The translations under genes were made by a program, and so were the position numbers. Positions 1 through 64,000 of a stretch of DNA of 64,000 nucleotides are shown piece after piece. This DNA comes from Silvimonas iriomotensis. GTDB taxonomy: Bacteria > Pseudomonadota > Gammaproteobacteria > Burkholderiales > Chitinibacteraceae. The number at the start of each line of letters is the position of its first letter. The stretch's first letter is position 1. The notes beneath the pieces are model-generated. The model was not told the DNA's origin and did no database searches. It worked only from the letters and a program-made list of their open reading frames with translations. The stretch spans positions 682,001-746,000 of the forward strand of contig NZ_BMLX01000002.1 in assembly GCF_014645535.1 (NCBI RefSeq). The letters are read 5' to 3'.

Positions 1-1
1 C

Positions 2-1024
2 GGCGCGGCGGGCATGACGGTTGATGATCTGGAGAACCGCTTCCAGGGGATTGAAGTCGGGCGCGTATTGCGGGCGGGGCAAGTGGCGCCGCTGACGCAA
101 GAGCTGGTGCTGAGCCGCGATGATCTGGTGCTGCTCACTGGCCGCCGCGCCGCCGTGCTGGAAGCCGCCAGCGTGATCGGGCCGGAACACGCCGACGTCG
201 CCGCGCTGGACTTCGCCATCGAGACCCGCGAAGTGGTGTTCAACCGGCGTGATCTGGAAGGCCATACCCTGGCGCAACTGACCGAGATGGGACGCAAATC
301 CGGGGTGGGCGAAGGCGTGCACCTGATGGCGATCACCCGTGGCGGGCAACCCATCCCGCCGCTGTTTGAAGTGCAGTTGCAGTATGGCGACGTGCTGCGG
401 CTGTATGGCTCACACGAGAACCTGCAACGCCTGGCGCCGCGCCTTGGTGCTACGGTGGATCAATCCGACCGGACCGATTTCACCTTTGCCGGCCTGGGGA
501 TTGTGCTGGGCATTCTGATTGGCATCGTGAGCGTGCGCATCTCTGGCGTGGCGTTTTCTCTGGGCACGGGCGGCGGTGCGTTGCTGACTGGCCTCGTGTT
601 TGGCTGGTATCAGGCGCGCAATCCGCAACTCGGGCATATCCCCGCTTCTGCCATTGCCTTGATGAAAGACCTGGGGCTGGCCGTGTTCATTGCTTGCGTG
701 GGTTTGTCGTCCGGGCCGCAAGCGCTGTCGCTGATCCATAAATACGGCGTGGCCTTGCCGCTGACCGGGGTGCTGATTGCGCTGGTGCCGGCGCTGGTCT
801 CGCTGCTGGTTGGCCGTTATGTCCTCAAGCTGGAAGCCCCGGTGCTGCTGGGTGCCATTGCCGGCCAGCAATGCAGCACGCCGGCGCTGAGCGCCGTGGT
901 CAACGTCGCCGGCAACACCACCCCGCTGCTGGGTTACACCATCACCTATGCCATTTCCAACGCGTTGTTGCCACTGATGGGACCACTGATCGTGTTCCTG
1001 TCGGGCGTGGTGATCGCGCACTAG
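2..1024 (+). CDS. AspT-type aspartate:alanine antiporter, C-terminal part (cut by window start)
   Basis: The reading frame is open from the first bases of the window, so the 5' part of the gene is missing. About 340 residues remain of the roughly 560 usual for the aspartate:alanine exchanger (AAE) family. Visible parts are two TrkA-C-like soluble segments (around VLLTGRRAAVLE and YGDVLRLYGSHE) and the second membrane half with the family signatures GTGGGALLTGLVFGWYQAR and GLSSG. It is an inner-membrane exchanger. The next gene, 43 bp downstream, is a full-length paralogue and aspartate decarboxylase follows, so aspartate in and alanine out is the likely exchange. The family assignment is strong; the substrate is inferred from context. 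Confidence 0.85.
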   Translation, partial: GAAGMTVDDLENRFQGIEVGRVLRAGQVAPLTQELVLSRDDLVLLTGRRAAVLEAASVIGPEHADVAALDFAIETREVVFNRRDLEGHTLAQLTEMGRKSGVGEGVHLMAITRGGQPIPPLFEVQLQYGDVLRLYGSHENLQRLAPRLGATVDQSDRTDFTFAGLGIVLGILIGIVSVRISGVAFSLGTGGGALLTGLVFGWYQARNPQLGHIPASAIALMKDLGLAVFIACVGLSSGPQALSLIHKYGVALPLTGVLIALVPALVSLLVGRYVLKLEAPVLLGAIAGQQCSTPALSAVVNVAGNTTPLLGYTITYAISNALLPLMGPLIVFLSGVVIAH

Positions 1025-1067
1025 TTTTTTCCGCGTTGTCTGTTTATTTCCAGCAAGGGAGATTGAA

Positions 1068-2753
1068 GTGGACTGGTTGCATGATATTTTCAAGCATTCG
1101 CCGGAGATCGCGCTGTTCTTCTCCCTGGCAGTGGGTTACCGGATCGGCCAGATACACTTTGGCAAGTTCCAGTTAGGCGGTGTGGCGGGGTCCTTGCTGG
1201 TGGCGGTGATCGTCAGCCAGGTGGGCGTGTCGGTAGACCCAGGCGTCAAGGCCGTGTTGTTTGCGCTGTTCATCTACGCGGTGGGTTATGAAAGCGGCCC
1301 GAGTTTTTTCTCTTCGCTGGGCAAACAGTCCATCCGGGAAATCATTCTGGCGGCGGTGCTCTCGATTACCGGCCTGATCACGGTGGTGGTGTGCGCCAAG
1401 ATCTTCTCGCTCGACAAGGGGCTTGCGGCCGGGATTGCAGCGGGCGGGCTGACGCAGTCGGCCATTATCGGGACGGCGGGCGACGCCATCACCAAGCTGG
1501 GCCTGGGCGCCGATGAAGTCAAACGCCTGCAGGCCAACGTGGCGATCGGTTACGCCGTGACCTACGTGTTCGGCTCGTTCGGCGCGATCATTGTCTGCGT
1601 GAACATGCTGCCCAAGCTGATGGGCCGCAGCATCCGCGAAGACGCCATTGCGGCAGAAGCCTCGCAACAGGCCGGCGTCCACGTTCTGGGCCCGGGCCAA
1701 CTGGCTGCGGCACCGGCACTGGTGGGCCGTTTGTACCGCATTGGCGCGGCCGCTGGCCGCCAGGTCAGCGAGATCGAACAAGCCTCGCAACCGCCCATTA
1801 CCCTGGAAAAACTCAAGCGTGACGGCAAGGTGATCGACATCGGCGGCGACACGCTGCTGCAACAGGGCGATATCGTCCTTGTGGTCGGCCGCCGCACTGC
1901 GGTGCTGGAACAAGCCCCGAGCCTGGGCACGGAAATCCATGGCGAAGAAGGCATGGATCTGGTGGTGCAGGCCCGCGAACTGGTGGTGACCAGCCAGCAA
2001 ATGATTGGCAAAACCGTCAAAGAGATCATCGAGCAGACCTCGCCCGTGGTGCGCCATGGCGTGTATCTGACTGGTATCTCCCGCATGGGCAAGCCGCAGG
2101 CACTCTCGCCGGACACCCGCATCGAGCGCGGCGACAGCGTGCAGATCTACGGCGCAGAACGTGATGTGAACCGCGTGGCCGGCCAGATCGGCTATATGGT
2201 GATCCCCAGCGACAAGACCGACTTTGTGTACATGGGCGCCGGCCTGGTGGTCGGTCTGCTGATCGGCCTGCTGGTGGTCAAGCTCGGTTCGATTCCGCTC
2301 ACGCTGGGCAGCGGCGGCGGTGCGCTGTTGTCAGGTCTGTTGTTTGGCTGGTATCGCGCCAAAAAGCAAAGCTTCGGGCTGATCCCCAGCGGCGCCGTAC
2401 AACTGCTTAAAGACCTTGGGCTGGCCGGTTTTGTGGTGGTGGTCGGTTTGTCGTCCGGCCTGCAGGCGGTTGAAACCGTGCGCGCTCAGGGTTTGTCCAT
2501 TTTCCTGATCGGCGTGGTGGTAACCATGCTGCCCATGATCCTGACCATGCTGTTTGGCCGCTACGTCTTGCGCTATGACAACGTGGCCGTCTTTGCCGGT
2601 GCGCTGTCTGGCTCGCGCAGTGCCAACCCGGCGTTTGGTGAAATCCTGACCAAGGCAGAGAACTCCGTCCCGACGGTGCCCTTTGCCATTACCTATGCGC
2701 TGGCCAATGTGTTTCTGACGTTGTTGGGTCCGCTGATTGTGGCCCTGGTCTGA
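1068..2753 (+). CDS. aspT: AspT-type aspartate:alanine antiporter
   Basis: 561 residues, the normal AAE-family length. The start is a GTG preceded by AAGGGA about 8 bp upstream. The layout is an N-terminal membrane half (about residues 10-190), two TrkA-C-like domains (about 205-370) and a C-terminal membrane half with GSGGGALLSGLLFGWYRAK and GLSSG. Members such as Tetragenococcus AspT exchange aspartate for alanine electrogenically. With the decarboxylase encoded next, each cycle consumes a cytoplasmic proton and exports charge. It lies 43 bp after a paralogous antiporter and about 60 bp before the decarboxylase, so one transcript is likely. Which paralogue carries aspartate cannot be told from the sequence. 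Confidence 0.88.
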   Translation: MDWLHDIFKHSPEIALFFSLAVGYRIGQIHFGKFQLGGVAGSLLVAVIVSQVGVSVDPGVKAVLFALFIYAVGYESGPSFFSSLGKQSIREIILAAVLSITGLITVVVCAKIFSLDKGLAAGIAAGGLTQSAIIGTAGDAITKLGLGADEVKRLQANVAIGYAVTYVFGSFGAIIVCVNMLPKLMGRSIREDAIAAEASQQAGVHVLGPGQLAAAPALVGRLYRIGAAAGRQVSEIEQASQPPITLEKLKRDGKVIDIGGDTLLQQGDIVLVVGRRTAVLEQAPSLGTEIHGEEGMDLVVQARELVVTSQQMIGKTVKEIIEQTSPVVRHGVYLTGISRMGKPQALSPDTRIERGDSVQIYGAERDVNRVAGQIGYMVIPSDKTDFVYMGAGLVVGLLIGLLVVKLGSIPLTLGSGGGALLSGLLFGWYRAKKQSFGLIPSGAVQLLKDLGLAGFVVVVGLSSGLQAVETVRAQGLSIFLIGVVVTMLPMILTMLFGRYVLRYDNVAVFAGALSGSRSANPAFGEILTKAENSVPTVPFAITYALANVFLTLLGPLIVALV

Positions 2754-2813
2754 TCAACCGGGCCGGGTGTGCCGGCCCGTTCCTTTGTAAACGATGCAAC
2801 AGGAGCAGTTTCG

Positions 2814-4490
2814 ATGAGTACCCTCAATTTCGAAGAACTGGCTACTTTGAGTCCGTTTGAACTCAAAGACGTACTGATGAAGTCGGCGTCCAGCAATCGT
2901 GAACGGTCCATGCTCAACGCAGGTCGTGGCAACCCCAACTTCCTTGCGACCGTGCCGCGCCACGGCTTCTTCCAGTTCGGCCTGTTTGCCATGACTGAAG
3001 CCGAGCGCTCGTTCATCTACATGCCCGAAGGCGTGGGCGGCTTTCCGCACCGCGACGGCATTGAAGCGCGTTTCGAGATTTTCACCCAGACCCACGCTAA
3101 CACTGAAGGCATCGACTTCTTGAAGTCGTCCGTCTCTTATGTGCGCGACCAGCTGGGCCTGGATGCCGGTGATTTCATTTATGAAATGTGTGAGGCCATT
3201 CTGGGTTGTAACTACCCGGTGCCGGACCGCATGCTCAAGCTGACCGAAGAAGTGGTGGCGCACTACATCCACCGCGAAATGGTCGGTACTTACCCGTTCC
3301 TGGGCCGCTTTGACATGTACGCCGTCGAAGGCGGCACGGCGGCCATGACGTACCTCTTCAACAGCCTGCGTGAAAACGGCCTGTTGAACCCGGGCGACAC
3401 CATTGCGCTGGGCATGCCGATCTTCACGCCGTATATCGAAATCCCGGAACTGAACGACTACAAACTGCATGTCGTGACCGTGGATGCGCCGCCGGAAAAC
3501 AACTGGCAGTTCACCAAAAAAGAACTGGATAAACTGCTGGACCCGAAGGTCAAGGCGTTCTTCCTGGTGAACCCCAGCAACCCGCCGTCCGTGCGCATCA
3601 GCAATGAAACGCTGGAATACATTGCCGAGATCGTCAAAAAGCGCCCGGAACTGATCCTGCTGACCGATGACGTCTACGGCACCTTTGCCGACGATTTTGT
3701 CTCTTTGTTTGCCATGTGCCCGCAGAACACCATCCTGGTGTACTCGTTCTCCAAGTACTTTGGCGCAACGGGCTGGCGTATGGGCGTGGTGGCCACGCAT
3801 GAAGACAACGTCTTCGACAAACTGATTGCCAAACTGCCGGCTGCCAAACTCAAGGAACTGGACGAGCGCTACGGCTCCATCACCACCGAGCCGCGCAAAC
3901 TCAAGTTCATTGACCGCCTTGTGGCCGATAGCCGCACCGTGGCGCTGAACCACACCGCGGGTCTGTCTACCCCGGTGCAGGCGCAAATGGCGCTGTTCTC
4001 TTTGTTTGCGCTGATGGATGAGCCGGAAGCCTACAAGAAGGCCATGAAGCGCATCGTTCGCCGTCGCAAGATTGCGCTGTACAAAGAGATGGGTCTGCCG
4101 GTGCCGCATGATCCGGATTCGATCGACTACTACCACTTGCTGGACTGGGAAACCATCGCCGGCCAGTTGTATGGCAAAGAGTTTGTCGACGCCATGCTCA
4201 AGCAGTTCAAGCCCAACGAGTTCTTGCTGCGCCTGGCCGAAGAAACCGGCGTGGTGCTGCTGCCGGGCCGCGGTTTTGGTACCACGCACCCGTCTGGCCG
4301 TGTCTCGCTGGCCAACCTGAACGAAGTGGACTACTCCCGTATCGGCGCGGCCGTTCACAAACTGGGCACGCACTACTACGAGCAATATATGGCAGCCAAG
4401 GGTGGCAAGAAACCGGCCGCTGCCGCAGCGGCCAAGGCCCCGGCCAAGACCGCGACCAAAAAAGCCGCAGCGCCCAAGTCGAAGAAGTAA
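2814..4490 (+). CDS. aspD: Aspartate 4-decarboxylase (bifunctional aspartate aminotransferase/beta-decarboxylase)
   Basis: PLP-dependent class I/II aminotransferase-fold enzyme that converts L-aspartate to L-alanine and CO2. ATG 2814 is chosen because AGGAG lies 8 bp upstream; an upstream in-frame start at 2769 lacks such a site. The probable PLP lysine is K314 in SFSKYFGATGWRMG, and NPSNPPSVR is the usual Asn-containing cofactor motif. The core matches the family's roughly 530 residues. Beyond it is a tail of about 25 residues rich in Lys and Ala (from GGKKPAAAAAAK to KSKK) that I do not associate with the family. It is the last gene of the antiporter operon and is followed by a strong terminator. 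Confidence 0.92.
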   Translation: MSTLNFEELATLSPFELKDVLMKSASSNRERSMLNAGRGNPNFLATVPRHGFFQFGLFAMTEAERSFIYMPEGVGGFPHRDGIEARFEIFTQTHANTEGIDFLKSSVSYVRDQLGLDAGDFIYEMCEAILGCNYPVPDRMLKLTEEVVAHYIHREMVGTYPFLGRFDMYAVEGGTAAMTYLFNSLRENGLLNPGDTIALGMPIFTPYIEIPELNDYKLHVVTVDAPPENNWQFTKKELDKLLDPKVKAFFLVNPSNPPSVRISNETLEYIAEIVKKRPELILLTDDVYGTFADDFVSLFAMCPQNTILVYSFSKYFGATGWRMGVVATHEDNVFDKLIAKLPAAKLKELDERYGSITTEPRKLKFIDRLVADSRTVALNHTAGLSTPVQAQMALFSLFALMDEPEAYKKAMKRIVRRRKIALYKEMGLPVPHDPDSIDYYHLLDWETIAGQLYGKEFVDAMLKQFKPNEFLLRLAEETGVVLLPGRGFGTTHPSGRVSLANLNEVDYSRIGAAVHKLGTHYYEQYMAAKGGKKPAAAAAAKAPAKTATKKAAAPKSKK

Positions 4491-4514
4491 ACCGGCCCTG
4501 GCGTGATGTAGCAC

Positions 4515-4547
4515 AAAAAACCGGCAGCTTCTGGCTGCCGGTTTTTT
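4515..4547. terminator. Rho-independent terminator after aspD
   Basis: An A-run, then CCGGCAG, a 7-nt loop, CTGCCGG and a T-run. It is nearly symmetrical, so it could act on both strands, and it closes the aspT-aspD transcription unit. Confidence 0.9.
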
Positions 4548-4651
4548 CATTCAGCGGTCAGGCCTCAAACGCACACCGCCCGCAGCAATCACGCCGCCGC
4601 CTCATCGCCGTCAATGCACAGGCCGGCCGGTGTTTTCCTTTTGCGCTGCCA

Positions 4652-5158
4652 ATGCGGTATCGTCGATGCCTCCAGTCACTGACCGCCGCCCTGCCCCAGA
4701 TGCTCCCGCTCTATCGCGATCCGGCCTTTTACCAGCTGCTGGCCGACAGCTACGCCCGGCTGCTGGGCCAGCCCCTGGTGCCGCCCACCGTTCCGCCCGC
4801 CGACGCAGCCCGCTGGTTGTACGAAACCGCACCATTTGCCGTGCTGGCGCACAACACCGAGCCAGATCCGGTCTTCATTTATGGCAACAAGGCCGCGCAA
4901 TGGCGCTTTGGCTATAGCTGGGACGAACTGACCCGGCTGCCTTCCCGGCTGTCTGCCGAAGCCCCCAACCGCGAGGCGCGGCAGCAGTTTCTGGAACGGG
5001 TACAACGCCAGGGCTATGAGGCAGGTTACAACGGCGTGCGCATTACCCGCTCGGGCCAGCGTTTCATGATTGAAGAAGCCACCTTGTGGCAATTGTTCGA
5101 TACCCAGGGCCACCTGCACGGCCAGGCGGTGATCATTCCGCGAACGCGTGATCTGTAA
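4652..5158 (+). CDS. MEKHLA (PAS-like) domain protein
   Basis: 168 residues from ATG 4652; an in-frame ATG at 4700 is an alternative, and neither has a clear ribosome binding site. The body from about residue 25 resembles the MEKHLA domain, a PAS-like fold found alone in bacteria and at the C-terminus of plant HD-ZIP III proteins. It contains FAVLAHNTEPDPVFIYGNKAA and WDELTRLPSRLSAE. No signal peptide or membrane segment is seen, so it is probably a cytoplasmic sensor module without its own output domain. It stands alone between two terminators. Its role is unknown. Confidence 0.7.
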   Translation: MRYRRCLQSLTAALPQMLPLYRDPAFYQLLADSYARLLGQPLVPPTVPPADAARWLYETAPFAVLAHNTEPDPVFIYGNKAAQWRFGYSWDELTRLPSRLSAEAPNREARQQFLERVQRQGYEAGYNGVRITRSGQRFMIEEATLWQLFDTQGHLHGQAVIIPRTRDL

Positions 5159-5205
5159 ACGGCAAGGCGATGGCAGCTGGCGCGGCTGATCGCCTCGCCC
5201 CCGGC

Positions 5206-5249
5206 ATGAAAAACGCCCCCGCTGCGTGCTGCATTGGGGGCGTTTTCAT
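5206..5249. terminator. Bidirectional terminator between convergent genes
   Basis: Inverted repeat ATGAAAAACGCCCCC / GGGGGCGTTTTCAT around a 15-nt loop. It lies between the plus-strand MEKHLA gene and the minus-strand SDR gene and has T-runs in both directions. Confidence 0.85.
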
Positions 5250-5272
5250 TCAGGCCAGGGGCTGGATGCGGT

Positions 5273-6037
5273 TTACACCTGCGCCATGCCGCCATCGACA
5301 AACAGCTCGACGCCATTTACATAAGACGATTCATCAGAGGCAAGGAACACGGCCGCGCTGCCAATTTCTGCCGGCTGGCCGACGCGTCCTTGCGGCACTT
5401 GCGTGGCAAGGTAATCCAGCAAGCCTTGTTGCTGGGCCGGATCATTGCCCACCAGTTCGACCAGCCCCGGGGTCTGGATCGGGCCGGGAGAAAGCGTGTT
5501 GATGCGGATGGCGCGCCCTTTCAGATCAAGAATCCAGCTGCGTGCCAGATTGCGCACGGCCGCTTTGGAAGCACTGTAGATACTGAACGCTGCCGTACCC
5601 AGGACCGAGGTCGTGGACCCGGCCAGGATCACCGATGCCCCGGTAGCGGCCTTGTCCAGCAACGGCAGGGCTTTCTGTACGGTGAAGATCACGCCTTTGA
5701 CATTGCGGGCAAAGATATCGTCCACATGTTTCTCGGTCAGTTCGCCCAGCGGCAGCATGTCGCCACCACCGGCATTGGCGTACAGCACATCCAGCCGGCC
5801 ATGGCGCGCCTGCACCTGGGCATACAGTGCGTCCAGATCCTCCAGCCGGGTAGAGTCTGCAAGTACGCCGTAGGCGTTGGCGCCAATGGCGGCCACGGCG
5901 GCATCCAGTTCGGCCTTGCGGCGGCCGGTGATGTAAACCGTGGCGCCTTCTGCGGCGAATGCCTTGGCCGCGCCAAGACCAATCCCGGTGGTACCGCCAG
6001 TGATGACAGCAACTTTGTTTGCAAGACGATTAGCCAT
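5273..6037 (-). CDS. Short-chain dehydrogenase/reductase (SDR family)
   Basis: 254 residues, a classical SDR. The NAD(P)-binding TGGTTGIG motif is at residues 13-20, NAG follows at about 86-88, and a catalytic Ser with YSASK lies near 140-156. The C-terminus VNGVELFVDGGMAQV is typical of glucose-1-dehydrogenase-like members. In TGRRKAEL the arginines after the second beta strand suggest an NADP preference, which is inference. The physiological substrate cannot be told. It is transcribed divergently from a LysR regulator across 134 bp, so it is likely that regulator's target. Confidence 0.9.
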   Translation of the reverse strand: MANRLANKVAVITGGTTGIGLGAAKAFAAEGATVYITGRRKAELDAAVAAIGANAYGVLADSTRLEDLDALYAQVQARHGRLDVLYANAGGGDMLPLGELTEKHVDDIFARNVKGVIFTVQKALPLLDKAATGASVILAGSTTSVLGTAAFSIYSASKAAVRNLARSWILDLKGRAIRINTLSPGPIQTPGLVELVGNDPAQQQGLLDYLATQVPQGRVGQPAEIGSAAVFLASDESSYVNGVELFVDGGMAQV

Positions 6038-6171
6038 GATGTGCTCCTTGTTTCAGGTGTGGTGAAGAGGTGAAGCCACTTTATTCAATTCGCTCACATG
6101 GATAAACTGGCAAAAAATCATTTAATAATTTCCATACATGAATAATCACCCCAAGCCTGGAAAAGCCCGTC
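6038..6171. promoter_or_regulatory. Divergent SDR/LysR promoter region
   Basis: 134 bp between the two start codons, AT-rich near the LysR gene. It must hold both promoters and any LysR binding site. A weak dyad ATTTCCATACATGAAT at 6128-6143 has the approximate spacing of a T-N11-A LysR box, but it is imperfect. No individual promoter is called. Confidence 0.45.
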
Positions 6172-7119
6172 ATGGATAACCTGCTCGCCCTGCGTGTGTT
6201 CGTGCGGATTGTGGACGCCGGCGGTTTTGCCAAAGCCGCAGATGCCATGAACCTGCCCCGGGCCACCGCCACCAAACTGATCCAGGATCTGGAAAAACAA
6301 CTGCGCGTGCGCTTGTTGCACCGGACTACGCGCCAGGTCAGCGTCACGCCTGAAGGCGCCGCGTATTACGAGCGCGCAGCGCGGCTGATTGCCGAACTGG
6401 AAGAAATGGACGAGGCGGTGTCCAACTCGCGCGCGCAATTGCGCGGGCGTATCCGCGTGGATGTGGGCTCGGTCCTGGCCAACCGCATCGTCATCCCTGC
6501 CCTGCCGGATTTGCGGGCGCGATACCCGGAACTGCAGGTGGACCTGGGCGTGAGCGATCGCCCGGTCAACCTGATTGGTGAAGGGGTGGATTGCGTGATC
6601 CGGGGTGGCGAGCTGGCCGATACCTCCATGGTGGCGCGGCATCTGGCCGATCTGGACTGGGTCACGGTGGCCAGCCCGGTTTATCTGAACGCGCGGGGTG
6701 AACCAGCGCACCCCAACGATCTGCAACCGCGCCAAGCCGGCGGCGCAGACCCGGCCGTGCTGCCCGGGCACGCCATTGCCGGCTATTTTTCATCGCTCTC
6801 CGGCCGCGCTTTTCCGCTGGAATTTCACAAGGATGGTGAACGCATTCTGGTGTCGGCCGAGCCCGCCGTCGCCGTTAATGAAAGTACCGCGCACCTGAGC
6901 ACCTTGCTGGCCGGCGTCGGCATTGGCCAGACGTTTCGCTTTGCCGCAGCGCCCTGGTTGCGGGATGGCCAGTTGCGCCAGGTGTTGCCAGACTGGACGC
7001 GCCCACATCATCCGCTGCATTTGCTGTACCCGGTCAATCGTCACCGCAGCGCCAAATTGCTGGCCTTTGCCGACTGGATACAAGGCGTGTTCGCGCCCTT
7101 TGATTACCGCAAAGTCTGA
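6172..7119 (+). CDS. LysR-family transcriptional regulator
   Basis: 315 residues. The N-terminal winged helix-turn-helix (about 1-60) includes FVRIVDAGGFAKAADAMNLPRATATKLIQDLEK in two stretches, followed by the linker helix and a periplasmic-binding-like effector domain (about 90-300) with the DCVIRGGEL segment typical of the CrgA/DmlR subgroup. Divergent orientation to the SDR gene suggests control of that gene. Around residues 183-200 the sequence QPRQAGGADPAVLPGHAIAG is less conserved than usual for the subgroup, but the frame is intact. Confidence 0.9.
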   Translation: MDNLLALRVFVRIVDAGGFAKAADAMNLPRATATKLIQDLEKQLRVRLLHRTTRQVSVTPEGAAYYERAARLIAELEEMDEAVSNSRAQLRGRIRVDVGSVLANRIVIPALPDLRARYPELQVDLGVSDRPVNLIGEGVDCVIRGGELADTSMVARHLADLDWVTVASPVYLNARGEPAHPNDLQPRQAGGADPAVLPGHAIAGYFSSLSGRAFPLEFHKDGERILVSAEPAVAVNESTAHLSTLLAGVGIGQTFRFAAAPWLRDGQLRQVLPDWTRPHHPLHLLYPVNRHRSAKLLAFADWIQGVFAPFDYRKV

Positions 7120-7130
7120 AGCGGACCACA

Positions 7131-7156
7131 AAAAAGCCCTGTTACCAGGGCTTTTT
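7131..7156. terminator. Bidirectional terminator
   Basis: AAAAAGCCCTG, a short loop, CAGGGCTTTTT. It serves the LysR gene on the plus strand and the SLAC1-type transporter on the minus strand. Confidence 0.85.
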
Positions 7157-7178
7157 GCTGCTGCGGCACGCCGCTGGC

Positions 7179-8195
7179 TTAGCTGCTCAGGGCGCGCAAT
7201 TCACCACGGGCAATGCCCCACACGGTTCTGAGGGCCAGCGCCACAATCACCACGGTGGACAGCGCCAGCAAGATCAGCGCAATCGCATTGGCCACCGGAT
7301 GATGAACGAAGGCGGCGTACTTCAGCGCGGCGTTAGTCGAGGCAGCCAGCGGGAAGCTGACCGCCCACCACGACACCCGGAACGGACAGCACGCGGCCAG
7401 GTTTCTGAGCCGGCCCAGCAACACGGCCAGCACAAACAAGGCCAGCATATACAGCGCCGTGGCAAAACCATCCACCGTGCCCGTGGTGGCGATATAGGCA
7501 GAAAAACCCACTGAAAACGGCGCGACCAGGATCAGCAGCGACGGTTGCAATGCGTCCGGCAACGGTTCTTCAAACAACAGCCGCGACATGATCATGGTGA
7601 ACAGCGGAATCGCAAAAAACAGCCCCACGGCCAGGGCGAACACCATCAAGCCGTGCAATTCATCCGCCCAGCCCAGCGCCGGCAACGCCAGCGGCAGGTC
7701 AATCAACCCCACCACCGGCACAATCCAGGCCGGTGTGGCATGCGCCGGCTTTTGCCGCACGCTGATCCAGCGCGACACCATGGCCCAGGCAAACACCATC
7801 ATGCCCGCTGCGCCCACGGACCAGACCACACGCGCCAGGTCACGGTCCAGGTCGACCAGCAAGATGGCAATCAGCATCAGGCTGATCAGGGGCGTACCGA
7901 ACAGATTGCCGGCGATGGGGTGTTGAAATTCAGCCCGCACATGCTCAAACCCGGTGACGGCCTTGATCAGGTACGCGCCCGCCATCACCACAAACGCCAG
8001 CAGCGCCAGCAAGCCGGGCACGCTGGACAGCCACAACGGCGCGCCAAACAGCGCGTGCGCACCGCGCCAGGCCACCGTCAACCCGGTCAGCCCCATGACC
8101 GAGCCAAACAGGGCCACCGGCAAATAAGCAAGACGCGCGGTTTCTACGGTCTGCGCAGCAGACAACGTTGTTGCAGGGGGGACTGCTGTTTTCAT
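7179..8195 (-). CDS. SLAC1/TDT-family anion or dicarboxylate transporter (TehA-like)
   Basis: 338 residues with about ten hydrophobic segments, starting with LAYLPVALFGSVMGLTGLT. This opening and the pattern of paired helices match the tellurite-resistance/dicarboxylate transporter family, which includes bacterial TehA and plant SLAC1 anion channels. It acts in the inner membrane; the substrate (an anion, possibly a C4 acid) is not determinable. The start lies 10 bp after the stop of the DUF302 gene, so the two are probably co-transcribed. Confidence 0.85.
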   Translation of the reverse strand: MKTAVPPATTLSAAQTVETARLAYLPVALFGSVMGLTGLTVAWRGAHALFGAPLWLSSVPGLLALLAFVVMAGAYLIKAVTGFEHVRAEFQHPIAGNLFGTPLISLMLIAILLVDLDRDLARVVWSVGAAGMMVFAWAMVSRWISVRQKPAHATPAWIVPVVGLIDLPLALPALGWADELHGLMVFALAVGLFFAIPLFTMIMSRLLFEEPLPDALQPSLLILVAPFSVGFSAYIATTGTVDGFATALYMLALFVLAVLLGRLRNLAACCPFRVSWWAVSFPLAASTNAALKYAAFVHHPVANAIALILLALSTVVIVALALRTVWGIARGELRALSS

Positions 8196-8205
8196 TCTCG
8201 TCTCC

Positions 8206-8607
8206 TTAGCCGGTCACGGTTATTTCTAGCAGTGCCTGCGCCTTTTGCAGCGCGCTCAGGGCGTTATCGGCAATCCCCGCAGCGCGGGCGGATGATTGAA
8301 CAGGGTGATAAGCCACCAGAACCTGGTTGCCCGCCTGCCTGATCAGCACCCTGAGCGGCAAATCCAGCGCAAAGCGGGGCGACTGCAGCATCAGCGGCGT
8401 ACCGGCCCTGGGATTGCCGTAAACCAGGACCACAGTGGGTGGCATGCTCAGCCCCACGGCCTCGGCGCCTGCGGCATGATCCAGCCGGGCAAATACGGTC
8501 ATGCCGGCCGCCTCAATGGCCTGGGTCAGCCGGGTTACGGTGGCGTCAAAATCATGGCGGCTGGTGATTTCGGTCAGGTCAGGATCGTTCTGGATCGGGC
8601 TGGACAT
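8206..8607 (-). CDS. DUF302 domain protein
   Basis: 133 residues. The sequence FDATVTRLTQAIEAAGMTVFARLDHAAGA followed by PPTVVLVYGNPRAGTPLM (shown here as separate motifs) is the DUF302 pattern, a small alpha/beta fold of unknown function that is often cytoplasmic or lipid-associated. No signal peptide is visible. It is the first gene of a two-gene unit with the SLAC1-type transporter and is divergent from an AraC regulator. DUF302 proteins are often next to transport or redox genes, but no biochemical role can be stated. Confidence 0.8.
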   Translation of the reverse strand: MSSPIQNDPDLTEITSRHDFDATVTRLTQAIEAAGMTVFARLDHAAGAEAVGLSMPPTVVLVYGNPRAGTPLMLQSPRFALDLPLRVLIRQAGNQVLVAYHPVQSSARAAGIADNALSALQKAQALLEITVTG

Positions 8608-8726
8608 GGTGCCTCCTCATCGGGCTGCGTTGCGGCGTGCAACGGGTCTGTGCATGGTTGGCAGTATTGCCTGGTGCATTCAGACTGTGAATACTGTTGA
8701 GTATCAACATATAGCGGATTCGGCTC
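8608..8726. promoter_or_regulatory. Divergent DUF302/AraC promoter region with a dyad
   Basis: 119 bp between divergent starts. It holds the perfect inverted repeat GTTGA-GTA-TCAAC at 8696-8708, 19 bp before the AraC start. This is a candidate operator, perhaps for autoregulation. No clear -35/-10 pair is called. Confidence 0.4.
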
Positions 8727-9695
8727 ATGGATATGCTCACCCGCCTGATTCAGCTGGCAAGGCCGCAAGCAGGTCTGGATGTCAGATGCCTGCTCGGCGG
8801 CCACTACGATCTGCCGCACAGCGAGGCCACCGCGGGCATTGCGCCGTTTCATGTGGTGCTGTCCGGCGCCTGCCGGATCGACACCGCAACGGGTGAATCA
8901 CTCATCGCCCGTGCGGGTGACTTTATCTTGCTGCGAAAAGCGCACCGCGTGCGCAGCCTGGCGGCAGAAGATGTAGCCACACCTGTGCCGATTTATATGG
9001 AATACGATCATTTGCTGCCGCTGCGCCGTACCGGCGAGGGCGCGCCGGAAGTCGATCTGCTCTGCGGCCATTTCGACTATGCCCGGGGCCCCAACGAACT
9101 GCTGTTTCGCACCCTGCCCGACCCCTTGCATGTCTCGCTGACCGGCCAGCACGTCACCGATGCCGCAGACATGCCGGGCATGCTTAAAAGCCTGGTTGAT
9201 CTGATGCGCCAGGAAGCCGTCGGCGCGCGCGCTGGCGCACTCGCGGTCGTTACTGCCTTGAGCCAGGCCCTGTTTGCCATGGCGCTGCGCAATCATGGCG
9301 AGCAGCATCCGCAGCAAGCCAGCGTACTGGCGCTGATCGCAGATGCCAGGCTGAGCGCCGCTGCGCAGGCCTTGCTGAAAAACCCGGGGCAGGCATGGAC
9401 GATTGAAAAGCTGGGCGAACTGGCCATGATGTCGCGCGCTACCTTTGCCCGGCACTTTCGGGCGCGCTCCGGCATGACGGTGTGGCAGTTTCTGACCGAA
9501 GCCCGCATGGCGCTGGCCTGCGATCTATTGCGGGAAACGCGGCGCAGCGCTGCGGATATCGGCATGGAAGTGGGTTATCAGTCTGAAGCGGCATTTGGCA
9601 AAGCGTTCAGGCAACACACGGGCGAGATGCCGGGGCAGTACCGGCGCCGGTTGCGGCAGCACCCGGCAGCGGGCAGCACGGGTGGCGCGGCTTGA
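8727..9695 (+). CDS. AraC-family regulator with N-terminal cupin domain
   Basis: 322 residues. Residues about 15-185 form an AraC-type cupin ligand-binding domain (FHVVLSGACRIDTATGE, then GDFILLRKAHRVRS). Residues about 205-305 hold two helix-turn-helix motifs (EKLGELAMMSRATFARHFRA and AADIGMEVGYQSEAAFGKAF). Members with this cupin usually repress or activate a neighbouring transporter or dehydrogenase gene. It is divergent from the DUF302-SLAC1 pair and upstream of a siderophore receptor, so either could be a target; the divergent pair is the better guess. Confidence 0.88.
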   Translation: MDMLTRLIQLARPQAGLDVRCLLGGHYDLPHSEATAGIAPFHVVLSGACRIDTATGESLIARAGDFILLRKAHRVRSLAAEDVATPVPIYMEYDHLLPLRRTGEGAPEVDLLCGHFDYARGPNELLFRTLPDPLHVSLTGQHVTDAADMPGMLKSLVDLMRQEAVGARAGALAVVTALSQALFAMALRNHGEQHPQQASVLALIADARLSAAAQALLKNPGQAWTIEKLGELAMMSRATFARHFRARSGMTVWQFLTEARMALACDLLRETRRSAADIGMEVGYQSEAAFGKAFRQHTGEMPGQYRRRLRQHPAAGSTGGAA

Positions 9696-9964
9696 TACCG
9701 CAATCGGGCACGCCCACATACTTTCTGAAAACTTTCTTTTTGACTGAAAAATCTTTCCAGTCACCAAAGAATTTCTGCCAATCCGGCGTAAACCGCTTTC
9801 CCATCCCGAAAAACCGGCCCGCGCTGTTGTATAAATCTTACGGCAGCGCAACATTTCTTAATGTATTAATGAGTATAATTCGCATTTACATTTAAAATGC
9901 AAACCTTTCCGCCATGGCGTGCCCCCGGGCCGTGGCGTACTCATTGTCTGCCGGAATACCTCCA
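9696..9964 (+). promoter_or_regulatory. Leader and promoter region of the siderophore receptor gene
   Basis: 269 bp without a credible gene. It is AT-rich in the second half and holds the Fur box and a TATAAT hexamer listed separately. A poor -35 (around ACATTT at 9851) lies 17 bp before the -10. Confidence 0.6.
9868..9886 (+). promoter_or_regulatory. Fur box overlapping the -10 of the TonB receptor promoter
   Basis: AATGAGTATAATTCGCATT is a 19-bp near-palindrome very close to the usual Fur operator. It contains TATAAT (9874-9879), so bound Fe-Fur would block RNA polymerase. It lies about 80 bp before the receptor start. It predicts iron repression of the receptor. Confidence 0.85.
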
Positions 9965-12178
9965 ATGAAAAAAATGACCCCGATCGCCGCCGCGCTGGCT
10001 GTTGCCTGCGCCCTGCCGCTGGCTCACGCCGCCGATACCGCCTCGGCCCCTGCTGCGGCCAGTGCTTCTGCCCCTGCCGCCGCAGAGCCCACCTATCTGG
10101 GCATGGTCACGGTGACGGCCAGTGCCGATGCCTCCAAAGATGGTCTGCAGCCCGCCTATGCCGGTGGCCAGGTCGCCAAAGGGGGCCGCGCCGGTATTCT
10201 GGGCACCAAAAACAATATGGACACCCCGTTCAACATCACCAGCTATACCAGTGAACTGATCCAGGATCAGCAAGCGCATGGCGTGGGCGATGTTCTGCAG
10301 AACGATCCGGGCGTGCGGGTGGCGCGCGGCTTTGGCAACTTCCAGGAGTCGTATTTCATTCGCGGCTTTGTGCTGAGTTCTGATGATGTCGCCTACAACG
10401 GCCTCTACAGCCTGCTGCCGCGCCAGTACATTGCGACCGAACTGTTTGAACGGGTTGAAGTGCTGCAAGGCGCCACCGGTTTCCTGATGGGCGCAGCACC
10501 CAATGGCGGCGGCATTGGCGGCTCGATCAACCTGTTGCCCAAGCGCGCGCCCAATGAAGATCTGAACCGGGTCACCGTGGGGGTGGATAGCGGCGGCAGC
10601 GGCAATGTGGCCGCCGACGTGGCGCGCCGTTTTGGTCCGGACAAAAGCTGGGGCCTGCGCCTGAACGCCGGTTATCGCGATGGCGGCACTGGTGTGGATG
10701 ATGAAAAGTCGCAGACCAGCGTGGGTTCGGTCGGGCTGGACTGGCGTGGCGAGCGCGCCCGTGTGTCGGCTGACCTGGGTGCGCAGGATAACCGCCTGCA
10801 AGCCACCCGCCCGGAAGTCACCCTGAGCGGCGTGACCCGCGTGCCGGATGCGCCGGACGCCAGCAAGAACTTTGCCCAGCCGTGGTCGTACTCTAACGAG
10901 CGCGATCTGTTTGGCACATTGCGCGCCGAATACGACATCACCAATGATGTCACCGCCTGGGGTGCCTACGGCCTGCGCCGCAGCCACGAAGCCAACTCGC
11001 TGGCCAACCTGACCGTGACCAGCGACAACGGCGACGGCAACTTCTACCGCTTTGACAATACCCGTGACGACCAGGTTGATACCGGCGAAGTCGGCCTGCG
11101 CGGCAAGCTGCAAACCGGCTCGGTCGGGCATGAGTGGGTGGTGGCAGGCGACTATTTCCAGCTGAAGAAAGACAACGCCTATGCGATGGACTTCTTCAAC
11201 ACCTTCAACACCAACCTGTACAACCCGACCAGCTACGCGCAACCGGCGATCTCCAGCACCGCGTTTACCGGTAACCAGCTGTCCGACCCGGCCCTGAACG
11301 GCATCATCCGCCTGTCCAGCGTGGCTGTGGGCGATACCTTGTCGCTGCTGGACAAGTCGGTATTGCTGACCGTGGGCGCCCGCTATCAGCACTTTGATAT
11401 CACCAACTACGCCTATGACACGGGCGAAGCCAGCGCCGCCTACACCAAGGGCCGCACCAGCCCGGCCGTGGGCATCGTGTACAAGCCGGTCAAGCAAGTC
11501 TCGCTCTATGCCAATTACATCGAAGGCCTGGCGCAAGGCGATACCGCACCGGCCAATGCAACCAACTCTGGCGAAATGCTGGCCCCGTATGTCGCCAAGC
11601 AAAAAGAAGTGGGCGTGAAATATGACGGTGGCCGTCTGGGCGCCGGTCTGGCCCTGTTCAGCACCGACAAGCCGCGCGGCGTGGTCGATGCCAACAACCA
11701 CTTTGCCGATTCGGGCGAAGACGAGCACCGTGGTGCCGAACTGAATGTCTATGGCCTGGCCGCCACCGGCCTGCGCATTCTGGGCGGTGTCACCTGGCTG
11801 GACGCCACCCAGAAAGACACCGGTTCTGATCTGACTGATGGCAAACGCGTGATCGGCGTACCGCGCTTCCAGGGCAACCTGGGCATGGAGTGGGAAGTAC
11901 CGCAACTGGAAGGCCTGGCCCTGAACGGCCGCGTGGTTTACACCGGCGCCAGCTACGCCGACGCCACCAACACGCTGGAAGTGCCCAGCTGGACCCGTCT
12001 GGACCTGGGCGTGCGTTACCTGACCGAAATCCAGAACCGTGCCGTGACACTGCGTGGCCGCATCGACAACGTGTTCAACCGCGATTACTGGTCTGCCGTG
12101 GGTGGCTACCCAGGCTATGGCTATCTGACCGTGGGCACCCCGCGTACCTTCTCGGTCAGCGCCAGCGTAGACTTCTAA
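9965..12178 (+). CDS. TonB-dependent siderophore receptor
   Basis: 737 residues from ATG 9965, which gives a clean signal peptide (MKKMTPIAAALAVACALPLAHA). An Ala/Pro-rich spacer and a TonB-box-like MVTVTASAD follow. The plug domain (about 60-190) has QDQQAHGVGDVLQNDPGVRV and VEVLQGATGFLMG. The rest is a 22-strand barrel ending in the terminal Phe (SVSASVDF). The plug and the PNGGGIGGSINL motif resemble ferric-hydroxamate and catecholate receptors such as FhuE/FhuA; the siderophore is not determinable. A Fur box upstream predicts iron control. No siderophore biosynthesis gene is adjacent. Confidence 0.93.
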   Translation: MKKMTPIAAALAVACALPLAHAADTASAPAAASASAPAAAEPTYLGMVTVTASADASKDGLQPAYAGGQVAKGGRAGILGTKNNMDTPFNITSYTSELIQDQQAHGVGDVLQNDPGVRVARGFGNFQESYFIRGFVLSSDDVAYNGLYSLLPRQYIATELFERVEVLQGATGFLMGAAPNGGGIGGSINLLPKRAPNEDLNRVTVGVDSGGSGNVAADVARRFGPDKSWGLRLNAGYRDGGTGVDDEKSQTSVGSVGLDWRGERARVSADLGAQDNRLQATRPEVTLSGVTRVPDAPDASKNFAQPWSYSNERDLFGTLRAEYDITNDVTAWGAYGLRRSHEANSLANLTVTSDNGDGNFYRFDNTRDDQVDTGEVGLRGKLQTGSVGHEWVVAGDYFQLKKDNAYAMDFFNTFNTNLYNPTSYAQPAISSTAFTGNQLSDPALNGIIRLSSVAVGDTLSLLDKSVLLTVGARYQHFDITNYAYDTGEASAAYTKGRTSPAVGIVYKPVKQVSLYANYIEGLAQGDTAPANATNSGEMLAPYVAKQKEVGVKYDGGRLGAGLALFSTDKPRGVVDANNHFADSGEDEHRGAELNVYGLAATGLRILGGVTWLDATQKDTGSDLTDGKRVIGVPRFQGNLGMEWEVPQLEGLALNGRVVYTGASYADATNTLEVPSWTRLDLGVRYLTEIQNRAVTLRGRIDNVFNRDYWSAVGGYPGYGYLTVGTPRTFSVSASVDF

Positions 12179-12210
12179 GCCACAGACCCGGCATCCGCTT
12201 TACCCGCAAC

Positions 12211-12237
12211 AACGGCCCGCATCATGCGGGCCGTTTT
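12211..12237. terminator. Terminator after the siderophore receptor
   Basis: Twelve-base arms AACGGCCCGCAT / ATGCGGGCCGTT separated by one base, then TTTTG on the plus strand. Confidence 0.85.
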
Positions 12238-12290
12238 GTTTGTGGCGCGCGGCGCAATATCGGTCAGGACACCGCCTGGCGTGACCGGCT

Positions 12291-13202
12291 ATGCTGGCAC
12301 CTGTTTGCTCCCAACAGCCCATTGAGTCGCGCTTGAACCCGGACCTCTACACCCGCTTTGCCAACGTGCTGCACTTTGTGGATGCGCATCTGGATGAAGA
12401 CCTGCCGCTCACGCGTCTTGCTGCCGTGGCGGGGGTATCGCGCTGGCATTTCCAGCGCCAGTTTGCAGCGGCACTGGGCCTTGGCGTGTATGAATACATC
12501 CGTTTGCGCCGGCTCAAACGTGCCTCGCTGCAACTGGCGTTCCGGCCGACGCAATCGGTGCTCGATATCGCGCTGGACAACGGCTACGCCGGGCCGGAAG
12601 CGTTTGCCCGTGCGTTCAGGCAGCAACTGGGCCAGAGCCCGGCCGCGTTCCGGCAATCGCCGCAATGGCGCGACTGGCACTATGTTTATCTGCCGCTGTA
12701 TACCTTGAGGAACCGGATCATGACGAGCCAGCCTACCTGCCAGCCCGAGATTGTGGAACGCGCCGCCACGCCGGTCGCGCTATTGCGGCATTGCGGTGAT
12801 CCAGCCCTGCTGGGGCAGACCATCCGCAGCTTTATCAGCTGGCGCAAACGCAACCACATGCCGCCGTCCACGCACGCCACCTACAACGTGCTGTACAACG
12901 ACCCGTACACCACGCCGCCCGCGGACTATCGCATTGATCTGGCGGTCGCCTGCACCGCGCCGGTTGCGGGCGGCCCCGAGGGTTTGATCGCGGCCGAGTT
13001 GCCCGGCGGGCGTTACGCCAGGCTGCGTTATACCGGGCCGGATGAAACTCTGGGTGTGGCCATTGCTGCGCTATATACGGGCTGGCTGGCGCAAAGCGGC
13101 GAAACGCTGCGGGAAACGCCGCTGTGGATCGAGCGCGTGCGGTTTTATCCGGACGTGCCAGAACATGAAGCCATCAGCGATATCTATCTACCGCTGGTCT
13201 GA
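12291..13202 (+). CDS. AraC-family regulator with GyrI-like effector domain
   Basis: 303 residues. The DNA-binding part comes first (about 18-120): LTRLAAVAGVSRWHFQRQF and ALDNGYAGPEAFARAFRQQLG. A GyrI/SbmC-like domain follows (about 150-303), starting at PEIVERAATPVALLRHCG and ending FYPDVPEHEAISDIYLPL. This Rob/SoxS-like plus GyrI-like order is found in regulators that sense small hydrophobic compounds. No good ribosome binding site precedes the first ATG, so the start is uncertain by some residues. It has no obvious partner; the upstream receptor and the convergent unknown gene are its neighbours. Confidence 0.88.
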   Translation: MLAPVCSQQPIESRLNPDLYTRFANVLHFVDAHLDEDLPLTRLAAVAGVSRWHFQRQFAAALGLGVYEYIRLRRLKRASLQLAFRPTQSVLDIALDNGYAGPEAFARAFRQQLGQSPAAFRQSPQWRDWHYVYLPLYTLRNRIMTSQPTCQPEIVERAATPVALLRHCGDPALLGQTIRSFISWRKRNHMPPSTHATYNVLYNDPYTTPPADYRIDLAVACTAPVAGGPEGLIAAELPGGRYARLRYTGPDETLGVAIAALYTGWLAQSGETLRETPLWIERVRFYPDVPEHEAISDIYLPLV

Positions 13203-13239
13203 CTTGCCGAGGTCCAACGCCTGATTCTGACAATAAAAG

Positions 13240-13689
13240 TCAGTATGCGCGCATGGATGGCGAAGGCGGCGACCATGAGTTGCCGCTCACCGGTGGCGCC
13301 AGGTCAATCATGTAGCCATCAATGTACGACAGCTTGACCCGGTTGCCCTCGCGCAGGGTAATGCCCGCCTGGTTCAACAGAAAAATCTCCACCGCCCAGA
13401 CCTCGCCCTGCCCGGCATCGATCAGCACGTGTTTGTCGTGCACGCTCATGACCACGCCAGGAAAACGCCCGTTGGTATTCAGCGCCACGGTTTTATCCTG
13501 CTCGCGTGCAAGGCTGCTCACGTGTTCCAGCTCGGCCTGCAGAAAATCACACTGGCGTTCTGCCAGCCACAGCGCATCTACGCTATACACAATAGATACC
13601 CTGAACCCGGCCGGGTTAATGACGACCCAGCCGATCTCATCGGTTTGTTTGCCGTCATCGGCGTACACAGGAATGATCTGATATCTCAT
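13240..13689 (-). CDS. Conserved-looking protein of unknown function
   Basis: 149 residues from ATG 13689, chosen because a very G-rich ribosome binding site (GGGGGGAAGG) lies just upstream; the frame stays open to 13761. I do not recognise a family. The sequence is soluble: an N-terminal alpha/beta-like stretch (MRYQIIPVYADDGKQTDEIG), then a segment with GRFPGVVMSVHDKHVLIDAG that looks like a small beta-barrel binding module, and a Pro/Ser-rich end. No signal peptide or membrane helix is seen. It is convergent with the AraC/GyrI gene. Confidence 0.55.
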   Translation of the reverse strand: MRYQIIPVYADDGKQTDEIGWVVINPAGFRVSIVYSVDALWLAERQCDFLQAELEHVSSLAREQDKTVALNTNGRFPGVVMSVHDKHVLIDAGQGEVWAVEIFLLNQAGITLREGNRVKLSYIDGYMIDLAPPVSGNSWSPPSPSMRAY

Positions 13690-13905
13690 TGCGGCCTTCC
13701 CCCCAGTCAGCGCAGCGGAAATATCAGCCTGGCATACTGGTGTCAGCCCCAAACCTGACAATTTTCACAGTAGCGCATCCTCGCGGGAAAGCGGCCGTTT
13801 TTGTAAGTTGATTGCCGATATTCCTGATAGGCATACGCGACACCAACCCTTACTTTAAATATCCGTGCCAGAAGTTCCAGATGTTTTATTATAAGGAAAA
13901 GTAAT
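13690..13905 (+). promoter_or_regulatory. Promoter region of the amino-acid ABC binding-protein gene
   Basis: 216 bp between divergent genes, AT-rich from about 13800. AAGGA at 13893-13897 is the ribosome binding site, 8 bp before ATG 13906. No specific operator was recognised. Confidence 0.4.
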
Positions 13906-14685
13906 ATGAATATGCGCAAGCTGCTTGTTGCCGGTGTACTTGGACTTGTCGCTTTTACCGCAAGCGCAACAGACCTGCTTGATACGGTGAAACAACGCGG
14001 CACCCTCAAGGTGGCACTGGAAGGCACCTACCCGCCGTTCAATTACCGGGAAAACGGCCAGCTGACCGGTTTTGATGTCGAGATCGCCAACGCGCTTGCC
14101 CAGAAACTGGGCGTGAAAGCCGAATTCACCACCACAGAGTGGAGCGGCATTCTGGCTGGCCTGCAGGCCGGCAAATACGACGTCATCGTCAATCAGGTCG
14201 GCATTACCGCCAAGCGCCAGGAAACCTTTGATTTCAGCGATCCGTACGTGATCTCGCAAGCGCAACTGGTTGTGCGCAAGAACGAAACCCGCAATCTGAA
14301 AAGCCTGAATGACCTCAAGGGCCTGAAACTGGGCGTGGGCCAGGGCACCAACTACGCCGACATGGCGCGCGCCGTAGCCGGGGTGGATGTCAAAACCTAT
14401 CCGGGCGAGCAGGAATACCTGCAAGACCTGGCGCTGGGCCGCATTGACGCAGCGCTGAACGACACGCTGATGATCCCGTACCTGATCAAGAAAACCAGCC
14501 TGCCGCTCAAGCCGGGCGCCGCCGTAGGCGAGACCTCCAGCAACGGTATTCCGTTCACCAAGAACAACCCCAAGTTCAAGAGCGCGCTGAACAAGGCGCT
14601 GGCCGACATCAAGGCCGACGGCACCTATGCGCGTATCTCGCAAAAGTATTTCGGTCGTGACGTGAGCCGGGCGCCTGGCGCCTGA
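13906..14685 (+). CDS. Polar amino-acid ABC transporter substrate-binding protein (family 3)
   Basis: 259 residues with a signal peptide (MNMRKLLVAGVLGLVAFTASA). The mature part starts DLLDTVKQRGTLKVALEGTYPPF, the signature of the SBP_bac_3 family, and also has GFDVEIANALAQKLG and GKYDVIVNQVGIT. It is closest in pattern to cystine- or glutamine-type binding proteins such as E. coli FliY/TcyJ. It acts in the periplasm and hands its ligand to the permease encoded 84 bp downstream. The gap between the two holds a strong hairpin with a T-run. Confidence 0.9.
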   Translation: MNMRKLLVAGVLGLVAFTASATDLLDTVKQRGTLKVALEGTYPPFNYRENGQLTGFDVEIANALAQKLGVKAEFTTTEWSGILAGLQAGKYDVIVNQVGITAKRQETFDFSDPYVISQAQLVVRKNETRNLKSLNDLKGLKLGVGQGTNYADMARAVAGVDVKTYPGEQEYLQDLALGRIDAALNDTLMIPYLIKKTSLPLKPGAAVGETSSNGIPFTKNNPKFKSALNKALADIKADGTYARISQKYFGRDVSRAPGA

Positions 14686-14727
14686 TCACCCGGTTCGACC
14701 GGTCATAGACCGGCGAGCCGCTTCAAG

Positions 14728-14753
14728 CCCCCTGCCCCTGTGCAGGGGGTTTT
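14728..14753 (+). terminator. Intercistronic terminator between binding protein and permease
   Basis: Arms CCCCCTGC and GCAGGGGG around a 6-nt loop, followed by TTTT. It sits inside a transporter operon, so it probably works as a partial terminator that keeps the binding protein in excess over the permease. Confidence 0.75.
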
Positions 14754-14769
14754 GCATGGGAGAACACAG

Positions 14770-15432
14770 TTGGGTGACCTGATCAATTTGCTGCAAACCG
14801 CCTGGCCCTATCTGCTAAAGGGCACCGGCTACACCTTGCTGTTTGCCGTGGGTGCCATGGTGGGTGGCTTGCTGGTGGGCGGCACGGTGGCGTTGCTGCG
14901 GCTGTCGCACTGGCGGGTATTGAACTGGCCGGCCGCGATTTATGTCAGCTGCATGCGCGGTACGCCGTTGCTGGTGCAAATCTTCATCATCTATTACGGC
15001 CTGCCGGTCATCGGCGTGCAGTTCGATCCGATCAGTGCGGGGATTCTGGCGCTGAGCCTGAACGTGGGCGCCTATCTGTCAGAGACGATCCGCGGCAGCA
15101 TCAACGGGGTCGATCGCGGGCAGTGGGAGGCGGCGTACAGCCAGGGCATGACGCATATGCAGACGCTGCGTTTTATTGTCTGGCCACAGGCCTTGCGCCT
15201 GGCGGTGCCCAGCTTGTCCAACAGCCTGATCAGCTTGATCAAGGATACCTCGCTGGTCTCGGTCATTGCGGTGACGGAACTGATGCTGGCGACCAAGGAA
15301 GTCATTTCCACTACTTTCCAGCCGTTTCCGCTGTATCTGGCCGCTGCCGCCATCTACTGGTGTCTGAGTCTGGCCTTTGAGCAAGTGCAGCGCTGGCTGG
15401 AAGCACGCATGAACCGCACGCTGGCGCGCTGA
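14770..15432 (+). CDS. Polar amino-acid ABC transporter permease
   Basis: 220 residues from TTG 14770, chosen because GGGAGA lies 7 bp upstream; the longer frame from GTG 14740 would start inside the terminator hairpin. About five membrane segments are seen. The HisM-type motif is present as NVGAYLSETIRGSINGVDRGQ and the EAA-like loop as QWEAAYSQGMTHMQTLRFI. It pairs with the upstream binding protein, probably for cystine or another polar amino acid. The ATP-binding subunit expected next is absent: a small secreted protein gene follows. Confidence 0.88.
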   Translation: MGDLINLLQTAWPYLLKGTGYTLLFAVGAMVGGLLVGGTVALLRLSHWRVLNWPAAIYVSCMRGTPLLVQIFIIYYGLPVIGVQFDPISAGILALSLNVGAYLSETIRGSINGVDRGQWEAAYSQGMTHMQTLRFIVWPQALRLAVPSLSNSLISLIKDTSLVSVIAVTELMLATKEVISTTFQPFPLYLAAAAIYWCLSLAFEQVQRWLEARMNRTLAR

Positions 15433-15539
15433 GCACCTGATCCCCGAACCCCCTGTTTTCAGCATTCAGGCAATGTCGTTGGCCGGCATCGCTGGCTAGA
15501 TTGCTTGCCCTGGCAATGTGCCAGTGGCGAGGAATTGCA

Positions 15540-15836
15540 ATGATGATGAAAACAGGGTTGATCGCGGGGCTGCTGCTGGCCCTCAACACCATGCTGGCGC
15601 CGGCGGCGCCGGCGGCGCTGGCACAGCACGACACGGCGCACGGCTATGACACCGATCATGCCCGGGCGGCGCGTCCGGTAGAACACACCACCCGCAAGGC
15701 GTCGTCACCCAAAGGCAAGCCGCACGCGGCCACCGCCACGCCGGCCAGAAAGCCGGCCTCCAAGCGCAAACAGGGCAAAGGCAAGACCGGCACCAGCAAG
15801 CAGCGCTGCCAGCATTCCAGCTTTTGCTGGCGTTAG
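15540..15836 (+). CDS. Small secreted, highly basic protein of unknown function
   Basis: 98 residues starting at one of three tandem ATGs (15540/15543/15546), with GAGGA 6 bp before the first. It has a signal peptide (MMMKTGLIAGLLLALNTMLA, then APAAPAALA). The mature part is about 70 residues, rich in Lys, Arg, Ala and Pro, and ends QRCQHSSFCWR with two cysteines. I recognise no family. The composition suggests a cationic periplasmic protein that could bind nucleic acid or cell-surface polymers; this is inference. Its last 4 bp overlap the convergent gene. Confidence 0.6.
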   Translation: MMMKTGLIAGLLLALNTMLAPAAPAALAQHDTAHGYDTDHARAARPVEHTTRKASSPKGKPHAATATPARKPASKRKQGKGKTGTSKQRCQHSSFCWR

Positions 15837-16222
15837 GCCGGCGCGGTGTCCCCAGGCGTTTGCGGGTCAGGCGTGGCGCTATAGTTGGCCAGCACGTAGT
15901 TGTGAACATGCACCACGCGTGTGAGGTCAATGGCTTCGGCCAGCGGCGCCTGGGCGTCTGCCGACGGGTTGTGTTCGTCCATGATTTCATCGACCAGGGC
16001 GCGCATTTTCTCTGGCAGTTCTGACCACCAGTGATCCATGTCGGCCAGCAACTCGGCCACTTCTGCGCAACCGCTGGCCATCAGGCTGGAATTGATCAGC
16101 AGCGTGCGTGGCTCGCCGTAGATGGGCGTTTCCAGCCAGACGTGACGCTCGGTTCCGTTCTTTTCCAGCGTGAACTCGATGGAACCACCATCCCTGAAGA
16201 CTTCAATTGCAAAGATACGCAT
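15833..16222 (-). CDS. Small soluble protein of unknown function
   Basis: 129 residues, acidic, with no signal peptide or membrane helix. It opens MRIFAIEVFRDGGSIEFTLE and has a helical middle (CAEVAELLADMDHWWSELPE) and a disordered Pro/Thr-rich end. I recognise no family. Its 3' end overlaps the convergent secreted-protein gene by 4 bp. The frame is intact and codon use is like that of its neighbours, so I treat it as real. Confidence 0.55.
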   Translation of the reverse strand: MRIFAIEVFRDGGSIEFTLEKNGTERHVWLETPIYGEPRTLLINSSLMASGCAEVAELLADMDHWWSELPEKMRALVDEIMDEHNPSADAQAPLAEAIDLTRVVHVHNYVLANYSATPDPQTPGDTAPA

Positions 16223-16385
16223 GATGAAGAGACAACAACTTGAAAGTGCGGATTGGAGTAATCAGCGCGGCCGATATTGCGGCGCACCAATGCTCCCAAT
16301 GTAGCCTGGAATGCGTGCGCAAACACTTTGCACAGGCCAAACGGCACGCTTTCTCCGCCAGTCAGACAATTGTGTACCTTGTACA

Positions 16386-16426
16386 CAACACAAAGCCCGC
16401 CGGGCAAGCGGGCGGGCCTTGTGTTG
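16386..16426. terminator. Hairpin terminator downstream of the POT transporter gene
   Basis: Inverted repeat CAACACAAAGCCCGCC / GGGCGGGCCTTGTGTTG. The T-runs are poor, but the stem is long and lies just after the minus-strand peptide transporter stop. Confidence 0.65.
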
Positions 16427-16445
16427 ACTGCAACGACGCTGGCGA

Positions 16446-17903
16446 TCAGCGCACGCCGTGCATCATTTTTTGCAGCGGCCTGGTCAGCGTCAGCAAGATG
16501 GCACCAGCCACAAAGGCCATGGCCACAAACAGCATGAAGAACTCATGCAGGCCGGTGATCTGATAACCCAGGAACACTGGCGTGCGCCCTGCTTCCGGGT
16601 AGAAGGTGGCAAGGATACCGGCAAACCAGTTGGCAGCGGCATTGGCAGTAAACCACACGGCCATCATCAGCGAGCCGAACCGCGCCGGCGCCAGCTTGTT
16701 GACCAGCGACAAACCAATTGGCGACAGGCACAGTTCACCCAGCGTGTGCATCAGGTACATGGCGGTCAGCCAGATCATGCTGGCCTTGGCGGTGGACGAC
16801 ATGTCCTTCACCCCGAAACCGATAATCAGATAACCCACCGCCAGCAAGATCAGACCCCACGCCATTTTGGTCGGCGAACTTGGTTCTTTGTTGCGACGAC
16901 CCAGCGCGGACCACAATTGCGCCAGGATCGGCGCAAAGATCAGCACGAACACCGGATTGAGCGACTGGAACCACGATGCCGGCACGGTAAAGCCAAACAA
17001 CTGACGATTTGTGGCTTCTTCAGCAAAGAACGTCAGCGACACCCCGGCCTGCTCAAACGCCGACCAGAAGAAGATCACGAAGAACGAAATCACACCGATC
17101 ACGATCATGCGATCAATGTCTTCACGGGTCAGCGGCGCATTGCCCTTGCTGGCAGCACTGGCTGCTGCGGCTTTCGGGGCCAGGCCCACTGGCGCGCCGG
17201 TGGGCGACACCAGATAGCGCTTGTGGAAAAAGCCGAACACCACCAAAGAGAGCAACATGCCCACGCCCGCGGCAAAGAAACCCCAGCGGAAATCAGCGGC
17301 GTTCCCGGTATCGCCCAGGAAACCACAGATCAGCGGCGCAATGAACGACCCCAGGTTGATCCCCATGTAGAAGATCGTATAGGCCGAGTCTTTGCGGCTG
17401 TCGTTCTGGGTGTACAACTGGCCCACCATGGACGAGATATTGGGCTTGAAAAAGCCGTTACCCGCCACGATCAGACCCAGCCCGCAGTAGAACAACATGA
17501 TGGCGCTGGAAGGCGTCTGCAGCATGCTGCCCGCAGCAAACAAGGTGAACTGGCCAGCGGCCATGAGGGCGCCACCGACAAAGATCGAGCGGCGATTGCC
17601 CCACCAGCGATCGGCCACGTAGCCGCCAATCAGCGGCGCAAGATAAACCAGGCCGGTGTACTTGCCGTACAGCGCGGCGGCAAACTGTTTGTCAAAAGCC
17701 AGCGCCTGCACCATGAACAGCGCCAGCAGCGCACGGTTGCCATAGTAGGAAAAGCGCTCCCACATCTCGGTGGCAAACAGCAGATACAAGCCGCGTGGAT
17801 GCGCACGGGATTGCCGTGCGATCAACTGATCTTCGGGGATTTCATCCGGTATCGGTGCCGCGGCACCGGCCGGCATGTCCAACGCGTGTTCTGCACTGCC
17901 CAT
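16446..17903 (-). CDS. POT/PTR-family proton-dependent oligopeptide transporter
   Basis: 485 residues with about 12-14 membrane segments. The family signature ATEMWERFSYYGNRALL (ExxERFxYYG) is at about 45-61, and a POT motif is seen in GNGFFKPNISSMVGQLY with NDSRKDSAYTIFYMGINLG next to it. It imports di- and tripeptides with protons across the inner membrane (DtpA-type). GGAGAG precedes the start. The pxp operon for 5-oxoproline use is next to it on the same strand, which fits peptide and glutathione-derived amino-acid salvage, but 102 bp and a promoter-like gap separate them. Confidence 0.93.
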   Translation of the reverse strand: MGSAEHALDMPAGAAAPIPDEIPEDQLIARQSRAHPRGLYLLFATEMWERFSYYGNRALLALFMVQALAFDKQFAAALYGKYTGLVYLAPLIGGYVADRWWGNRRSIFVGGALMAAGQFTLFAAGSMLQTPSSAIMLFYCGLGLIVAGNGFFKPNISSMVGQLYTQNDSRKDSAYTIFYMGINLGSFIAPLICGFLGDTGNAADFRWGFFAAGVGMLLSLVVFGFFHKRYLVSPTGAPVGLAPKAAAASAASKGNAPLTREDIDRMIVIGVISFFVIFFWSAFEQAGVSLTFFAEEATNRQLFGFTVPASWFQSLNPVFVLIFAPILAQLWSALGRRNKEPSSPTKMAWGLILLAVGYLIIGFGVKDMSSTAKASMIWLTAMYLMHTLGELCLSPIGLSLVNKLAPARFGSLMMAVWFTANAAANWFAGILATFYPEAGRTPVFLGYQITGLHEFFMLFVAMAFVAGAILLTLTRPLQKMMHGVR

Positions 17904-18005
17904 TGGGCTCTCCTTATATGACGTATCAATAAGGATTGTCCGGATTGGGCAAGGCCAGCGCGATCAACTAATGTTGATTACAGATGGTATTATTTACTTT
18001 TTGGA
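17904..18005 (-). promoter_or_regulatory. Promoter region of the POT transporter with a dyad
   Basis: 102 bp. It contains the inverted repeat ATCAAC-TAAT-GTTGAT at 17963-17978 and AT-rich sequence around 17980-18000. The repeat is a candidate operator for an unidentified regulator. Confidence 0.4.
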
Positions 18006-18731
18006 CTAAAGAACTTCCATCTGGTTATATAGTCCGCGCGCAAACGCCACCGCGTGCGGCGTATCGCCGTGCAGGCACAAGGATTCCACCGGTAGTTTGA
18101 GCAGCTTGCCCGAGCGGGCGACCACCTCCCCCGCACGGGCAAAACGCAGGGCCTGTGCGACGGCCGCCGCGTCATCGTCCAGCACGGCGCCGGGCTCGCT
18201 GCGCGGCACCAGCGAACCGTCATCGCGGTAGGCGCGATCAACAAATGCTTCTTCGATGACCACTACACCGCGCTCGCGGCAGCGCGCCACCATGCGGCTG
18301 CCTGCCAGCGCCATCACGGCCAGATCCGGGCTGATCGCACGCGCGGCATCAATAATGACATCGGCCAGCGCCTCGTCCCGGGCGGCATCGTTGTACAGCA
18401 TGCCGTGGGGCTTCACATAGGCCAGCGTTACGCCTTCTTCGGCACAGATGCGGTGCAGGGCGCCGATCTGATCGCGCAAGCTGGCCTCCAGGGCTTCTGC
18501 CGGGATCTGCAACGTGCGCCGGCCGAAGTGTTCACGGTCGGGGTATGAGGGATGCGCGCCGACGCGCACGCCATGCGCTTGCGCCAGCTGCACGGTGGCG
18601 CGCATGGACGTTGCATCGCCCACGTGCCCGCCGCAGGCAATATTGGCCGAACTCACAAACTGCATCAGTTGGGCATCAAACGGATAGCCTTCACCCAGAT
18701 CCGCGTTCAGGTCGATCTTGAAGCGCGCCAT
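18006..18731 (-). CDS. pxpA: 5-oxoprolinase subunit A (LamB/YcsF family)
   Basis: 241 residues. The N-terminus KIDLNADLGEGYPFD and ANIACGGHVGD are the PxpA/YcsF signatures, and VKPHGMLYN is the other conserved block. PxpA works with PxpB and PxpC in ATP-dependent hydrolysis of 5-oxoproline to glutamate. The start overlaps the end of pxpC by 25 bp. It is the last gene of queG-pxpB-pxpC-pxpA. Confidence 0.95.
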   Translation of the reverse strand: MARFKIDLNADLGEGYPFDAQLMQFVSSANIACGGHVGDATSMRATVQLAQAHGVRVGAHPSYPDREHFGRRTLQIPAEALEASLRDQIGALHRICAEEGVTLAYVKPHGMLYNDAARDEALADVIIDAARAISPDLAVMALAGSRMVARCRERGVVVIEEAFVDRAYRDDGSLVPRSEPGAVLDDDAAAVAQALRFARAGEVVARSGKLLKLPVESLCLHGDTPHAVAFARGLYNQMEVL

Positions 18732-19651
18732 TTCAGTTGAGTCTCCAGTTGCGCCAGCCAGCGCCGTTGTGCCGACAAGGTGTCCAGCGCTTCCCCCAGC
18801 GTGACTTCAATAAAACGGATGGCTTCCCCCGGGCGATACTGCCCGATGCGCCAGAGATCAGCGCGGATCACCTGGGCAATTTTGGGGTAGCCGCCGGTGG
18901 TCTGGGCGTCGGCCATCAGCAAGATGGGCTGACCGGAAGGCGGCACTTGCACCACGCCCGGATGAACTGCGTGCGAGGTCATCTCCAGCGGTTGTGCCAG
19001 CGGCAAGGAGAGCCCGGCCAGGCGCGCGCCCATGCGGTTGGCATCGGGCGTCACCACCCAGGCCTCACTCAGTAACGTTTGATGGGCGGCAATGGTAAAC
19101 GCAGACCACTCGGTACCCGGCAAAATGCGCAGGAAATCCCCGCGCGGCGGCGGCCGTACCGAGGCATGCGGGGCCGGCCCTTGCGGCTCGCCCAGCGGCA
19201 ACGCATCGCCCGCCTTGAGTGCACGGCCTTGAAACCCGCCAAAGCCGCCGGCCAGATCGGTCGCCCGTGCGCCCAGCACCAGCGGCACCTCTATACCGCC
19301 GCTGACGCACAGAAACATGCGGGCACCGGTCTCGGCAAAGCCCACGCGCAGGGTCTGCCCGGCCTTGACGCTGACGGTGCGCCACTGGCCGATATCCTGT
19401 TTATCGAGCGTGACCGGGGCGATGGCACCGGTGACCGCAATGAGGCAATCGGTCTCAAATTGCGCCTTGAAGCCGCCCAGCGTGATTTCAATCACGGCTT
19501 GATCAGGCTCGTTGCCCACCAGCAAATTGCCGATCAGCCACGCCGGAATATCCATCACCCCGCTGCGCGGCACGCCCCACTGGGCGCCGTCATAGCGGCC
19601 CGCATCCTGGACAGTCGCCAGCGCGCCGGTTTTCAGAATGGCGATGCTCAT
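18707..19651 (-). CDS. pxpC: 5-oxoprolinase subunit C (biotin-dependent carboxyltransferase/AHS2 family)
   Basis: 314 residues. ILKTGALATVQDAGRYDGAQ and WGVPRSGVMDIPAWLIGN are the AHS2/KipA signature, and QTTGGYPKIAQVI is the conserved late block. It is one subunit of the 5-oxoprolinase complex. Its start overlaps pxpB by 4 bp and its end overlaps pxpA by 25 bp, so the three are translationally coupled. Confidence 0.95.
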   Translation of the reverse strand: MSIAILKTGALATVQDAGRYDGAQWGVPRSGVMDIPAWLIGNLLVGNEPDQAVIEITLGGFKAQFETDCLIAVTGAIAPVTLDKQDIGQWRTVSVKAGQTLRVGFAETGARMFLCVSGGIEVPLVLGARATDLAGGFGGFQGRALKAGDALPLGEPQGPAPHASVRPPPRGDFLRILPGTEWSAFTIAAHQTLLSEAWVVTPDANRMGARLAGLSLPLAQPLEMTSHAVHPGVVQVPPSGQPILLMADAQTTGGYPKIAQVIRADLWRIGQYRPGEAIRFIEVTLGEALDTLSAQRRWLAQLETQLKWRASRST

Positions 19652-20295
19652 GCGCGCACCTCGGTCGGCACAAAGCGCAGCGTGTCGCCGGGGGCCAGCA
19701 AGGCGGGCGGAATCATGGCCGGGTTGAACAACCGCAGATCGGTATGGCCGATCAGGTTCCAGCCGCCCGGTGACGCGCTGGGGTAGATGCCGGTTTGCGC
19801 GCCGCCAATGCCCACGGCACCGGCCGGCACCTTGATCCGGGGCTTGTCCAGCCGCGGCGTGGCCAGTTGCGGGTCCAGCCCGCCCAGGTACGGAAAACCA
19901 GGCAAAAAACCGATGCAGAACACCACGTATTGCGCCGCCGCGTGGCGCTCAACCACCTGCGCCGGGCTGATGCCGGCGTGTTCGGCCACCCGCGCCAGAT
20001 CCGGCCCGGCCTTGCCGCCGTACACCACCGGCACATCATGATGGCGGCTGGCGACCTCCATCCGCTTCTGGCTGCGTTGCCAGGCCAGTTCGATGCCGTG
20101 TTCAATCACCGAAGCGTCTTCAATCATCGGGTCAAACCGGACCGTCAGATTGCCCACGCCCAGCACCACCCACCAGGCGGGAAATTGTTGTTGCAGCAGT
20201 TTTTGCATGATCCAGAGGCGTCGCTGGTCTTCCAGGGTTGCGGACACACTCAGGACCAGTGCCGTATCGCCCAGCGGCTGGATCACCGGATTCAT
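19648..20295 (-). CDS. pxpB: 5-oxoprolinase subunit B (KipI/AHS1 family)
   Basis: 215 residues. The sequence IQPLGDTALVLSVSATLE, the block VPVVYGGKAGPDLARVAEHA and the CIGFLPGFPYLGGLD motif mark the AHS1/KipI family. It is the second subunit of the 5-oxoprolinase complex. The ATG overlaps the queG stop by 4 bp, which is unusual company for a pxp operon and suggests both are read from the queG promoter. Confidence 0.95.
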   Translation of the reverse strand: MNPVIQPLGDTALVLSVSATLEDQRRLWIMQKLLQQQFPAWWVVLGVGNLTVRFDPMIEDASVIEHGIELAWQRSQKRMEVASRHHDVPVVYGGKAGPDLARVAEHAGISPAQVVERHAAAQYVVFCIGFLPGFPYLGGLDPQLATPRLDKPRIKVPAGAVGIGGAQTGIYPSASPGGWNLIGHTDLRLFNPAMIPPALLAPGDTLRFVPTEVRA

Positions 20296-21377
20296 GCACC
20301 ATGCCTTTTCAGTGCCCAGGCGACGTGCTCGCGCACGATCTCGCTCGGGTCGTTTTCGCGGGATTTGAGTGCCGCAATGATCTGCGGCGAGGTACTGGCG
20401 TTGCCAAGCCCGACGGCCAGGTTGCGCAACCAGCGCTCATGACCGATCCGTAAAATGGCGCTGCCAGCCATCTTGTTCTGGAATGTGGCTTCATCCCAGG
20501 CAAACAGGGTAACCAGCTCGACGTCATCAAGCCCGTGCCGCACGTGAAAATCCGCCTCTTTGCTATCCACCGCAAAACGGTTCCACGGACACACCAGCTG
20601 ACAGTCATCACAGCCGTAAACCCGGTTGCCCAGCATGGGCCGGAATTCTTCTGGAATGCTCCCCTTCAACTCAATGGTAAGGTAGGAGATACAACGCCGC
20701 GCATCAACCTTGTAGGGTGCAACAATCGCCTGGGTCGGGCAAACATCGATACAGCGGGTGCAGCGGCCACAGTGTTCATTCTGTTCTGGCGGGTCCGGCG
20801 GCAGCGGCAAATCGGTGAATAACTCGCCAATAAAAAAGAATGAGCCATATTCCCGGTTCAGCAACAGCGTGTGTTTGCCACGCCAGCCCAGCCCGGCCTG
20901 CTTTGCCAGTTCCACTTCCAGCACCGGCGCAGAGTCAACAAAGACACGGTGGCCAAACTCCCCGACCGCCTGCTGGATGCGGTCGGCCAGCTTTTGCAGG
21001 CGGTTGCGCAACACCTTGTGATAATCGCGCCCCAGCGCATAGCGCGAGAGATACGCCTTGTTGTCCGCCGCCAGCACGGCATCAGCATTGGAGGTGCCCG
21101 CGGGCAAATACGGCATGAACACGCTGATAACCGAGAGCGTACCCGGCACCAATTCTGCAGGCCGGGCGCGTTTGAGGCCGTGCCGTGCCATATAATCCAT
21201 CTCGCCGTGAAAACCTGCCTCAAGCCAGGCCAGCAAACCGGGCTCGGCATGCGACAGGTCCGTGCCGGTAATGGCGGCGCGGGCAAAACCCAGCTCTTGC
21301 GCCCAGCCTTTGATCTGGCTGGCCAGCGCGGGCAAATCCGGCCCTGACGATTCAATGGAAGACATTTGTTTATGCAT
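20292..21377 (-). CDS. queG: Epoxyqueuosine reductase
   Basis: 361 residues from ATG 21377; an alternative ATG is at 21365, and no strong ribosome binding site decides between them. It carries two [4Fe-4S] cysteine clusters, CGRCTRCIDVCP and CDDCQLVCPWN, plus the N-terminal cobalamin-binding reductive-dehalogenase-like domain (about 20-180) and a C-terminal HEAT-like region. It catalyses the last step of queuosine formation in tRNA. The frame continues further upstream but into the divergent tsaE gene. Its 3' end is coupled to pxpB. Confidence 0.95.
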   Translation of the reverse strand: MHKQMSSIESSGPDLPALASQIKGWAQELGFARAAITGTDLSHAEPGLLAWLEAGFHGEMDYMARHGLKRARPAELVPGTLSVISVFMPYLPAGTSNADAVLAADNKAYLSRYALGRDYHKVLRNRLQKLADRIQQAVGEFGHRVFVDSAPVLEVELAKQAGLGWRGKHTLLLNREYGSFFFIGELFTDLPLPPDPPEQNEHCGRCTRCIDVCPTQAIVAPYKVDARRCISYLTIELKGSIPEEFRPMLGNRVYGCDDCQLVCPWNRFAVDSKEADFHVRHGLDDVELVTLFAWDEATFQNKMAGSAILRIGHERWLRNLAVGLGNASTSPQIIAALKSRENDPSEIVREHVAWALKRHGA

Positions 21378-21851
21378 GCTGCCGATGATACTAGAAGCGG
21401 TTACCTCGCTGACGAGAACGCGACACTGGCGCTGGGCGCGCGCATAGCCAACGCCATGCAACCGGGCATGACCGTGTTTCTTGAGGGCGACCTTGGCGCG
21501 GGCAAAACCACACTCACCCGCGGCATCTTGCGCGGCATGGGTTTTGCCGGCCGCGTGAAAAGTCCGACGTACACACTGGTTGAACCTTATGCTGTTTCTA
21601 ATTTAAACTTGTATCATTTTGATTTATATAGATTTCAAGACCCTATGGAATGGGTGGATGCTGGCTTTCGGGATTACTTCAATCCGCACAGCATTTGCCT
21701 GATCGAATGGGCAGACAAGGCAGCAGGCTTGCTGCCAACCGCAGACTGGACTATCCGTCTTACGCCTTTTGAAGACGGAAGAAACATTGAAATTCAAGCA
21801 CATACGGAGCACGGCAAGGCATGTCTCGCGCAACTCGCCCTCACGCCCTGA
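21372..21851 (+). CDS. tsaE: tRNA threonylcarbamoyladenosine biosynthesis ATPase TsaE
   Basis: 159 residues from ATG 21372, which has GGAAGA 9 bp upstream; that ribosome binding site lies inside the divergent queG coding sequence. The P-loop is GDLGAGKTTLTRGIL (about 38-52), followed by VKSPTYTLVEPY and LIEWADKA, all TsaE signatures. It drives the TsaBDE cycle that makes t6A37 in ANN-reading tRNAs. The 3' end overlaps amiC by 31 bp, the usual tsaE-amiC arrangement. Confidence 0.95.
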   Translation: MHAADDTRSGYLADENATLALGARIANAMQPGMTVFLEGDLGAGKTTLTRGILRGMGFAGRVKSPTYTLVEPYAVSNLNLYHFDLYRFQDPMEWVDAGFRDYFNPHSICLIEWADKAAGLLPTADWTIRLTPFEDGRNIEIQAHTEHGKACLAQLALTP

Positions 21852-23215
21852 CCCCAGATTCTGGCCGTCGCAGCGCCCTGCGCGCCGCGGTCTCGACCCT
21901 CTTTTTGACTGTTGTTCCTGCCGGTCTTGCCCGTGCCGCCGCGGCGGCCAGCGTGGTGGCAGTGCGCGTCTGGCCCGCCCAGGCGTACACCCGCGTCACC
22001 ATTGAATCGACCGCGCCGCTCACGTTTAACCAGTTCGTACTCAAAAATCCGGATCGCCTTGTGGTGGATTTGCAAGGGGTGGATCTGGACAGCGAACTGC
22101 AAAAACTGGCCGGCAAGGTGGGTAACGACGATCCCTACATCCAGCAATTGCGTGCGGGCCTGAACAAACCGGGCACCGTGCGGCTGGTGCTCGACCTGAA
22201 AACCGAGGTGCGCCCGCAGGTGTTTTCGCTGGCGCCGGTGGCCGAGTACAAAAACCGCCTGGTGATCGACCTCTACCCTGCCGTGCAGAAAGACCCGCTG
22301 CTGGCGTTCCTGGATAACCAGACCACGCCGGATGGCCTGCTGGACCCGCAGCAACTCAAGCTCGACAAGAACACGAGTGCCGCCAGCCAGCCGCAACAGG
22401 CCCCGCAGCAAGCGGCCCAGCCGGATCGCTCGCCTGCAGATGACGTGCTGGCACAAACCGATGGCAAGCCGATCGACCGCAGCAAGCTCAAGGTGGATCG
22501 CCTGATCACGGTGGTGCTTGATCCTGGCCATGGCGGTGAAGACCCCGGTGCCACCGGCCCGGCGGGGAATCACGAAAAAGACGTGGTGCTGTCGATTGCC
22601 CGCAAACTGAAGGCTCGGCTGGAATCCGACCCCAATATCCGGGTGGTGATGACGCGCGATGCCGACTTTTTCGTGCCGCTGGGTGTGCGCGTGAAAAAAG
22701 CGCGCGCGGTGCAGGGTGACCTCTTCATGTCCATCCACGCCGATGCGTTTATCCGGCCGGATGCCAACGGTTCGTCCGTCTTTGTGTTATCTGACAAGGG
22801 CGCGACCAGTACTGCAGCCAAATGGCTGGCACAAACCCAGAACGATGCCGACTTGATCGGTGGTGTGAAGATCAGCAACACCCAGGACAAATACCTGGCC
22901 CACACGCTGATGGACCTCACCCAGACTGCCACGCTGAACGACAGCATGCGCTTTGGCCGCGCCATGCTGACTGAACTGGGTGGCCTGAACCGGCTGCACA
23001 AAGGCGCGGTGGAACAAGCCGGGTTTGCGGTGCTCAAGGCGCCGGATATCCCGTCGATTCTGGTGGAAACGGCGTTTATCTCTAACCCGCAAGAAGAACA
23101 GCGCCTGATCAGCGACGACTATCAGGACAAGATGGCCGACACCTTGCACACCGGCATCAAGAAATACTTTGCCAGGAATCCGCCGCTGTCGCGGACCAAG
23201 CTGGCCCAGAGCTGA
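21821..23215 (+). CDS. amiC: N-acetylmuramoyl-L-alanine amidase (AMIN + Amidase_3)
   Basis: 464 residues. The N-terminus has a twin-arginine-like signal (SGRRSALRAAVSTLF), fitting the Tat export known for E. coli AmiA/AmiC. An AMIN domain (about 45-140) targets the septum, a Gln/Pro-rich linker follows, and the zinc amidase domain (about 225-455) shows LDPGHGGEDPGA, NHEKD, SIHADAF and the catalytic Glu in VETAFISN. It splits peptidoglycan between daughter cells. It overlaps tsaE by 31 bp, so the two are co-transcribed. Confidence 0.95.
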   Translation: MSRATRPHALTPDSGRRSALRAAVSTLFLTVVPAGLARAAAAASVVAVRVWPAQAYTRVTIESTAPLTFNQFVLKNPDRLVVDLQGVDLDSELQKLAGKVGNDDPYIQQLRAGLNKPGTVRLVLDLKTEVRPQVFSLAPVAEYKNRLVIDLYPAVQKDPLLAFLDNQTTPDGLLDPQQLKLDKNTSAASQPQQAPQQAAQPDRSPADDVLAQTDGKPIDRSKLKVDRLITVVLDPGHGGEDPGATGPAGNHEKDVVLSIARKLKARLESDPNIRVVMTRDADFFVPLGVRVKKARAVQGDLFMSIHADAFIRPDANGSSVFVLSDKGATSTAAKWLAQTQNDADLIGGVKISNTQDKYLAHTLMDLTQTATLNDSMRFGRAMLTELGGLNRLHKGAVEQAGFAVLKAPDIPSILVETAFISNPQEEQRLISDDYQDKMADTLHTGIKKYFARNPPLSRTKLAQS

Positions 23216-23234
23216 CCCGCCCAGTGCGGGCCGC

Positions 23235-23270
23235 CAACAAAAAAGGCTGCATATGCAGCCTTTTTTGTTG
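23235..23270. terminator. Perfectly palindromic bidirectional terminator
   Basis: Two 18-base arms, CAACAAAAAAGGCTGCAT and its exact complement, with no unpaired centre. It ends amiC on the plus strand and the response-regulator gene on the minus strand. Confidence 0.92.
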
Positions 23271-23284
23271 GGTCAAACCACACA

Positions 23285-24403
23285 TCACTGCGGCAGCTGA
23301 CCGGTATTCCAGCCCAGGCCCAGTTCCTGGTTCGCCAGTTCCAGCAGCGGCGCCAGGTTGGCCAGGATCGCCGGCAGATGCGGCTTGAGCGCGGCGATTT
23401 CGGCGGCGTCGCCCTTGTGCAGCAAAGCCAGTGCCTCGGCAATGGATGGCGTAGCGACATGCACCGCCGACGGTTGCGGCACGATCACGGTATTGTGCTC
23501 GGTGCGCGCGGCCAGGCGGGCGCTGGCGGCGGTCATCAGCGCATCGGTGGCGTCCGCATCGTCATGCAATGAGTTGGCCACGGCAATACTGGCGGTAACC
23601 TGAATCTGCTCGCCACGGAAGTTGATGCGCGCGGTGGCAATGGCCTGCCGCAGACGCTCGCCCAGAATGCGGGATTCCGACAACGTGGTCGAGGCCGACA
23701 CCACCGCAAATTGCGGGCCGGACACCTGAGCCAGCGTGTCTTCATTACGCAGCTTGCCGGCCAGTTGCTTGCCCAGCAATTGCAGCATCTGGTTGGCGAC
23801 GCGCTCGCCCAGCTTGGCTTGCACCTGATCAAAGGCGTCGATCTCGATCAGCAGCACGGTGACTTCGCTGCGATGACGGCGGGCATAAGACAGCGATTGC
23901 TCCATTTGCAGTTTCAGCAAATGGTTGGTGCCCACGCCATCGGCCACATGGGTCGCGGTGCGGGCCTGTTCTTCGCGCACGGCATCCAGTTCTTTGTGGG
24001 TGCGTGCCAGTTCGATATTGGCCGCCACCCGGGCCAGCATTTCGGCGCGGTCGGTCGATTTGGTCACGAAGTCACTGGCGCCGGCATTAACGCAGCGCTG
24101 GCGGGTTTCTTCGTCTTCTTCACCAGACACAATGATGATTGGCAGCAGCCGGTATCGCGCTTCGGATTGCGACCGGATGCGGGCCAGCAAACCCAGGCCA
24201 TCCAGTTCCGGCATGGTCAGATCGGAAATCAGCAAACAGACGGATTCGTCTGCCTGCAAACGCTGCCATCCGGCTTCACCATCGGCTTCTTCGATGATGT
24301 CGTAGGCACCGGACAGGTGCTTTTTGATCGTGGCGCGCACAATGCGCGAATCGTCGACAACCAGAACGCGCGGCAGAGGCGACAGTTCATCATTTGCTTG
24401 CAT
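23285..24403 (-). CDS. Response regulator with degenerate GGDEF domain
   Basis: 372 residues from ATG 24403 (ATG 24421 is an alternative; neither has a clear ribosome binding site). An N-terminal receiver domain has D17-D18, phospho-acceptor D61 in LLISDLTMPEL and a conserved Lys in FVTKSTD. A short linker leads to a GGDEF-like domain (about 155-300) in which the GG(D/E)EF signature reads SGPQF, so diguanylate cyclase activity is unlikely. A C-terminal helical stretch of about 60 residues (from PSIAEALALLHKGDAAEI) is of unknown role. It may be a phosphorylation-controlled c-di-GMP or protein-binding adaptor. Confidence 0.88.
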   Translation of the reverse strand: MQANDELSPLPRVLVVDDSRIVRATIKKHLSGAYDIIEEADGEAGWQRLQADESVCLLISDLTMPELDGLGLLARIRSQSEARYRLLPIIIVSGEEDEETRQRCVNAGASDFVTKSTDRAEMLARVAANIELARTHKELDAVREEQARTATHVADGVGTNHLLKLQMEQSLSYARRHRSEVTVLLIEIDAFDQVQAKLGERVANQMLQLLGKQLAGKLRNEDTLAQVSGPQFAVVSASTTLSESRILGERLRQAIATARINFRGEQIQVTASIAVANSLHDDADATDALMTAASARLAARTEHNTVIVPQPSAVHVATPSIAEALALLHKGDAAEIAALKPHLPAILANLAPLLELANQELGLGWNTGQLPQ

Positions 24404-24621
24404 ATTTTGTAAACAAACCATGTATTTGGTGCGAGAACCCAATCTAGCACAAATGCATGTCGCGCGCCGTTCGTCTCCGCCAGACCATTGGCTACAAGCC
24501 CGTCTGTCACTGAAAGGTGTTGCGCCTGCGGCAATTCGGGGCGCATCCTGCCTGACAGTTTGCCGGTGTGCGTTTGTTGACAAGCCACTCGCGACAGCAG
24601 TGCAGGCTGCGCGCAGGCAAT

Positions 24622-24649
24622 AAAAAACCCCGCCGGAGCGGGGTTTTTT
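24622..24649. terminator. Terminator after rpsT
   Basis: AAAAAACCCCG, a 6-nt loop, CGGGGTTTTTT. In the minus-strand direction it lies just after the rpsT stop. Confidence 0.9.
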
Positions 24650-24671
24650 CTCAGCAAGAAGCCGAAGCAGA

Positions 24672-24938
24672 TCAGGCAGCCATGGCCTTGATTGCAGCGG
24701 ACAGACGGCTCTTGTGACGAGCTGCCTTGTTCTTGTGGAAGATCTTCTTGTCAGCCAGGCTGTCGATGGTGCTGACAGACTGCTGGAATACTGCTTGAGC
24801 AGCAGACTTATCGCCAGCTTCAACGGCCTTCAGCACCTTCTTGATCGCAGTGCGGAATGCCGAACGCTGACTAGCATTGTGTTGGCGGGCTTCTTCAGCC
24901 TGACGCGCACGCTTGCGAGCTTGGGCGCTATTTGCCAT
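24672..24938 (-). CDS. rpsT: 30S ribosomal protein S20
   Basis: 88 residues from ATG 24938, with AGGAG about 9 bp upstream. [20 protein letters not shown] is the standard S20 start, and the Lys/Arg-rich helices ([16 protein letters not shown]) bind 16S rRNA. It is divergent from murJ, a common arrangement in betaproteobacteria. A terminator follows the stop. Confidence 0.97.
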
Positions 24939-25114
24939 GTGTTCTGACTCCTGACGGGTTCGGTTACATCCATCCCGAAGCTCGATAGCGACGGGTTGGT
25001 TCAATTCGGAAACCGCCGATGATATCGGGTAATTGCGAGCAATGCAACTTCTCTGATCGCTCTACCTTGGATATGATGCGCCATCCTCTCAAGAACAACG
25101 CCGAAATCATTTCA
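24939..25114. promoter_or_regulatory. Divergent rpsT/murJ promoter region
   Basis: 176 bp between the two starts. It must hold both promoters. The region nearest rpsT has its ribosome binding site. No individual hexamers are called. Confidence 0.4.
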
Positions 25115-26653
25115 ATGAATCTGCTGAAATCACTCGCCACGACCAGTTCCATGACGCTGGCCTCGCGGGTTCTGGGCTTCGCGCGGGACGCCATTGTCGC
25201 CCGCATGTTTGGCGCCACGCTCGCCACCGACGCGTTCAATGTGGCGTTCAAATTACCCAACCTGTTGCGGCGCATTTTTGCCGAAGGGGCGTTCAGCCAG
25301 GCCTTCGTGCCGATTCTGGCCGAGTATAAAAACACCCAGGGCGAAGAAGCCACCCGTATTTTCATCTCTTATATTGCCGGCCTGCTGACGCTGGTGCTGG
25401 CGGTGATCACCGTGCTGGGCGTCATTGGCGCCCCGGTGGTGCTGTGGCTCACGGCGCCGGGTTTTGCCAACACGCCAGACAAGTTCAACCTGACCGTGCA
25501 GCTCTTGCACATCACGTTTCCGTATATTTTCCTGATCTCGCTGGCCAGCCTGGCTGGCGGCATTCTGAATACCTGGAACCGTTTTTCCGTCCCCGCCTTC
25601 GCGCCGACGCTGTTGAATGTCTCGCAGATTTTCTTTGCCACCGTGGTGGCGCCGCACATGGCGCAACCGATTATCGCGCTGGCCTGGGGCGTGATTGTGG
25701 GCGGCGTGCTGCAACTGTTGTATCAACTGCCGCATCTGAAAAAGATCGGCATGCTGGTGCTGCCGCGCCTGAATCTGAAAGACGCCGGCGTGTGGCGCGT
25801 GCTCAAGCAGATGGGGCCGGCCATTTTCAGTGTGTCGGTCGGCCAGATTTCTTTGCTGATCAACACCATCTTTGCCTCGTGGCTGGTCTCGGGCTCGATC
25901 TCTTGGATGTATTACGCTGACCGCCTGATGGAATTCCCGACCGGCGTGCTGGGCGTTGCGCTGGGCACGATTTTGCTGCCTTCGCTGGCCAAGGCGCACG
26001 CCAGCAAAAACCCGGAAGAGTATTCAAAGCTGCTCGACTGGGGCTTGCGCCTGTGCCTGATGCTGGCCCTGCCCTCTGCCGTGGCGCTGGCGGTGATTTC
26101 CGGCCCGCTGGTCTCGGCGCTGTTCCAGTACGGCCGCTTTGGCGCGCACGACGCCTTGATGACGCAATATGCGCTGATTGCCTATTCAGCCGGGCTGATC
26201 GGTCTGATCATGGTCAAGATTCTGGCGCCGGGCTTTTATGCCCGCCAGAACATCAAGACGCCAGTGAAGATTGCCGTCATTACCCTGCTGCTGACGCAGG
26301 TCATGAACCTGGCGTTCATCTGGCATCTGAAGCATGCGGGCCTGTCGCTGGCGATTGGTCTGGGCGCCTGCTGCAATGCCTCGCTGCTGTATTACCAGTT
26401 GCGCCGGCACGGTATTTTCCACCCGCAACCGGGCTGGAAGGCTTTCTTTGCCAAGCTGCTGATTGCGGTCGTGGTCATGGCCATTGCGCTGTATGGCACG
26501 CTGGTGCTGATGCCGGCCTGGGATATCGGCAATATGCCCTCACGCATTGCGCGGCTGGCCGGGCTGGTGGCGGTAGGCCTTGTCGCTTACTTCGGCATGC
26601 TGGGTCTGCTGGGTTTCCGCCCGCGCGATTTCTCTCGTAACGCGGTGCACTGA
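25115..26653 (+). CDS. murJ: Lipid II flippase MurJ
   Basis: 512 residues from ATG 25115, the normal MurJ length with the standard N-terminus ([20 protein letters not shown]). The frame stays open upstream to 25019, but that extension is not family-like. About 14 membrane segments are seen, with the conserved blocks [20 protein letters not shown] and [16 protein letters not shown]. It flips undecaprenyl-linked peptidoglycan precursor across the inner membrane. It is a single-gene unit ending in a strong terminator. Confidence 0.96.
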
Positions 26654-26663
26654 TCTGCACTGT

Positions 26664-26710
26664 GCAGCAACAAAAAAGCCCGGCACTGCGCCGGGCTTTT
26701 TTGTTGCTGC
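26664..26710. terminator. Long bidirectional terminator
   Basis: Arms of 21 bases (GCAGCAACAAAAAAGCCCGG plus C and its exact complement) around a 5-nt loop. It lies between convergent murJ and the Mth938-like gene. Confidence 0.92.
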
Positions 26711-26724
26711 AAAGCCTGACTGAA

Positions 26725-27093
26725 TCAGGCACTCAGCACCAGCGCCACCACACGGCGCTCTTCAGCGGTCAGGATATTGAAGGTACGGCACAGCGCGCCG
26801 GTGTCCATCACATCCAGCCCGACATGCGCCTGCGCCAGCGCGGCATAAAGGCGCGGATGCGGAAAACGGATGCTTTTGCCGGTACCCAGCAGCACGACTT
26901 CCGGCTTGAGTTCCAGCAATTGCTCAAAGTGTCCGGCCTGCAGGTCTTCAAACCGCACGGGCTGCCATTCACGCACTTCAGACGGCGTCACGATCAGGCT
27001 GCCGTCGTATTGTTGCTGGTTCACCTTGACGAAGCCTTCGCCATAAGACGTGAACTGGTTCAGGTTATCGACATTGGTGTGATGCAGTTTCAT
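26725..27093 (-). CDS. Mth938/NDUFAF3-like domain protein (DUF498)
   Basis: 122 residues from ATG 27093; the upstream extension to 27156 is not family-like. The blocks YDGSLIVTPSEVREW, LKPEVVLLGTGKSIRFPHP and MDTGALCRTFNILTAEERR match the Mth938 domain, whose mitochondrial member NDUFAF3 helps assemble complex I. Bacterial members are small cytoplasmic proteins without a settled function. It is a single gene, convergent with murJ and divergent from the diguanylate cyclase. Confidence 0.85.
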   Translation of the reverse strand: MKLHHTNVDNLNQFTSYGEGFVKVNQQQYDGSLIVTPSEVREWQPVRFEDLQAGHFEQLLELKPEVVLLGTGKSIRFPHPRLYAALAQAHVGLDVMDTGALCRTFNILTAEERRVVALVLSA

Positions 27094-27229
27094 GACAGCA
27101 ATCCAGATGAGGTAAGCGGCCATTTTACCGGATGCCATCTGATTGCGCCGCCACACTCGCCGTTCATCTGCTTAACCTGAGCCGGGTCATGTGTATATAT
27201 TGAGAGTCCGGACCATCAGGAGGCAGGGT

Positions 27230-28759
27230 TTGAACACCAGGTATCAACCCGCACGGGTATCCACGCTGGCCTTTGGCTTTGTGTGCGTTGTATGTCTGCT
27301 GCTGGTCATCATGGATATCGCCCTGAGCTGGAACGCCCGCGATCAGCAACTGAAAGAAATGCGGGAGGAAACCACCAACCTGGCGCACGCCGCCGCCCAT
27401 CATGCCCAGGCCACCTTCAAAGTCACCGATACCGTGCTGTTTGGCATGGTCGAGCGACTGGAGTTTGACGGCACCGGCATCTTGCAAATGCAGCGCCTGC
27501 ACCGTTTTTTGCAGCAGCAATTGCTGGAACAACCGCATCTGGCCGGCCTGTTTGTGTATGACGAGCAAGGCAACTGGCTGACCAGTTCCCAGGCGCAAGT
27601 CAGCTACAACCTCAATAACTCAGACCGCGATTACTTTATCTGGCACCGCACCCACACCGATCGCGGGCCGCATATCGGCAAACCCGTGATCAGCCGTTCC
27701 ACCGGCCTGTGGATCATTCCGGTCTCGCGCCGCTTCAATCATGACGATGGCAGCTTTGCCGGCGTGGTCCTGGCCTCGGTGCGGCTGGACTACTTTTCCG
27801 CGTTCTATAACAGTTTTGATATCGGCAGCGCCGGCGCCATGAGCCTGGTGCTGGACAACGGCACCTTGCTGGTTCGCCGCCCGTTCAACCCGGCCAATAT
27901 TGGCTCTGACATGCGTAGCTCACTCGTATATCAGGGTTACCGCAACAGCGACGGCAGCGGCTCGCTGATCGTGAAATCCATCTACGATGGCGTCACCCGC
28001 CTGAACAGTTTCCAGCAGGTGGAAGGCTGGCCGGTCTTTGTCGCCGCTGCGTTCTCGCGCGATGAAATCCTGGCTGAATGGTGGCGTCACACTTTGTTCC
28101 ACTCGCTGGGCATTCTGGTGCTGGTGTCGATCCTGGGGCTGGCCGGCACGCATCTGGTACAACAGATCAACCTGCGTGCACGGGCGCAGCAAGACTTGCT
28201 CAAGGCACACCGCGCGCTGGAAAACATCAACGCCACCTTGCAGAAAATGGCCGCGCAGGATGGCCTGACCGGCCTGGCCAACCGGCGCCAGTTTGATAGC
28301 CGGCTGGCCGAAGAATTCGCCCGCGCCGCACGTGAGCAAACGTCGCTGGCGCTGATCATGATCGATGTCGATTTCTTCAAGCGCTACAACGACTTGTACG
28401 GCCACCCGGCGGGCGACGACTGTCTGCGCGCCATCAGCCACGCCATTGATGATCTGGTACACCGCCCCGGCGATCTGGCCGCGCGCTACGGCGGCGAAGA
28501 AATGGCCGTGCTCTTGCCCAATACCGATCTGGCCGGCGCCCGCAGCCTGGCAGAGAAATTCTGCGCGGCGGTACGCGCGCTGGACATGATCCACGCCGGC
28601 AACCCGGCCAGCTTTGTCACGATCAGCGCCGGCGTGCACGCACTGATCCCGCGGCCGGACCAGCACACGCCTGCGCTGGTACAACCGGCCGATGAAGCGC
28701 TGTACCGCGCCAAAGAAAGCGGTCGCAACCGCGTGGAAAGCAGCGCAAGCGATGCCTGA
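27230..28759 (+). CDS. Membrane-bound diguanylate cyclase (Cache-like sensor + GGDEF)
   Basis: 509 residues from TTG 27230, chosen because AGGAGG lies 6 bp upstream. An N-terminal membrane segment (TLAFGFVCVVCLLLVIMDIA), a periplasmic Cache-like sensor (about 40-290) and a second membrane segment (about 295-315, TLFHSLGILVLVSILGLAGT) lead to a coiled linker and a GGDEF domain (about 345-505). The active-site motif is GGEEM in place of GGEEF, and RPGD upstream is an RxxD product-inhibition site. It should make c-di-GMP in response to a periplasmic ligand. Confidence 0.92.
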   Translation: MNTRYQPARVSTLAFGFVCVVCLLLVIMDIALSWNARDQQLKEMREETTNLAHAAAHHAQATFKVTDTVLFGMVERLEFDGTGILQMQRLHRFLQQQLLEQPHLAGLFVYDEQGNWLTSSQAQVSYNLNNSDRDYFIWHRTHTDRGPHIGKPVISRSTGLWIIPVSRRFNHDDGSFAGVVLASVRLDYFSAFYNSFDIGSAGAMSLVLDNGTLLVRRPFNPANIGSDMRSSLVYQGYRNSDGSGSLIVKSIYDGVTRLNSFQQVEGWPVFVAAAFSRDEILAEWWRHTLFHSLGILVLVSILGLAGTHLVQQINLRARAQQDLLKAHRALENINATLQKMAAQDGLTGLANRRQFDSRLAEEFARAAREQTSLALIMIDVDFFKRYNDLYGHPAGDDCLRAISHAIDDLVHRPGDLAARYGGEEMAVLLPNTDLAGARSLAEKFCAAVRALDMIHAGNPASFVTISAGVHALIPRPDQHTPALVQPADEALYRAKESGRNRVESSASDA

Positions 28760-28865
28760 GCCCACGTGCTTCGCCATCGGGCCGGCGCTCTGTCGGCCCG
28801 TGCTGCGTTGCGTTAGCCAATTGATTACACTGCCCTTTCCCGTCCCCTGCCATAAGGACAGTGCC

Positions 28866-29360
28866 ATGTCGCAATACCAGCTTGCCCAGCTCAACATCGG
28901 TATCGCCAAAGGCCCGATCGACTCGCCGGTCATGGCCGATTTTGTCGCCAACCTGGATCGGATCAACGCGCTGGCGGAGTCTTCGCCCGGTTTTGTCTGG
29001 CGGCTGAAGGACGACGCCGGCAATGCCACCGATCTGCGCCCCTACGACCCTGATACGCTGGTCAACATGTCGGTCTGGCAGGATGTCGACGCGTTGCGGC
29101 ATTACGTCTATCACACCGCCCACACCGAAATCATGAGCCGCCGCCGCGAGTTCTTTGAACGCATGCCAGAGTCATACCTGGTGCTGTGGTGGGTTGAGGC
29201 CGGCCATATTCCGACGACCGAAGAGGCCAAAGAACGGCTTGATTGCCTGCGCCGGCACGGCCCGACTGCGTTCGCGTTCACCTTCAAACAAGCCTGGCCC
29301 GCACCGGATGCACGCGGCGAAAGCTTTACGGTTTTTGAAGATACCTGCCCGGCCGGCTAA
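28866..29360 (+). CDS. DUF3291 domain protein
   Basis: 164 residues from ATG 28866, with AAGGA 7 bp upstream. The pattern AQLNIGIAKGPIDSPVMADF, LVNMSVWQDVDALRHYVY and YLVLWWVEAGHIPTTEEAK matches DUF3291, a dimeric alpha/beta barrel-like family related to small monooxygenases. No catalytic role can be named. It stands alone between the cyclase gene and a terminator. Confidence 0.82.
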   Translation: MSQYQLAQLNIGIAKGPIDSPVMADFVANLDRINALAESSPGFVWRLKDDAGNATDLRPYDPDTLVNMSVWQDVDALRHYVYHTAHTEIMSRRREFFERMPESYLVLWWVEAGHIPTTEEAKERLDCLRRHGPTAFAFTFKQAWPAPDARGESFTVFEDTCPAG

Positions 29361-29383
29361 GACACGCTGGCCAGCCAGCACGC

Positions 29384-29426
29384 AAGGCGATTGCAAACCG
29401 TTGATTACGCGGTGCAATCGCCTTTT
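29384..29426 (+). terminator. Terminator after the DUF3291 gene
   Basis: AAGGCGATTGCA and TGCAATCGCCTT enclose a 17-nt loop and are followed by TT. The loop carries a further short pairing. Confidence 0.75.
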
Positions 29427-29536
29427 CATTTCTGGCGATACACACAAGTTGCCAAACCGGTGCAGACGAGCGCCCGCAGCGCTCACTTCTTCGCTATCAT
29501 ACGAGGTTCCCCCGATTTTCTTGCAGGCCACTGTTG

Positions 29537-30766
29537 ATGGAAGCCATTCTCAAGTCGAACAAACTGCTGAACGTTTGCTACGAAATCCGCGGCCCGGTGC
29601 CCGAAAAAGCCCGGCAGATGGAAGAAGAAGGCTATCGCATCATCAAACTGAACATTGGCAACCTGGCCCCGTTTGGTTTTGAAGCACCGGATGAAGTGGT
29701 TCAGGACGTCATCCGCAACCTGCCCAACTCGGCCGGTTATGTGGATTCCAAAGGCTTGTTCCCGGCCCGCAAGGCCATCATGCATTACACCCAGGAAAAG
29801 GGCATTGCAGACGTCACCGTTGATGACATCTACATTGGCAACGGCGCGTCCGAGCTGATCGTGATGTCCATGCAGGGTCTGCTGAACAACGGCGACGAAG
29901 TCCTCGTGCCGATGCCCGACTACCCGCTGTGGACCGCTGCCGTGAGTCTGGCCGGCGGCACCCCGCGCCATTATCTGTGTGATGACGCCAACGGCTGGCT
30001 GCCGTCGCTGGACGACATCCGCGCCAAGATCACCCCGCGCACGCGCGCCATTGTGGTGATCAACCCGAACAACCCGACCGGCGCGCTGTATCCGGATGAT
30101 CTGCTCAAAGAGATCGTCGAGATCGCCCGCCAGAACAAGCTGATCATTTACGCCGACGAGATCTACGACAAGGTCTTGTACGACGGCCGCACGCACACCT
30201 CGCTGGCTTCGCTGGCCGAAGACGTGCTGTTTGTCACCTTCAATGGTTTGTCCAAGAACTACCGCGCCTGCGGCTATCGCGCCGGCTGGATGGTGGTGTC
30301 GGGCAACAAAAAAATCGCCAAAGATTACATTGAAGGGCTGAATATTCTGGCCACCATGCGCTTGTGCGCCAACGTGCCGGCGCAATACGCCATCCAGACG
30401 GCGCTGGGCGGCTATCAAAGTATCAACGATCTGGTGAAACCGGGTGGCCGCCTGACGCGTCAGCGCGATCTGGCGTACGACCTGCTCAACAGCATTCCTG
30501 GCGTGACCTGCAACAAGCCGCAAGCGGCCTTGTACATGTTCCCGAAACTGGACCCGAAAATGTACCCGGTGCAGGACGACCAGCAGCTGATCCTGGAACT
30601 GTTGCAAGAAGAAAAAGTGCTGATGGTGCAAGGCACCGGCTTTAACTGGCCGCAGCCGGATCATTTCCGCATGACCTTCCTGCCTAACCTGGATGACCTG
30701 ACCGATGCGCTGGGCCGCGTCGAGCGCTTCCTCTCGGGTTATCGCAAACGGCACGGTACGGCATAA
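29537..30766 (+). CDS. alaA: Alanine-forming PLP-dependent aminotransferase (AlaA type)
   Basis: 409 residues from ATG 29537 (a TTG directly before it is in frame). Class I aminotransferase blocks are NPNNPTGALY, the Asp/Tyr pair in IIYADEIYDKVLYDG and the PLP lysine in FNGLSKNYRACGYRAGWM. The N-terminus IKLNIGNLAPFGFEAPDEV is typical of AlaA/YfbQ, which transfers amino groups between glutamate and pyruvate. The stop overlaps the GNAT gene start by 1 bp, opening the run to hom and thrC. Confidence 0.9.
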   Translation: MEAILKSNKLLNVCYEIRGPVPEKARQMEEEGYRIIKLNIGNLAPFGFEAPDEVVQDVIRNLPNSAGYVDSKGLFPARKAIMHYTQEKGIADVTVDDIYIGNGASELIVMSMQGLLNNGDEVLVPMPDYPLWTAAVSLAGGTPRHYLCDDANGWLPSLDDIRAKITPRTRAIVVINPNNPTGALYPDDLLKEIVEIARQNKLIIYADEIYDKVLYDGRTHTSLASLAEDVLFVTFNGLSKNYRACGYRAGWMVVSGNKKIAKDYIEGLNILATMRLCANVPAQYAIQTALGGYQSINDLVKPGGRLTRQRDLAYDLLNSIPGVTCNKPQAALYMFPKLDPKMYPVQDDQQLILELLQEEKVLMVQGTGFNWPQPDHFRMTFLPNLDDLTDALGRVERFLSGYRKRHGTA

Positions 30767-31206
30767 TGCAGATTCTTGAACTGATTGATGATCACGGCCA
30801 GTTTGCCGAGGCCCACTGGTTCGCCAGGGCACAACCAGTTCATGTTCAATTGCGCCCCAACCTGCCGGCAGACTACACCGGCCGGCTTGCGGTCATTGCG
30901 CACAACGGCGGTCGCCTGATCGCCGTTACCCAAAACGATCAGGTACTCGGTCTGGCGCTATGGCGCTTGATTGAAAACACCTACGAAGGCCGTCGTCTTT
31001 ACGTGGACGATCTGGTCACCGATGCCACTGTGCGATCCACAGGCGTTGGAAAGAAGATGCTGGACTGGCTTGAAACAAAGGCACGCGCGCAAGGTTGTGA
31101 CGTGCTGGCGCTGGATTCCGGCGTGCAGCGTACGCTTGCACATAAATTCTATTTCCGGGAGGGATTGCATATCCCTTCATTCAACTTCAAGAAGGCGCTG
31201 AAATGA
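30766..31206 (+). CDS. GNAT-family N-acetyltransferase
   Basis: 146 residues. The acetyl-CoA loop is seen as VRSTGVGKKMLDWLETKAR, preceded by the beta strand LYVDDLVTD and followed by HKFYFREGL. Substrate unknown. It overlaps alaA by 1 bp and hom by 4 bp, so it is translated in line with amino-acid synthesis enzymes. Confidence 0.88.
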   Translation: MQILELIDDHGQFAEAHWFARAQPVHVQLRPNLPADYTGRLAVIAHNGGRLIAVTQNDQVLGLALWRLIENTYEGRRLYVDDLVTDATVRSTGVGKKMLDWLETKARAQGCDVLALDSGVQRTLAHKFYFREGLHIPSFNFKKALK

Positions 31207-32519
31207 GAGCGATTCATGTTGGTCTGTGCGGTGTTGGCACCGTTGGCGGTGGCACTGCCGCCGTATTGAAACGCAATGCAGAAGAGATCGCACGCCGCGC
31301 CGGGCGTCCGATCAAGATCATCATTGCCGCGAACCGTGATCTGGATCGCGCCCGCGAAATGTGCGGCCCCGATGTCGAAATCGTCAACGATGCACTCAAG
31401 GTGGTGAACCACCCTGATGTCGACATCGTGGTCGAACTGATTGGCGGCACCACCATTGCCAAAGAGCTGGTCCTCAAGGCCATTGCCAACGGCAAGCATG
31501 TGGTCACCGCCAACAAAAAGCTGATCGCCGAATACGGCAACGAGATTTTCGAGCGCGCCCAGGAAAAAGGCGTGACCGTGGCATTTGAAGCCGCCGTAGC
31601 CGGTGGCATTCCGGTGATCAAGGCCCTGCGTGAAGGCCTGACCGCCAACCGTATCGAATGGATTGCCGGCATCATCAACGGCACCAGCAACTTCATCCTG
31701 ACCGAGATGCGTGACAAGGGTCTGGCGTTTAACGATGTGCTGGCCGAAGCCCAGCGCCTGGGTTACGCCGAAGCCGATCCGACCTTCGACATTGAAGGCC
31801 ACGACGCCGCCCACAAGCTCACCATCATGAGCGCCATCGCATTCGGGATTCCGGTGCAGTTCGACAAAGCGTACCTGGAAGGCATCAGCAAGCTGGATGC
31901 CGCCGATATCAAGTACGCCGGCGAACTGGGTTACCGCATCAAACTCCTGGGCGTGACCCGCCGCCGCGAAAACGGTATTGAACTGCGCGTGGCCCCGACG
32001 CTGATCCCGCACAAGCGCCTGATCGCCAATGTTGATGGCGTCATGAACGCCGTGCTGGTGAAGGGCGACGCCGTGGGCGCGACCATGTATTACGGTGCCG
32101 GTGCCGGCGCCGAGCCGACCGCCTCTGCCGTGATTGCAGACCTGGTGGACGTAACCCGCCTGGCCACCGCCGACCCGGAAAACCGCGTACCGCATCTGGC
32201 GTTCCAGCCCAGCGCCCTGGCCAATCTGCCGATCCTGCCGATCGACGAAGTGGAAACGTGTTACTACCTGCGCATGGACGCTGAAGACCGTCCGGGCGTG
32301 CTGGCCGACGTCTCGCGCATCCTCGCCGATGCCAACATTTCGGTTGAATCCATGATGCAAAAGCCGGCGGACGAGCAGAAGGACAACCGTGCCGACATCA
32401 TCATCCTGACCCACCAGGCCGTGGAGAAGAATGTGAATGGCGCGCTGGAAAAGATCGAAGCGCTCTCCAGCATTACCGGCAAGGTGGTCAAACTGCGTCT
32501 GGAACATCTGAATGGCTAA
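31203..32519 (+). CDS. hom: Homoserine dehydrogenase
   Basis: 438 residues. The NAD(P)-binding GLCGVGTVGGG is at about 8-18, followed by VTANKKLIAEYG and the catalytic block GIINGTSNFILTEM. A C-terminal ACT domain (about 355-435, starting YYLRMDAEDRPGVLADVSRI) provides threonine feedback. It reduces aspartate semialdehyde to homoserine. It overlaps the GNAT gene and the next small gene; thrC is 700 bp downstream on the same strand. Confidence 0.97.
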   Translation: MRAIHVGLCGVGTVGGGTAAVLKRNAEEIARRAGRPIKIIIAANRDLDRAREMCGPDVEIVNDALKVVNHPDVDIVVELIGGTTIAKELVLKAIANGKHVVTANKKLIAEYGNEIFERAQEKGVTVAFEAAVAGGIPVIKALREGLTANRIEWIAGIINGTSNFILTEMRDKGLAFNDVLAEAQRLGYAEADPTFDIEGHDAAHKLTIMSAIAFGIPVQFDKAYLEGISKLDAADIKYAGELGYRIKLLGVTRRRENGIELRVAPTLIPHKRLIANVDGVMNAVLVKGDAVGATMYYGAGAGAEPTASAVIADLVDVTRLATADPENRVPHLAFQPSALANLPILPIDEVETCYYLRMDAEDRPGVLADVSRILADANISVESMMQKPADEQKDNRADIIILTHQAVEKNVNGALEKIEALSSITGKVVKLRLEHLNG

Positions 32520-32901
32520 GGCTCTGGCGAGCTGGCTGGTTCTGGCAACGTTGCTCAGCGCAGCGTTGCCGGCCGGCGCGGCGCAAGTGACCAGCGTGCG
32601 CGGCACCAATATCTCGGTGATGCGCGCGCAGGCCATCAGCGCCTGCAAACGCCAGAACCTGCCGCAAAACGTCGCGGACCAGCTCGCCAAACTGCAGATC
32701 CCGTTTGACCAGAATGCGTTTTGTGGCTGCGTGGGCCAGCGCCTGATGCATGACGCCCGTATCAACGGGCTGATCGCCGGCAAGGAACCCATACTGGCTG
32801 ATGATGCACTGGAACGCGTGCTCAAGGGCAAAGCGGCGGCGGCCGGGTTTAGTTGCCTGGGCGAAGAGATCGACAAGCTGGTCGATCAGCCCGCGCCATA
32901 A
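32512..32901 (+). CDS. Small exported protein of unknown function
   Basis: 129 residues with a signal peptide (MAKALASWLVLATLLSAALP, then AGAA). The mature part has three cysteines besides the leader, two of them in FCGCVGQRL and one in SCLGEE, suggesting a disulfide. I recognise no family. Its ATG lies 8 bp inside the end of hom, so it is coupled to that operon, but no link to threonine synthesis is apparent. Confidence 0.62.
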   Translation: MAKALASWLVLATLLSAALPAGAAQVTSVRGTNISVMRAQAISACKRQNLPQNVADQLAKLQIPFDQNAFCGCVGQRLMHDARINGLIAGKEPILADDALERVLKGKAAAAGFSCLGEEIDKLVDQPAP

Positions 32902-32917
32902 CACCCGGAAGCACGCC

Positions 32918-33211
32918 ATGATTCTGGAAATTGCCCATCTCGATGTCAAACCGGCCCTGACTGCCGAGTTCGAGGTCGCATTCGGGCAAGCCCAGGCCAT
33001 CATCGCCAGCATGCCCGGTTATATCAGCCACGAACTGCAACGCTGTCTTGAACGCCCGCAGCATTACGCGCTACTGGTGCGCTGGCAAACACTGGAAGAC
33101 CACACCAAGGGCTTCCGGAGTTCTGCGCAATACCAGCAATGGAAAGCGTTACTGCATCACTTTTATGATCCGTTCCCGACGGTGGAACATTACGCGCACA
33201 TCGCGCCCTGA
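32918..33211 (+). CDS. Antibiotic biosynthesis monooxygenase (ABM) domain protein
   Basis: 97 residues from ATG 32918. The dimeric ferredoxin-like ABM pattern is clear: ILEIAHLDVKPALTAEFEVA, MPGYISHELQRCLERPQHYA and LLVRWQTLEDHTKGF. Such proteins include small heme- or quinol-active monooxygenases and non-catalytic dimers. It sits 16 bp after the small exported protein gene and 13 bp before thrC, so it is part of the hom-thrC unit. Confidence 0.85.
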   Translation: MILEIAHLDVKPALTAEFEVAFGQAQAIIASMPGYISHELQRCLERPQHYALLVRWQTLEDHTKGFRSSAQYQQWKALLHHFYDPFPTVEHYAHIAP

Positions 33212-33224
33212 ACAGGCTTCGATC

Positions 33225-34634
33225 ATGCAATACATCTCCACACGCGGCGGCATGTCGCCCAAGAAATTCTCTGAAATCCTGCTGGGCGGCCTCGCGCCGG
33301 ACGGCGGCCTGGTGGTGCCGGACCAATACCCCACCCTGTCCGCCGATGACCTCAAGGCACTGGCAGGCAAGTCTTATACCGATCTGGCCTTCGCCATCAT
33401 CAGCCGTTTTGTTGACGATATCCCGGCGGCAGACCTCAAAGCCCTGATCGACAAGACCTACACCAAAGCCGCCTTCGGCACGGATGAAATCACCCCGCTG
33501 ACGCGCCTGGAAGACGACCTCTTCATCCAGCAACTGTCCAACGGCCCGACCCTTGCCTTCAAGGACATGGCCATGCAGCTTTTGGGCAATCTGTTTGAAT
33601 ACGTGCTTAACCGCGCCGGCGAGGAAATCAACATTGTCGGCGCCACCAGCGGCGACACCGGCAGCGCGGCAGAATACGCCATGCGTGGCAAGAAAGGCGT
33701 GCGCGTGTTCATGCTCTCGCCCTACGGCAAGATGAGCCCCTTCCAGCGCGCGCAGATGTTCACGCTGCAAGACGAGAACATCTTCAATATCTCGGTCAAC
33801 AACATGTTCGACGCTTGCCAGGACATGGTCAAAGCCGTCAACAACGACGCCGCGTTCAAGGCCAGGTACAAGATCGGCGCCGTGAACTCGATCAACTGGG
33901 GCCGCGTGGTTGCCCAGGTGGTGTACTACTTCAAGGGCTACTTTGCCGTCGCCAAAGAAGTGGGCGAACCGGTGGACTTCTGCGTACCGTCGGGCAACTT
34001 CGGCAATATCTGCGCCGCCCACGTGGCACGCCAGATGGGCCTGCCGATCCGCAACCTCGTCGTCGCCACCAACGAAAACGACGTGCTGGACGAGTTCTTC
34101 AAGACTGGCGGCTATCACCCGCGCGGCCTGGATCAGACTTACGAGACCTCCAGCCCGTCCATGGACATCACCAAGGCATCCAACCTGGAACGCTTTGTGT
34201 TCGACCTGACCGGCCGTGACGGCGCAAAGCTGGCCGCGCTGTGGCACACCGTGGAAAAAGCCAAAGGCTTTGACCTCTCTGCCGAGGACTTTGCCCGCAT
34301 GCGGGGCGAATACGGTTTCCGTTCGGATCGCAGCACCCACGCCGACCGCATCAACAGCATCCGTGAAGTCTTCAACAAATACGGCGTGCAGATCGACCCG
34401 CACACTGCCGACGGCTACCACGCCGCCAAGGCGCACCGTCAGGCCGGCGTGAAAATGGTCATCATGGAAACCGCCCTGCCCGCCAAGTTTGAAGCCACCA
34501 TGCAAGAAGCACTGGGCAGCAAACCCGCCATGCCCGCCGCCGTAGCCGACCTGGAAAAGCTGCCGCAACGCTTTGACGTGATGGACGCCGACGTGCAGAC
34601 GCTGAAAGACTACGTGGCTGCCCGCGCCGGTTGA
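33225..34634 (+). CDS. thrC: Threonine synthase
   Basis: 469 residues from ATG 33225, with the standard start MQYISTRGGMSPKKFSEILL. The PLP lysine is K113 in NGPTLAFKDMAMQ. The phosphate-binding block is ATSGDTGSAAEYAM, and PSGNFGNICAAHVA follows. It turns O-phosphohomoserine into threonine, the end product of the hom branch. The kinase gene thrB is not in this operon. A strong terminator follows. Confidence 0.97.
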   Translation: MQYISTRGGMSPKKFSEILLGGLAPDGGLVVPDQYPTLSADDLKALAGKSYTDLAFAIISRFVDDIPAADLKALIDKTYTKAAFGTDEITPLTRLEDDLFIQQLSNGPTLAFKDMAMQLLGNLFEYVLNRAGEEINIVGATSGDTGSAAEYAMRGKKGVRVFMLSPYGKMSPFQRAQMFTLQDENIFNISVNNMFDACQDMVKAVNNDAAFKARYKIGAVNSINWGRVVAQVVYYFKGYFAVAKEVGEPVDFCVPSGNFGNICAAHVARQMGLPIRNLVVATNENDVLDEFFKTGGYHPRGLDQTYETSSPSMDITKASNLERFVFDLTGRDGAKLAALWHTVEKAKGFDLSAEDFARMRGEYGFRSDRSTHADRINSIREVFNKYGVQIDPHTADGYHAAKAHRQAGVKMVIMETALPAKFEATMQEALGSKPAMPAAVADLEKLPQRFDVMDADVQTLKDYVAARAG

Positions 34635-34655
34635 TCCATAACGCGACACACCCAT

Positions 34656-34685
34656 AAAAATGGCCCGTCTTTTCGGGCCATTTTT
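34656..34685. terminator. Terminator after thrC
   Basis: AAAAATGGCCCG, a 6-nt loop, CGGGCCATTTTT. It also separates thrC from the CRISPR leader. Confidence 0.92.
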
Positions 34686-34689
34686 ATTG

Positions 34690-34841
34690 CCCCCTACCCC
34701 TTCATTTTGACTTCGTTTTTAAAGATAAAATAAAAATCATTTAAAAACAGTGCCTTACGCCTCCACCCCAAAAATGAACCCAACTTGCATGAAATCAGGG
34801 CAAATACCTGATCTGGCAGGATATATTGGTCACGCTTTTCA
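34690..34841 (+). promoter_or_regulatory. Probable CRISPR leader
   Basis: 152 bp between the thrC terminator and the first repeat. It is AT-rich around 34705-34770 and has no gene. It is called the leader because the repeats at this end are intact while the far end is degenerate. A promoter for the array is expected here, but I could not fix one. Confidence 0.6.
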
Positions 34842-35588
34842 GTTCACCGCCGTGCAGGCGGTTTAGAAGCGTCCGCACACCCAGGTAAGCCGCGCCAAGG
34901 TGTTCACCGCCGTGCAGGCGGTTTAGAAGAATGGCTGGAAATCGCCGCAGCTCTTGGGCCAGTTCACCGCCGTGCAGGCGGTTTAGAAGACACTTTGGCG
35001 CCAGTCGGGCGCACGTCCAGGGTTCACCGCCGTGCAGGCGGTTTAGAAGAAGAAGAGTTTTCGCGCCGGCGGCGCTGCCGTGTTCACCGCCGTGCAGGCG
35101 GTTTAGAAGGCGCTGATGCTGGACCGGCTGCGGGAAGAGACGTTCACCGCCGTGCAGGCGGTTTAGAAGAGATCGACCAGCTGGCCACCGCTGCCCAGGC
35201 AGTTCACCGCCGTGCAGGCGGTTTAGAAGAGCGCCCGATCTAGGCGGCGCTGGCCAAACTTGTTCACCGCCGTGCAGGTGGTTTAGAAGCGGTGGACAAT
35301 CAAGAAAACCTGGCGCTGGGCGTTCACCGCCGTGCAGGCGGTTTAGAAGACCATGGCTTCACCGACCGCAGCGGCGTTTTCGTTCACCGCCGTGCAGGCG
35401 GTTTAGAAGGGGACCGACTTTTCTGGGTGGGCCACGCCAACGTTCACCGCCGTGCAGGCGGTTTAGAAGCAAACCGGCAGGGACACCACATCGCAACCGA
35501 GGTTCACCGCCGTGCAGGCGGTTTAGAAGATCTCGTTGCGCAGCTCGCGCATCGCAGCGCTATTCACCGCCGTGCAGGCGGTATGCCA
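34842..35588 (+). CRISPR. CRISPR array, subtype I-F-like repeat, 13 repeats and 12 spacers
   Basis: Repeats of 28 bp recur every 60 bp from 34842 to 35562, with 12 spacers of 32 bp. The repeat starts GTTCACCGCC, has a GTGCA loop, and ends GGCGGTTTAGAAG; the arms ACCGCC and GGCGGT form the hairpin expected for Cas6f. Subtype I-F repeats have the same frame (GTTCAC, stem, TTAGAAG-like end). Repeat 8 has one C-to-T change at 35279. The last copy (from 35562) starts with A and lacks the TTAGAAG end, which marks the trailer. No cas gene lies within the window on either side: thrC precedes it and a sugar ABC ATPase gene follows. Confidence 0.97.
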
Positions 35589-35604
35589 GTTTGCTTCTGC
35601 CAAC

Positions 35605-35632
35605 AAAAAACCCGCCTCACGGCGGGTTTTTC
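35605..35632. terminator. Terminator between the CRISPR array and the sugar ABC operon
   Basis: AAAAAACCCGCC, TCAC loop, GGCGGGTTTTT. It ends the minus-strand ABC operon and could also stop transcription from the array. Confidence 0.92.
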
Positions 35633-35653
35633 TTTTGCGGTGAACGTCTGCGA

Positions 35654-36754
35654 TCAGCAGGTGCGCTTGAATGCGGCGCCTTGTTCGTTGAACACCAGGG
35701 TGTCCTTTTCCGGGAAGACGAGGCGAACGGAGGCGCCGCGCTTGAGTTCCGGATGGTTGCCTGGCAGTTTCACGCACAGGATTTCGTTCACGCCGGCCAC
35801 TTCAACATAGGCCAGCACGATGTCGCCCAGGTGCTCGATCAGATCGATACGGGCCGGCACGCCTTCTTCGCCTTCCAGCTTCAGTTGAACGTGTTCCGGA
35901 CGGATACCCAGGGTTACCTTGTCGCCCACGCGGCCTGCGTTGGCGTCAACTGCAGCGCGTACGGTAATGCCCTTGGGCAGACGCACCACGGCGGCTTGCG
36001 CTTCCACGCTGACCAGTTGTGCTTCGAGCAGGTTCATCTTGGGCGAGCCCAGGAAGCCGGCCACAAAGAGGTTGGACGGGTGCTCGTACAGTTCCAGCGG
36101 GGAACCGACTTGCTGGATCACGCCGGCGTTCAGCACGACGATACGATCAGCCAGGGTCATGGCTTCAACCTGATCGTGCGTCACGTAGATCATGGTGGTC
36201 TTCAGATCGTTGTGCAGCTTGGAGAGCTCCACACGCATGTTCAGACGCAACGCGGCATCCAGGTTGGACAGCGGTTCGTCGAACAGGAACACTTCCGGCT
36301 CACGCACGATGGCGCGGCCGATGGCCACACGCTGACGCTGACCGCCCGACAGGGCTTTGGGCTTGCGCTCCAGCAGATGGGTGATCTGCAGGATGTTGGC
36401 GGCGCGCTGCACGCGACGGTCGATGTCTTCTTTGGATTCGCCCGACAGCTTGAGCGAGAACGCCATGTTGTCGTACACGCTCATGTGCGGGTACAGGGCG
36501 TAAGACTGGAACACCATGGCGATACCGCGCTTGGAGGCGTGGATGTCGTTGGCGATGGTGTCGCCGATCATGAGATCGCCCGAGGTGATGTCTTCCAGGC
36601 CGGCAATCATGCGCAGCAGGGTGGATTTGCCGCAGCCGGACGGGCCCACGAATACGACGAATTCGCCGTTCTTGATCTCAAGGTCTACCCCTTTGATCAC
36701 TTGTACGTCTTTGCCGTAGGTCTTCTTGATATCTTTGAGCGTAACCGAAGCCAT
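35654..36754 (-). CDS. Sugar ABC transporter ATP-binding protein (MalK/UgpC/MsmK type)
   Basis: 366 residues. Walker [14 protein letters not shown] (about 38-50), Q-loop [14 protein letters not shown], signature [14 protein letters not shown] and Walker [16 protein letters not shown] are all intact. A C-terminal OB-fold regulatory domain (about 240-366, with GIRPEHVQL) is of the MalK/UgpC kind. It powers the two permeases encoded upstream. ATPases of this class can serve several sugar importers. It is the last gene of the five-gene minus-strand operon. Confidence 0.93.
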
Positions 36755-36837
36755 TTATTCGATTCCTTTAAATCTTTTGTTCTGAGTCTGCCTGAACGGC
36801 GGGCACCTGTCCCGCCGTCCTGTGAGCGAGAGGCAGC

Positions 36838-37677
36838 TTATTTCACAGCGCCATCCAGACCGCTGACGAAGTAGCGCTGGGTAAAGGCGAAGAAAATCAG
36901 TACCGGGATGATCGTCATCACGATCGCAGCCATGACAAGGCTGGTCGAGGTGGCAAACGGACCGGTCAGGTCATTGAACACACCCACGGCCAGCGGCAGT
37001 TTGTCTTTCGAGTTCAGCACGATCGACGGCCACAGGTAGTCGTTCCATTCATTGACCAGGGTAAAGATGGCCAGCGCAGCAATCGACGGTGCACATACTG
37101 GCACCATGATCCGCCACATGATCTGCAACTCTGTCGCGCCATCCACACGGGCGGCGTCGATCAGGTCTTGCGGTACGGCCTCAAACGCCTGGCGCATCAG
37201 GAAGATACCAAATGCGCCGGCAATGTTGGGCAGAATCGCACCAGTCCAGGTGTTCAGCAGGCCCAGATGCTTCATGGTGATGAAGTTGGGAACCAGTGCC
37301 ACTTCAGACGGCAGCATCATGGTGGCAATGATCGCCACAAAGATGAAGTTACGACCGGCAAACTTCAGACGGGCCAGCGGGTAGCCGGCCAGGACCGAAA
37401 CCACGGTCACGCCAACGACGGCCCAGAACGACATCAGGGCAGAGTTACCCAGATACGTCATGAACGGCATTTCATGGAACACGCGGATGAACCAGCTGAT
37501 GCTGGGGTCCGTCGGCCAGAAAGCCCGCGGGAAAATCCAGATGTTGGACGGATCTTGCGAGAGCCCTACCGAGAGGGCCCAGATAAACGGAAATGCGGTG
37601 AAGATCGCGAACAGCAACAGGCCTGCGTAATGCAAGGTGCGGCCAATCACTGAGCGAGCAGTTTTACCAAGCGCCAT
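36838..37677 (-). CDS. Carbohydrate ABC transporter permease (MalG-like)
   Basis: 279 residues with six membrane segments. The EAA loop is seen as PQDLIDAARVDGATELQIMW (EAA-G type). It forms the membrane channel together with the MalF-like partner encoded 18 bp upstream. Confidence 0.92.
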   Translation of the reverse strand: MALGKTARSVIGRTLHYAGLLLFAIFTAFPFIWALSVGLSQDPSNIWIFPRAFWPTDPSISWFIRVFHEMPFMTYLGNSALMSFWAVVGVTVVSVLAGYPLARLKFAGRNFIFVAIIATMMLPSEVALVPNFITMKHLGLLNTWTGAILPNIAGAFGIFLMRQAFEAVPQDLIDAARVDGATELQIMWRIMVPVCAPSIAALAIFTLVNEWNDYLWPSIVLNSKDKLPLAVGVFNDLTGPFATSTSLVMAAIVMTIIPVLIFFAFTQRYFVSGLDGAVK

Positions 37678-37695
37678 GTTATGTCTCCCTGTGCC

Positions 37696-38562
37696 TTATT
37701 TCTTCTCTTCGCCAAACATGCGGAACTGAACGATGGCGAGCAGCACGCAGAAGAACGTCACCACGACACCGGCGGCCGCAGCACGACCGAAGTTGTAGTT
37801 CCGGAACGCCTGGTCGTATACGTAGTACAGCGCCGTATAGGTGTCGGCCTGACCCTTGGTCAGCACGATCACTTCAAGGTAAACCTTGATCGCGGCGATG
37901 GTACTTAACAGCGTACACAAGAGAATGGTCGGCTTGACCATGGGCACGGTGATTTTCCAGAAGCGCTGGAAAGCATTGGCGCCATCCAGAATGGCGGCCT
38001 CTTCCACCTCGGCCGGAATGGCTTGCAGGCCGGCAAGATACAGCACCATGTAGTAGCCGATACCTTTCCAGAAGGTAAAGATCATCAGCATGTACAGCGC
38101 AATGGAAGGCTCGCCCAGCCAGTTCACCTGATCATGCAGGATGCCAAGGCTTTGCAGCAGCCAGGTCAGCACGCCGTCGTACTTGTAGACGTTGGCCCAC
38201 ACCACGCCGGCGATCGAGATCGAGGTAATGACCGGGATGTAGAACAAGGCGCGGAACAAGGTCATGCCCGGCAGCTTGTTGTTCACCATCTTGGCCACAA
38301 CGAGCGCTGCCAGCTGGATGACCGGCACGATCAGCAGATACAGCAGCGAGTTCTTGAGCGCACTCCAGAACAGGTCTTCGTGAGCGATGTATTTGAAGTT
38401 TGCAAAATTGTTCCAGGTGGCCGAACCGTCAGCAATGCTGTAGTCCTGGAACGCGAGGTAGGTGTTATAGCCAACAGGCCAGAACGTCAGGACGCCCATC
38501 AGGATCAAGGCCGGAGCCAGGAACATGTAGGCGATCGCGGTGTAACTGTTTGAAGTCTTCAC
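37696..38562 (-). CDS. Carbohydrate ABC transporter permease (MalF/UgpA-like)
   Basis: 288 residues with six membrane segments, opening YTAIAYMFLAPALILMGVLT. The EAA loop reads IPAEVEEAAILDGANAFQRF. It pairs with the MalG-like permease. Its start follows the first binding-protein gene by about 100 bp, in which a stable hairpin lies. Confidence 0.92.
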   Translation of the reverse strand: MKTSNSYTAIAYMFLAPALILMGVLTFWPVGYNTYLAFQDYSIADGSATWNNFANFKYIAHEDLFWSALKNSLLYLLIVPVIQLAALVVAKMVNNKLPGMTLFRALFYIPVITSISIAGVVWANVYKYDGVLTWLLQSLGILHDQVNWLGEPSIALYMLMIFTFWKGIGYYMVLYLAGLQAIPAEVEEAAILDGANAFQRFWKITVPMVKPTILLCTLLSTIAAIKVYLEVIVLTKGQADTYTALYYVYDQAFRNYNFGRAAAAGVVVTFFCVLLAIVQFRMFGEEKK

Positions 38563-38603
38563 GACGCAACTCGACTGTATCTTTATTTTTCTGGTGTAAC
38601 GGA

Positions 38604-38638
38604 CTGAGCGGAACCACCCGAGGGGCGGTTCCGCTCAG
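38604..38638 (-). other. Intercistronic stem-loop after the binding-protein gene
   Basis: Arms CTGAGCGGAACC and GGTTCCGCTCAG with further pairing of CCC and GGG inside the loop. No T-run follows on the minus strand. This looks like a 3'-end-stabilising hairpin as found after malE, raising the amount of binding protein relative to the permeases. Confidence 0.7.
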
Positions 38639-38661
38639 GAACTTCATGCTACTTCAACTGC

Positions 38662-39909
38662 TTACTTCTTCAGCTTTTCGTTCCAGGCAGCAACAGCTTC
38701 GTCCAGAGCGGCCTTGACAGGCTTGCGGCCTTCAACGGCGTCCTGGATTTCATCCTGCAGCTTCTTGGTCATGGCAGCTTCGTCCGGCAGCACGCCCGGC
38801 GGGATGGTCAGAGTGCGAGCGTTGTCCATGGAGCCAGCGGCAGCAGCACGGCCAGCTTCAACCGGATCGGCGCTCTTGGCACCAGCCTGGAAGTACGGAT
38901 CCAGGTTGCCCTTCTTGGTCGACGGGAAGGTGGTTTCGGTGGCCTTCGAGAACGCAACTTGTTGCGCGTCGTTGGTCAGGAACACACCCAGCTTGCCGGC
39001 AGCTGCCGGGTCCTTGGTGCCCTTCGGAATCACGAAGTCCATCAGCCATGCGCCGAAGGCCATCTTGCCTGCGTCAACCGGGAACTTGGCAACGCCAGTC
39101 TTGGCGTAGATGTCCTTGGCGTCGGTTTCGGTGCGCTTCAGGGCTTGCGGTGCGGTCGTCATCATGGCGATCTTGCCGGAGTTGTATGCAGCGATTTCCT
39201 GCTCGAACTCAACCTTGAACACGTCCTTCGGCATTACGCCAGCTTTGTACAGGTCAGCAAACTTTTGTACGAAAGCGACGTGCTTCGGGCTGTTGAACAC
39301 GGCCTTGCCGTTTTCAACGACCGGCAGGCCAGCGTAGTAGAACCAGCCCACGAAGTTACCCAGCTTCGGTGCGTAAGCCGGAACGCCGGTCTTGGCGGTA
39401 ATTTGCTTGCCGTCATTGACGAATTCGTCAAAGTTCTTCGGAGCAGACTTCACACCGGCCTTGGCCAGGATGTCCTTGTTGTAGGCGATGATGGACACGG
39501 AGTTGTACCACGGGAAGGCGTAAACCTTGCCGTTCACCGTTACGTCCTTGATCGCGCCAACGGAGTAGTTGTTCTTGGCGGCGCCCATGTACTGGTCAAC
39601 CGGCAGGATGTTGCCTTGAGCGGCAAAATCATGCACCCAGGGCACGTTGAAGTTCACCAGCGCCGGCGGGTTGCCAGCAGCGATGGAAGCGATCAGCTTG
39701 GGCTGGATCTGATCCCAGTTCATGTCAACCCACTTGGCGGTCAGGCCAGGGTTGGCTTTGTTGAAATCAGCAACGGACTTGTTGAAGTAATCGTTGAATT
39801 TCGGAGCCAGGTTCATGGTCCAGAATTCGAGTTCAGTATCAGCTTGTGCGTAAACAGAAGCAAAACCGAATACCACTGCGCCAACGGCCAACATCTTCTT
39901 GAGCTTCAT
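38662..39909 (-). CDS. Sugar ABC substrate-binding protein (family 1), copy 1
   Basis: 415 residues with a signal peptide (MKLKKMLAVGAVVFGFASVY, cut after AQA). The mature protein is a family 1 solute-binding protein: LEFWTMNLAPKFNDY, then IQPKLIASIAAGNPPALVNF and FPWYNSVSIIAYNKD. It is a close paralogue of the next protein upstream, sharing long blocks such as PWYNSVSIIAYNK, FEQEIAAY and FSKATETTFPST. It binds sugar in the periplasm; amino-sugar use is inferred from the kinase gene nearby. Confidence 0.92.
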   Translation of the reverse strand: MKLKKMLAVGAVVFGFASVYAQADTELEFWTMNLAPKFNDYFNKSVADFNKANPGLTAKWVDMNWDQIQPKLIASIAAGNPPALVNFNVPWVHDFAAQGNILPVDQYMGAAKNNYSVGAIKDVTVNGKVYAFPWYNSVSIIAYNKDILAKAGVKSAPKNFDEFVNDGKQITAKTGVPAYAPKLGNFVGWFYYAGLPVVENGKAVFNSPKHVAFVQKFADLYKAGVMPKDVFKVEFEQEIAAYNSGKIAMMTTAPQALKRTETDAKDIYAKTGVAKFPVDAGKMAFGAWLMDFVIPKGTKDPAAAGKLGVFLTNDAQQVAFSKATETTFPSTKKGNLDPYFQAGAKSADPVEAGRAAAAGSMDNARTLTIPPGVLPDEAAMTKKLQDEIQDAVEGRKPVKAALDEAVAAWNEKLKK

Positions 39910-40102
39910 CTTGTCTTCCTCTTGGAGTTATCGACAAATACGCCAGGAATCTTTTCCTTGCGGTACACCACACTTGATCCGGCGTGTGCCCACCAGATCA
40001 TGCGGATTTCAGCACGCTGCGGGAGTGTAGCAGATTACCCGCAGCGAATTTCCAGTTCTCACAACTGTCAATTGCGAATTACACCTACCTGCCGCCAAAG
40101 CC
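39910..40102 (-). promoter_or_regulatory. Gap between the two binding-protein genes
   Basis: 193 bp without a gene. GAGGAAGAC before ATG 39909 is the ribosome binding site of copy 1. The length allows a second promoter. A weak CACAC/GTGTG dyad lies near 39970-39990. Confidence 0.35.
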
Positions 40103-41356
40103 TTATTTGGCGCCAAGTTTGCTGTTCCAGAATGCAACAGCTTCATCCAGCGCCTGCTTGACCGGCTTGCGCCCGGAGATCGCTTCTTCCAGTTCATCCT
40201 GGAGTTTCTTGTTCATGGCAGCCTCATCAGGCAGGCCGGTGACGGTGAGCGTGCGGGCCTGGCCAATGGCCTGGGCTGCCACGGCGCGACCGTGTTCAAT
40301 CGGATCGGCAGAATTGGCGCCGCTCTGGAAATAAGCATCGCTGACCGCTTTGCGGGTCGACGGGAAGGTGGTTTCAGTGGCTTTGGAGAACGCCAGCTGG
40401 TTGGCGTCATTGGTCAGGAACTGACCCAGTTTGACGGCGGCATCAGCGTGTTTCGAGCCTTGCGGCACCGACCAGAAGAACAGATAGCCACCAAACGGGG
40501 TATCGCCTTTGGACAGCGGGAAAGAAGTGGTCACGGTCTGGGCGTAGACCGGTTTGGCATCGGTTTGCGTGCGTTTGAGCGCTTGCGGCGACGTGGTCAT
40601 CATGGCGATCTTGCCAGAGTCATAGGCCGCAATTTCTTGCTCGAACTCCATCTTGAACACGTCTTTGGGGATGGCGCCGTCTTTCCAGGCCTGGGCAAAA
40701 CGCTCAACAAACTTCACGTGTTCCGGGCTGTTGAACACCGCCTTGCCATTCTGGATGACCGGCAAACCCTGGTACATGAACCAGCTGGAGAATTCCTGAA
40801 CCTTGGGGGCAAAACCGGCCACACCGGTTTTGTCCTTGATCTGCCTGGCGTAGGCAAAAAGCTCATCAAGCGACTTGGGCGCAGCCTTCAGCCCGGCCTT
40901 GTCGAAAATGCCCTTGTTGTAGGCAATGATGGAGACCGAGTTGTACCACGGCAGACCATAGATCTTGCCGTTGTAGGTGACGTCCTTGAGGGCGGCATCG
41001 GTATACATGCCCTTGAAGCCGGTGATCTTGTTCTCCAGCGGCAGCAGCAGACCCTTCTGGGCGTACTCAGCGGCCCAGGGCACCGGCAGGTTAATCAGGT
41101 CAGGCGCGTTGCCAGCGGCAACTGCAGCAATGAAACGGGGCTGGAAAGCGTCCCAGTCGACATCGACCCAGACAGCTTGAATATCGGGATTGGCAGCGTT
41201 GAAGCGGGCGGTGAGGTCTTTCATGACCGCGTCGAACTTGGGCGACAGGCTGTTGGACCAGAATTCGACTTTGGTCTTGTCTGCAGCGACGGCAGACAAG
41301 GACACAAATGCACAGCTGGCGGCAACAAGGGTCAGAACGGACTGCCTGAACTTCAT
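40103..41356 (-). CDS. Sugar ABC substrate-binding protein (family 1), copy 2
   Basis: 417 residues from ATG 41356 (GGGGAA upstream), with a signal peptide (MKFRQSVLTLVAASCAFVSL, cut after AVAA). The mature part starts KTKVEFWSNSLSPKFDA. By eye about half of its residues match copy 1, so this is a tandem duplication with divergence. Both could serve the one pair of permeases with different ligands (for example mono- and oligosaccharide). It is the first gene of the import operon. Confidence 0.92.
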   Translation of the reverse strand: MKFRQSVLTLVAASCAFVSLSAVAADKTKVEFWSNSLSPKFDAVMKDLTARFNAANPDIQAVWVDVDWDAFQPRFIAAVAAGNAPDLINLPVPWAAEYAQKGLLLPLENKITGFKGMYTDAALKDVTYNGKIYGLPWYNSVSIIAYNKGIFDKAGLKAAPKSLDELFAYARQIKDKTGVAGFAPKVQEFSSWFMYQGLPVIQNGKAVFNSPEHVKFVERFAQAWKDGAIPKDVFKMEFEQEIAAYDSGKIAMMTTSPQALKRTQTDAKPVYAQTVTTSFPLSKGDTPFGGYLFFWSVPQGSKHADAAVKLGQFLTNDANQLAFSKATETTFPSTRKAVSDAYFQSGANSADPIEHGRAVAAQAIGQARTLTVTGLPDEAAMNKKLQDELEEAISGRKPVKQALDEAVAFWNSKLGAK

Positions 41357-41881
41357 CTCGATTCCCCATCCTCTATTCAAACTGGTGTCATGGACACTGA
41401 CCATTACCGGTCAGTGCGGCATGGAACGCAGAAATAGAAGCAGAAAGGAATACGGACGCAAAAAAGGCGTGATACTGCAGGCGATCGCGCACGCACCCTC
41501 TCCCAGGTTGCGCGCGGACATGGCGCAGTCTGGCTGCACCCGCCGAAATACCCTGTCCCAGTTTCGTTTCCCGGGGGCCCCGCCCAGTGTGCGGTGACTA
41601 CCCCATCCTCATGCTCAGTCCGGTCGTTGCCGGTTATTTCTGGTTCCTGGCCGGCTGCTTTGTAGCGCCTGGCCATGCCGCCTCGTTTCTCGAGGCTTTG
41701 GCAGATTACAACAATTTATCAATACGGTGAATCACTTCGAAGCCTTCACTTCTGGCGGGACTGTGCGTCGCACCTTGCCGGATGAACGGCTTGATTCTCA
41801 TATTTTGTAGTTAATTACACTTAAGTAAAACACCTGACTACAGCAAATACCCTAAGCAATTGCCCTGAGGCCGCGAAAACA
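41357..41881 (-). promoter_or_regulatory. 525-bp non-coding region upstream of the sugar import operon
   Basis: No convincing gene on either strand. Next to the binding-protein gene are two overlapping dyads: GTGTC-ATG-GACAC (41385-41397) and CACTGACC-N6-GGTCAGTG (41395-41416), good candidates for binding of the GntR regulator encoded next door. The middle is GC-rich and featureless. An AT-rich block at 41790-41860 contains the ACTTAAGT palindrome. Confidence 0.5.
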
Positions 41882-42628
41882 CTAAGCCTTTCTGTGCAAT
41901 TCGACCACAAAGTCGTAGTAGTCACTACGAAACCAGGAGTGCGTCAATTCAACCGGCAGGCCGTTTTCCAGATAGCCAACGCGCACCAGGTGCAACATGG
42001 CCTGCCCTTCCGGAATGTCCGCCAGGCTTGCCAGACGCGCATTTGCGTTCACGGCGGCGATATTCTGTATCGCTCTTACAACACCTAGCCGGGCGTTCTG
42101 CATGTATTCATAGAGGGAATCACCGATTTTGGCCGGATCTGCCACCAGGTGATGCGGCAAAGCGGTCTCTTCCACCGCCATTACCACGTCATTGGCCGTC
42201 CGTACCCGCAGCAAACGCGACACCCGTGCATTGGGCGCCAGGTTCAGCCGCATCAGTTCTTCTGCCGTTGCCGGCGCCACCTCACGCTTGAGCCAGCGGC
42301 TGCCCGGCACAAAACCGCGTTGCTTGAGCATTTCCGACAAGTTGGTCAGGCGGGAGAGCGGTTGCTCCAGTTTGGGCGTAATGAACGTGCCCGCCCCTTG
42401 CCGGCGCACGATCATGCCTTGTTCATACAAGAGATCGAGCGCCTTGCGGGCTGTCACGCGGGACAGGCCCAGCACTTCACAGAAAGTCCGCTCGGACGGC
42501 AGCGGGTCTTCCGCTTTCCAGAAGCCGGCGTGAATGGCCGCGGCCAGTTTATGGCTCAGTTGCAGATAAAGCGGCGTCGCGCTGTCTGCCTCGGGCTTGA
42601 GAAACAACAGCTTTTGCTGCTGATCCAT
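41882..42628 (-). CDS. GntR-family regulator with UTRA domain (HutC subfamily)
   Basis: 248 residues from ATG 42628. The winged helix-turn-helix (about 18-85) shows PLPSERTFCEVLGLSRVTAR and GMIVRRQGAGTFI. A UTRA ligand domain (about 105-245) follows, with LPVELTHSWFRSDYYDFVVE at the end. Regulators of this type, such as NagR/DasR/YvoA, sense phosphorylated amino sugars. Its place between the kinase and the import operon fits a GlcNAc-6-P or GlcN-6-P sensor; this is inference. Confidence 0.92.
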   Translation of the reverse strand: MDQQQKLLFLKPEADSATPLYLQLSHKLAAAIHAGFWKAEDPLPSERTFCEVLGLSRVTARKALDLLYEQGMIVRRQGAGTFITPKLEQPLSRLTNLSEMLKQRGFVPGSRWLKREVAPATAEELMRLNLAPNARVSRLLRVRTANDVVMAVEETALPHHLVADPAKIGDSLYEYMQNARLGVVRAIQNIAAVNANARLASLADIPEGQAMLHLVRVGYLENGLPVELTHSWFRSDYYDFVVELHRKA

Positions 42629-42655
42629 GGTCCTGCTCTCCCCAGATTGGCAAGC

Positions 42656-42676
42656 GCCCCGGTCAGGCCGGGGCTG
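42656..42676. repeat. Small GC-rich hairpin between kinase and GntR genes
   Basis: CCCCGG and CCGGGG arms with a 5-nt loop and no T-run. Possibly an RNA-stability element; little can be said. Confidence 0.4.
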
Positions 42677-42728
42677 GTCAACAATGCCTGGCGGCGGGCA
42701 CAAGGCACCGCCGCGCGTTACCAGACTC

Positions 42729-43610
42729 TCAGGCTGTTACCGCCTTGTGGATCAGGATCAAAGCACCGGCACAAGAATCGGCCTGCGCCCGCGTGGTGGT
42801 CGCGAGGAACGCAGCCGGAATATACGGGCGCAAGGCTTCAGAGAGGCCGCCCCCGCAAATGGCCAGCGGCAGCGCTGGCGCCGTGGCGCGCAGGGCCTTG
42901 CCGATGATTTCGATCTCGCGACCGGCATCTTGCAAAAAGCCGCGCGCGACATCGTCAGTCTCACCGAACTGGACAATGATGGGCGAGAGCGAGGCGCATT
43001 CGCCCTGCTTCATCTTGCCCATCCATTCAAAAATCTTTTCTTTGGTGTCACCCACCACGGCGAACAGCGCGCGACCAAAGTCGGTCATCGGCTGGCGGCC
43101 GTCAAACAGGCGTTGCACGTGGTTGATGGCCTTCAGGCCCAGATAAGCGCCAGACCCTTCATCAGACGTCGGAAAACCCCAGCCGCCGACTTCAATGCGC
43201 TGGCCATCCGGCAACCAGGCTTCACCAATCGAACCCGTACCGACCGCGATGATGCCGCCGTGCGCACCTTTGTGCGCGCCCAGCAACGTCGAAAAACCGT
43301 CGGTCTCGACAATGATGCGGGCAAATCCCGGGTTTCTGGCTTCAAATTCGGCCGCCCAGGCGCGGTTATGCACGCCAGACAAACCAAAGCCGACAGCGCA
43401 TTGGGCAAAGTCGGGCGCGTTGATCCCCAGCGCGGCAAAGCCGGCGCGGATGGTCGCCACGATGTTGTCCCAGGCTTTGTCGATACCTTGTTGCAGTGCC
43501 GATGCACCGCCTTCGGCGCGGGTCAGCTCTTTGCCGTCGAGCCCGGAAATACAGATGCGCGTGCCCGTGCCGCCGCCATCAACGCCAATCAGGTATTGAA
43601 TGCCACTCAT
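42729..43610 (-). CDS. BadF/BadG-type amino-sugar kinase (GlcNAc or glucosamine kinase)
   Basis: 293 residues of the ASKHA fold. The phosphate-1 loop is YLIGVDGGGTGTRICISG, the second is GGIIAVGTGSIGEAWL, and GGWGFPTSDEGSGAYLG is typical of GlcNAc kinases and of Vibrio GspK glucosamine kinase. It uses ATP to phosphorylate the incoming amino sugar. It is the first gene of the cluster kinase-gntR-ABC importer on the minus strand. Which of the two sugars it prefers cannot be told. Confidence 0.88.
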   Translation of the reverse strand: MSGIQYLIGVDGGGTGTRICISGLDGKELTRAEGGASALQQGIDKAWDNIVATIRAGFAALGINAPDFAQCAVGFGLSGVHNRAWAAEFEARNPGFARIIVETDGFSTLLGAHKGAHGGIIAVGTGSIGEAWLPDGQRIEVGGWGFPTSDEGSGAYLGLKAINHVQRLFDGRQPMTDFGRALFAVVGDTKEKIFEWMGKMKQGECASLSPIIVQFGETDDVARGFLQDAGREIEIIGKALRATAPALPLAICGGGLSEALRPYIPAAFLATTTRAQADSCAGALILIHKAVTA

Positions 43611-43635
43611 GTTTCGATTCCTTTCCTCTGTCCTG

Positions 43636-43650
43636 AACCTGGTCCAGGTT
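43636..43650 (-). promoter_or_regulatory. Palindrome upstream of the kinase gene
   Basis: AACCTGG-T-CCAGGTT, 26 bp before the kinase start. Its position and the CTGG/CCAG core are compatible with a GntR/HutC operator. On the plus strand a T-run follows it, so a weak terminator is another reading. Confidence 0.45.
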
Positions 43651-43727
43651 TTTTTGTTTCATGTTTTCTTTTTGTCGCCGCCTCTTTTGATGCGGCGCAG
43701 CACTGCATACGGCATAAGCAAAAACGG

Positions 43728-43755
43728 CAATGCCGCCATAATGATGGCGGCATTG
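43728..43755 (-). terminator. Terminator after cysH
   Basis: Perfect 12-base arms CAATGCCGCCAT / ATGGCGGCATTG around a 4-nt loop. In the minus direction it is followed by CCG and a run of five T. Confidence 0.85.
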
Positions 43756-43796
43756 TAAGAATCAGGCAACGAATCCGGCGTTCGCGTTGCGAACTA

Positions 43797-44525
43797 TCAA
43801 CGATTTACCGACGAAACAAACGACACCGCGCTCACTTCGCCGCCGTCTTTCACGTGCAGGCCGCATTCCTTGTTTTCCGGATTTTCCCACCACCAGCGGC
43901 CAGCGCGAACGTCTTCGCCCATCGCAATGGCGCGCGTACAGGGCGCGCAGCCGATCGAGGGGTAATGCCGATCGTGCAACTTGTTGTAGGGCACGTTGTT
44001 GGCCTTGATATAGGCCCACACGTCTTTTTCGGTCCACTCGATCAGCGGGTTGAATTTCTCCAGCCCGTTGCCGGCGTCATATTCCTGGTTGCCAAGATCG
44101 GTCCGGGTGGGCGATTGCTCGCGACGCAGACCCGTCACCCAGGCCTTCTTGCCTTTCAGTGCGCGCTGCAGCGGTTCGATCTTGCGGATATGACAACAGG
44201 ATTTGCGCAGGTCGACAGACTCATAAAAACCGTTGACGCCGTTGTCTTTGACATAGGCTTCCACCGCTGCGGCGTCCGGGAAAAACACCTGCACCGCGTG
44301 TTCCGGATAGCGCTCACGCACGGTTTGCATCAGTTCATAGGTTTCTTCCGGCAGGCGGCCGGTGTCCAGGCTGAACGCAGCAATGCCGATGTTATTGCGG
44401 GCGATCAGATCGGTCAGCACCATGTCTTCGGCACCAAACGAGTTGGCAAACACGGCGGGCGAATAATCAGCGGCAATCCGCTTGAGCAGTGCCAGTGTGT
44501 CGGCAATCTTGCTGTCGAGATCCAT
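43797..44525 (-). CDS. cysH: Assimilatory adenylyl-sulfate (APS) reductase
   Basis: 242 residues from ATG 44525. Besides the catalytic KECGLH near the C-terminus it has two cysteine pairs, KSCCHIRK and GCAPCTR, which bind a [4Fe-4S] cluster and mark the APS-using form rather than the PAPS-using E. coli form. SFGAEDMVL and SLDTGRLPEETYELM are the nucleotide-binding blocks. It reduces APS to sulfite. It is followed upstream by a TSUP transporter gene 37 bp away. Confidence 0.94.
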   Translation of the reverse strand: MDLDSKIADTLALLKRIAADYSPAVFANSFGAEDMVLTDLIARNNIGIAAFSLDTGRLPEETYELMQTVRERYPEHAVQVFFPDAAAVEAYVKDNGVNGFYESVDLRKSCCHIRKIEPLQRALKGKKAWVTGLRREQSPTRTDLGNQEYDAGNGLEKFNPLIEWTEKDVWAYIKANNVPYNKLHDRHYPSIGCAPCTRAIAMGEDVRAGRWWWENPENKECGLHVKDGGEVSAVSFVSSVNR

Positions 44526-44562
44526 CAAAGACTCCGAAGGCGATGAATTCAGAAAAAGTGGC

Positions 44563-45336
44563 TTAAAAGACCAATTTGCTGCCAACCAGGGCCAGCATCA
44601 AGGCCAACAAGGGGCGCAGCAGGCGATCGGGCAGACGGCCGGAAAGCTGGCTGCCAAAGTAAATGCCCGGCAGCGAACCAATCAGCAAATATCCCAGAAT
44701 GCCCCAATCCAGATTACCCAGCCCGGCATGACCCAGACCCGCCACCAGCGTCAGCGGCACGGCATGGGCAATTTCGGTACCGACAAGGCGGGATGTCGGG
44801 ATCAGCGGGTACAGCAAAAACAGGGCGATGGTACCCAGCGCACCGGCACCAATTGATGACAAGGTCACGATCACGCCCAGCACCAGGCCGACAATGACCG
44901 TAATGACGCGGCGATGCATCGAATCGGCTTTCAGGGTCAGTTCACCTGAAAACGTGGCTTTCTGGATCAGTGGTTTGATCAGGATGGCGACCGCCGTCAG
45001 CAGCAGCGCCACGCCCAGCATATGTTTGATCAGGCCGTTGATGACGGCCTGGTCTGTTTGCAGACGGTGCAGGAAAAACACGGTGACCATGGCCGCCGGC
45101 ACGCTGCCCAACGCCAGCCAGCCGGTGATTTTCCAGTCGATATTGCGGTTGCGGTGGTGCACCCACACGCCGCCGGATTTGGTAATGGCGGCATACAACA
45201 GATCAGTACCGACCGCCGTGGCGGGGTTGATACCAAAAAACAACAGGATCGGCGTCATCAAAGAGCCGCCGCCCACGCCAGTCATACCCACAATAAATCC
45301 GACCAGAAGGCCGGAAACAATGAAACCCAACGTCAT
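44563..45336 (-). CDS. TSUP-family (TauE/SafE) anion transporter
   Basis: 257 residues from ATG 45336, with about eight membrane segments. The two internal repeats show GFIVGMTGVGGGSLMTPILL and SSIGAGALGTIALFLLYP, the family signature. These proteins move sulfite, sulfonates or related anions. Co-direction with cysH (37 bp gap) and divergence from cysB suggest a role in sulfate or sulfite handling. Confidence 0.9.
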   Translation of the reverse strand: MTLGFIVSGLLVGFIVGMTGVGGGSLMTPILLFFGINPATAVGTDLLYAAITKSGGVWVHHRNRNIDWKITGWLALGSVPAAMVTVFFLHRLQTDQAVINGLIKHMLGVALLLTAVAILIKPLIQKATFSGELTLKADSMHRRVITVIVGLVLGVIVTLSSIGAGALGTIALFLLYPLIPTSRLVGTEIAHAVPLTLVAGLGHAGLGNLDWGILGYLLIGSLPGIYFGSQLSGRLPDRLLRPLLALMLALVGSKLVF

Positions 45337-45468
45337 CCAAGTACCCCTCACTTGAGGGATACACAGACCGTTTTTTCCCCCGGAACTGGCGATCATATCA
45401 TTGGGTTTATAATGCTATAGACTGTTATGTTAAGATTTTAGAATGCGTGGTTATTTATTGGGAACGCC
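45337..45468. promoter_or_regulatory. Divergent TSUP-cysH / cysB promoter region
   Basis: 132 bp between divergent starts, AT-rich from 45395 to 45465. CysB itself is the obvious candidate regulator of this gap, but CysB sites are too loose to call by eye. Confidence 0.45.
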
Positions 45469-46419
45469 ATGAAATTACAGCAATTGCGATACCTGGTTGA
45501 AGTATCAAAACAAGGACTCAACGTCTCTGAAGCAGCAGAAAAACTGCATACGTCACAGCCCGGGATTTCCAAACAGATCCGCTTGCTGGAAGACGAACTG
45601 GGTGTACAGATCTTTATCCGCAACGGCAAACGCGTGGTTGATGTGACCGCGCCGGGGCGCGAGATCCTGCACATTGCCGAACGCATCCTGATGCAGGCGC
45701 AGAACCTCAAGCGCATTGGTGAAGAGTTCGTGAACGTGGAAGGCGGCAGCCTGACCATTGCCACCACGCACACGCAGGCGCGTTACGCCCTGCCGCGGAC
45801 CATCAAGGCGTTCCTGTCGCGTTACCCCAAGGTGCGGCTGTCGATCAAACAAGGCAGCCCGACCCAGATCAGCGAAATGGTGGTCGAAGGCGAGGCCGAT
45901 ATCGCCATCGCCACGGAAGGCATCGACCATTACCCGGAACTGGCCATGCTGCCGTGCTACGAATGGAACCGGTCCATCGTGGTACCGGAAGGCCACCCGC
46001 TGGCGGCGCTGGATCGCAAGATCGGTCTGGATGATGTCGCGGCCTACCCGCTGGTGACGTACGACTTTGCCTTTACCGGCCGTTCGCTGATCAACCGCGC
46101 TTTCGAAAAGCAGGGCCTGACCCCCAATGTCGTGCTCACCGCCATCGACTCTGACGTGATCAAGACCTACGTCACGCTGGGTCTGGGCGTGGGTATTCTA
46201 GCGACCATGGCTTTTGAACCGGAACGTGATCGCGGCTTGGTGGCGATTGATGCCGGCCATTTGTTCGAGCCCTCGGTCACGCGCATTGGCGTGCGCCGTG
46301 ATGCCTATCTGCGCGGTTATGCCTTTGACTTTATCGAGCTGTTCTCGCCGCACCTGACGCGCGAAACCGTTCAGGGCTCTTTGCTGATGAGCGAGCCGGA
46401 AGGCGAAGAAGAGGAATAA
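45469..46419 (+). CDS. cysB: LysR-type regulator CysB
   Basis: 316 residues. MKLQQLRYLVEVSKQGLNVS and SQPGISKQIRLLEDELGVQI are the CysB helix-turn-helix. The effector domain (about 90-300) keeps TIATTHTQARYALP and KQGSPTQISEMV, the N-acetylserine/sulfate-binding blocks of CysB/Cbl. It controls sulfur assimilation. The acidic tail EPEGEEEE is unusual but short. A terminator follows. Confidence 0.95.
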   Translation: MKLQQLRYLVEVSKQGLNVSEAAEKLHTSQPGISKQIRLLEDELGVQIFIRNGKRVVDVTAPGREILHIAERILMQAQNLKRIGEEFVNVEGGSLTIATTHTQARYALPRTIKAFLSRYPKVRLSIKQGSPTQISEMVVEGEADIAIATEGIDHYPELAMLPCYEWNRSIVVPEGHPLAALDRKIGLDDVAAYPLVTYDFAFTGRSLINRAFEKQGLTPNVVLTAIDSDVIKTYVTLGLGVGILATMAFEPERDRGLVAIDAGHLFEPSVTRIGVRRDAYLRGYAFDFIELFSPHLTRETVQGSLLMSEPEGEEEE

Positions 46420-46437
46420 TCGCCCAGTCACCGGGCA

Positions 46438-46470
46438 CAAAAAAAAGGCCAGCAACTGCTGGCCTTTTTT
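46438..46470. terminator. Bidirectional terminator after cysB
   Basis: A-run, GGCCAGCA, AC, TGCTGGCC, T-run. It lies between convergent cysB and the DUF2322-like gene. Confidence 0.9.
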
Positions 46471-46489
46471 ACGTCTGCGCCCTGCCCGC

Positions 46490-46801
46490 TCAGGCCGGCA
46501 GCAAGCGTACGGAGAACGGCTGACCACCCTCGGCCAGCGTCAGCAGGCGATCAATATTGGGATGCTTGCCCGGGTTGGCACGTGCATCGACCGTGTGTTC
46601 GGCATACAGGCGCAGGCCTTTGTCGGCGGCGACGGTATCGATGGCGCCAAATTCCTGGTACAGCGCGTGGTATACCCGCACGCTGCCGGCCTGGCCGGGT
46701 TTGTTTTCAAGGCGGGCGGCGACGGTTTCGCCATCAAGCAGTTCCAGACCAGCCAGGTGGTCAACGGTGGGCAAGCCAGCCAGTACTTCAGCAAATTGCA
46801 T
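46490..46801 (-). CDS. DUF2322-like protein
   Basis: 103 residues, soluble. The run HLAGLELLDGETVAARLENK and the block AEHTVDARANPGKHPNIDRL resemble the DUF2322 family found mainly in betaproteobacteria and Neisseria relatives. No function is known and no catalytic motif is seen. It sits alone, 79 bp after the HD-GYP gene on the same strand. Confidence 0.72.
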   Translation of the reverse strand: MQFAEVLAGLPTVDHLAGLELLDGETVAARLENKPGQAGSVRVYHALYQEFGAIDTVAADKGLRLYAEHTVDARANPGKHPNIDRLLTLAEGGQPFSVRLLPA

Positions 46802-46880
46802 GGATCAGTTCCTGCGTTTCTTGTGGAATAAAAACAAGTAAAAAGAAAGGTAAGAGAACACGCGGCCTGGTCGGCACCGC

Positions 46881-47852
46881 TTACAGGCCCATGGCCGCAG
46901 CGCCCCAGACTTGTTCAAACTGGACACGCCCGACCAGCGCGGCCGGCTCCAGCATGTCGGTAATCGCAAACTGCGGTTTGCCGGTATCGCGATCAACCGG
47001 CTCCAGCAAGGGCATGTCGGCATCGTCAAACAAGGCGGTCACCAGCGGCGCGGATTCATTGGCGTAATGCTTCACCACGCCGCTCTCGCCGTTGGCAAGG
47101 CGCACCACCGCGCCCGGCGGGAACAGGCCCAGCGTATCGCCAAACAGGCGGCCCAGCTTGGCGTCCGCAGCGCTGCCATGGGCGCGCAAAGTGCGGAACA
47201 AGGCGCTATCAACCACACTGCCGCTACGCCAGGCCGACTGGGTCAGCATGGCGCAATAACGGTCGGCCAGACCGATCAGCCGCGCTTCAAAGCGCAACTC
47301 TTCCCCTTCCAGCCGCGCCGGGTAACCGCTGCCATCGGGCATTTCATGGTGTTGCAGCACGCAATCGAGCCACAACTGGTCCGACACGCCCAGCCGGCGC
47401 AGCATTTCCCGGCCAATCATCGGGTGACGATGCATTTCTTCGCGTTGTGCGCTGGAAAGCGGCGTGGATTGCTGCGCCAGGGTTTCCTGCAGCGCCATCA
47501 TGCCCATGTTCATGGTCAGGGCAGCGCTGACGACTGACTGGCGATCCAGCGGGTTCATGTCCAGCCGCTCGCACACCAGATCAACCACGATGGCGGTATC
47601 GACCGAGTGCCGGATACCGTAACCGCCTTCCTGCGCATGCAGGATAACGGCCAGTGCCACATCGGCATCTTGCTCGCACGCCAGTTGCAGTTGCCAGACG
47701 ATATCGGTCAGGCGCTGGGTGAAATCACCCTGGTCCGGGTGGCGCTCAAGCAGATCGAACAGTTTGAAGCGGGCATTAAGCACCAGGCTGGCGACAGAAC
47801 GCGCGGCGGGAGGTGTAGTCACGGTGTCGCGGGCAGGTTGCGCGGCAGGCAT
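46881..47852 (-). CDS. HD-GYP domain protein with degenerate HD site
   Basis: 323 residues. Residues about 75-215 form an HD-GYP domain: HSVDTAIV, then HPMIGREML, HHEMPDGSGYP and LADRYCAM are all in place. The metal-binding HD of HDxGK, however, is replaced (AALTMNMGMMAL reads M-N there), so c-di-GMP phosphodiesterase activity is doubtful. A C-terminal segment (about 235-320, PPGAVVRLANGESGVVKHYA) is the small beta domain often found after such proteins. It may be a c-di-GMP-related scaffold. Confidence 0.85.
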   Translation of the reverse strand: MPAAQPARDTVTTPPAARSVASLVLNARFKLFDLLERHPDQGDFTQRLTDIVWQLQLACEQDADVALAVILHAQEGGYGIRHSVDTAIVVDLVCERLDMNPLDRQSVVSAALTMNMGMMALQETLAQQSTPLSSAQREEMHRHPMIGREMLRRLGVSDQLWLDCVLQHHEMPDGSGYPARLEGEELRFEARLIGLADRYCAMLTQSAWRSGSVVDSALFRTLRAHGSAADAKLGRLFGDTLGLFPPGAVVRLANGESGVVKHYANESAPLVTALFDDADMPLLEPVDRDTGKPQFAITDMLEPAALVGRVQFEQVWGAAAMGL

Positions 47853-47966
47853 GTTGGGGGTGGGTCCGTTCAGGTGGCCGGTTGATCCATCATTGTATGG
47901 TTCAATCCGGCCCTCTGGTCAAACCGGGTGCCAGGCAATGAGACACCTGGCGCGACGTGATGCAGA

Positions 47967-48158
47967 TCAGACTTCTTCGATCCAGGCGGCCTGGATGGCT
48001 TCCAGGATGCGTTCGCCGCAGCGGGAGGGCTCGTCATCAAAGTCATCCAGCGCCATGACCCATTCCATCAGGTCAGTAAAGCGGATGGTCCGCGGGTCGA
48101 TTTCCGGAAAGCGGTCCGCCAGTTCAATGGCGATGTCATGGGTATCGGTCCACTTCAT
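47967..48158 (-). CDS. iscX: Fe-S assembly protein IscX
   Basis: 63 residues from ATG 48158. MKWTDTHDIAIELADRFPEI and the acidic FDDEPSRCGERILEAIQAAW are the IscX/YfhJ signatures. It binds IscS and iron and tunes cluster assembly. It closes the isc operon and overlaps the YbaK-family gene by 4 bp. Confidence 0.95.
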   Translation of the reverse strand: MKWTDTHDIAIELADRFPEIDPRTIRFTDLMEWVMALDDFDDEPSRCGERILEAIQAAWIEEV

Positions 48159-48646
48159 ACTGCACTCTCCTCTTTGATCCGGGCGACGCGGCCGGTGGTC
48201 AAGGCCACCAGCTCCGCGGGGGTCAGCCGGAATACGCTGTTCGGGGTTCCTGCTGCTGCCCACAGTTCGGCGTAGCTCAGCAGGTCTTCATCAATCAGGA
48301 CGATGGGGTCTTCCAGGTGCGCCACCGGGGCAACGCCGCCAATGGCAAAACCGGTTTTCTCACGCACGAAATCGGCATCGGCCCGGCCCACCTTTTGCCC
48401 TACCAGTTCGGTCACGCTTTTCTCGCAGACGCGGTTGCGGCCACTGGTGACTACCAGCACCAGCTGATTGCTCTGGCGCGTTTTCAGGATAATGGATTTG
48501 GCAATTTGCGCCACATCGCAACCAATGGCCGCGGCGGCATCGACTGCCGTCCGGGTAGATGCATCAAAGGTGACGATGCGCGCCGCAATGCCATGGCGCG
48601 TGAGCACGTCGGCTACGCGTTGCTGACTTGCAGAGACATCTGTCAT
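48155..48646 (-). CDS. YbaK/EbsC-family aminoacyl-tRNA deacylase-like protein
   Basis: 163 residues from ATG 48646. The Lys of AQIAKSIILKT, LVVTSGRNRVCEKSVTELVG and GFAIGGVAPVAHLEDPIVLI mark the YbaK/ProX fold, whose members hydrolyse mischarged Pro-tRNA or Cys-tRNA. It lies inside the isc operon, overlapping fdx by 1 bp and iscX by 4 bp. Translational coupling to cysteine-using Fe-S genes suggests a role tied to cysteine, which is inference. Confidence 0.9.
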   Translation of the reverse strand: MTDVSASQQRVADVLTRHGIAARIVTFDASTRTAVDAAAAIGCDVAQIAKSIILKTRQSNQLVLVVTSGRNRVCEKSVTELVGQKVGRADADFVREKTGFAIGGVAPVAHLEDPIVLIDEDLLSYAELWAAAGTPNSVFRLTPAELVALTTGRVARIKEESAV

Positions 48647-48984
48647 CAGTGGTTTTCCCGGGCGTGATTGATGGTGTACTTGGGGATTTCGACCACCAGA
48701 TCGGTTTCTTCCACAATCGCCTGGCACGACAGGCGCGATTGCGCGGTCAGGCCCCAGGCCTTGTCCAGCAAGTCGTCTTCCAGCTCGTCGCTGGCTTCCA
48801 GGCTGTTGAAACCTTCACGCACGATGACGTGACAGGTGGTGCAGGCACACGATTTTTCGCAGGCGTGCTCGATCTCGATGTCATTTTCGAGCAGCACATC
48901 ACAGATCGAAGTGCCCGGCTCGGCTTCAAGGACCGCGCCATCCGGGCACAACACGGGATGAGGCAGTACGACGATTTGAGTCAC
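48646..48984 (-). CDS. fdx: ISC-type [2Fe-2S] ferredoxin
   Basis: 112 residues. Cluster ligands are C42, C48, C51 and a Cys near 87 (SRLSCQAIV), the ISC ferredoxin pattern. It supplies electrons for cluster formation on IscU. It lies 41 bp after hscA and is coupled to the YbaK-family gene. Confidence 0.96.
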   Translation of the reverse strand: MTQIVVLPHPVLCPDGAVLEAEPGTSICDVLLENDIEIEHACEKSCACTTCHVIVREGFNSLEASDELEDDLLDKAWGLTAQSRLSCQAIVEETDLVVEIPKYTINHARENH

Positions 48985-49025
48985 GTTACAGTCCCTTCGG
49001 GTTACGGGTGTTCAGTTGGGCGCGT

Positions 49026-50882
49026 TCAGAGTTCGCCAATCTTCTGGCCGGCAAGGCCACGCTTCACGGCAGCATCCATGCGGCGACCGGCGAATTCCAC
49101 CGTTGCCTGGTTCAGTGCTTCGGCCGTGGTGCGGATCAGATCGGCATCGCTACCGGCCAGGCGCTGGCGCAGATCATCGAGCACGGCGTGAATGGCCGCG
49201 CGTTCAGCGTCATCCAGCAATTGGCCATCAACCTCCAGCGCGGCTTCCGTCGCCTGCAACAGGCTGGTGGCTTCCACTTTGGCCTCGGCCAGTTTGCGCG
49301 CGGTCATGTCGTCGGCCGCGTGGGTCATCGACTCGCTCAACATGCGGCCGATTTCTTCATCCGACAAACCATACGACGGCTTGACCGCGATACTGGCTTC
49401 CAGGCCGGTGGATTGCTCCCGCGCCGACACGCTCAACAAGCCGTCGGCATCCACCTGGAACGTGACGCGAATCCGCGCCGCACCGGCGACCATGGGCGGA
49501 ATGCCGCGCAATTCAAAGCGCGCCAGCGAACGGCAGTCGCTGACCATTTCACGCTCGCCTTGCAGCACGTGAATGGCCATGGCGGTCTGGCCATCTTTGT
49601 AAGTGGTGAATTCCTGGGCGCGTGCGGTCGGGATGGTGGAATTGCGCGGAATGACCTTCTCGGTCAGGCCACCCATGGTTTCCAGCCCCAAAGACAACGG
49701 AATGACGTCCAGCAGCAGCCATTCATCATCGCCCTTGTTGCCTGCCAGCACGTCGGCTTGCATGGCCGCGCCCAGCGCCACCACTTTGTCCGGGTCCAGG
49801 TTGGTCAGCGGCGTCTTGCCGAAGAATTCGGTCACGGCGCGGCGCACTTGCGGCATGCGCGTCGCGCCGCCCACCAGCACCACACCCTTGATGTCATTGA
49901 CGGTGAGCTTGGCATCGCGCAGCGCCTTTTTCACCGGCAGCAGCGTTTTTTGCACCAGGTGCGAAGTCAGCTCGTGCAGTTTGTCTGCGGTCAGTTCCTG
50001 ATCCACCATTTGCCCGTCAGAGAGCATGGCGGTCAGGTGCGTGCTGTCGTGATCGGTGAGCGCTTCCTTGGCTTCACGGGCGCGCGTCAGCAACAGGCGC
50101 GAGTCTTGCGCATTCAGGCGCGACAGGCCGGTTTGCTCCATCGCCCAACAGTGAATGCGGTGATCAAAATCATCGCCACCCAGTTGCGAATCACCCGAGG
50201 TTGCGCGCACTTCAAACACACCGCGGGTCAGCTCCAGGATCGACACATCAAAGGTGCCGCCGCCCAGGTCATACACCACAAAGGTGCCTTCGGCGCCGTT
50301 ATCAAGGCCATAGGCAATGGCTGCAGCGGTGGGTTCGTTGAGCAGGCGCAGCACATTCAAACCGGCCAGACGCGCCGCGTCTTTGGTGGCCTGGCGCTGG
50401 GCGTCGTCAAAATACGCCGGCACAGTAATCACCGCGCCAACCAGTTCGCCGCCCATGCTTTCTTCGGCACGATCTTTGAGCGTACGCAGGATATCGGCAG
50501 AGACTTCCACCGGGCTTTTGATACCAGCGGCGGTTTGCAGCTTGAGCATGCCCGGCTCATCGACAAAGCGGTAAGGCGTAGCCAGTTCCGCGATGTCTTT
50601 CAGGCCACGGCCCATGAAGCGCTTGACCGACACGACGGTGTTGGCCGGGTCCTTGTTTTGCTTTGCCTGCGCGGCACGGCCCACCAGCACACCGCCGTCG
50701 GCCGCGTAATTGACCACCGAGGGCAACAGCGCGCGGCCATCATGATCAGGCAGGCAGACCGCGCTGCCGCTGCGCACGGTGGCAACCAGCGAGTTGGTGG
50801 TGCCAAGGTCGATCCCGACCGCCAGACGATGCTGGTGCGGGGCGGTGGACATGCCAGGTTCGGCGATTTGCAGTAAGGCCAT
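49026..50882 (-). CDS. hscA: Fe-S cluster chaperone HscA (Hsp70 family)
   Basis: 618 residues from ATG 50882. The ATPase domain has [32 protein letters not shown] and [16 protein letters not shown]; the substrate-binding domain starts near 390. It binds the LPPVK motif of IscU and, with HscB, helps cluster transfer. It lies between hscB (162 bp upstream) and fdx. Confidence 0.96.
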
Positions 50883-51044
50883 AGCTCGTAAAGTCAAAAA
50901 GGCGCGCGTTATTGCTGCCGCGCGCCTGGATTGAAACCAGAAGACCGGCTTCTGGCGATAACTCGCGTTTGCCTGCGCCGTTATCGGCCAGAACAAACGC
51001 GGTCAGATGGATTGCACGGGCCGCCCTGGGGCGACCCGTCAGTA

Positions 51045-51578
51045 TCAGTACAGAACAGACTCGATGGCGTTGCCGATTTCCTGATCCAGCCGCTCCATGA
51101 AACGCATCTTGCGCACAATCATGGCGGCATCGTCATAGCGAGCCTCGTCGTCGATCAGGCGGGACAACTCGTCTTCCATGGCGCCGATTTCCTGGCGCAG
51201 TTCATGGTTGAGTTCTTCCAGCCGCTCCACATTTTGCGACGCCTTGCCCTCGGCAATGTGCTCACGCCAGATCATCTGGTTCATCAGAAAATCCATGGGC
51301 ATGGCGGTGTTGGTTTCTTCCTGCGTATCCACACCATTGAGTTTGAGCAGATAACGGGCGCGGGAAACCGGGGACTTGAGGGTTTGATAGCCTTCGTTCA
51401 GGCGCGTGGCAACCTGCAGCGAGACCCGCTTTTCAGTGTCATCGCTACCGGCAAAACGGTCGGGGTGCCAGGTGGCCTGAAGCGCACGGTACTGCGCTTC
51501 CAGAGCTTTTGTATCAAGCGCAAAAGCGGCCGGGAGCTGGAATACCTCGAAATGAGTCTGGTTGAAGTCGAAATTCAT
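51045..51578 (-). CDS. hscB: Fe-S cluster co-chaperone HscB (J-protein)
   Basis: 177 residues. The J-domain has HPD at 38-40 (ATWHPDRFAG), followed by the three-helix IscU-binding domain (about 95-175, LMNQMIWREHIAEGKASQNV). It stimulates HscA and delivers IscU. It is separated from iscA by 118 bp that hold a hairpin. Confidence 0.96.
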   Translation of the reverse strand: MNFDFNQTHFEVFQLPAAFALDTKALEAQYRALQATWHPDRFAGSDDTEKRVSLQVATRLNEGYQTLKSPVSRARYLLKLNGVDTQEETNTAMPMDFLMNQMIWREHIAEGKASQNVERLEELNHELRQEIGAMEDELSRLIDDEARYDDAAMIVRKMRFMERLDQEIGNAIESVLY

Positions 51579-51624
51579 CGGGCGGTGCTGGCCTGGGTCG
51601 CGTGAACCTGCAGATTAACAAGAA

Positions 51625-51641
51625 AACGGGCTATACCCGTT
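51625..51641 (-). terminator. Weak terminator between iscA and hscB
   Basis: AACGGG, 5-nt loop, CCCGTT, followed on the minus strand by TTCTTG. It may lower hscBA-fdx expression relative to iscSUA. Confidence 0.55.
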
Positions 51642-51696
51642 CTTTTTAACGCCGCCCTGCCCGCGTGATCGCAAGGCAGGGGTTCAGTCATGCCGC

Positions 51697-52020
51697 TCAG
51701 ACGTGGAAACTCTCGCCGCAGCCGCACTCGTTTTTCACGTTCGGATTATTGAACTTGAAGCCTTCGTTCAGCCCTTCCTTGGCGTAATCAAGCTCGGTCC
51801 CGTCGATGTACGGCAGGCTCTTGGCATCGGTAAAAATCTGCACGCCAAAGCTGGTAAATACCAGATCGGTATCCGCTTGCACGTCCACGAATTCCAGCTT
51901 GTAGGCCATGCCGGAACAGCCCGATGTCTTCACTGCCAGACGCACACCCAAGCCCTTGCCACGACGGGCGAGGTAGCCAGAGATATGGTTCGCAGCGCGT
52001 TCACTCAAAGTCAAAGCCAT
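51697..52020 (-). CDS. iscA: Iron-sulfur carrier IscA
   Basis: 107 residues with the three conserved cysteines C35, C99 and C101 (SGCSG and ECGCG). It is an A-type carrier that passes clusters to apoproteins. It follows iscU by 65 bp. Confidence 0.97.
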
Positions 52021-52085
52021 TCAAAAACTCCAGTCCAGTCACGTTACGGATGCCGCGTCATGCCGGCATCCCGATCCAGCCGTGC

Positions 52086-52469
52086 TCAGGCGGTGTGCTT
52101 TTGCTTGTAATCTTCAACCGCTGCCTTGATGGCGTCTTCAGCCAGGATGGAGCAGTGGATTTTCACCGGCGGCAGGGCCAGTTCTTCGGCAATGTGGGTG
52201 TTCTTGATAGCCAGTGCTTCATCCAGCGTCTTGCCCTTGACCCATTCGGTCACCAGCGACGAGGAAGCAATGGCCGAACCACAGCCGTAGGTCTTGAACT
52301 TGGCATCTTCGATCACGCCATCTGCGCCGACCTTGATCTGCAGCTTCATCACGTCGCCACAGGCCGGTGCGCCGACCATGCCGGTACCAACGGTCTCGTC
52401 GCCCTTTTCAAAGGAACCGACGTTGCGCGGATTTTCGTAATGGTCGATTACTTTTTCGCTATAAGCCAT
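52086..52469 (-). CDS. iscU: Iron-sulfur scaffold IscU
   Basis: 127 residues from ATG 52469 (GGAGA upstream). Cluster ligands C37, C63 and C106 and the HscA-recognition motif LPPVK at 99-103 are intact. It is the platform on which IscS-derived sulfur and iron form [2Fe-2S]. A repeat-bearing gap of 143 bp separates it from iscS. Confidence 0.97.
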   Translation of the reverse strand: MAYSEKVIDHYENPRNVGSFEKGDETVGTGMVGAPACGDVMKLQIKVGADGVIEDAKFKTYGCGSAIASSSLVTEWVKGKTLDEALAIKNTHIAEELALPPVKIHCSILAEDAIKAAVEDYKQKHTA

Positions 52470-52480
52470 GAGATTCTCCA

Positions 52481-52610
52481 GTGAGGTGTGAGGGCGAGGT
52501 GTCAGGGGTAAAACCCGTTGGAACCCCACCACTCACGACCTGATTTCAATCTGTTTTTACACCAAGGGATGTGGCGGTTTTTCTCCTCACGCCTCACCCC
52601 TCACGCTCAC
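52481..52610 (-). repeat. Inverted GTGAGG-type repeats between iscS and iscU
   Basis: Clusters of GTGAGG-like hexamers at 52481-52508 (GTGAGGTGTGAGGGCGAGGT) and their complements at 52584-52610 (CTCACGCCTCACCCCTCACG) flank about 75 bp. The transcript could fold into a long imperfect stem between the two cistrons. Confidence 0.7.
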
Positions 52611-52612
52611 AA

Positions 52613-53827
52613 TCAGTGTGCAGCCCACTGCACCTGGCTGATGTCCACGCCGTCCTTGAACATTTCCCACAGCGGCGAGAGTTCACGCAGCTTGCCGATC
52701 TTTTCATGGATCAACTTGACGGCGAAATCGATATCTTCAACCGTGGTGAAGCGGCCGATCGTGAAACGGATCGACGAATGCGCCAGTTCATCAGAGCGGC
52801 CCAGCGCGCGCAGCACGTAAGACGGTTCCAGGCTGGCAGAGGTACAGGCCGAGCCGGAGGACACCGCCAGTTCTTTCAGCGCCATGATCAGCGATTCGCC
52901 TTCAACAAAGTTGAAGCTCACGTTCAGGTTGTGCGGAACGCGCTGATCCATGTCACCGTTCAGGTGGGTTTCTTCGATATCAGAGATACCGGCCCACAGA
53001 CGGTCACGCAACATGCGGATGCGTTCCAGTTCAGTGCCCATTTCTTCACGGGCAATGCGGAAAGCCTCGCCCATGCCAACGATCTGGTGCGTGGCCAGCG
53101 TGCCGGAGCGGAAACCGCGCTCGTGGCCGCCACCGTGCATTTGTGCTTCCAGACGGATACGCGGCTTGCGGCGGATGTACAGCGCGCCAATGCCTTTCGG
53201 GCCGTAGGTTTTGTGGGCAGACAGGGCCAGCAGGTCAATCTTGGTCTTTTGCAGGTCGATCACGACCTTGCCAGTGGCTTGCGCGGCGTCGACATGGAAC
53301 ACAATGCCCTTCTCGCGGCACAACTCACCAATGGCGTCGACATCCTGGATTACGCCGATTTCGTTGTTCACCAGCATGACCGAGATCAGGATGGTGTCCG
53401 GGCGGATGGCCGCCTTGAGCACGTCCAGATCAATCAGCCCGTCGGCTTTGACATCCAGGTAAGTAACTTCAAAACCTTCGCGTTCCAGTTCACGCGTGGT
53501 GTCCAGCACGGCTTTGTGCTCGGTCTTCACGGTGATCAGGTGCTTGCCCTTGCTTTGATAGAAGTGCGCAGCGCCCTTGATGGCCAGGTTGTCAGATTCG
53601 GTCGCGCCGGAGGTCCACACGATTTCCTTGGCGTCGCAGTTGAGCAGCGCGGCAACTTGTTCACGCGCTTCTTCTACGGCCGATTCCGTCTCCCAGCCGT
53701 AGGCGTGCGAACGCGAGGCCGGGTTGCCGAAGTGTTCGGTCAGGTACGGAATCATCTTCTGCGCCACGCGCGGATCAACCGGGGTGGTGGCAGAGTAATC
53801 AAGGTAAATCGGCAACTTGCGGTCCAT
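52613..53827 (-). CDS. iscS: Cysteine desulfurase IscS
   Basis: 404 residues. The PLP lysine is in [11 protein letters not shown] and the active-site cysteine in [10 protein letters not shown]; the N-terminus is [18 protein letters not shown]. It takes sulfur from cysteine for Fe-S clusters and tRNA thiolation. It follows iscR by 79 bp. Confidence 0.98.
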
Positions 53828-53906
53828 TACAGGTACTCCGTGCTCAATCTGTGCGTATGGGTTTTACTGTTTTTACTGCTTGCTTCTGTTTCGATGCGGC
53901 CAGGGT

Positions 53907-54407
53907 TTACAGACCCGGCAACACACCAGCGGCTTCCGCCGTTCTGCCAGGGCGCTGGTCCATCAGGACCGCTTGCTGGCATTGCTCACGGCGGCGCTGT
54001 TTTTCGTGCTGTTGCTCTACCAGCTGCGCCAGGGTGACCGAAGACAGATAGTCGTAAATGGTTTTGTTCAGGCTGGCCCACAAGTCGTGGGTCATGCAGC
54101 GGTGGTCTTCCAGGCAGTTTTCCTTGCCACCGCATTGCGTCGCGTCGATCGGTTCATCGACGGCCTTGATAATCTCGGCCACGGTGATCAGTTCGGCGCC
54201 ACGCGCCAGACAGTAACCACCGCCAGGGCCGCGCACGCTTTCAACCAGTTCACGGCGGCGCAGCTTGCCAAACAGTTGTTCCAGGTAAGAAAGCGAAATC
54301 TGCTGGCGTTCGCTGATCCCCGCCAGTGTCACCGGGCCTTTGGCCTGGCGCAGGGACAGGTCGAGCATTGCCGTTACGGCAAACCGGCCTTTGGTCGTCA
54401 GTCGCAT
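53907..54407 (-). CDS. iscR: Iron-sulfur-responsive regulator IscR (Rrf2 family)
   Basis: 166 residues. The winged helix-turn-helix is in [20 protein letters not shown] and [15 protein letters not shown]. Cluster ligands C92, C98, C104 and H107 are all present. Holo-IscR represses its own operon at a type 1 site; such a site is seen just upstream. It starts the isc operon. Confidence 0.97.
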
Positions 54408-54437
54408 CGCTTTGTCCTGGTTGATCGTTTAGCGGGC

Positions 54438-54470
54438 ATCGTAAAATACCCTACAAATTTAGTCAACTAA
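54438..54470 (-). promoter_or_regulatory. iscR promoter with overlapping IscR type 1 site
   Basis: On the minus strand, -35 TTGACT (54461-54466) and -10 TACGAT (54438-54443) are 17 bp apart. The 25-bp dyad at 54446-54470, with TTAGTTGACTA on one side and GTAGGGTAT on the other, fits the IscR type 1 consensus and covers the -35 and the spacer. Autorepression is predicted. Confidence 0.82.
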
Positions 54471-54523
54471 AAACCCTGGTAGTTCAGTGGGTTTTTATCG
54501 TCAAAATACCGTCTGCCGAGGGC

Positions 54524-55279
54524 TTATTCCTCGACAATCCGGTTCAGATAATTGGGGTCAAATCCGTCTTGCGCGGCACGCTCTTTGGAGCAATCCACAC
54601 CCAGTTGCTCCAGCCGCGCCAGGATCATGTCCAGACGCTTGTCGGTGGTGACTGAGTGATCCAGCAGGCCGTGAATGGCTTTCACCGTCGGGTCGTTCAT
54701 GTCGTCAGACAGGCCATAGGCTGTAAAGCCCATTTTCTCTGCCTGCTCGGCCCGGACCTTGTCACGTTCCTTGTCGACCATGCGCGCCAAGTTGGCCACC
54801 ATGGTGGCGCCCGCCGGCACCGGCTTGATCACCACAGCGTTCGGGCCGATCTTGGCGCCGCGCCCCACGGTGAAGCCGCCCAGCACTTTAGCCCCCGCGC
54901 CTACCACCACACCTTCTTCCAGCGTCGGGTGGCGCTTGCCTTCATGCAGCGAGGTGCCGCCCAGGGTCACGCCCTGGTACAGCGTGCAGTCGTCGCCGAT
55001 CTCTGCGGTTTCGCCAATCACCACACCCATGCCGTGATCGATGAACACGCGGCGGCCGATTTTGGCGCCCGGGTGGATCTCGATACCGGTCAGCCAGCGG
55101 CCGAAATGCGACACGGTGCGAGCCAGCAGCTTGCAGTCGCGCAGCCAGAGGGCGTGCGCCATGCGATGCAGCGTTTGCGCCTGAAAACCCGGATAACAGA
55201 TGACCACTTCCCACATGGAACGTGCGGCGGGATCGCGCTCAAAAATGGCCCGGATGTCTTCACGCAAGCGATCAAGCAT
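54524..55279 (-). CDS. cysE: Serine O-acetyltransferase
   Basis: 251 residues. A helical N-terminal domain precedes left-handed beta-helix hexapeptide repeats (about 65-170), with [20 protein letters not shown] and catalytic His in that stretch, then [19 protein letters not shown]. It makes O-acetylserine, the precursor of cysteine. Its place just upstream of iscR links cysteine supply to Fe-S assembly. No terminator separates the two, but iscR has its own promoter. Confidence 0.95.
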
Positions 55280-55566
55280 AAGCTGGCTGCTTCGGGGAGG
55301 GTTGGAAAGCCGACTATTTTACTCGACTTTTACCGGCAAGACCAGTCAGAACAAAAATCACAAGCCATTGATATTCAAGGTTATTTCTAAAACAGATATG
55401 ACTTTTTCCATCAGGCTGTCAGAAAACACCGGCAGACCTGCAATCCCGTTGCGGCAGGCCTGGCGCAGGAATGCGACAAGCGGTGGGCCGCTGGCCCATA
55501 AAACCAACCCAATGTCATCAACTGGCTGTAGGCTAAGCGCCCATTCAACCGGTCGGGGTGATCAGC
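55280..55566. promoter_or_regulatory. Divergent gap between cysE and an AraC gene
   Basis: 287 bp with no gene. AT-rich around 55310-55400, which fits a cysE promoter. GGGGTG at 55554-55559 serves as ribosome binding site for the AraC gene. Confidence 0.4.
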
Positions 55567-56463
55567 ATGCATCAAACCCTGTTGTCGCAACTCATGGCCT
55601 TGCCCAATCTGGCCGAGCGCACCTTTGTGGGTGGTGCGGCCTTGTTCCGCTTTCATCACCGCGTACAGGTGCAGCGCACGCCCTACTTTGTGCCGTGTCT
55701 GATCGCGGTGCTGGCCGGTGAAAAACACATCAAGACCGCCAGTGGCGAGTTCATCTGCAAGGCCGGCGACTGGTTTACGGTCAGTGCGGGCACCACCATC
55801 ACCTTTACCAATGTGCCCGATCCGGAACGCGGTTATTTTGCGGCGGTGGTGATTGCCGCTGATGCCAGCATGCTGCAGCGATTCCGCCAGCGTTATGCCG
55901 GCGTACTGCCCGCGCAACTGGATGCCCACCCGCTCATTGCGCCCGACACCGGCAGCCGCCAGGCGCTGCACGATTACATCAGCGAAATCCTCATTACCCG
56001 CCACGACAAACTCTCTGACGCGCTGGTTGAGTTGCGCTGGGAAGCCCTGTGGCTGGCACTGGCGCGCCAAGGCGTGGCGCGTGATCTGGTCATGGCCCAG
56101 CCGGGCCGCTGGCGTGAACGCGTGGTGTGGACGCTGTACAGCAATGTGGCGGCAGACTGGCACGCTGACGACGTCGCCCGCAAGCTGGCCTTGAGCGAGT
56201 CATCGCTGCGCCGCCGCCTGCGTGATGAAGGCGTCTCGTTCAGCGAGTTGTTGCTGGATGTGCGCATGGAACGCGCGCTAGCCATGGTGATGGATGGCAG
56301 CACGCCGATCCAGCGCATTGCCGAGGCCTGCGGCTATACCTCGCCGTCGCGGTTTGCCGCTGCGTTCCGCCAGCGTTTCGGGCTGTCGCCACTGGCCTTG
56401 CGCGCCTCTTTCCAGACGCCGCAGGCAACGCACGCCGAGTCTGCGGCCGACGCGCTGGCCTGA
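55567..56463 (+). CDS. AraC-family regulator
   Basis: 298 residues from ATG 55567; an in-frame GTG lies 9 bp earlier. An N-terminal cupin-like domain (about 20-110, RTPYFVPCLIAVLAGEKHIK) leads to a C-terminal AraC domain (about 190-285) with VARKLALSESSLRRRLRDEG and RIAEACGYTSPSRFAAAFRQ. The type resembles regulators of stress or virulence genes such as GadX/ExsA relatives, but no target can be named. The YbhB-type gene 137 bp downstream is the closest candidate. Confidence 0.87.
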   Translation: MHQTLLSQLMALPNLAERTFVGGAALFRFHHRVQVQRTPYFVPCLIAVLAGEKHIKTASGEFICKAGDWFTVSAGTTITFTNVPDPERGYFAAVVIAADASMLQRFRQRYAGVLPAQLDAHPLIAPDTGSRQALHDYISEILITRHDKLSDALVELRWEALWLALARQGVARDLVMAQPGRWRERVVWTLYSNVAADWHADDVARKLALSESSLRRRLRDEGVSFSELLLDVRMERALAMVMDGSTPIQRIAEACGYTSPSRFAAAFRQRFGLSPLALRASFQTPQATHAESAADALA

Positions 56464-56600
56464 CCGGTTCGGGCCAGAATCTGACCGGATCGGGCGACAC
56501 GGTCCGGTCCGCTTTTCCTATGATGGGTTGGCGCAGTGCACGCGGCAGACGACCGCATCCATCAGCACTGCCTTTTCACAGAGAGAAAAGGAACGCCACC

Positions 56601-57155
56601 ATGAAACACCATCTGACCTGGGCCAGCGCGCTCTTGCTTGCCACCGGCATCAGCCACGCCGCCGGCTTTACCGTTACCAGCCATGATGTCACCAGCGGCG
56701 CCACCCTGAGCCAGAAACACGTGGCCTACGGCGAAGGATGCAAGGGCCAGAATATCTCGCCCGATCTGGCCTGGAACAACCCGCCTGCCGGCACCCAGAG
56801 CTTTGCCATCGTGGTATCAGACCCGGATGCGCCCGGTGCGCGGACGTGGTTCCACTGGGTGCTGTTTGATATCCCGGCCAGCGTCAACAACGTGGCCGCA
56901 GCGGCTGGCGAGTACAACAGCAAGACGCTGCCCGCCGGCGCGGTTCAGGGCCGCAACAGTGACTACAGCTTTTCTTATACCGGGGCATGCCCGCCCGCCG
57001 GCGACAAACCGCATCACTATCACTTCACCGTGTACGCGCTGAAAAGCGCAAAGCTGGGCGCGGATGCCAGCAACAGCAGCCCGGACAACCTGGTCGACAA
57101 GATCAAGGCGCAAGCGCTGGGCAGCGCAGAGGTCATGGCCACGTTTGGCCGTTAA
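56601..57155 (+). CDS. YbhB/YbcL-family (PEBP-like) exported protein
   Basis: 184 residues from ATG 56601, with AAAAGGA upstream and a signal peptide (MKHHLTWASALLLATGISHA). The phosphatidylethanolamine-binding fold shows VVSDPDAPGARTWFHWVLFD and HHYHFTVYAL. Bacterial members are periplasmic or cytoplasmic with unknown ligand. It overlaps the convergent glycerate kinase gene by 4 bp. Confidence 0.9.
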   Translation: MKHHLTWASALLLATGISHAAGFTVTSHDVTSGATLSQKHVAYGEGCKGQNISPDLAWNNPPAGTQSFAIVVSDPDAPGARTWFHWVLFDIPASVNNVAAAAGEYNSKTLPAGAVQGRNSDYSFSYTGACPPAGDKPHHYHFTVYALKSAKLGADASNSSPDNLVDKIKAQALGSAEVMATFGR

Positions 57156-58294
57156 GGCTTGAGTTGTTGTGCCAGCTGGAGGGTCGCGGCGACATTGCGT
57201 GCGGCCCGCCGGACATTGGGCGCAGCCTGGCTTAGTGCCTGCGCCAGATCGCCTGGTTCGTGCAGTACGCTGAATGCGGCATCCAGGCCGGCGCGCTGCA
57301 ATTCGTCACTGCTGGCGGTGAGTGAGCCATTGAGCGCAATTACCGGCTTGCCATGACGTCTGGCCACTTGCGCCACGCCCACCGGGGTTTTGCCGCGCAG
57401 GCTCTGGCTGTCCATGCGCCCTTCCCCGGTGATGACCAGATCCGCGTCGCGGATCGCTTCATCCAGCCGCAAGACGTCCGCCACAATCTGCACGCCGGGC
57501 CGCAACTGCCCGCCCAGCGCCAGCATCATGGCGCCCATGCCGCCTGCGGCACCGGCCCCGGGGACATCCGCCACATCTTTGCCCAGGCCCTGTTTCAGGC
57601 AGATGGCCAGGCGGCCCAGGCACTCGTCAAGACGCGCCACCATGGCCGGGGTCGCCCCTTTTTGCGGGCCGAAGACGGCAGAGGCGCCTTGCGGCCCGGT
57701 CAGCGGGTTATCCACATCGCAAGCGACTTCAATCCGGCACCGGGCCAGCCGCGTATCCAGACCGGCCGCATCCAGCTGCGCCAGCGCCGCCAGGGCACCG
57801 CCGCCCGGGCCGATTTCGGCACCGGCCGCATCGACACAGCGCAACCCCAGCGCCTGCGCCATGCCGACGCCGCCATCATTGGTTGCGCTGCCACCCAGAC
57901 CGATCACCAGATGCCGTGCGCCGGCATCCAGCGCGGCCATGATCAACTCACCCGTGCCGCGTGTGGTGGTCAACAGCGGGTTGCGCGCGGCAGCGGGCAC
58001 CAGCGCCAGCCCGCTGGCTGCGGCCATTTCGATCACGGCCGTGTGGCCATCGCCCGTCAGCCCGTAAAAGGCCTTGACCGGGGTCCCCAGCGGACCGGTC
58101 ACCGACACCTCAACCCGCTGGCCGCCGGTGGCGACGACAAAGGCATCGACCGTGCCCTCGCCCCCGTCAGCCATGGGCAGCAGGGTATAGCGGGCATCCG
58201 CAAACACTTCGGCAAAACCGGCGGCAATGGCCTGCGCCACCTGCCATGCAGAGAGGCTTTCCTTGAATGAATCCGGCGCAATGACAATGTGCAT
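57152..58294 (-). CDS. Glycerate 2-kinase (GarK/GlxK family)
   Basis: 380 residues. MHIVIAPDSFKESLSAWQVA, LPMADGGEGTVDAFV and IGLGGSATNDGGVGMAQALG are the family's signatures, as is VDNPLTGPQGASAVFGPQKG. It phosphorylates D-glycerate at C2, feeding glyoxylate- or sugar-acid-derived carbon into glycolysis. It stands alone; no glyoxylate pathway gene is adjacent. Confidence 0.94.
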   Translation of the reverse strand: MHIVIAPDSFKESLSAWQVAQAIAAGFAEVFADARYTLLPMADGGEGTVDAFVVATGGQRVEVSVTGPLGTPVKAFYGLTGDGHTAVIEMAAASGLALVPAAARNPLLTTTRGTGELIMAALDAGARHLVIGLGGSATNDGGVGMAQALGLRCVDAAGAEIGPGGGALAALAQLDAAGLDTRLARCRIEVACDVDNPLTGPQGASAVFGPQKGATPAMVARLDECLGRLAICLKQGLGKDVADVPGAGAAGGMGAMMLALGGQLRPGVQIVADVLRLDEAIRDADLVITGEGRMDSQSLRGKTPVGVAQVARRHGKPVIALNGSLTASSDELQRAGLDAAFSVLHEPGDLAQALSQAAPNVRRAARNVAATLQLAQQLKP

Positions 58295-58320
58295 GAATGA
58301 AAACCGGTTGTGCTAATCGA

Positions 58321-59955
58321 TCAGCGCACAGTACCAAAAACTCCGCCATATGCGCCAAGGTCCAGCATGCCGTTTTCAATCAACCCGCGCCCCAGACCAT
58401 GGCCGGAGAGCGGAATGACATCGCGCAGCAGGGTCGGCAGTTTGACGCGCACTTTGGCGCTGCCCAGATTGAACGCCACCAGCACGGTGACATGATCGTG
58501 TTTGCGGGTGTAGAGCAGCACTGGCTCCGGCACTTTGTAAAAATGGATATCGCCACGGATCAGCGCCGGATAGCCGCGCCGCCAGGCCAGAAAATGCCGG
58601 GTGAAGTTCAGCACCGAATCCGCTGGCCGTTCCTGCACCGCCACCGCCCGCGCCAGATGTTCGCCCGGTATCGGCAGCCAGGGTTGCGCGGTGGAAAACC
58701 CGCCAAACGCCGCGTTCTTTTTCCAGGGCATGGGCGTGCGGCAGCCATCGCGGCCTTTGAACTCCGGCCAGAAGGCTTTGCCATACGGGTCTTGCAGCAA
58801 GGCGTACGGGATGTCTGCTTCGGGCAGGCCCAGTTCATCGCCCTGATACAGGCAACTGCTGCCACGCAAGGTGGTAACCAGCGCCAGCACCATTCTGGAG
58901 AATTGCGGGTCGTCCGTGTTGTGGCCCCAGCGCGTAAGCACGCGCGGCACATCGTGATTGCCCACCGACCAGCACGCCCAGCCGGGCTTGTCATGCATGG
59001 CCATGTGCGCTTCCAGGTCTTCTACCTGGCGGCGGATATGCTCGGCCGTATGCGCTTCGGTCAGCAGGTTGAAGCTGTACGCCTGATTGAGCTTGTCGCC
59101 GCCGGAGGTGTACTCCGCCATGCGCGCCAGCGAGTCATCGTCCCCCACTTCGCCCACGCTGGCCGCCCCGTACTGATCCAGCAATTTGCGGATTTGCTTG
59201 AGGAACTTGAGGTTCTGCGGCCGGCTTTTGTCGTAACGGTGCTGCTGCATGCCATACGGGTTGGAGAGCGTCACGGTCATGTCGTCTACCGACTCTGCGG
59301 CCGGGTTACTGCGCAGCTTGCGATCATGAAAATGATAGTTGCAGGCATCAAACCGGAAGCCGTCCACCCCGCGTTTGAGCCAGAACTCGATGTTATCCAG
59401 CGTGGCCTGTTGCACTTCTTCATTGTGGAAATTGAGATCAGGCTGGCTGGTCAGGAAATTGTGCAGATAGTACTGGCGGCGCCGGGTATCCCACTGCCAG
59501 GACGAGCCGCCAAACACCGACAACCAGTTGGAGGGCGGCGTGCCGTCGGGGCGGGCATCGGCCCAGACATACCAGTCGGCCTTGGGGTTGTCGCGGCTCT
59601 GGCGGCTTTCCACAAACCAGGGATGGGCGTCGGCGGTGTGCGACAACACCTGGTCGATGATCACCTTGATCCCGGCCTTGTGCAGATCTGCCACCAGCGC
59701 GTCAAAGTCCGCCAGTGTGCCAAACAGTGGATCGACATCCCGGTAATCCGACACGTCGTAGCCAAAGTCATTCATCGGAGAGGTAAAGAACGGCGAGATC
59801 CAGACTGCATCAATATTGAGCCGCTTGAGATAAGACACATGCTGGCGAATGCCGGGCAGATCGCCCACGCCGTCGCCGTTGCTATCCATGAAACTGCGCG
59901 GGTAAATCTGGTAGATCACCGCACCGCGCCACCAGGCTTTGGCAGATCTGGCCAT
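58321..59955 (-). CDS. GH13 alpha-glucosidase
   Basis: 544 residues. The (beta/alpha)8 barrel has the four GH13 regions: QVLSHTADAH, then the nucleophile Asp in GVDGFRFDACNYHF, the acid Glu in SVGEVGDDDS and the stabilising Asp in VGNHDVPR. The sequence around KAWWRGAVIYQIYPRSFMDS is that of oligo-1,6- or maltose-type alpha-glucosidases. No signal peptide, so it is cytoplasmic and would split maltodextrins. It is divergent from glgB-glgX. Confidence 0.92.
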   Translation of the reverse strand: MARSAKAWWRGAVIYQIYPRSFMDSNGDGVGDLPGIRQHVSYLKRLNIDAVWISPFFTSPMNDFGYDVSDYRDVDPLFGTLADFDALVADLHKAGIKVIIDQVLSHTADAHPWFVESRQSRDNPKADWYVWADARPDGTPPSNWLSVFGGSSWQWDTRRRQYYLHNFLTSQPDLNFHNEEVQQATLDNIEFWLKRGVDGFRFDACNYHFHDRKLRSNPAAESVDDMTVTLSNPYGMQQHRYDKSRPQNLKFLKQIRKLLDQYGAASVGEVGDDDSLARMAEYTSGGDKLNQAYSFNLLTEAHTAEHIRRQVEDLEAHMAMHDKPGWACWSVGNHDVPRVLTRWGHNTDDPQFSRMVLALVTTLRGSSCLYQGDELGLPEADIPYALLQDPYGKAFWPEFKGRDGCRTPMPWKKNAAFGGFSTAQPWLPIPGEHLARAVAVQERPADSVLNFTRHFLAWRRGYPALIRGDIHFYKVPEPVLLYTRKHDHVTVLVAFNLGSAKVRVKLPTLLRDVIPLSGHGLGRGLIENGMLDLGAYGGVFGTVR

Positions 59956-60170
59956 GTCTTGCTCCCCTTTGAATCAGCATTCCGGTTTTTGTGAGATATG
60001 TCTGAAAGCGGATACTCAACCTCGTCTTGCAGCACTGCATGCGCGTAACCATTAGGCTATAAATTAATGGCAAGCGTGTCGTGCAGGTGGTGTGACGCCT
60101 GCGCACCGCTGCTTATATAGCACGTGAATCAGACAGATTTCCCGACAAAATCCACCAAGAGATCGTGCCC
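59956..60170. promoter_or_regulatory. Divergent alpha-glucosidase/glgB promoter region
   Basis: 215 bp between divergent starts. AT-rich stretches lie near 60000 and around 60050-60070 (CTATAAATTAATGG), which could hold a -10. No operator recognised. Confidence 0.4.
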
Positions 60171-62347
<2,177 letters not shown>

Positions 62348-62351
<4 letters not shown>

Positions 62352-64000
62352 CGCTGCAGGACGGGCGACCGTTCCCGCTCGGGGCCACGCTGGATGAAGA
62401 CGGCGTCAACTTTGCGCTGTTTTCAGAAAACGCGACCGGCGTCGAGTTGTGCCTGTTTGATGCCGACGGTCACGAAACCCGTCTGCCCATGCCAGTGTGC
62501 GAGAACAATATCTGGCATGGCTTTCTGGCCGGCGGCAAAGCCGGGCAAATTTATGGTTACCGGGTCAGCGGCCGTTACGCGCCGCGTGAAGGGCATCGTT
62601 TCAATCCGGCCAAGCTGTTGCTGGACCCGTATGCCAAAGACGTGATCGGCCATGCGCACGATCACTCCAACTTTCTGGGCGATGATCTGGAAAACCCCGG
62701 CCAGCCGGACCCGACCGACAGCGCCGAACTCGCCCCCAAGGCCCGTGTACCCGGCCATGATGATTACGACTGGGAAGGCGACAAAGCGCCGCGCGTGCCG
62801 TGGGCCCAAACCGTGGTGTATGAAGCGCATGTACGCGGCATGACCATGCAACACCCGGATGTGCCGGAGAACCTGCGCGGCACCTATGCCGGGTTTGCCC
62901 ACCCGGCGGTCATCGCCCACCTCAAGCGGCTGGGCGTGACCACGGTCGAACTGTTGCCGGTGACCCTGCATGCCGACGAGCCCCGTCTGCAGCGCATGAA
63001 CCTGAGCAATTACTGGGGCTACAACCCGCTGGCCATGATGGCGATCGAGTCTGCCTACTGGTCTGGCCGCGCCGGCACCACACCGCTCTCGGAATTTCGT
63101 GATCTGGTTAAAGCGCTGCATCAGGCCGGGCTGGAAGTCATCATGGATGTGGTGTTCAACCACACGGCAGAACTGGATGACAAAGGCCCGACGCTGTCCA
63201 TGCGCGGTATTGATAACGCCAGCTATTACCACCTGGCGGGCGATGGCGGCTACGAGAACTGGACCGGCTGCGGCAACACGCTCAAGCTCAGCCACCCGCG
63301 CATGCTGCAATTGATGATGGACAGCCTGCGTTACTGGGTGGGCGTCTGTCATGTCGACGGTTTTCGCTTTGATCTGGCGCCCGTGCTGGGCCGTGGTCCT
63401 GGCGGCGGCTATACCACCTCGGCCGGCCCGTTTGCAGCGCTGGCGCAAGACCCGGTACTGGCGCACGTCAAACTGATTGCAGAACCATGGGATGTCGGCG
63501 GTGGCGGCTATCAGCTGGGGCATTTTCCGCCGGGCTGGGCCGAATGGAACGATCAGTACCGCGACACGCTGCGCCGCTTCTGGCTGCATGACGGTATCAA
63601 CCGCGGACAACTGGCCCAGCGGCTGGCCGCATCAAGTGATCTATTTGGCGTGCCGGGCCGCAAGCCGTGGGCGTCGGTCAACCTGATCACCGCGCATGAT
63701 GGTTTTACCCTGGCCGATCTGACCAGCTACAACCAGAAGCACAACAAGGCCAATGGCGAAAACAACCGTGACGGCCACAACGAGAATTACTCCTGGAACT
63801 GCGGCGAAGAAGGCCCCAGCGAGGACGAAGACGTGCTCTTGTTGCGCACACGCTCGCGCCGGGCACTGCTGGCCACGCTGATGCTGGCCCAGGGCACGCC
63901 CATGCTGCTGGCCGGCGATGAACTGGCCCACAGCCAGGGCGGCAACAACAACGCCTATTGCCAGAACAATGCCACCAGCTGGCTGGACTGGGCGCATGCC
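62348..64000 (+). CDS. glgX: Glycogen debranching enzyme GlgX (cut by window end)
   Basis: 551 codons are readable from ATG 62348 and the frame is still open at the last base, so the 3' end lies outside. A CBM48 domain (about 8-100, [20 protein letters not shown]) precedes the GH13 barrel: [20 protein letters not shown], nucleophile Asp in [14 protein letters not shown], Glu in LIAEPWDVG and the stabilising Asp in [12 protein letters not shown]. It removes short side chains from glycogen. The start overlaps glgB by 4 bp, so they are coupled. Confidence 0.95.

Follow-up and report, generated by a model that had tools for sequence, protein, structure and literature searches.

The CRISPR array found between thrC and a sugar-ABC operon of Silvimonas iriomotensis is an orphan array of subtype I-F and most likely a recent relic. 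Probably, it represents what is left of an I-F locus that resided at this very place, that has recently lost its cas genes and that is now inert. This reading is supported by the finding that the signature Cas families searched for have no match in the genome, by a cas operon that another genus of the family carries between the same two genes, by a mini-array at that locus in Silvimonas terrae, and by a common leader core. The relevant features are collected in Table 1, with positions counted in the window, i.e. the whole stretch of 64,000 nucleotides that was analysed. G001, G002 and G006 denote the genomes of a sister species, of S. terrae and of the related genus, respectively.

Table 1. 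Features of the thrC-ABC locus of S. iriomotensis, with positions in the window
Feature	Position	Strand	Description
thrC, threonine synthase	33225..34634	+	TIGR00260, above cut-off
Leader, thrC to first repeat	34690..34841	+	AT-rich by reading; alignable with the S. terrae (G002) leader and with that of the cas-bearing G006
23-nt leader core	34770..34792	+	5 differences to G002, 6 to G006
CRISPR array	34842..35589	+	13 repeats of 28 nt, 12 spacers of 32 nt; Rfam CRISPR-DR4
Repeat 8	35262..35289	+	single substitution C18T, stem retained through a G-U pair
Spacer 10	35410..35441	+	target: C5 cytosine methylase gene on a 44-kb IMG/VR viral contig; 30/32 identical, mismatches at 18 and 30
Spacer 11	35470..35501	+	target: Rep gene of a G001 filamentous prophage; 30/32 identical, mismatches at 12 and 21
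Repeat 13, degenerate terminal repeat	35562..35589	+	5/28 positions changed; leader-distal end
MalK/UgpC-type sugar ABC ATPase, convergent	35654..36754	-	NF008653, above cut-off

A repeat scan bore out the thirteen repeats and the 28/32-bp geometry given in the preliminary description, which had placed the start of the array correctly and its end one base short (at 35588). The period of the array is strictly 60 nt, and all twelve spacers have the same length. There are no differences among repeats 1-7 and 9-12 (n = 11), and all five changes in the terminal repeat lie outside the folded stem. When the genome was scanned with the repeat as a pattern, allowing for up to 3 mismatches, 12 forward places were found, all of them in the array, against 0 for the reversed pattern used as a control, which argues that the array is not a product of chance. 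The same scan, which covered arrays with this repeat, revealed no second one. Considering the position of the terminal repeat beside the ABC gene and of the AT-rich leader beside thrC, the array is presumably read on the + strand, following the general layout of CRISPR loci. Both flanks are housekeeping genes, thrC on one side and the ATPase gene of the sugar-ABC operon on the other; the profile matches of Table 1 confirm the identity that had been assigned to them. A promoter scan of positions 34600-35700 yielded 0 sigma-70-like sites, which is no argument against transcription. The terminators of thrC and of the ABC gene, visible by eye, are absent from the output of that scan.

The earlier assignment of an I-F-like repeat with a Cas6f-type hairpin is supported both by the Rfam comparison and by the predicted fold. 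The Rfam family RF01317 (CRISPR-DR4), which we take to stand for type I-F repeats, is matched with 37.9 bits against a gathering score of 35 by 11 of the repeats; repeat 8 scores below the gathering value and the terminal repeat is absent from the listing. Upon folding (z = -3.36), the repeat gives a stem of 6 bp closed by a loop of 5 nt. The array thus presents the characteristics of its class: a 28-nt repeat of the CRISPR-DR4 class with a Cas6f-type hairpin, 32-nt spacers and a 60-nt period. The repeats that lie beside the I-F cas genes of G041, G018, G030, G025, G054 and G056 have the form of this class as well. Within type I-F, the array falls into a divergent group whose repeats read GTTYRCCGCCG...AGGCGGYTTAGAAG.

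The preliminary description had put forward two readings of the array, namely an orphaned state and use in trans by a cas operon elsewhere, and had proposed a search of the genome for cas genes. The outcome of that search supports the orphaned state. HMM searches (threshold E <= 0.001) of the genome (15 contigs with 4.59 Mb in total, 99.97% complete, although a plasmid may have escaped assembly) gave no match to Cas6f (positive in 10 of the 100 searched genomes and in the E. coli control), Cas1 (9 of 14 controls positive), Cas3f (4 of 14 controls positive, 1 above cut-off) or Cas7f (E. coli control positive). The genome-wide set consisted of these four families. The window, which had been described as free of cas genes, indeed gave no match in a tblastn search with the seven Cas reading frames of G006 (E <= 1e-4). 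These reading frames revealed no cas remnant in the window or in the locus stretch of S. terrae; the lost operon itself was thus not observed, which speaks against the reading of a relic. With Cas6f, Cas1, Cas3f and Cas7f unmatched, a complete type I-F CRISPR-Cas system was not found, nor was there a match in the genome to the effector genes cas6f and cas7f that would characterize an I-F3 CRISPR-associated transposon. Considering the four unmatched signature families and the lack of a window match to the G006 reading frames, use in trans by a resident cas operon is not supported. The case of an I-F cas operon that lies beside an array with a clearly different repeat, which had been raised as an indication of a dead remnant, does not arise since no cas operon was found in the genome.

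A cas operon is present at the same locus in G006, where the interval between thrC and the ABC gene amounts to ~14 kb. The order of the genes is thrC, three other genes (as read from the ORF list), cas2-3, cas8f, cas5f, cas7f, cas6f and cas1f, followed by 45 repeats and the gene of the ABC ATPase. In the comparison with NCBIfam, the curated cut-off is exceeded by Cas1f and Cas7f of this operon but not by its Cas3f, Cas8f, Cas5f and Cas6f, which makes it a divergent I-F operon. The G006 repeat differs from that of S. iriomotensis at 3 of the 28 positions, and the two share the loop and the inner five stem pairs. The outer pair, A-U in S. iriomotensis, is G-C in G006, and thus the hairpin has been preserved by a double change. 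Relatives of the operon with similar repeats were identified in G313 and G089, and G097 has a related operon as well, with no array found by pattern in the stretch examined. The cas2-3 gene of G006 is divided over two frames (L020:3697-6863), one holding the Cas2 part and the start of the nuclease and the other the helicase, which reflects either a broken gene or an assembly error; considering this split, the G006 system may itself be inactive. An I-F cas3 match in two pieces was also observed in G030 (C1:777336-780402), with the break at profile position 686/687. The three genes between thrC and the cas genes of G006 (L020:701-3621), which by reading encode an outer-membrane-like protein and two transporter-like proteins, are missing from the Silvimonas loci seen.

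A comparison across the family places the array in a wider setting. At up to 3 mismatches the repeat occurs in 3 of the 43 family genomes, namely those of S. iriomotensis, S. terrae and G006. A search of the GTDB r220 collection (from which the genome of S. iriomotensis itself was possibly left out) for the exact repeat turned up a single stretch, which belongs to S. terrae DSM 18233 (NZ_JACHHN010000003.1). There, an intact repeat, a single spacer and a degenerate terminal repeat lie between the same two genes; the repeat is identical to that of S. iriomotensis and the spacer is not shared. HMM searches of the S. terrae genome for Cas6f, Cas3f and Cas7f, the three families searched in it, gave no match. 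Judged by thrC and the ABC gene, S. terrae is the nearest of the three congeners compared. The other two, G001 and G003, have no repeat, and their aligned ends of thrC and the ABC gene are separated by ~109 and ~160 bases. In a tblastn comparison of thrC stretches from 20 family genomes (of the 42 besides S. iriomotensis), 17 likewise show the convergent ABC gene; among the 16 thrC-ABC intervals that were scanned for repeats (G006 apart), the one of S. terrae is the sole interval with any. The array marks a lineage-specific I-F locus at the thrC-ABC site, as seen at a sampling of one genome per species in which variation between strains is invisible. A single family thus holds a same-locus series that runs from cas genes with a long array (G006) via a 12-spacer orphan and a one-spacer remnant (S. 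terrae) to an empty site (G001 and G003), and such a series lets the loss of CRISPR-Cas be dated through the decay of the repeats.

The near-identity of the repeats had been taken as a sign that the array is still maintained, which is a weak step. CRISPR repeats are copied from one another during acquisition, the new ones from the repeat at the leader end. Repeat identity within an array therefore dates its growth and provides weak evidence of present use. At the 4-fold sites of thrC and the ABC gene, S. iriomotensis and S. terrae are 27% different (0.334 corrected, 434 sites). The 336 sites of 12 repeats show 1 change, against ~56 expected had they drifted ever since S. terrae split off; the 95% upper bound of repeat change is 1.4% per site. 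Hence either both the growth and the orphaning of the array are recent, or the array is still constrained, and the single change mainly argues for the former. The comparison between the species adds to this. Under drift, the chance that a 28-nt repeat would have stayed unchanged between S. iriomotensis and S. terrae is ~1.5e-4, which implies that the repeat was under constraint in the two lineages during most of the period after they separated. This identity would be explained by two separate recent losses of the cas genes or by continued use in trans, with selection or gene conversion as further possible causes.

Continued use in trans would involve Cas proteins that derive from a plasmid, a phage or a missed locus, with selection holding the repeats identical. 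The identity of the repeat in two species that are so different at their 4-fold sites favours it, as does the fact that 12 of the 13 repeats are intact or nearly so, with hairpin and handle present. However, separate recent losses in two lineages give the same identity, the leader core has drifted or been replaced, and the Cas families searched for are unmatched in S. iriomotensis (four) and in S. terrae (three). We therefore regard use in trans as improbable, and as the least improbable of the alternatives.

The leader deserves separate attention. The leader cores of S. terrae and G006 differ at 1 of 23 sites, and that of S. iriomotensis is farther from S. terrae, the closest relative compared, than S. 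terrae is from a member of another genus. Judged from this alignment, the leader of the S. iriomotensis array has either drifted or been replaced. The pattern (5 of 23 differences to S. terrae against 1 of 23 between S. terrae and G006) fits poorly with a simple descent that is combined with a very recent loss. Descent of the locus also comes with certain requirements: considering that G001 and G003 have no array, the whole locus must have been lost in both, and considering the lack of repeat drift, the cas genes must have been lost recently and separately in S. iriomotensis and S. terrae, not once in their ancestor. The array might instead have come alone, by recombination from another species, and never have stood beside cas genes in the Silvimonas lineage. 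Such an arrival is in line with the absence of the array from two of four congeners and with the distances between the leader cores, but the place of insertion beside the end of the ABC gene is the same in S. terrae and in the cas-bearing G006, and the one other GTDB r220 genome with the exact repeat is that of S. terrae. We consider a lone arrival slightly less probable still than use in trans.

A lower probability again, and a small one, is given to the view that the array serves as a standing immune memory, which is under selection without a resident Cas machinery and is called upon when a mobile cas operon of the divergent I-F variant reaches the cell. If true, such a memory would explain why an identical repeat is found at the same place in two sister species without detectable cas genes.

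A CRISPR array is a record of earlier meetings with phages, and here that record is well preserved. The array as it stands was compared with 399 genomes and the two best candidates per genome were scored, a procedure by which weaker targets and self-targets could be missed. Spacer 11 has its protospacer at two places in G001, the sister species (E = 2.9e-6 per genome), immediately preceded by CC. According to PMC12174588, CC is the I-F PAM, and spacer 11 thus has a protospacer with the 5'-CC that this implies. The target is a replication gene (Rep_trans), and the prophage also carries a morphogenesis gene of the pI/Zot type. Even when up to 9 mismatches were allowed, the site was found only in the prophage copies of G001. 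Relatives of the prophage Rep are present in G001, G002 and G003 and absent from S. iriomotensis, which is a single case; no relatives of the Rep protein were found in IMG/VR. The two filamentous prophage copies of G001 (L082 and L083:5436-12129) have nearly the same gene set. In the family as a whole, Rep relatives were seen in 10 of the 43 genomes, with three or more copies in G003.

The second target, that of spacer 10, emerged from a scan of IMG/VR with seed patterns for 7 of the 12 spacers (1, 2, 5, 6, 8, 9 and 10). Among the 76 stretches retrieved, that of spacer 10 agrees beyond the seed at 13 of 15 bases, and the runner-up at 9 of 15. The CC at this site was part of the search pattern and hence constitutes no independent evidence of a PAM; the gene that holds the site is, moreover, a member of a conserved family. 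Every sixth position is presumably not read by the I-F complex. Both differences of spacer 10 (18 and 30) and one of those of spacer 11 (12) are located at such positions. As the seed favoured these positions, the agreement is to be taken as a lead and not as a test. In the other 299 of the 300 genomes searched, spacer 10 has no match at up to 3 mismatches, and within the S. iriomotensis genome the sole match of spacers 10 and 11 at that level is the array itself.

For the other ten spacers no target was accepted, and six weak matches of spacers 5, 8 and 12 (5-7 mismatches) were taken as chance. Three of the six have CC in front, namely two of spacer 12 and one of spacer 8 (6 mismatches), and these could represent distant targets or chance. 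The two sites of spacer 12 are located on L075 (G362; 6 mismatches) and L077 (G334; 5 mismatches), and pieces of this spacer match several genomes of one genus. A blastn comparison of the array with 50,697 phage records returned 30 records at E <= 10 and, judged by the listing, no credible spacer target; the best rows were four overlapping pieces of one 38-bp stretch (E 0.2). With 72,556 plasmid records, 76 were returned at E <= 10 and no credible target was present among the 40 listed, of which the two best look like repeat-driven matches to other arrays.

In PMC8616872 and PMC12814883, orphan I-F arrays of E. coli are described as targeting I-F cas genes. An array of this type would be retained because its spacers destroy incoming I-F cas operons. 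The architecture of a small I-F orphan array at a fixed chromosomal place is indeed the same, with a precedent in PMC8616872, and Cas6f, Cas3f and Cas7f are unmatched in all four Silvimonas genomes examined. The spacers themselves argue otherwise. Neither the 12 spacers nor the S. terrae spacer has a match at up to 8 mismatches in 11 stretches with I-F cas genes, not all of which are complete operons (at least that of G089 is cut within cas2-3, and that of G025 has masked bases). Since the lost operon may have diverged, the six-frame peptides of the spacers were also compared with four loci of the divergent group, with four shuffles per spacer. The best score, 35 for spacer 12, equals the highest of the 52 shuffled controls, where spacer 11 reaches 48 on its prophage; spacer 12 and the S. 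terrae spacer (33) each score above their own four shuffles. No spacer was thus found to match I-F cas genes in either comparison, which lowers the anti-cas reading and does not close it, considering that the stretches tested exclude the operon that was actually lost. With two spacers directed at phage or viral targets in addition, it is the least probable of the readings considered here.

The reading that we prefer remains that of a relic of an I-F locus with recently lost cas genes. A type I-F CRISPR-Cas system would once have resided between thrC and the sugar-ABC operon in Silvimonas and the related genus, and this ancestral system would have acquired 32-nt pieces of phage DNA adjoining CC. 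If transcribed from the leader, the array would yield crRNAs of ~60 nt, with Cas6f cutting after the 3' side of the hairpin to leave a TTTAGAAG 5' handle, if the cut site is that of known I-F systems. The cas operon would have been lost afterwards, recently relative to the split from S. terrae. We infer vertical descent of the locus, loss of the cas genes by deletion, the timing of that loss, and the transcription and present inertness of the array. The array would then constitute an inert record, barring the arrival of a compatible I-F cas operon, as nothing that was found in the sequenced genome could process or use its transcripts.

Orphan arrays are of an already known kind, and the present one is an ordinary leftover that represents no new system. 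In the literature searched, no paper combines Silvimonas with CRISPR, and the one that combines Chitinibacteraceae with CRISPR is, by title, on another subject. Among the known loci, the I-F locus of G006 (L020) shares the place between thrC and the ABC gene, the loop and the inner five stem pairs, with 25 of 28 repeat positions and 17 of 23 positions of the leader core identical. It differs by the possession of cas2-3 (in two frames), cas8f, cas5f, cas7f, cas6f, cas1f and 45 repeats, whereas the window is without any of these genes. The mini-array of S. terrae has the repeat, the locus and the degenerate terminal repeat in common with the S. iriomotensis array and likewise lacks a Cas6f, Cas3f or Cas7f match, but it holds one, unshared spacer and its leader core is closer to that of G006. 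The orphan I-F array CRISPR4 of E. coli (Almendros et al. 2016, as described in PMC8616872 and PMC12814883) is likewise a small I-F array at a fixed chromosomal place, the cas genes of which were lost in most lineages and are present in relatives, as is the case here. According to the same sources, however, the spacers of CRISPR4 mostly target cas genes, whereas 0 of the 12 spacers of S. iriomotensis match the I-F cas genes tested, one matches a prophage and one a viral contig. The two targets known for this orphan I-F array thus lie in a prophage and in a virus rather than in cas genes.
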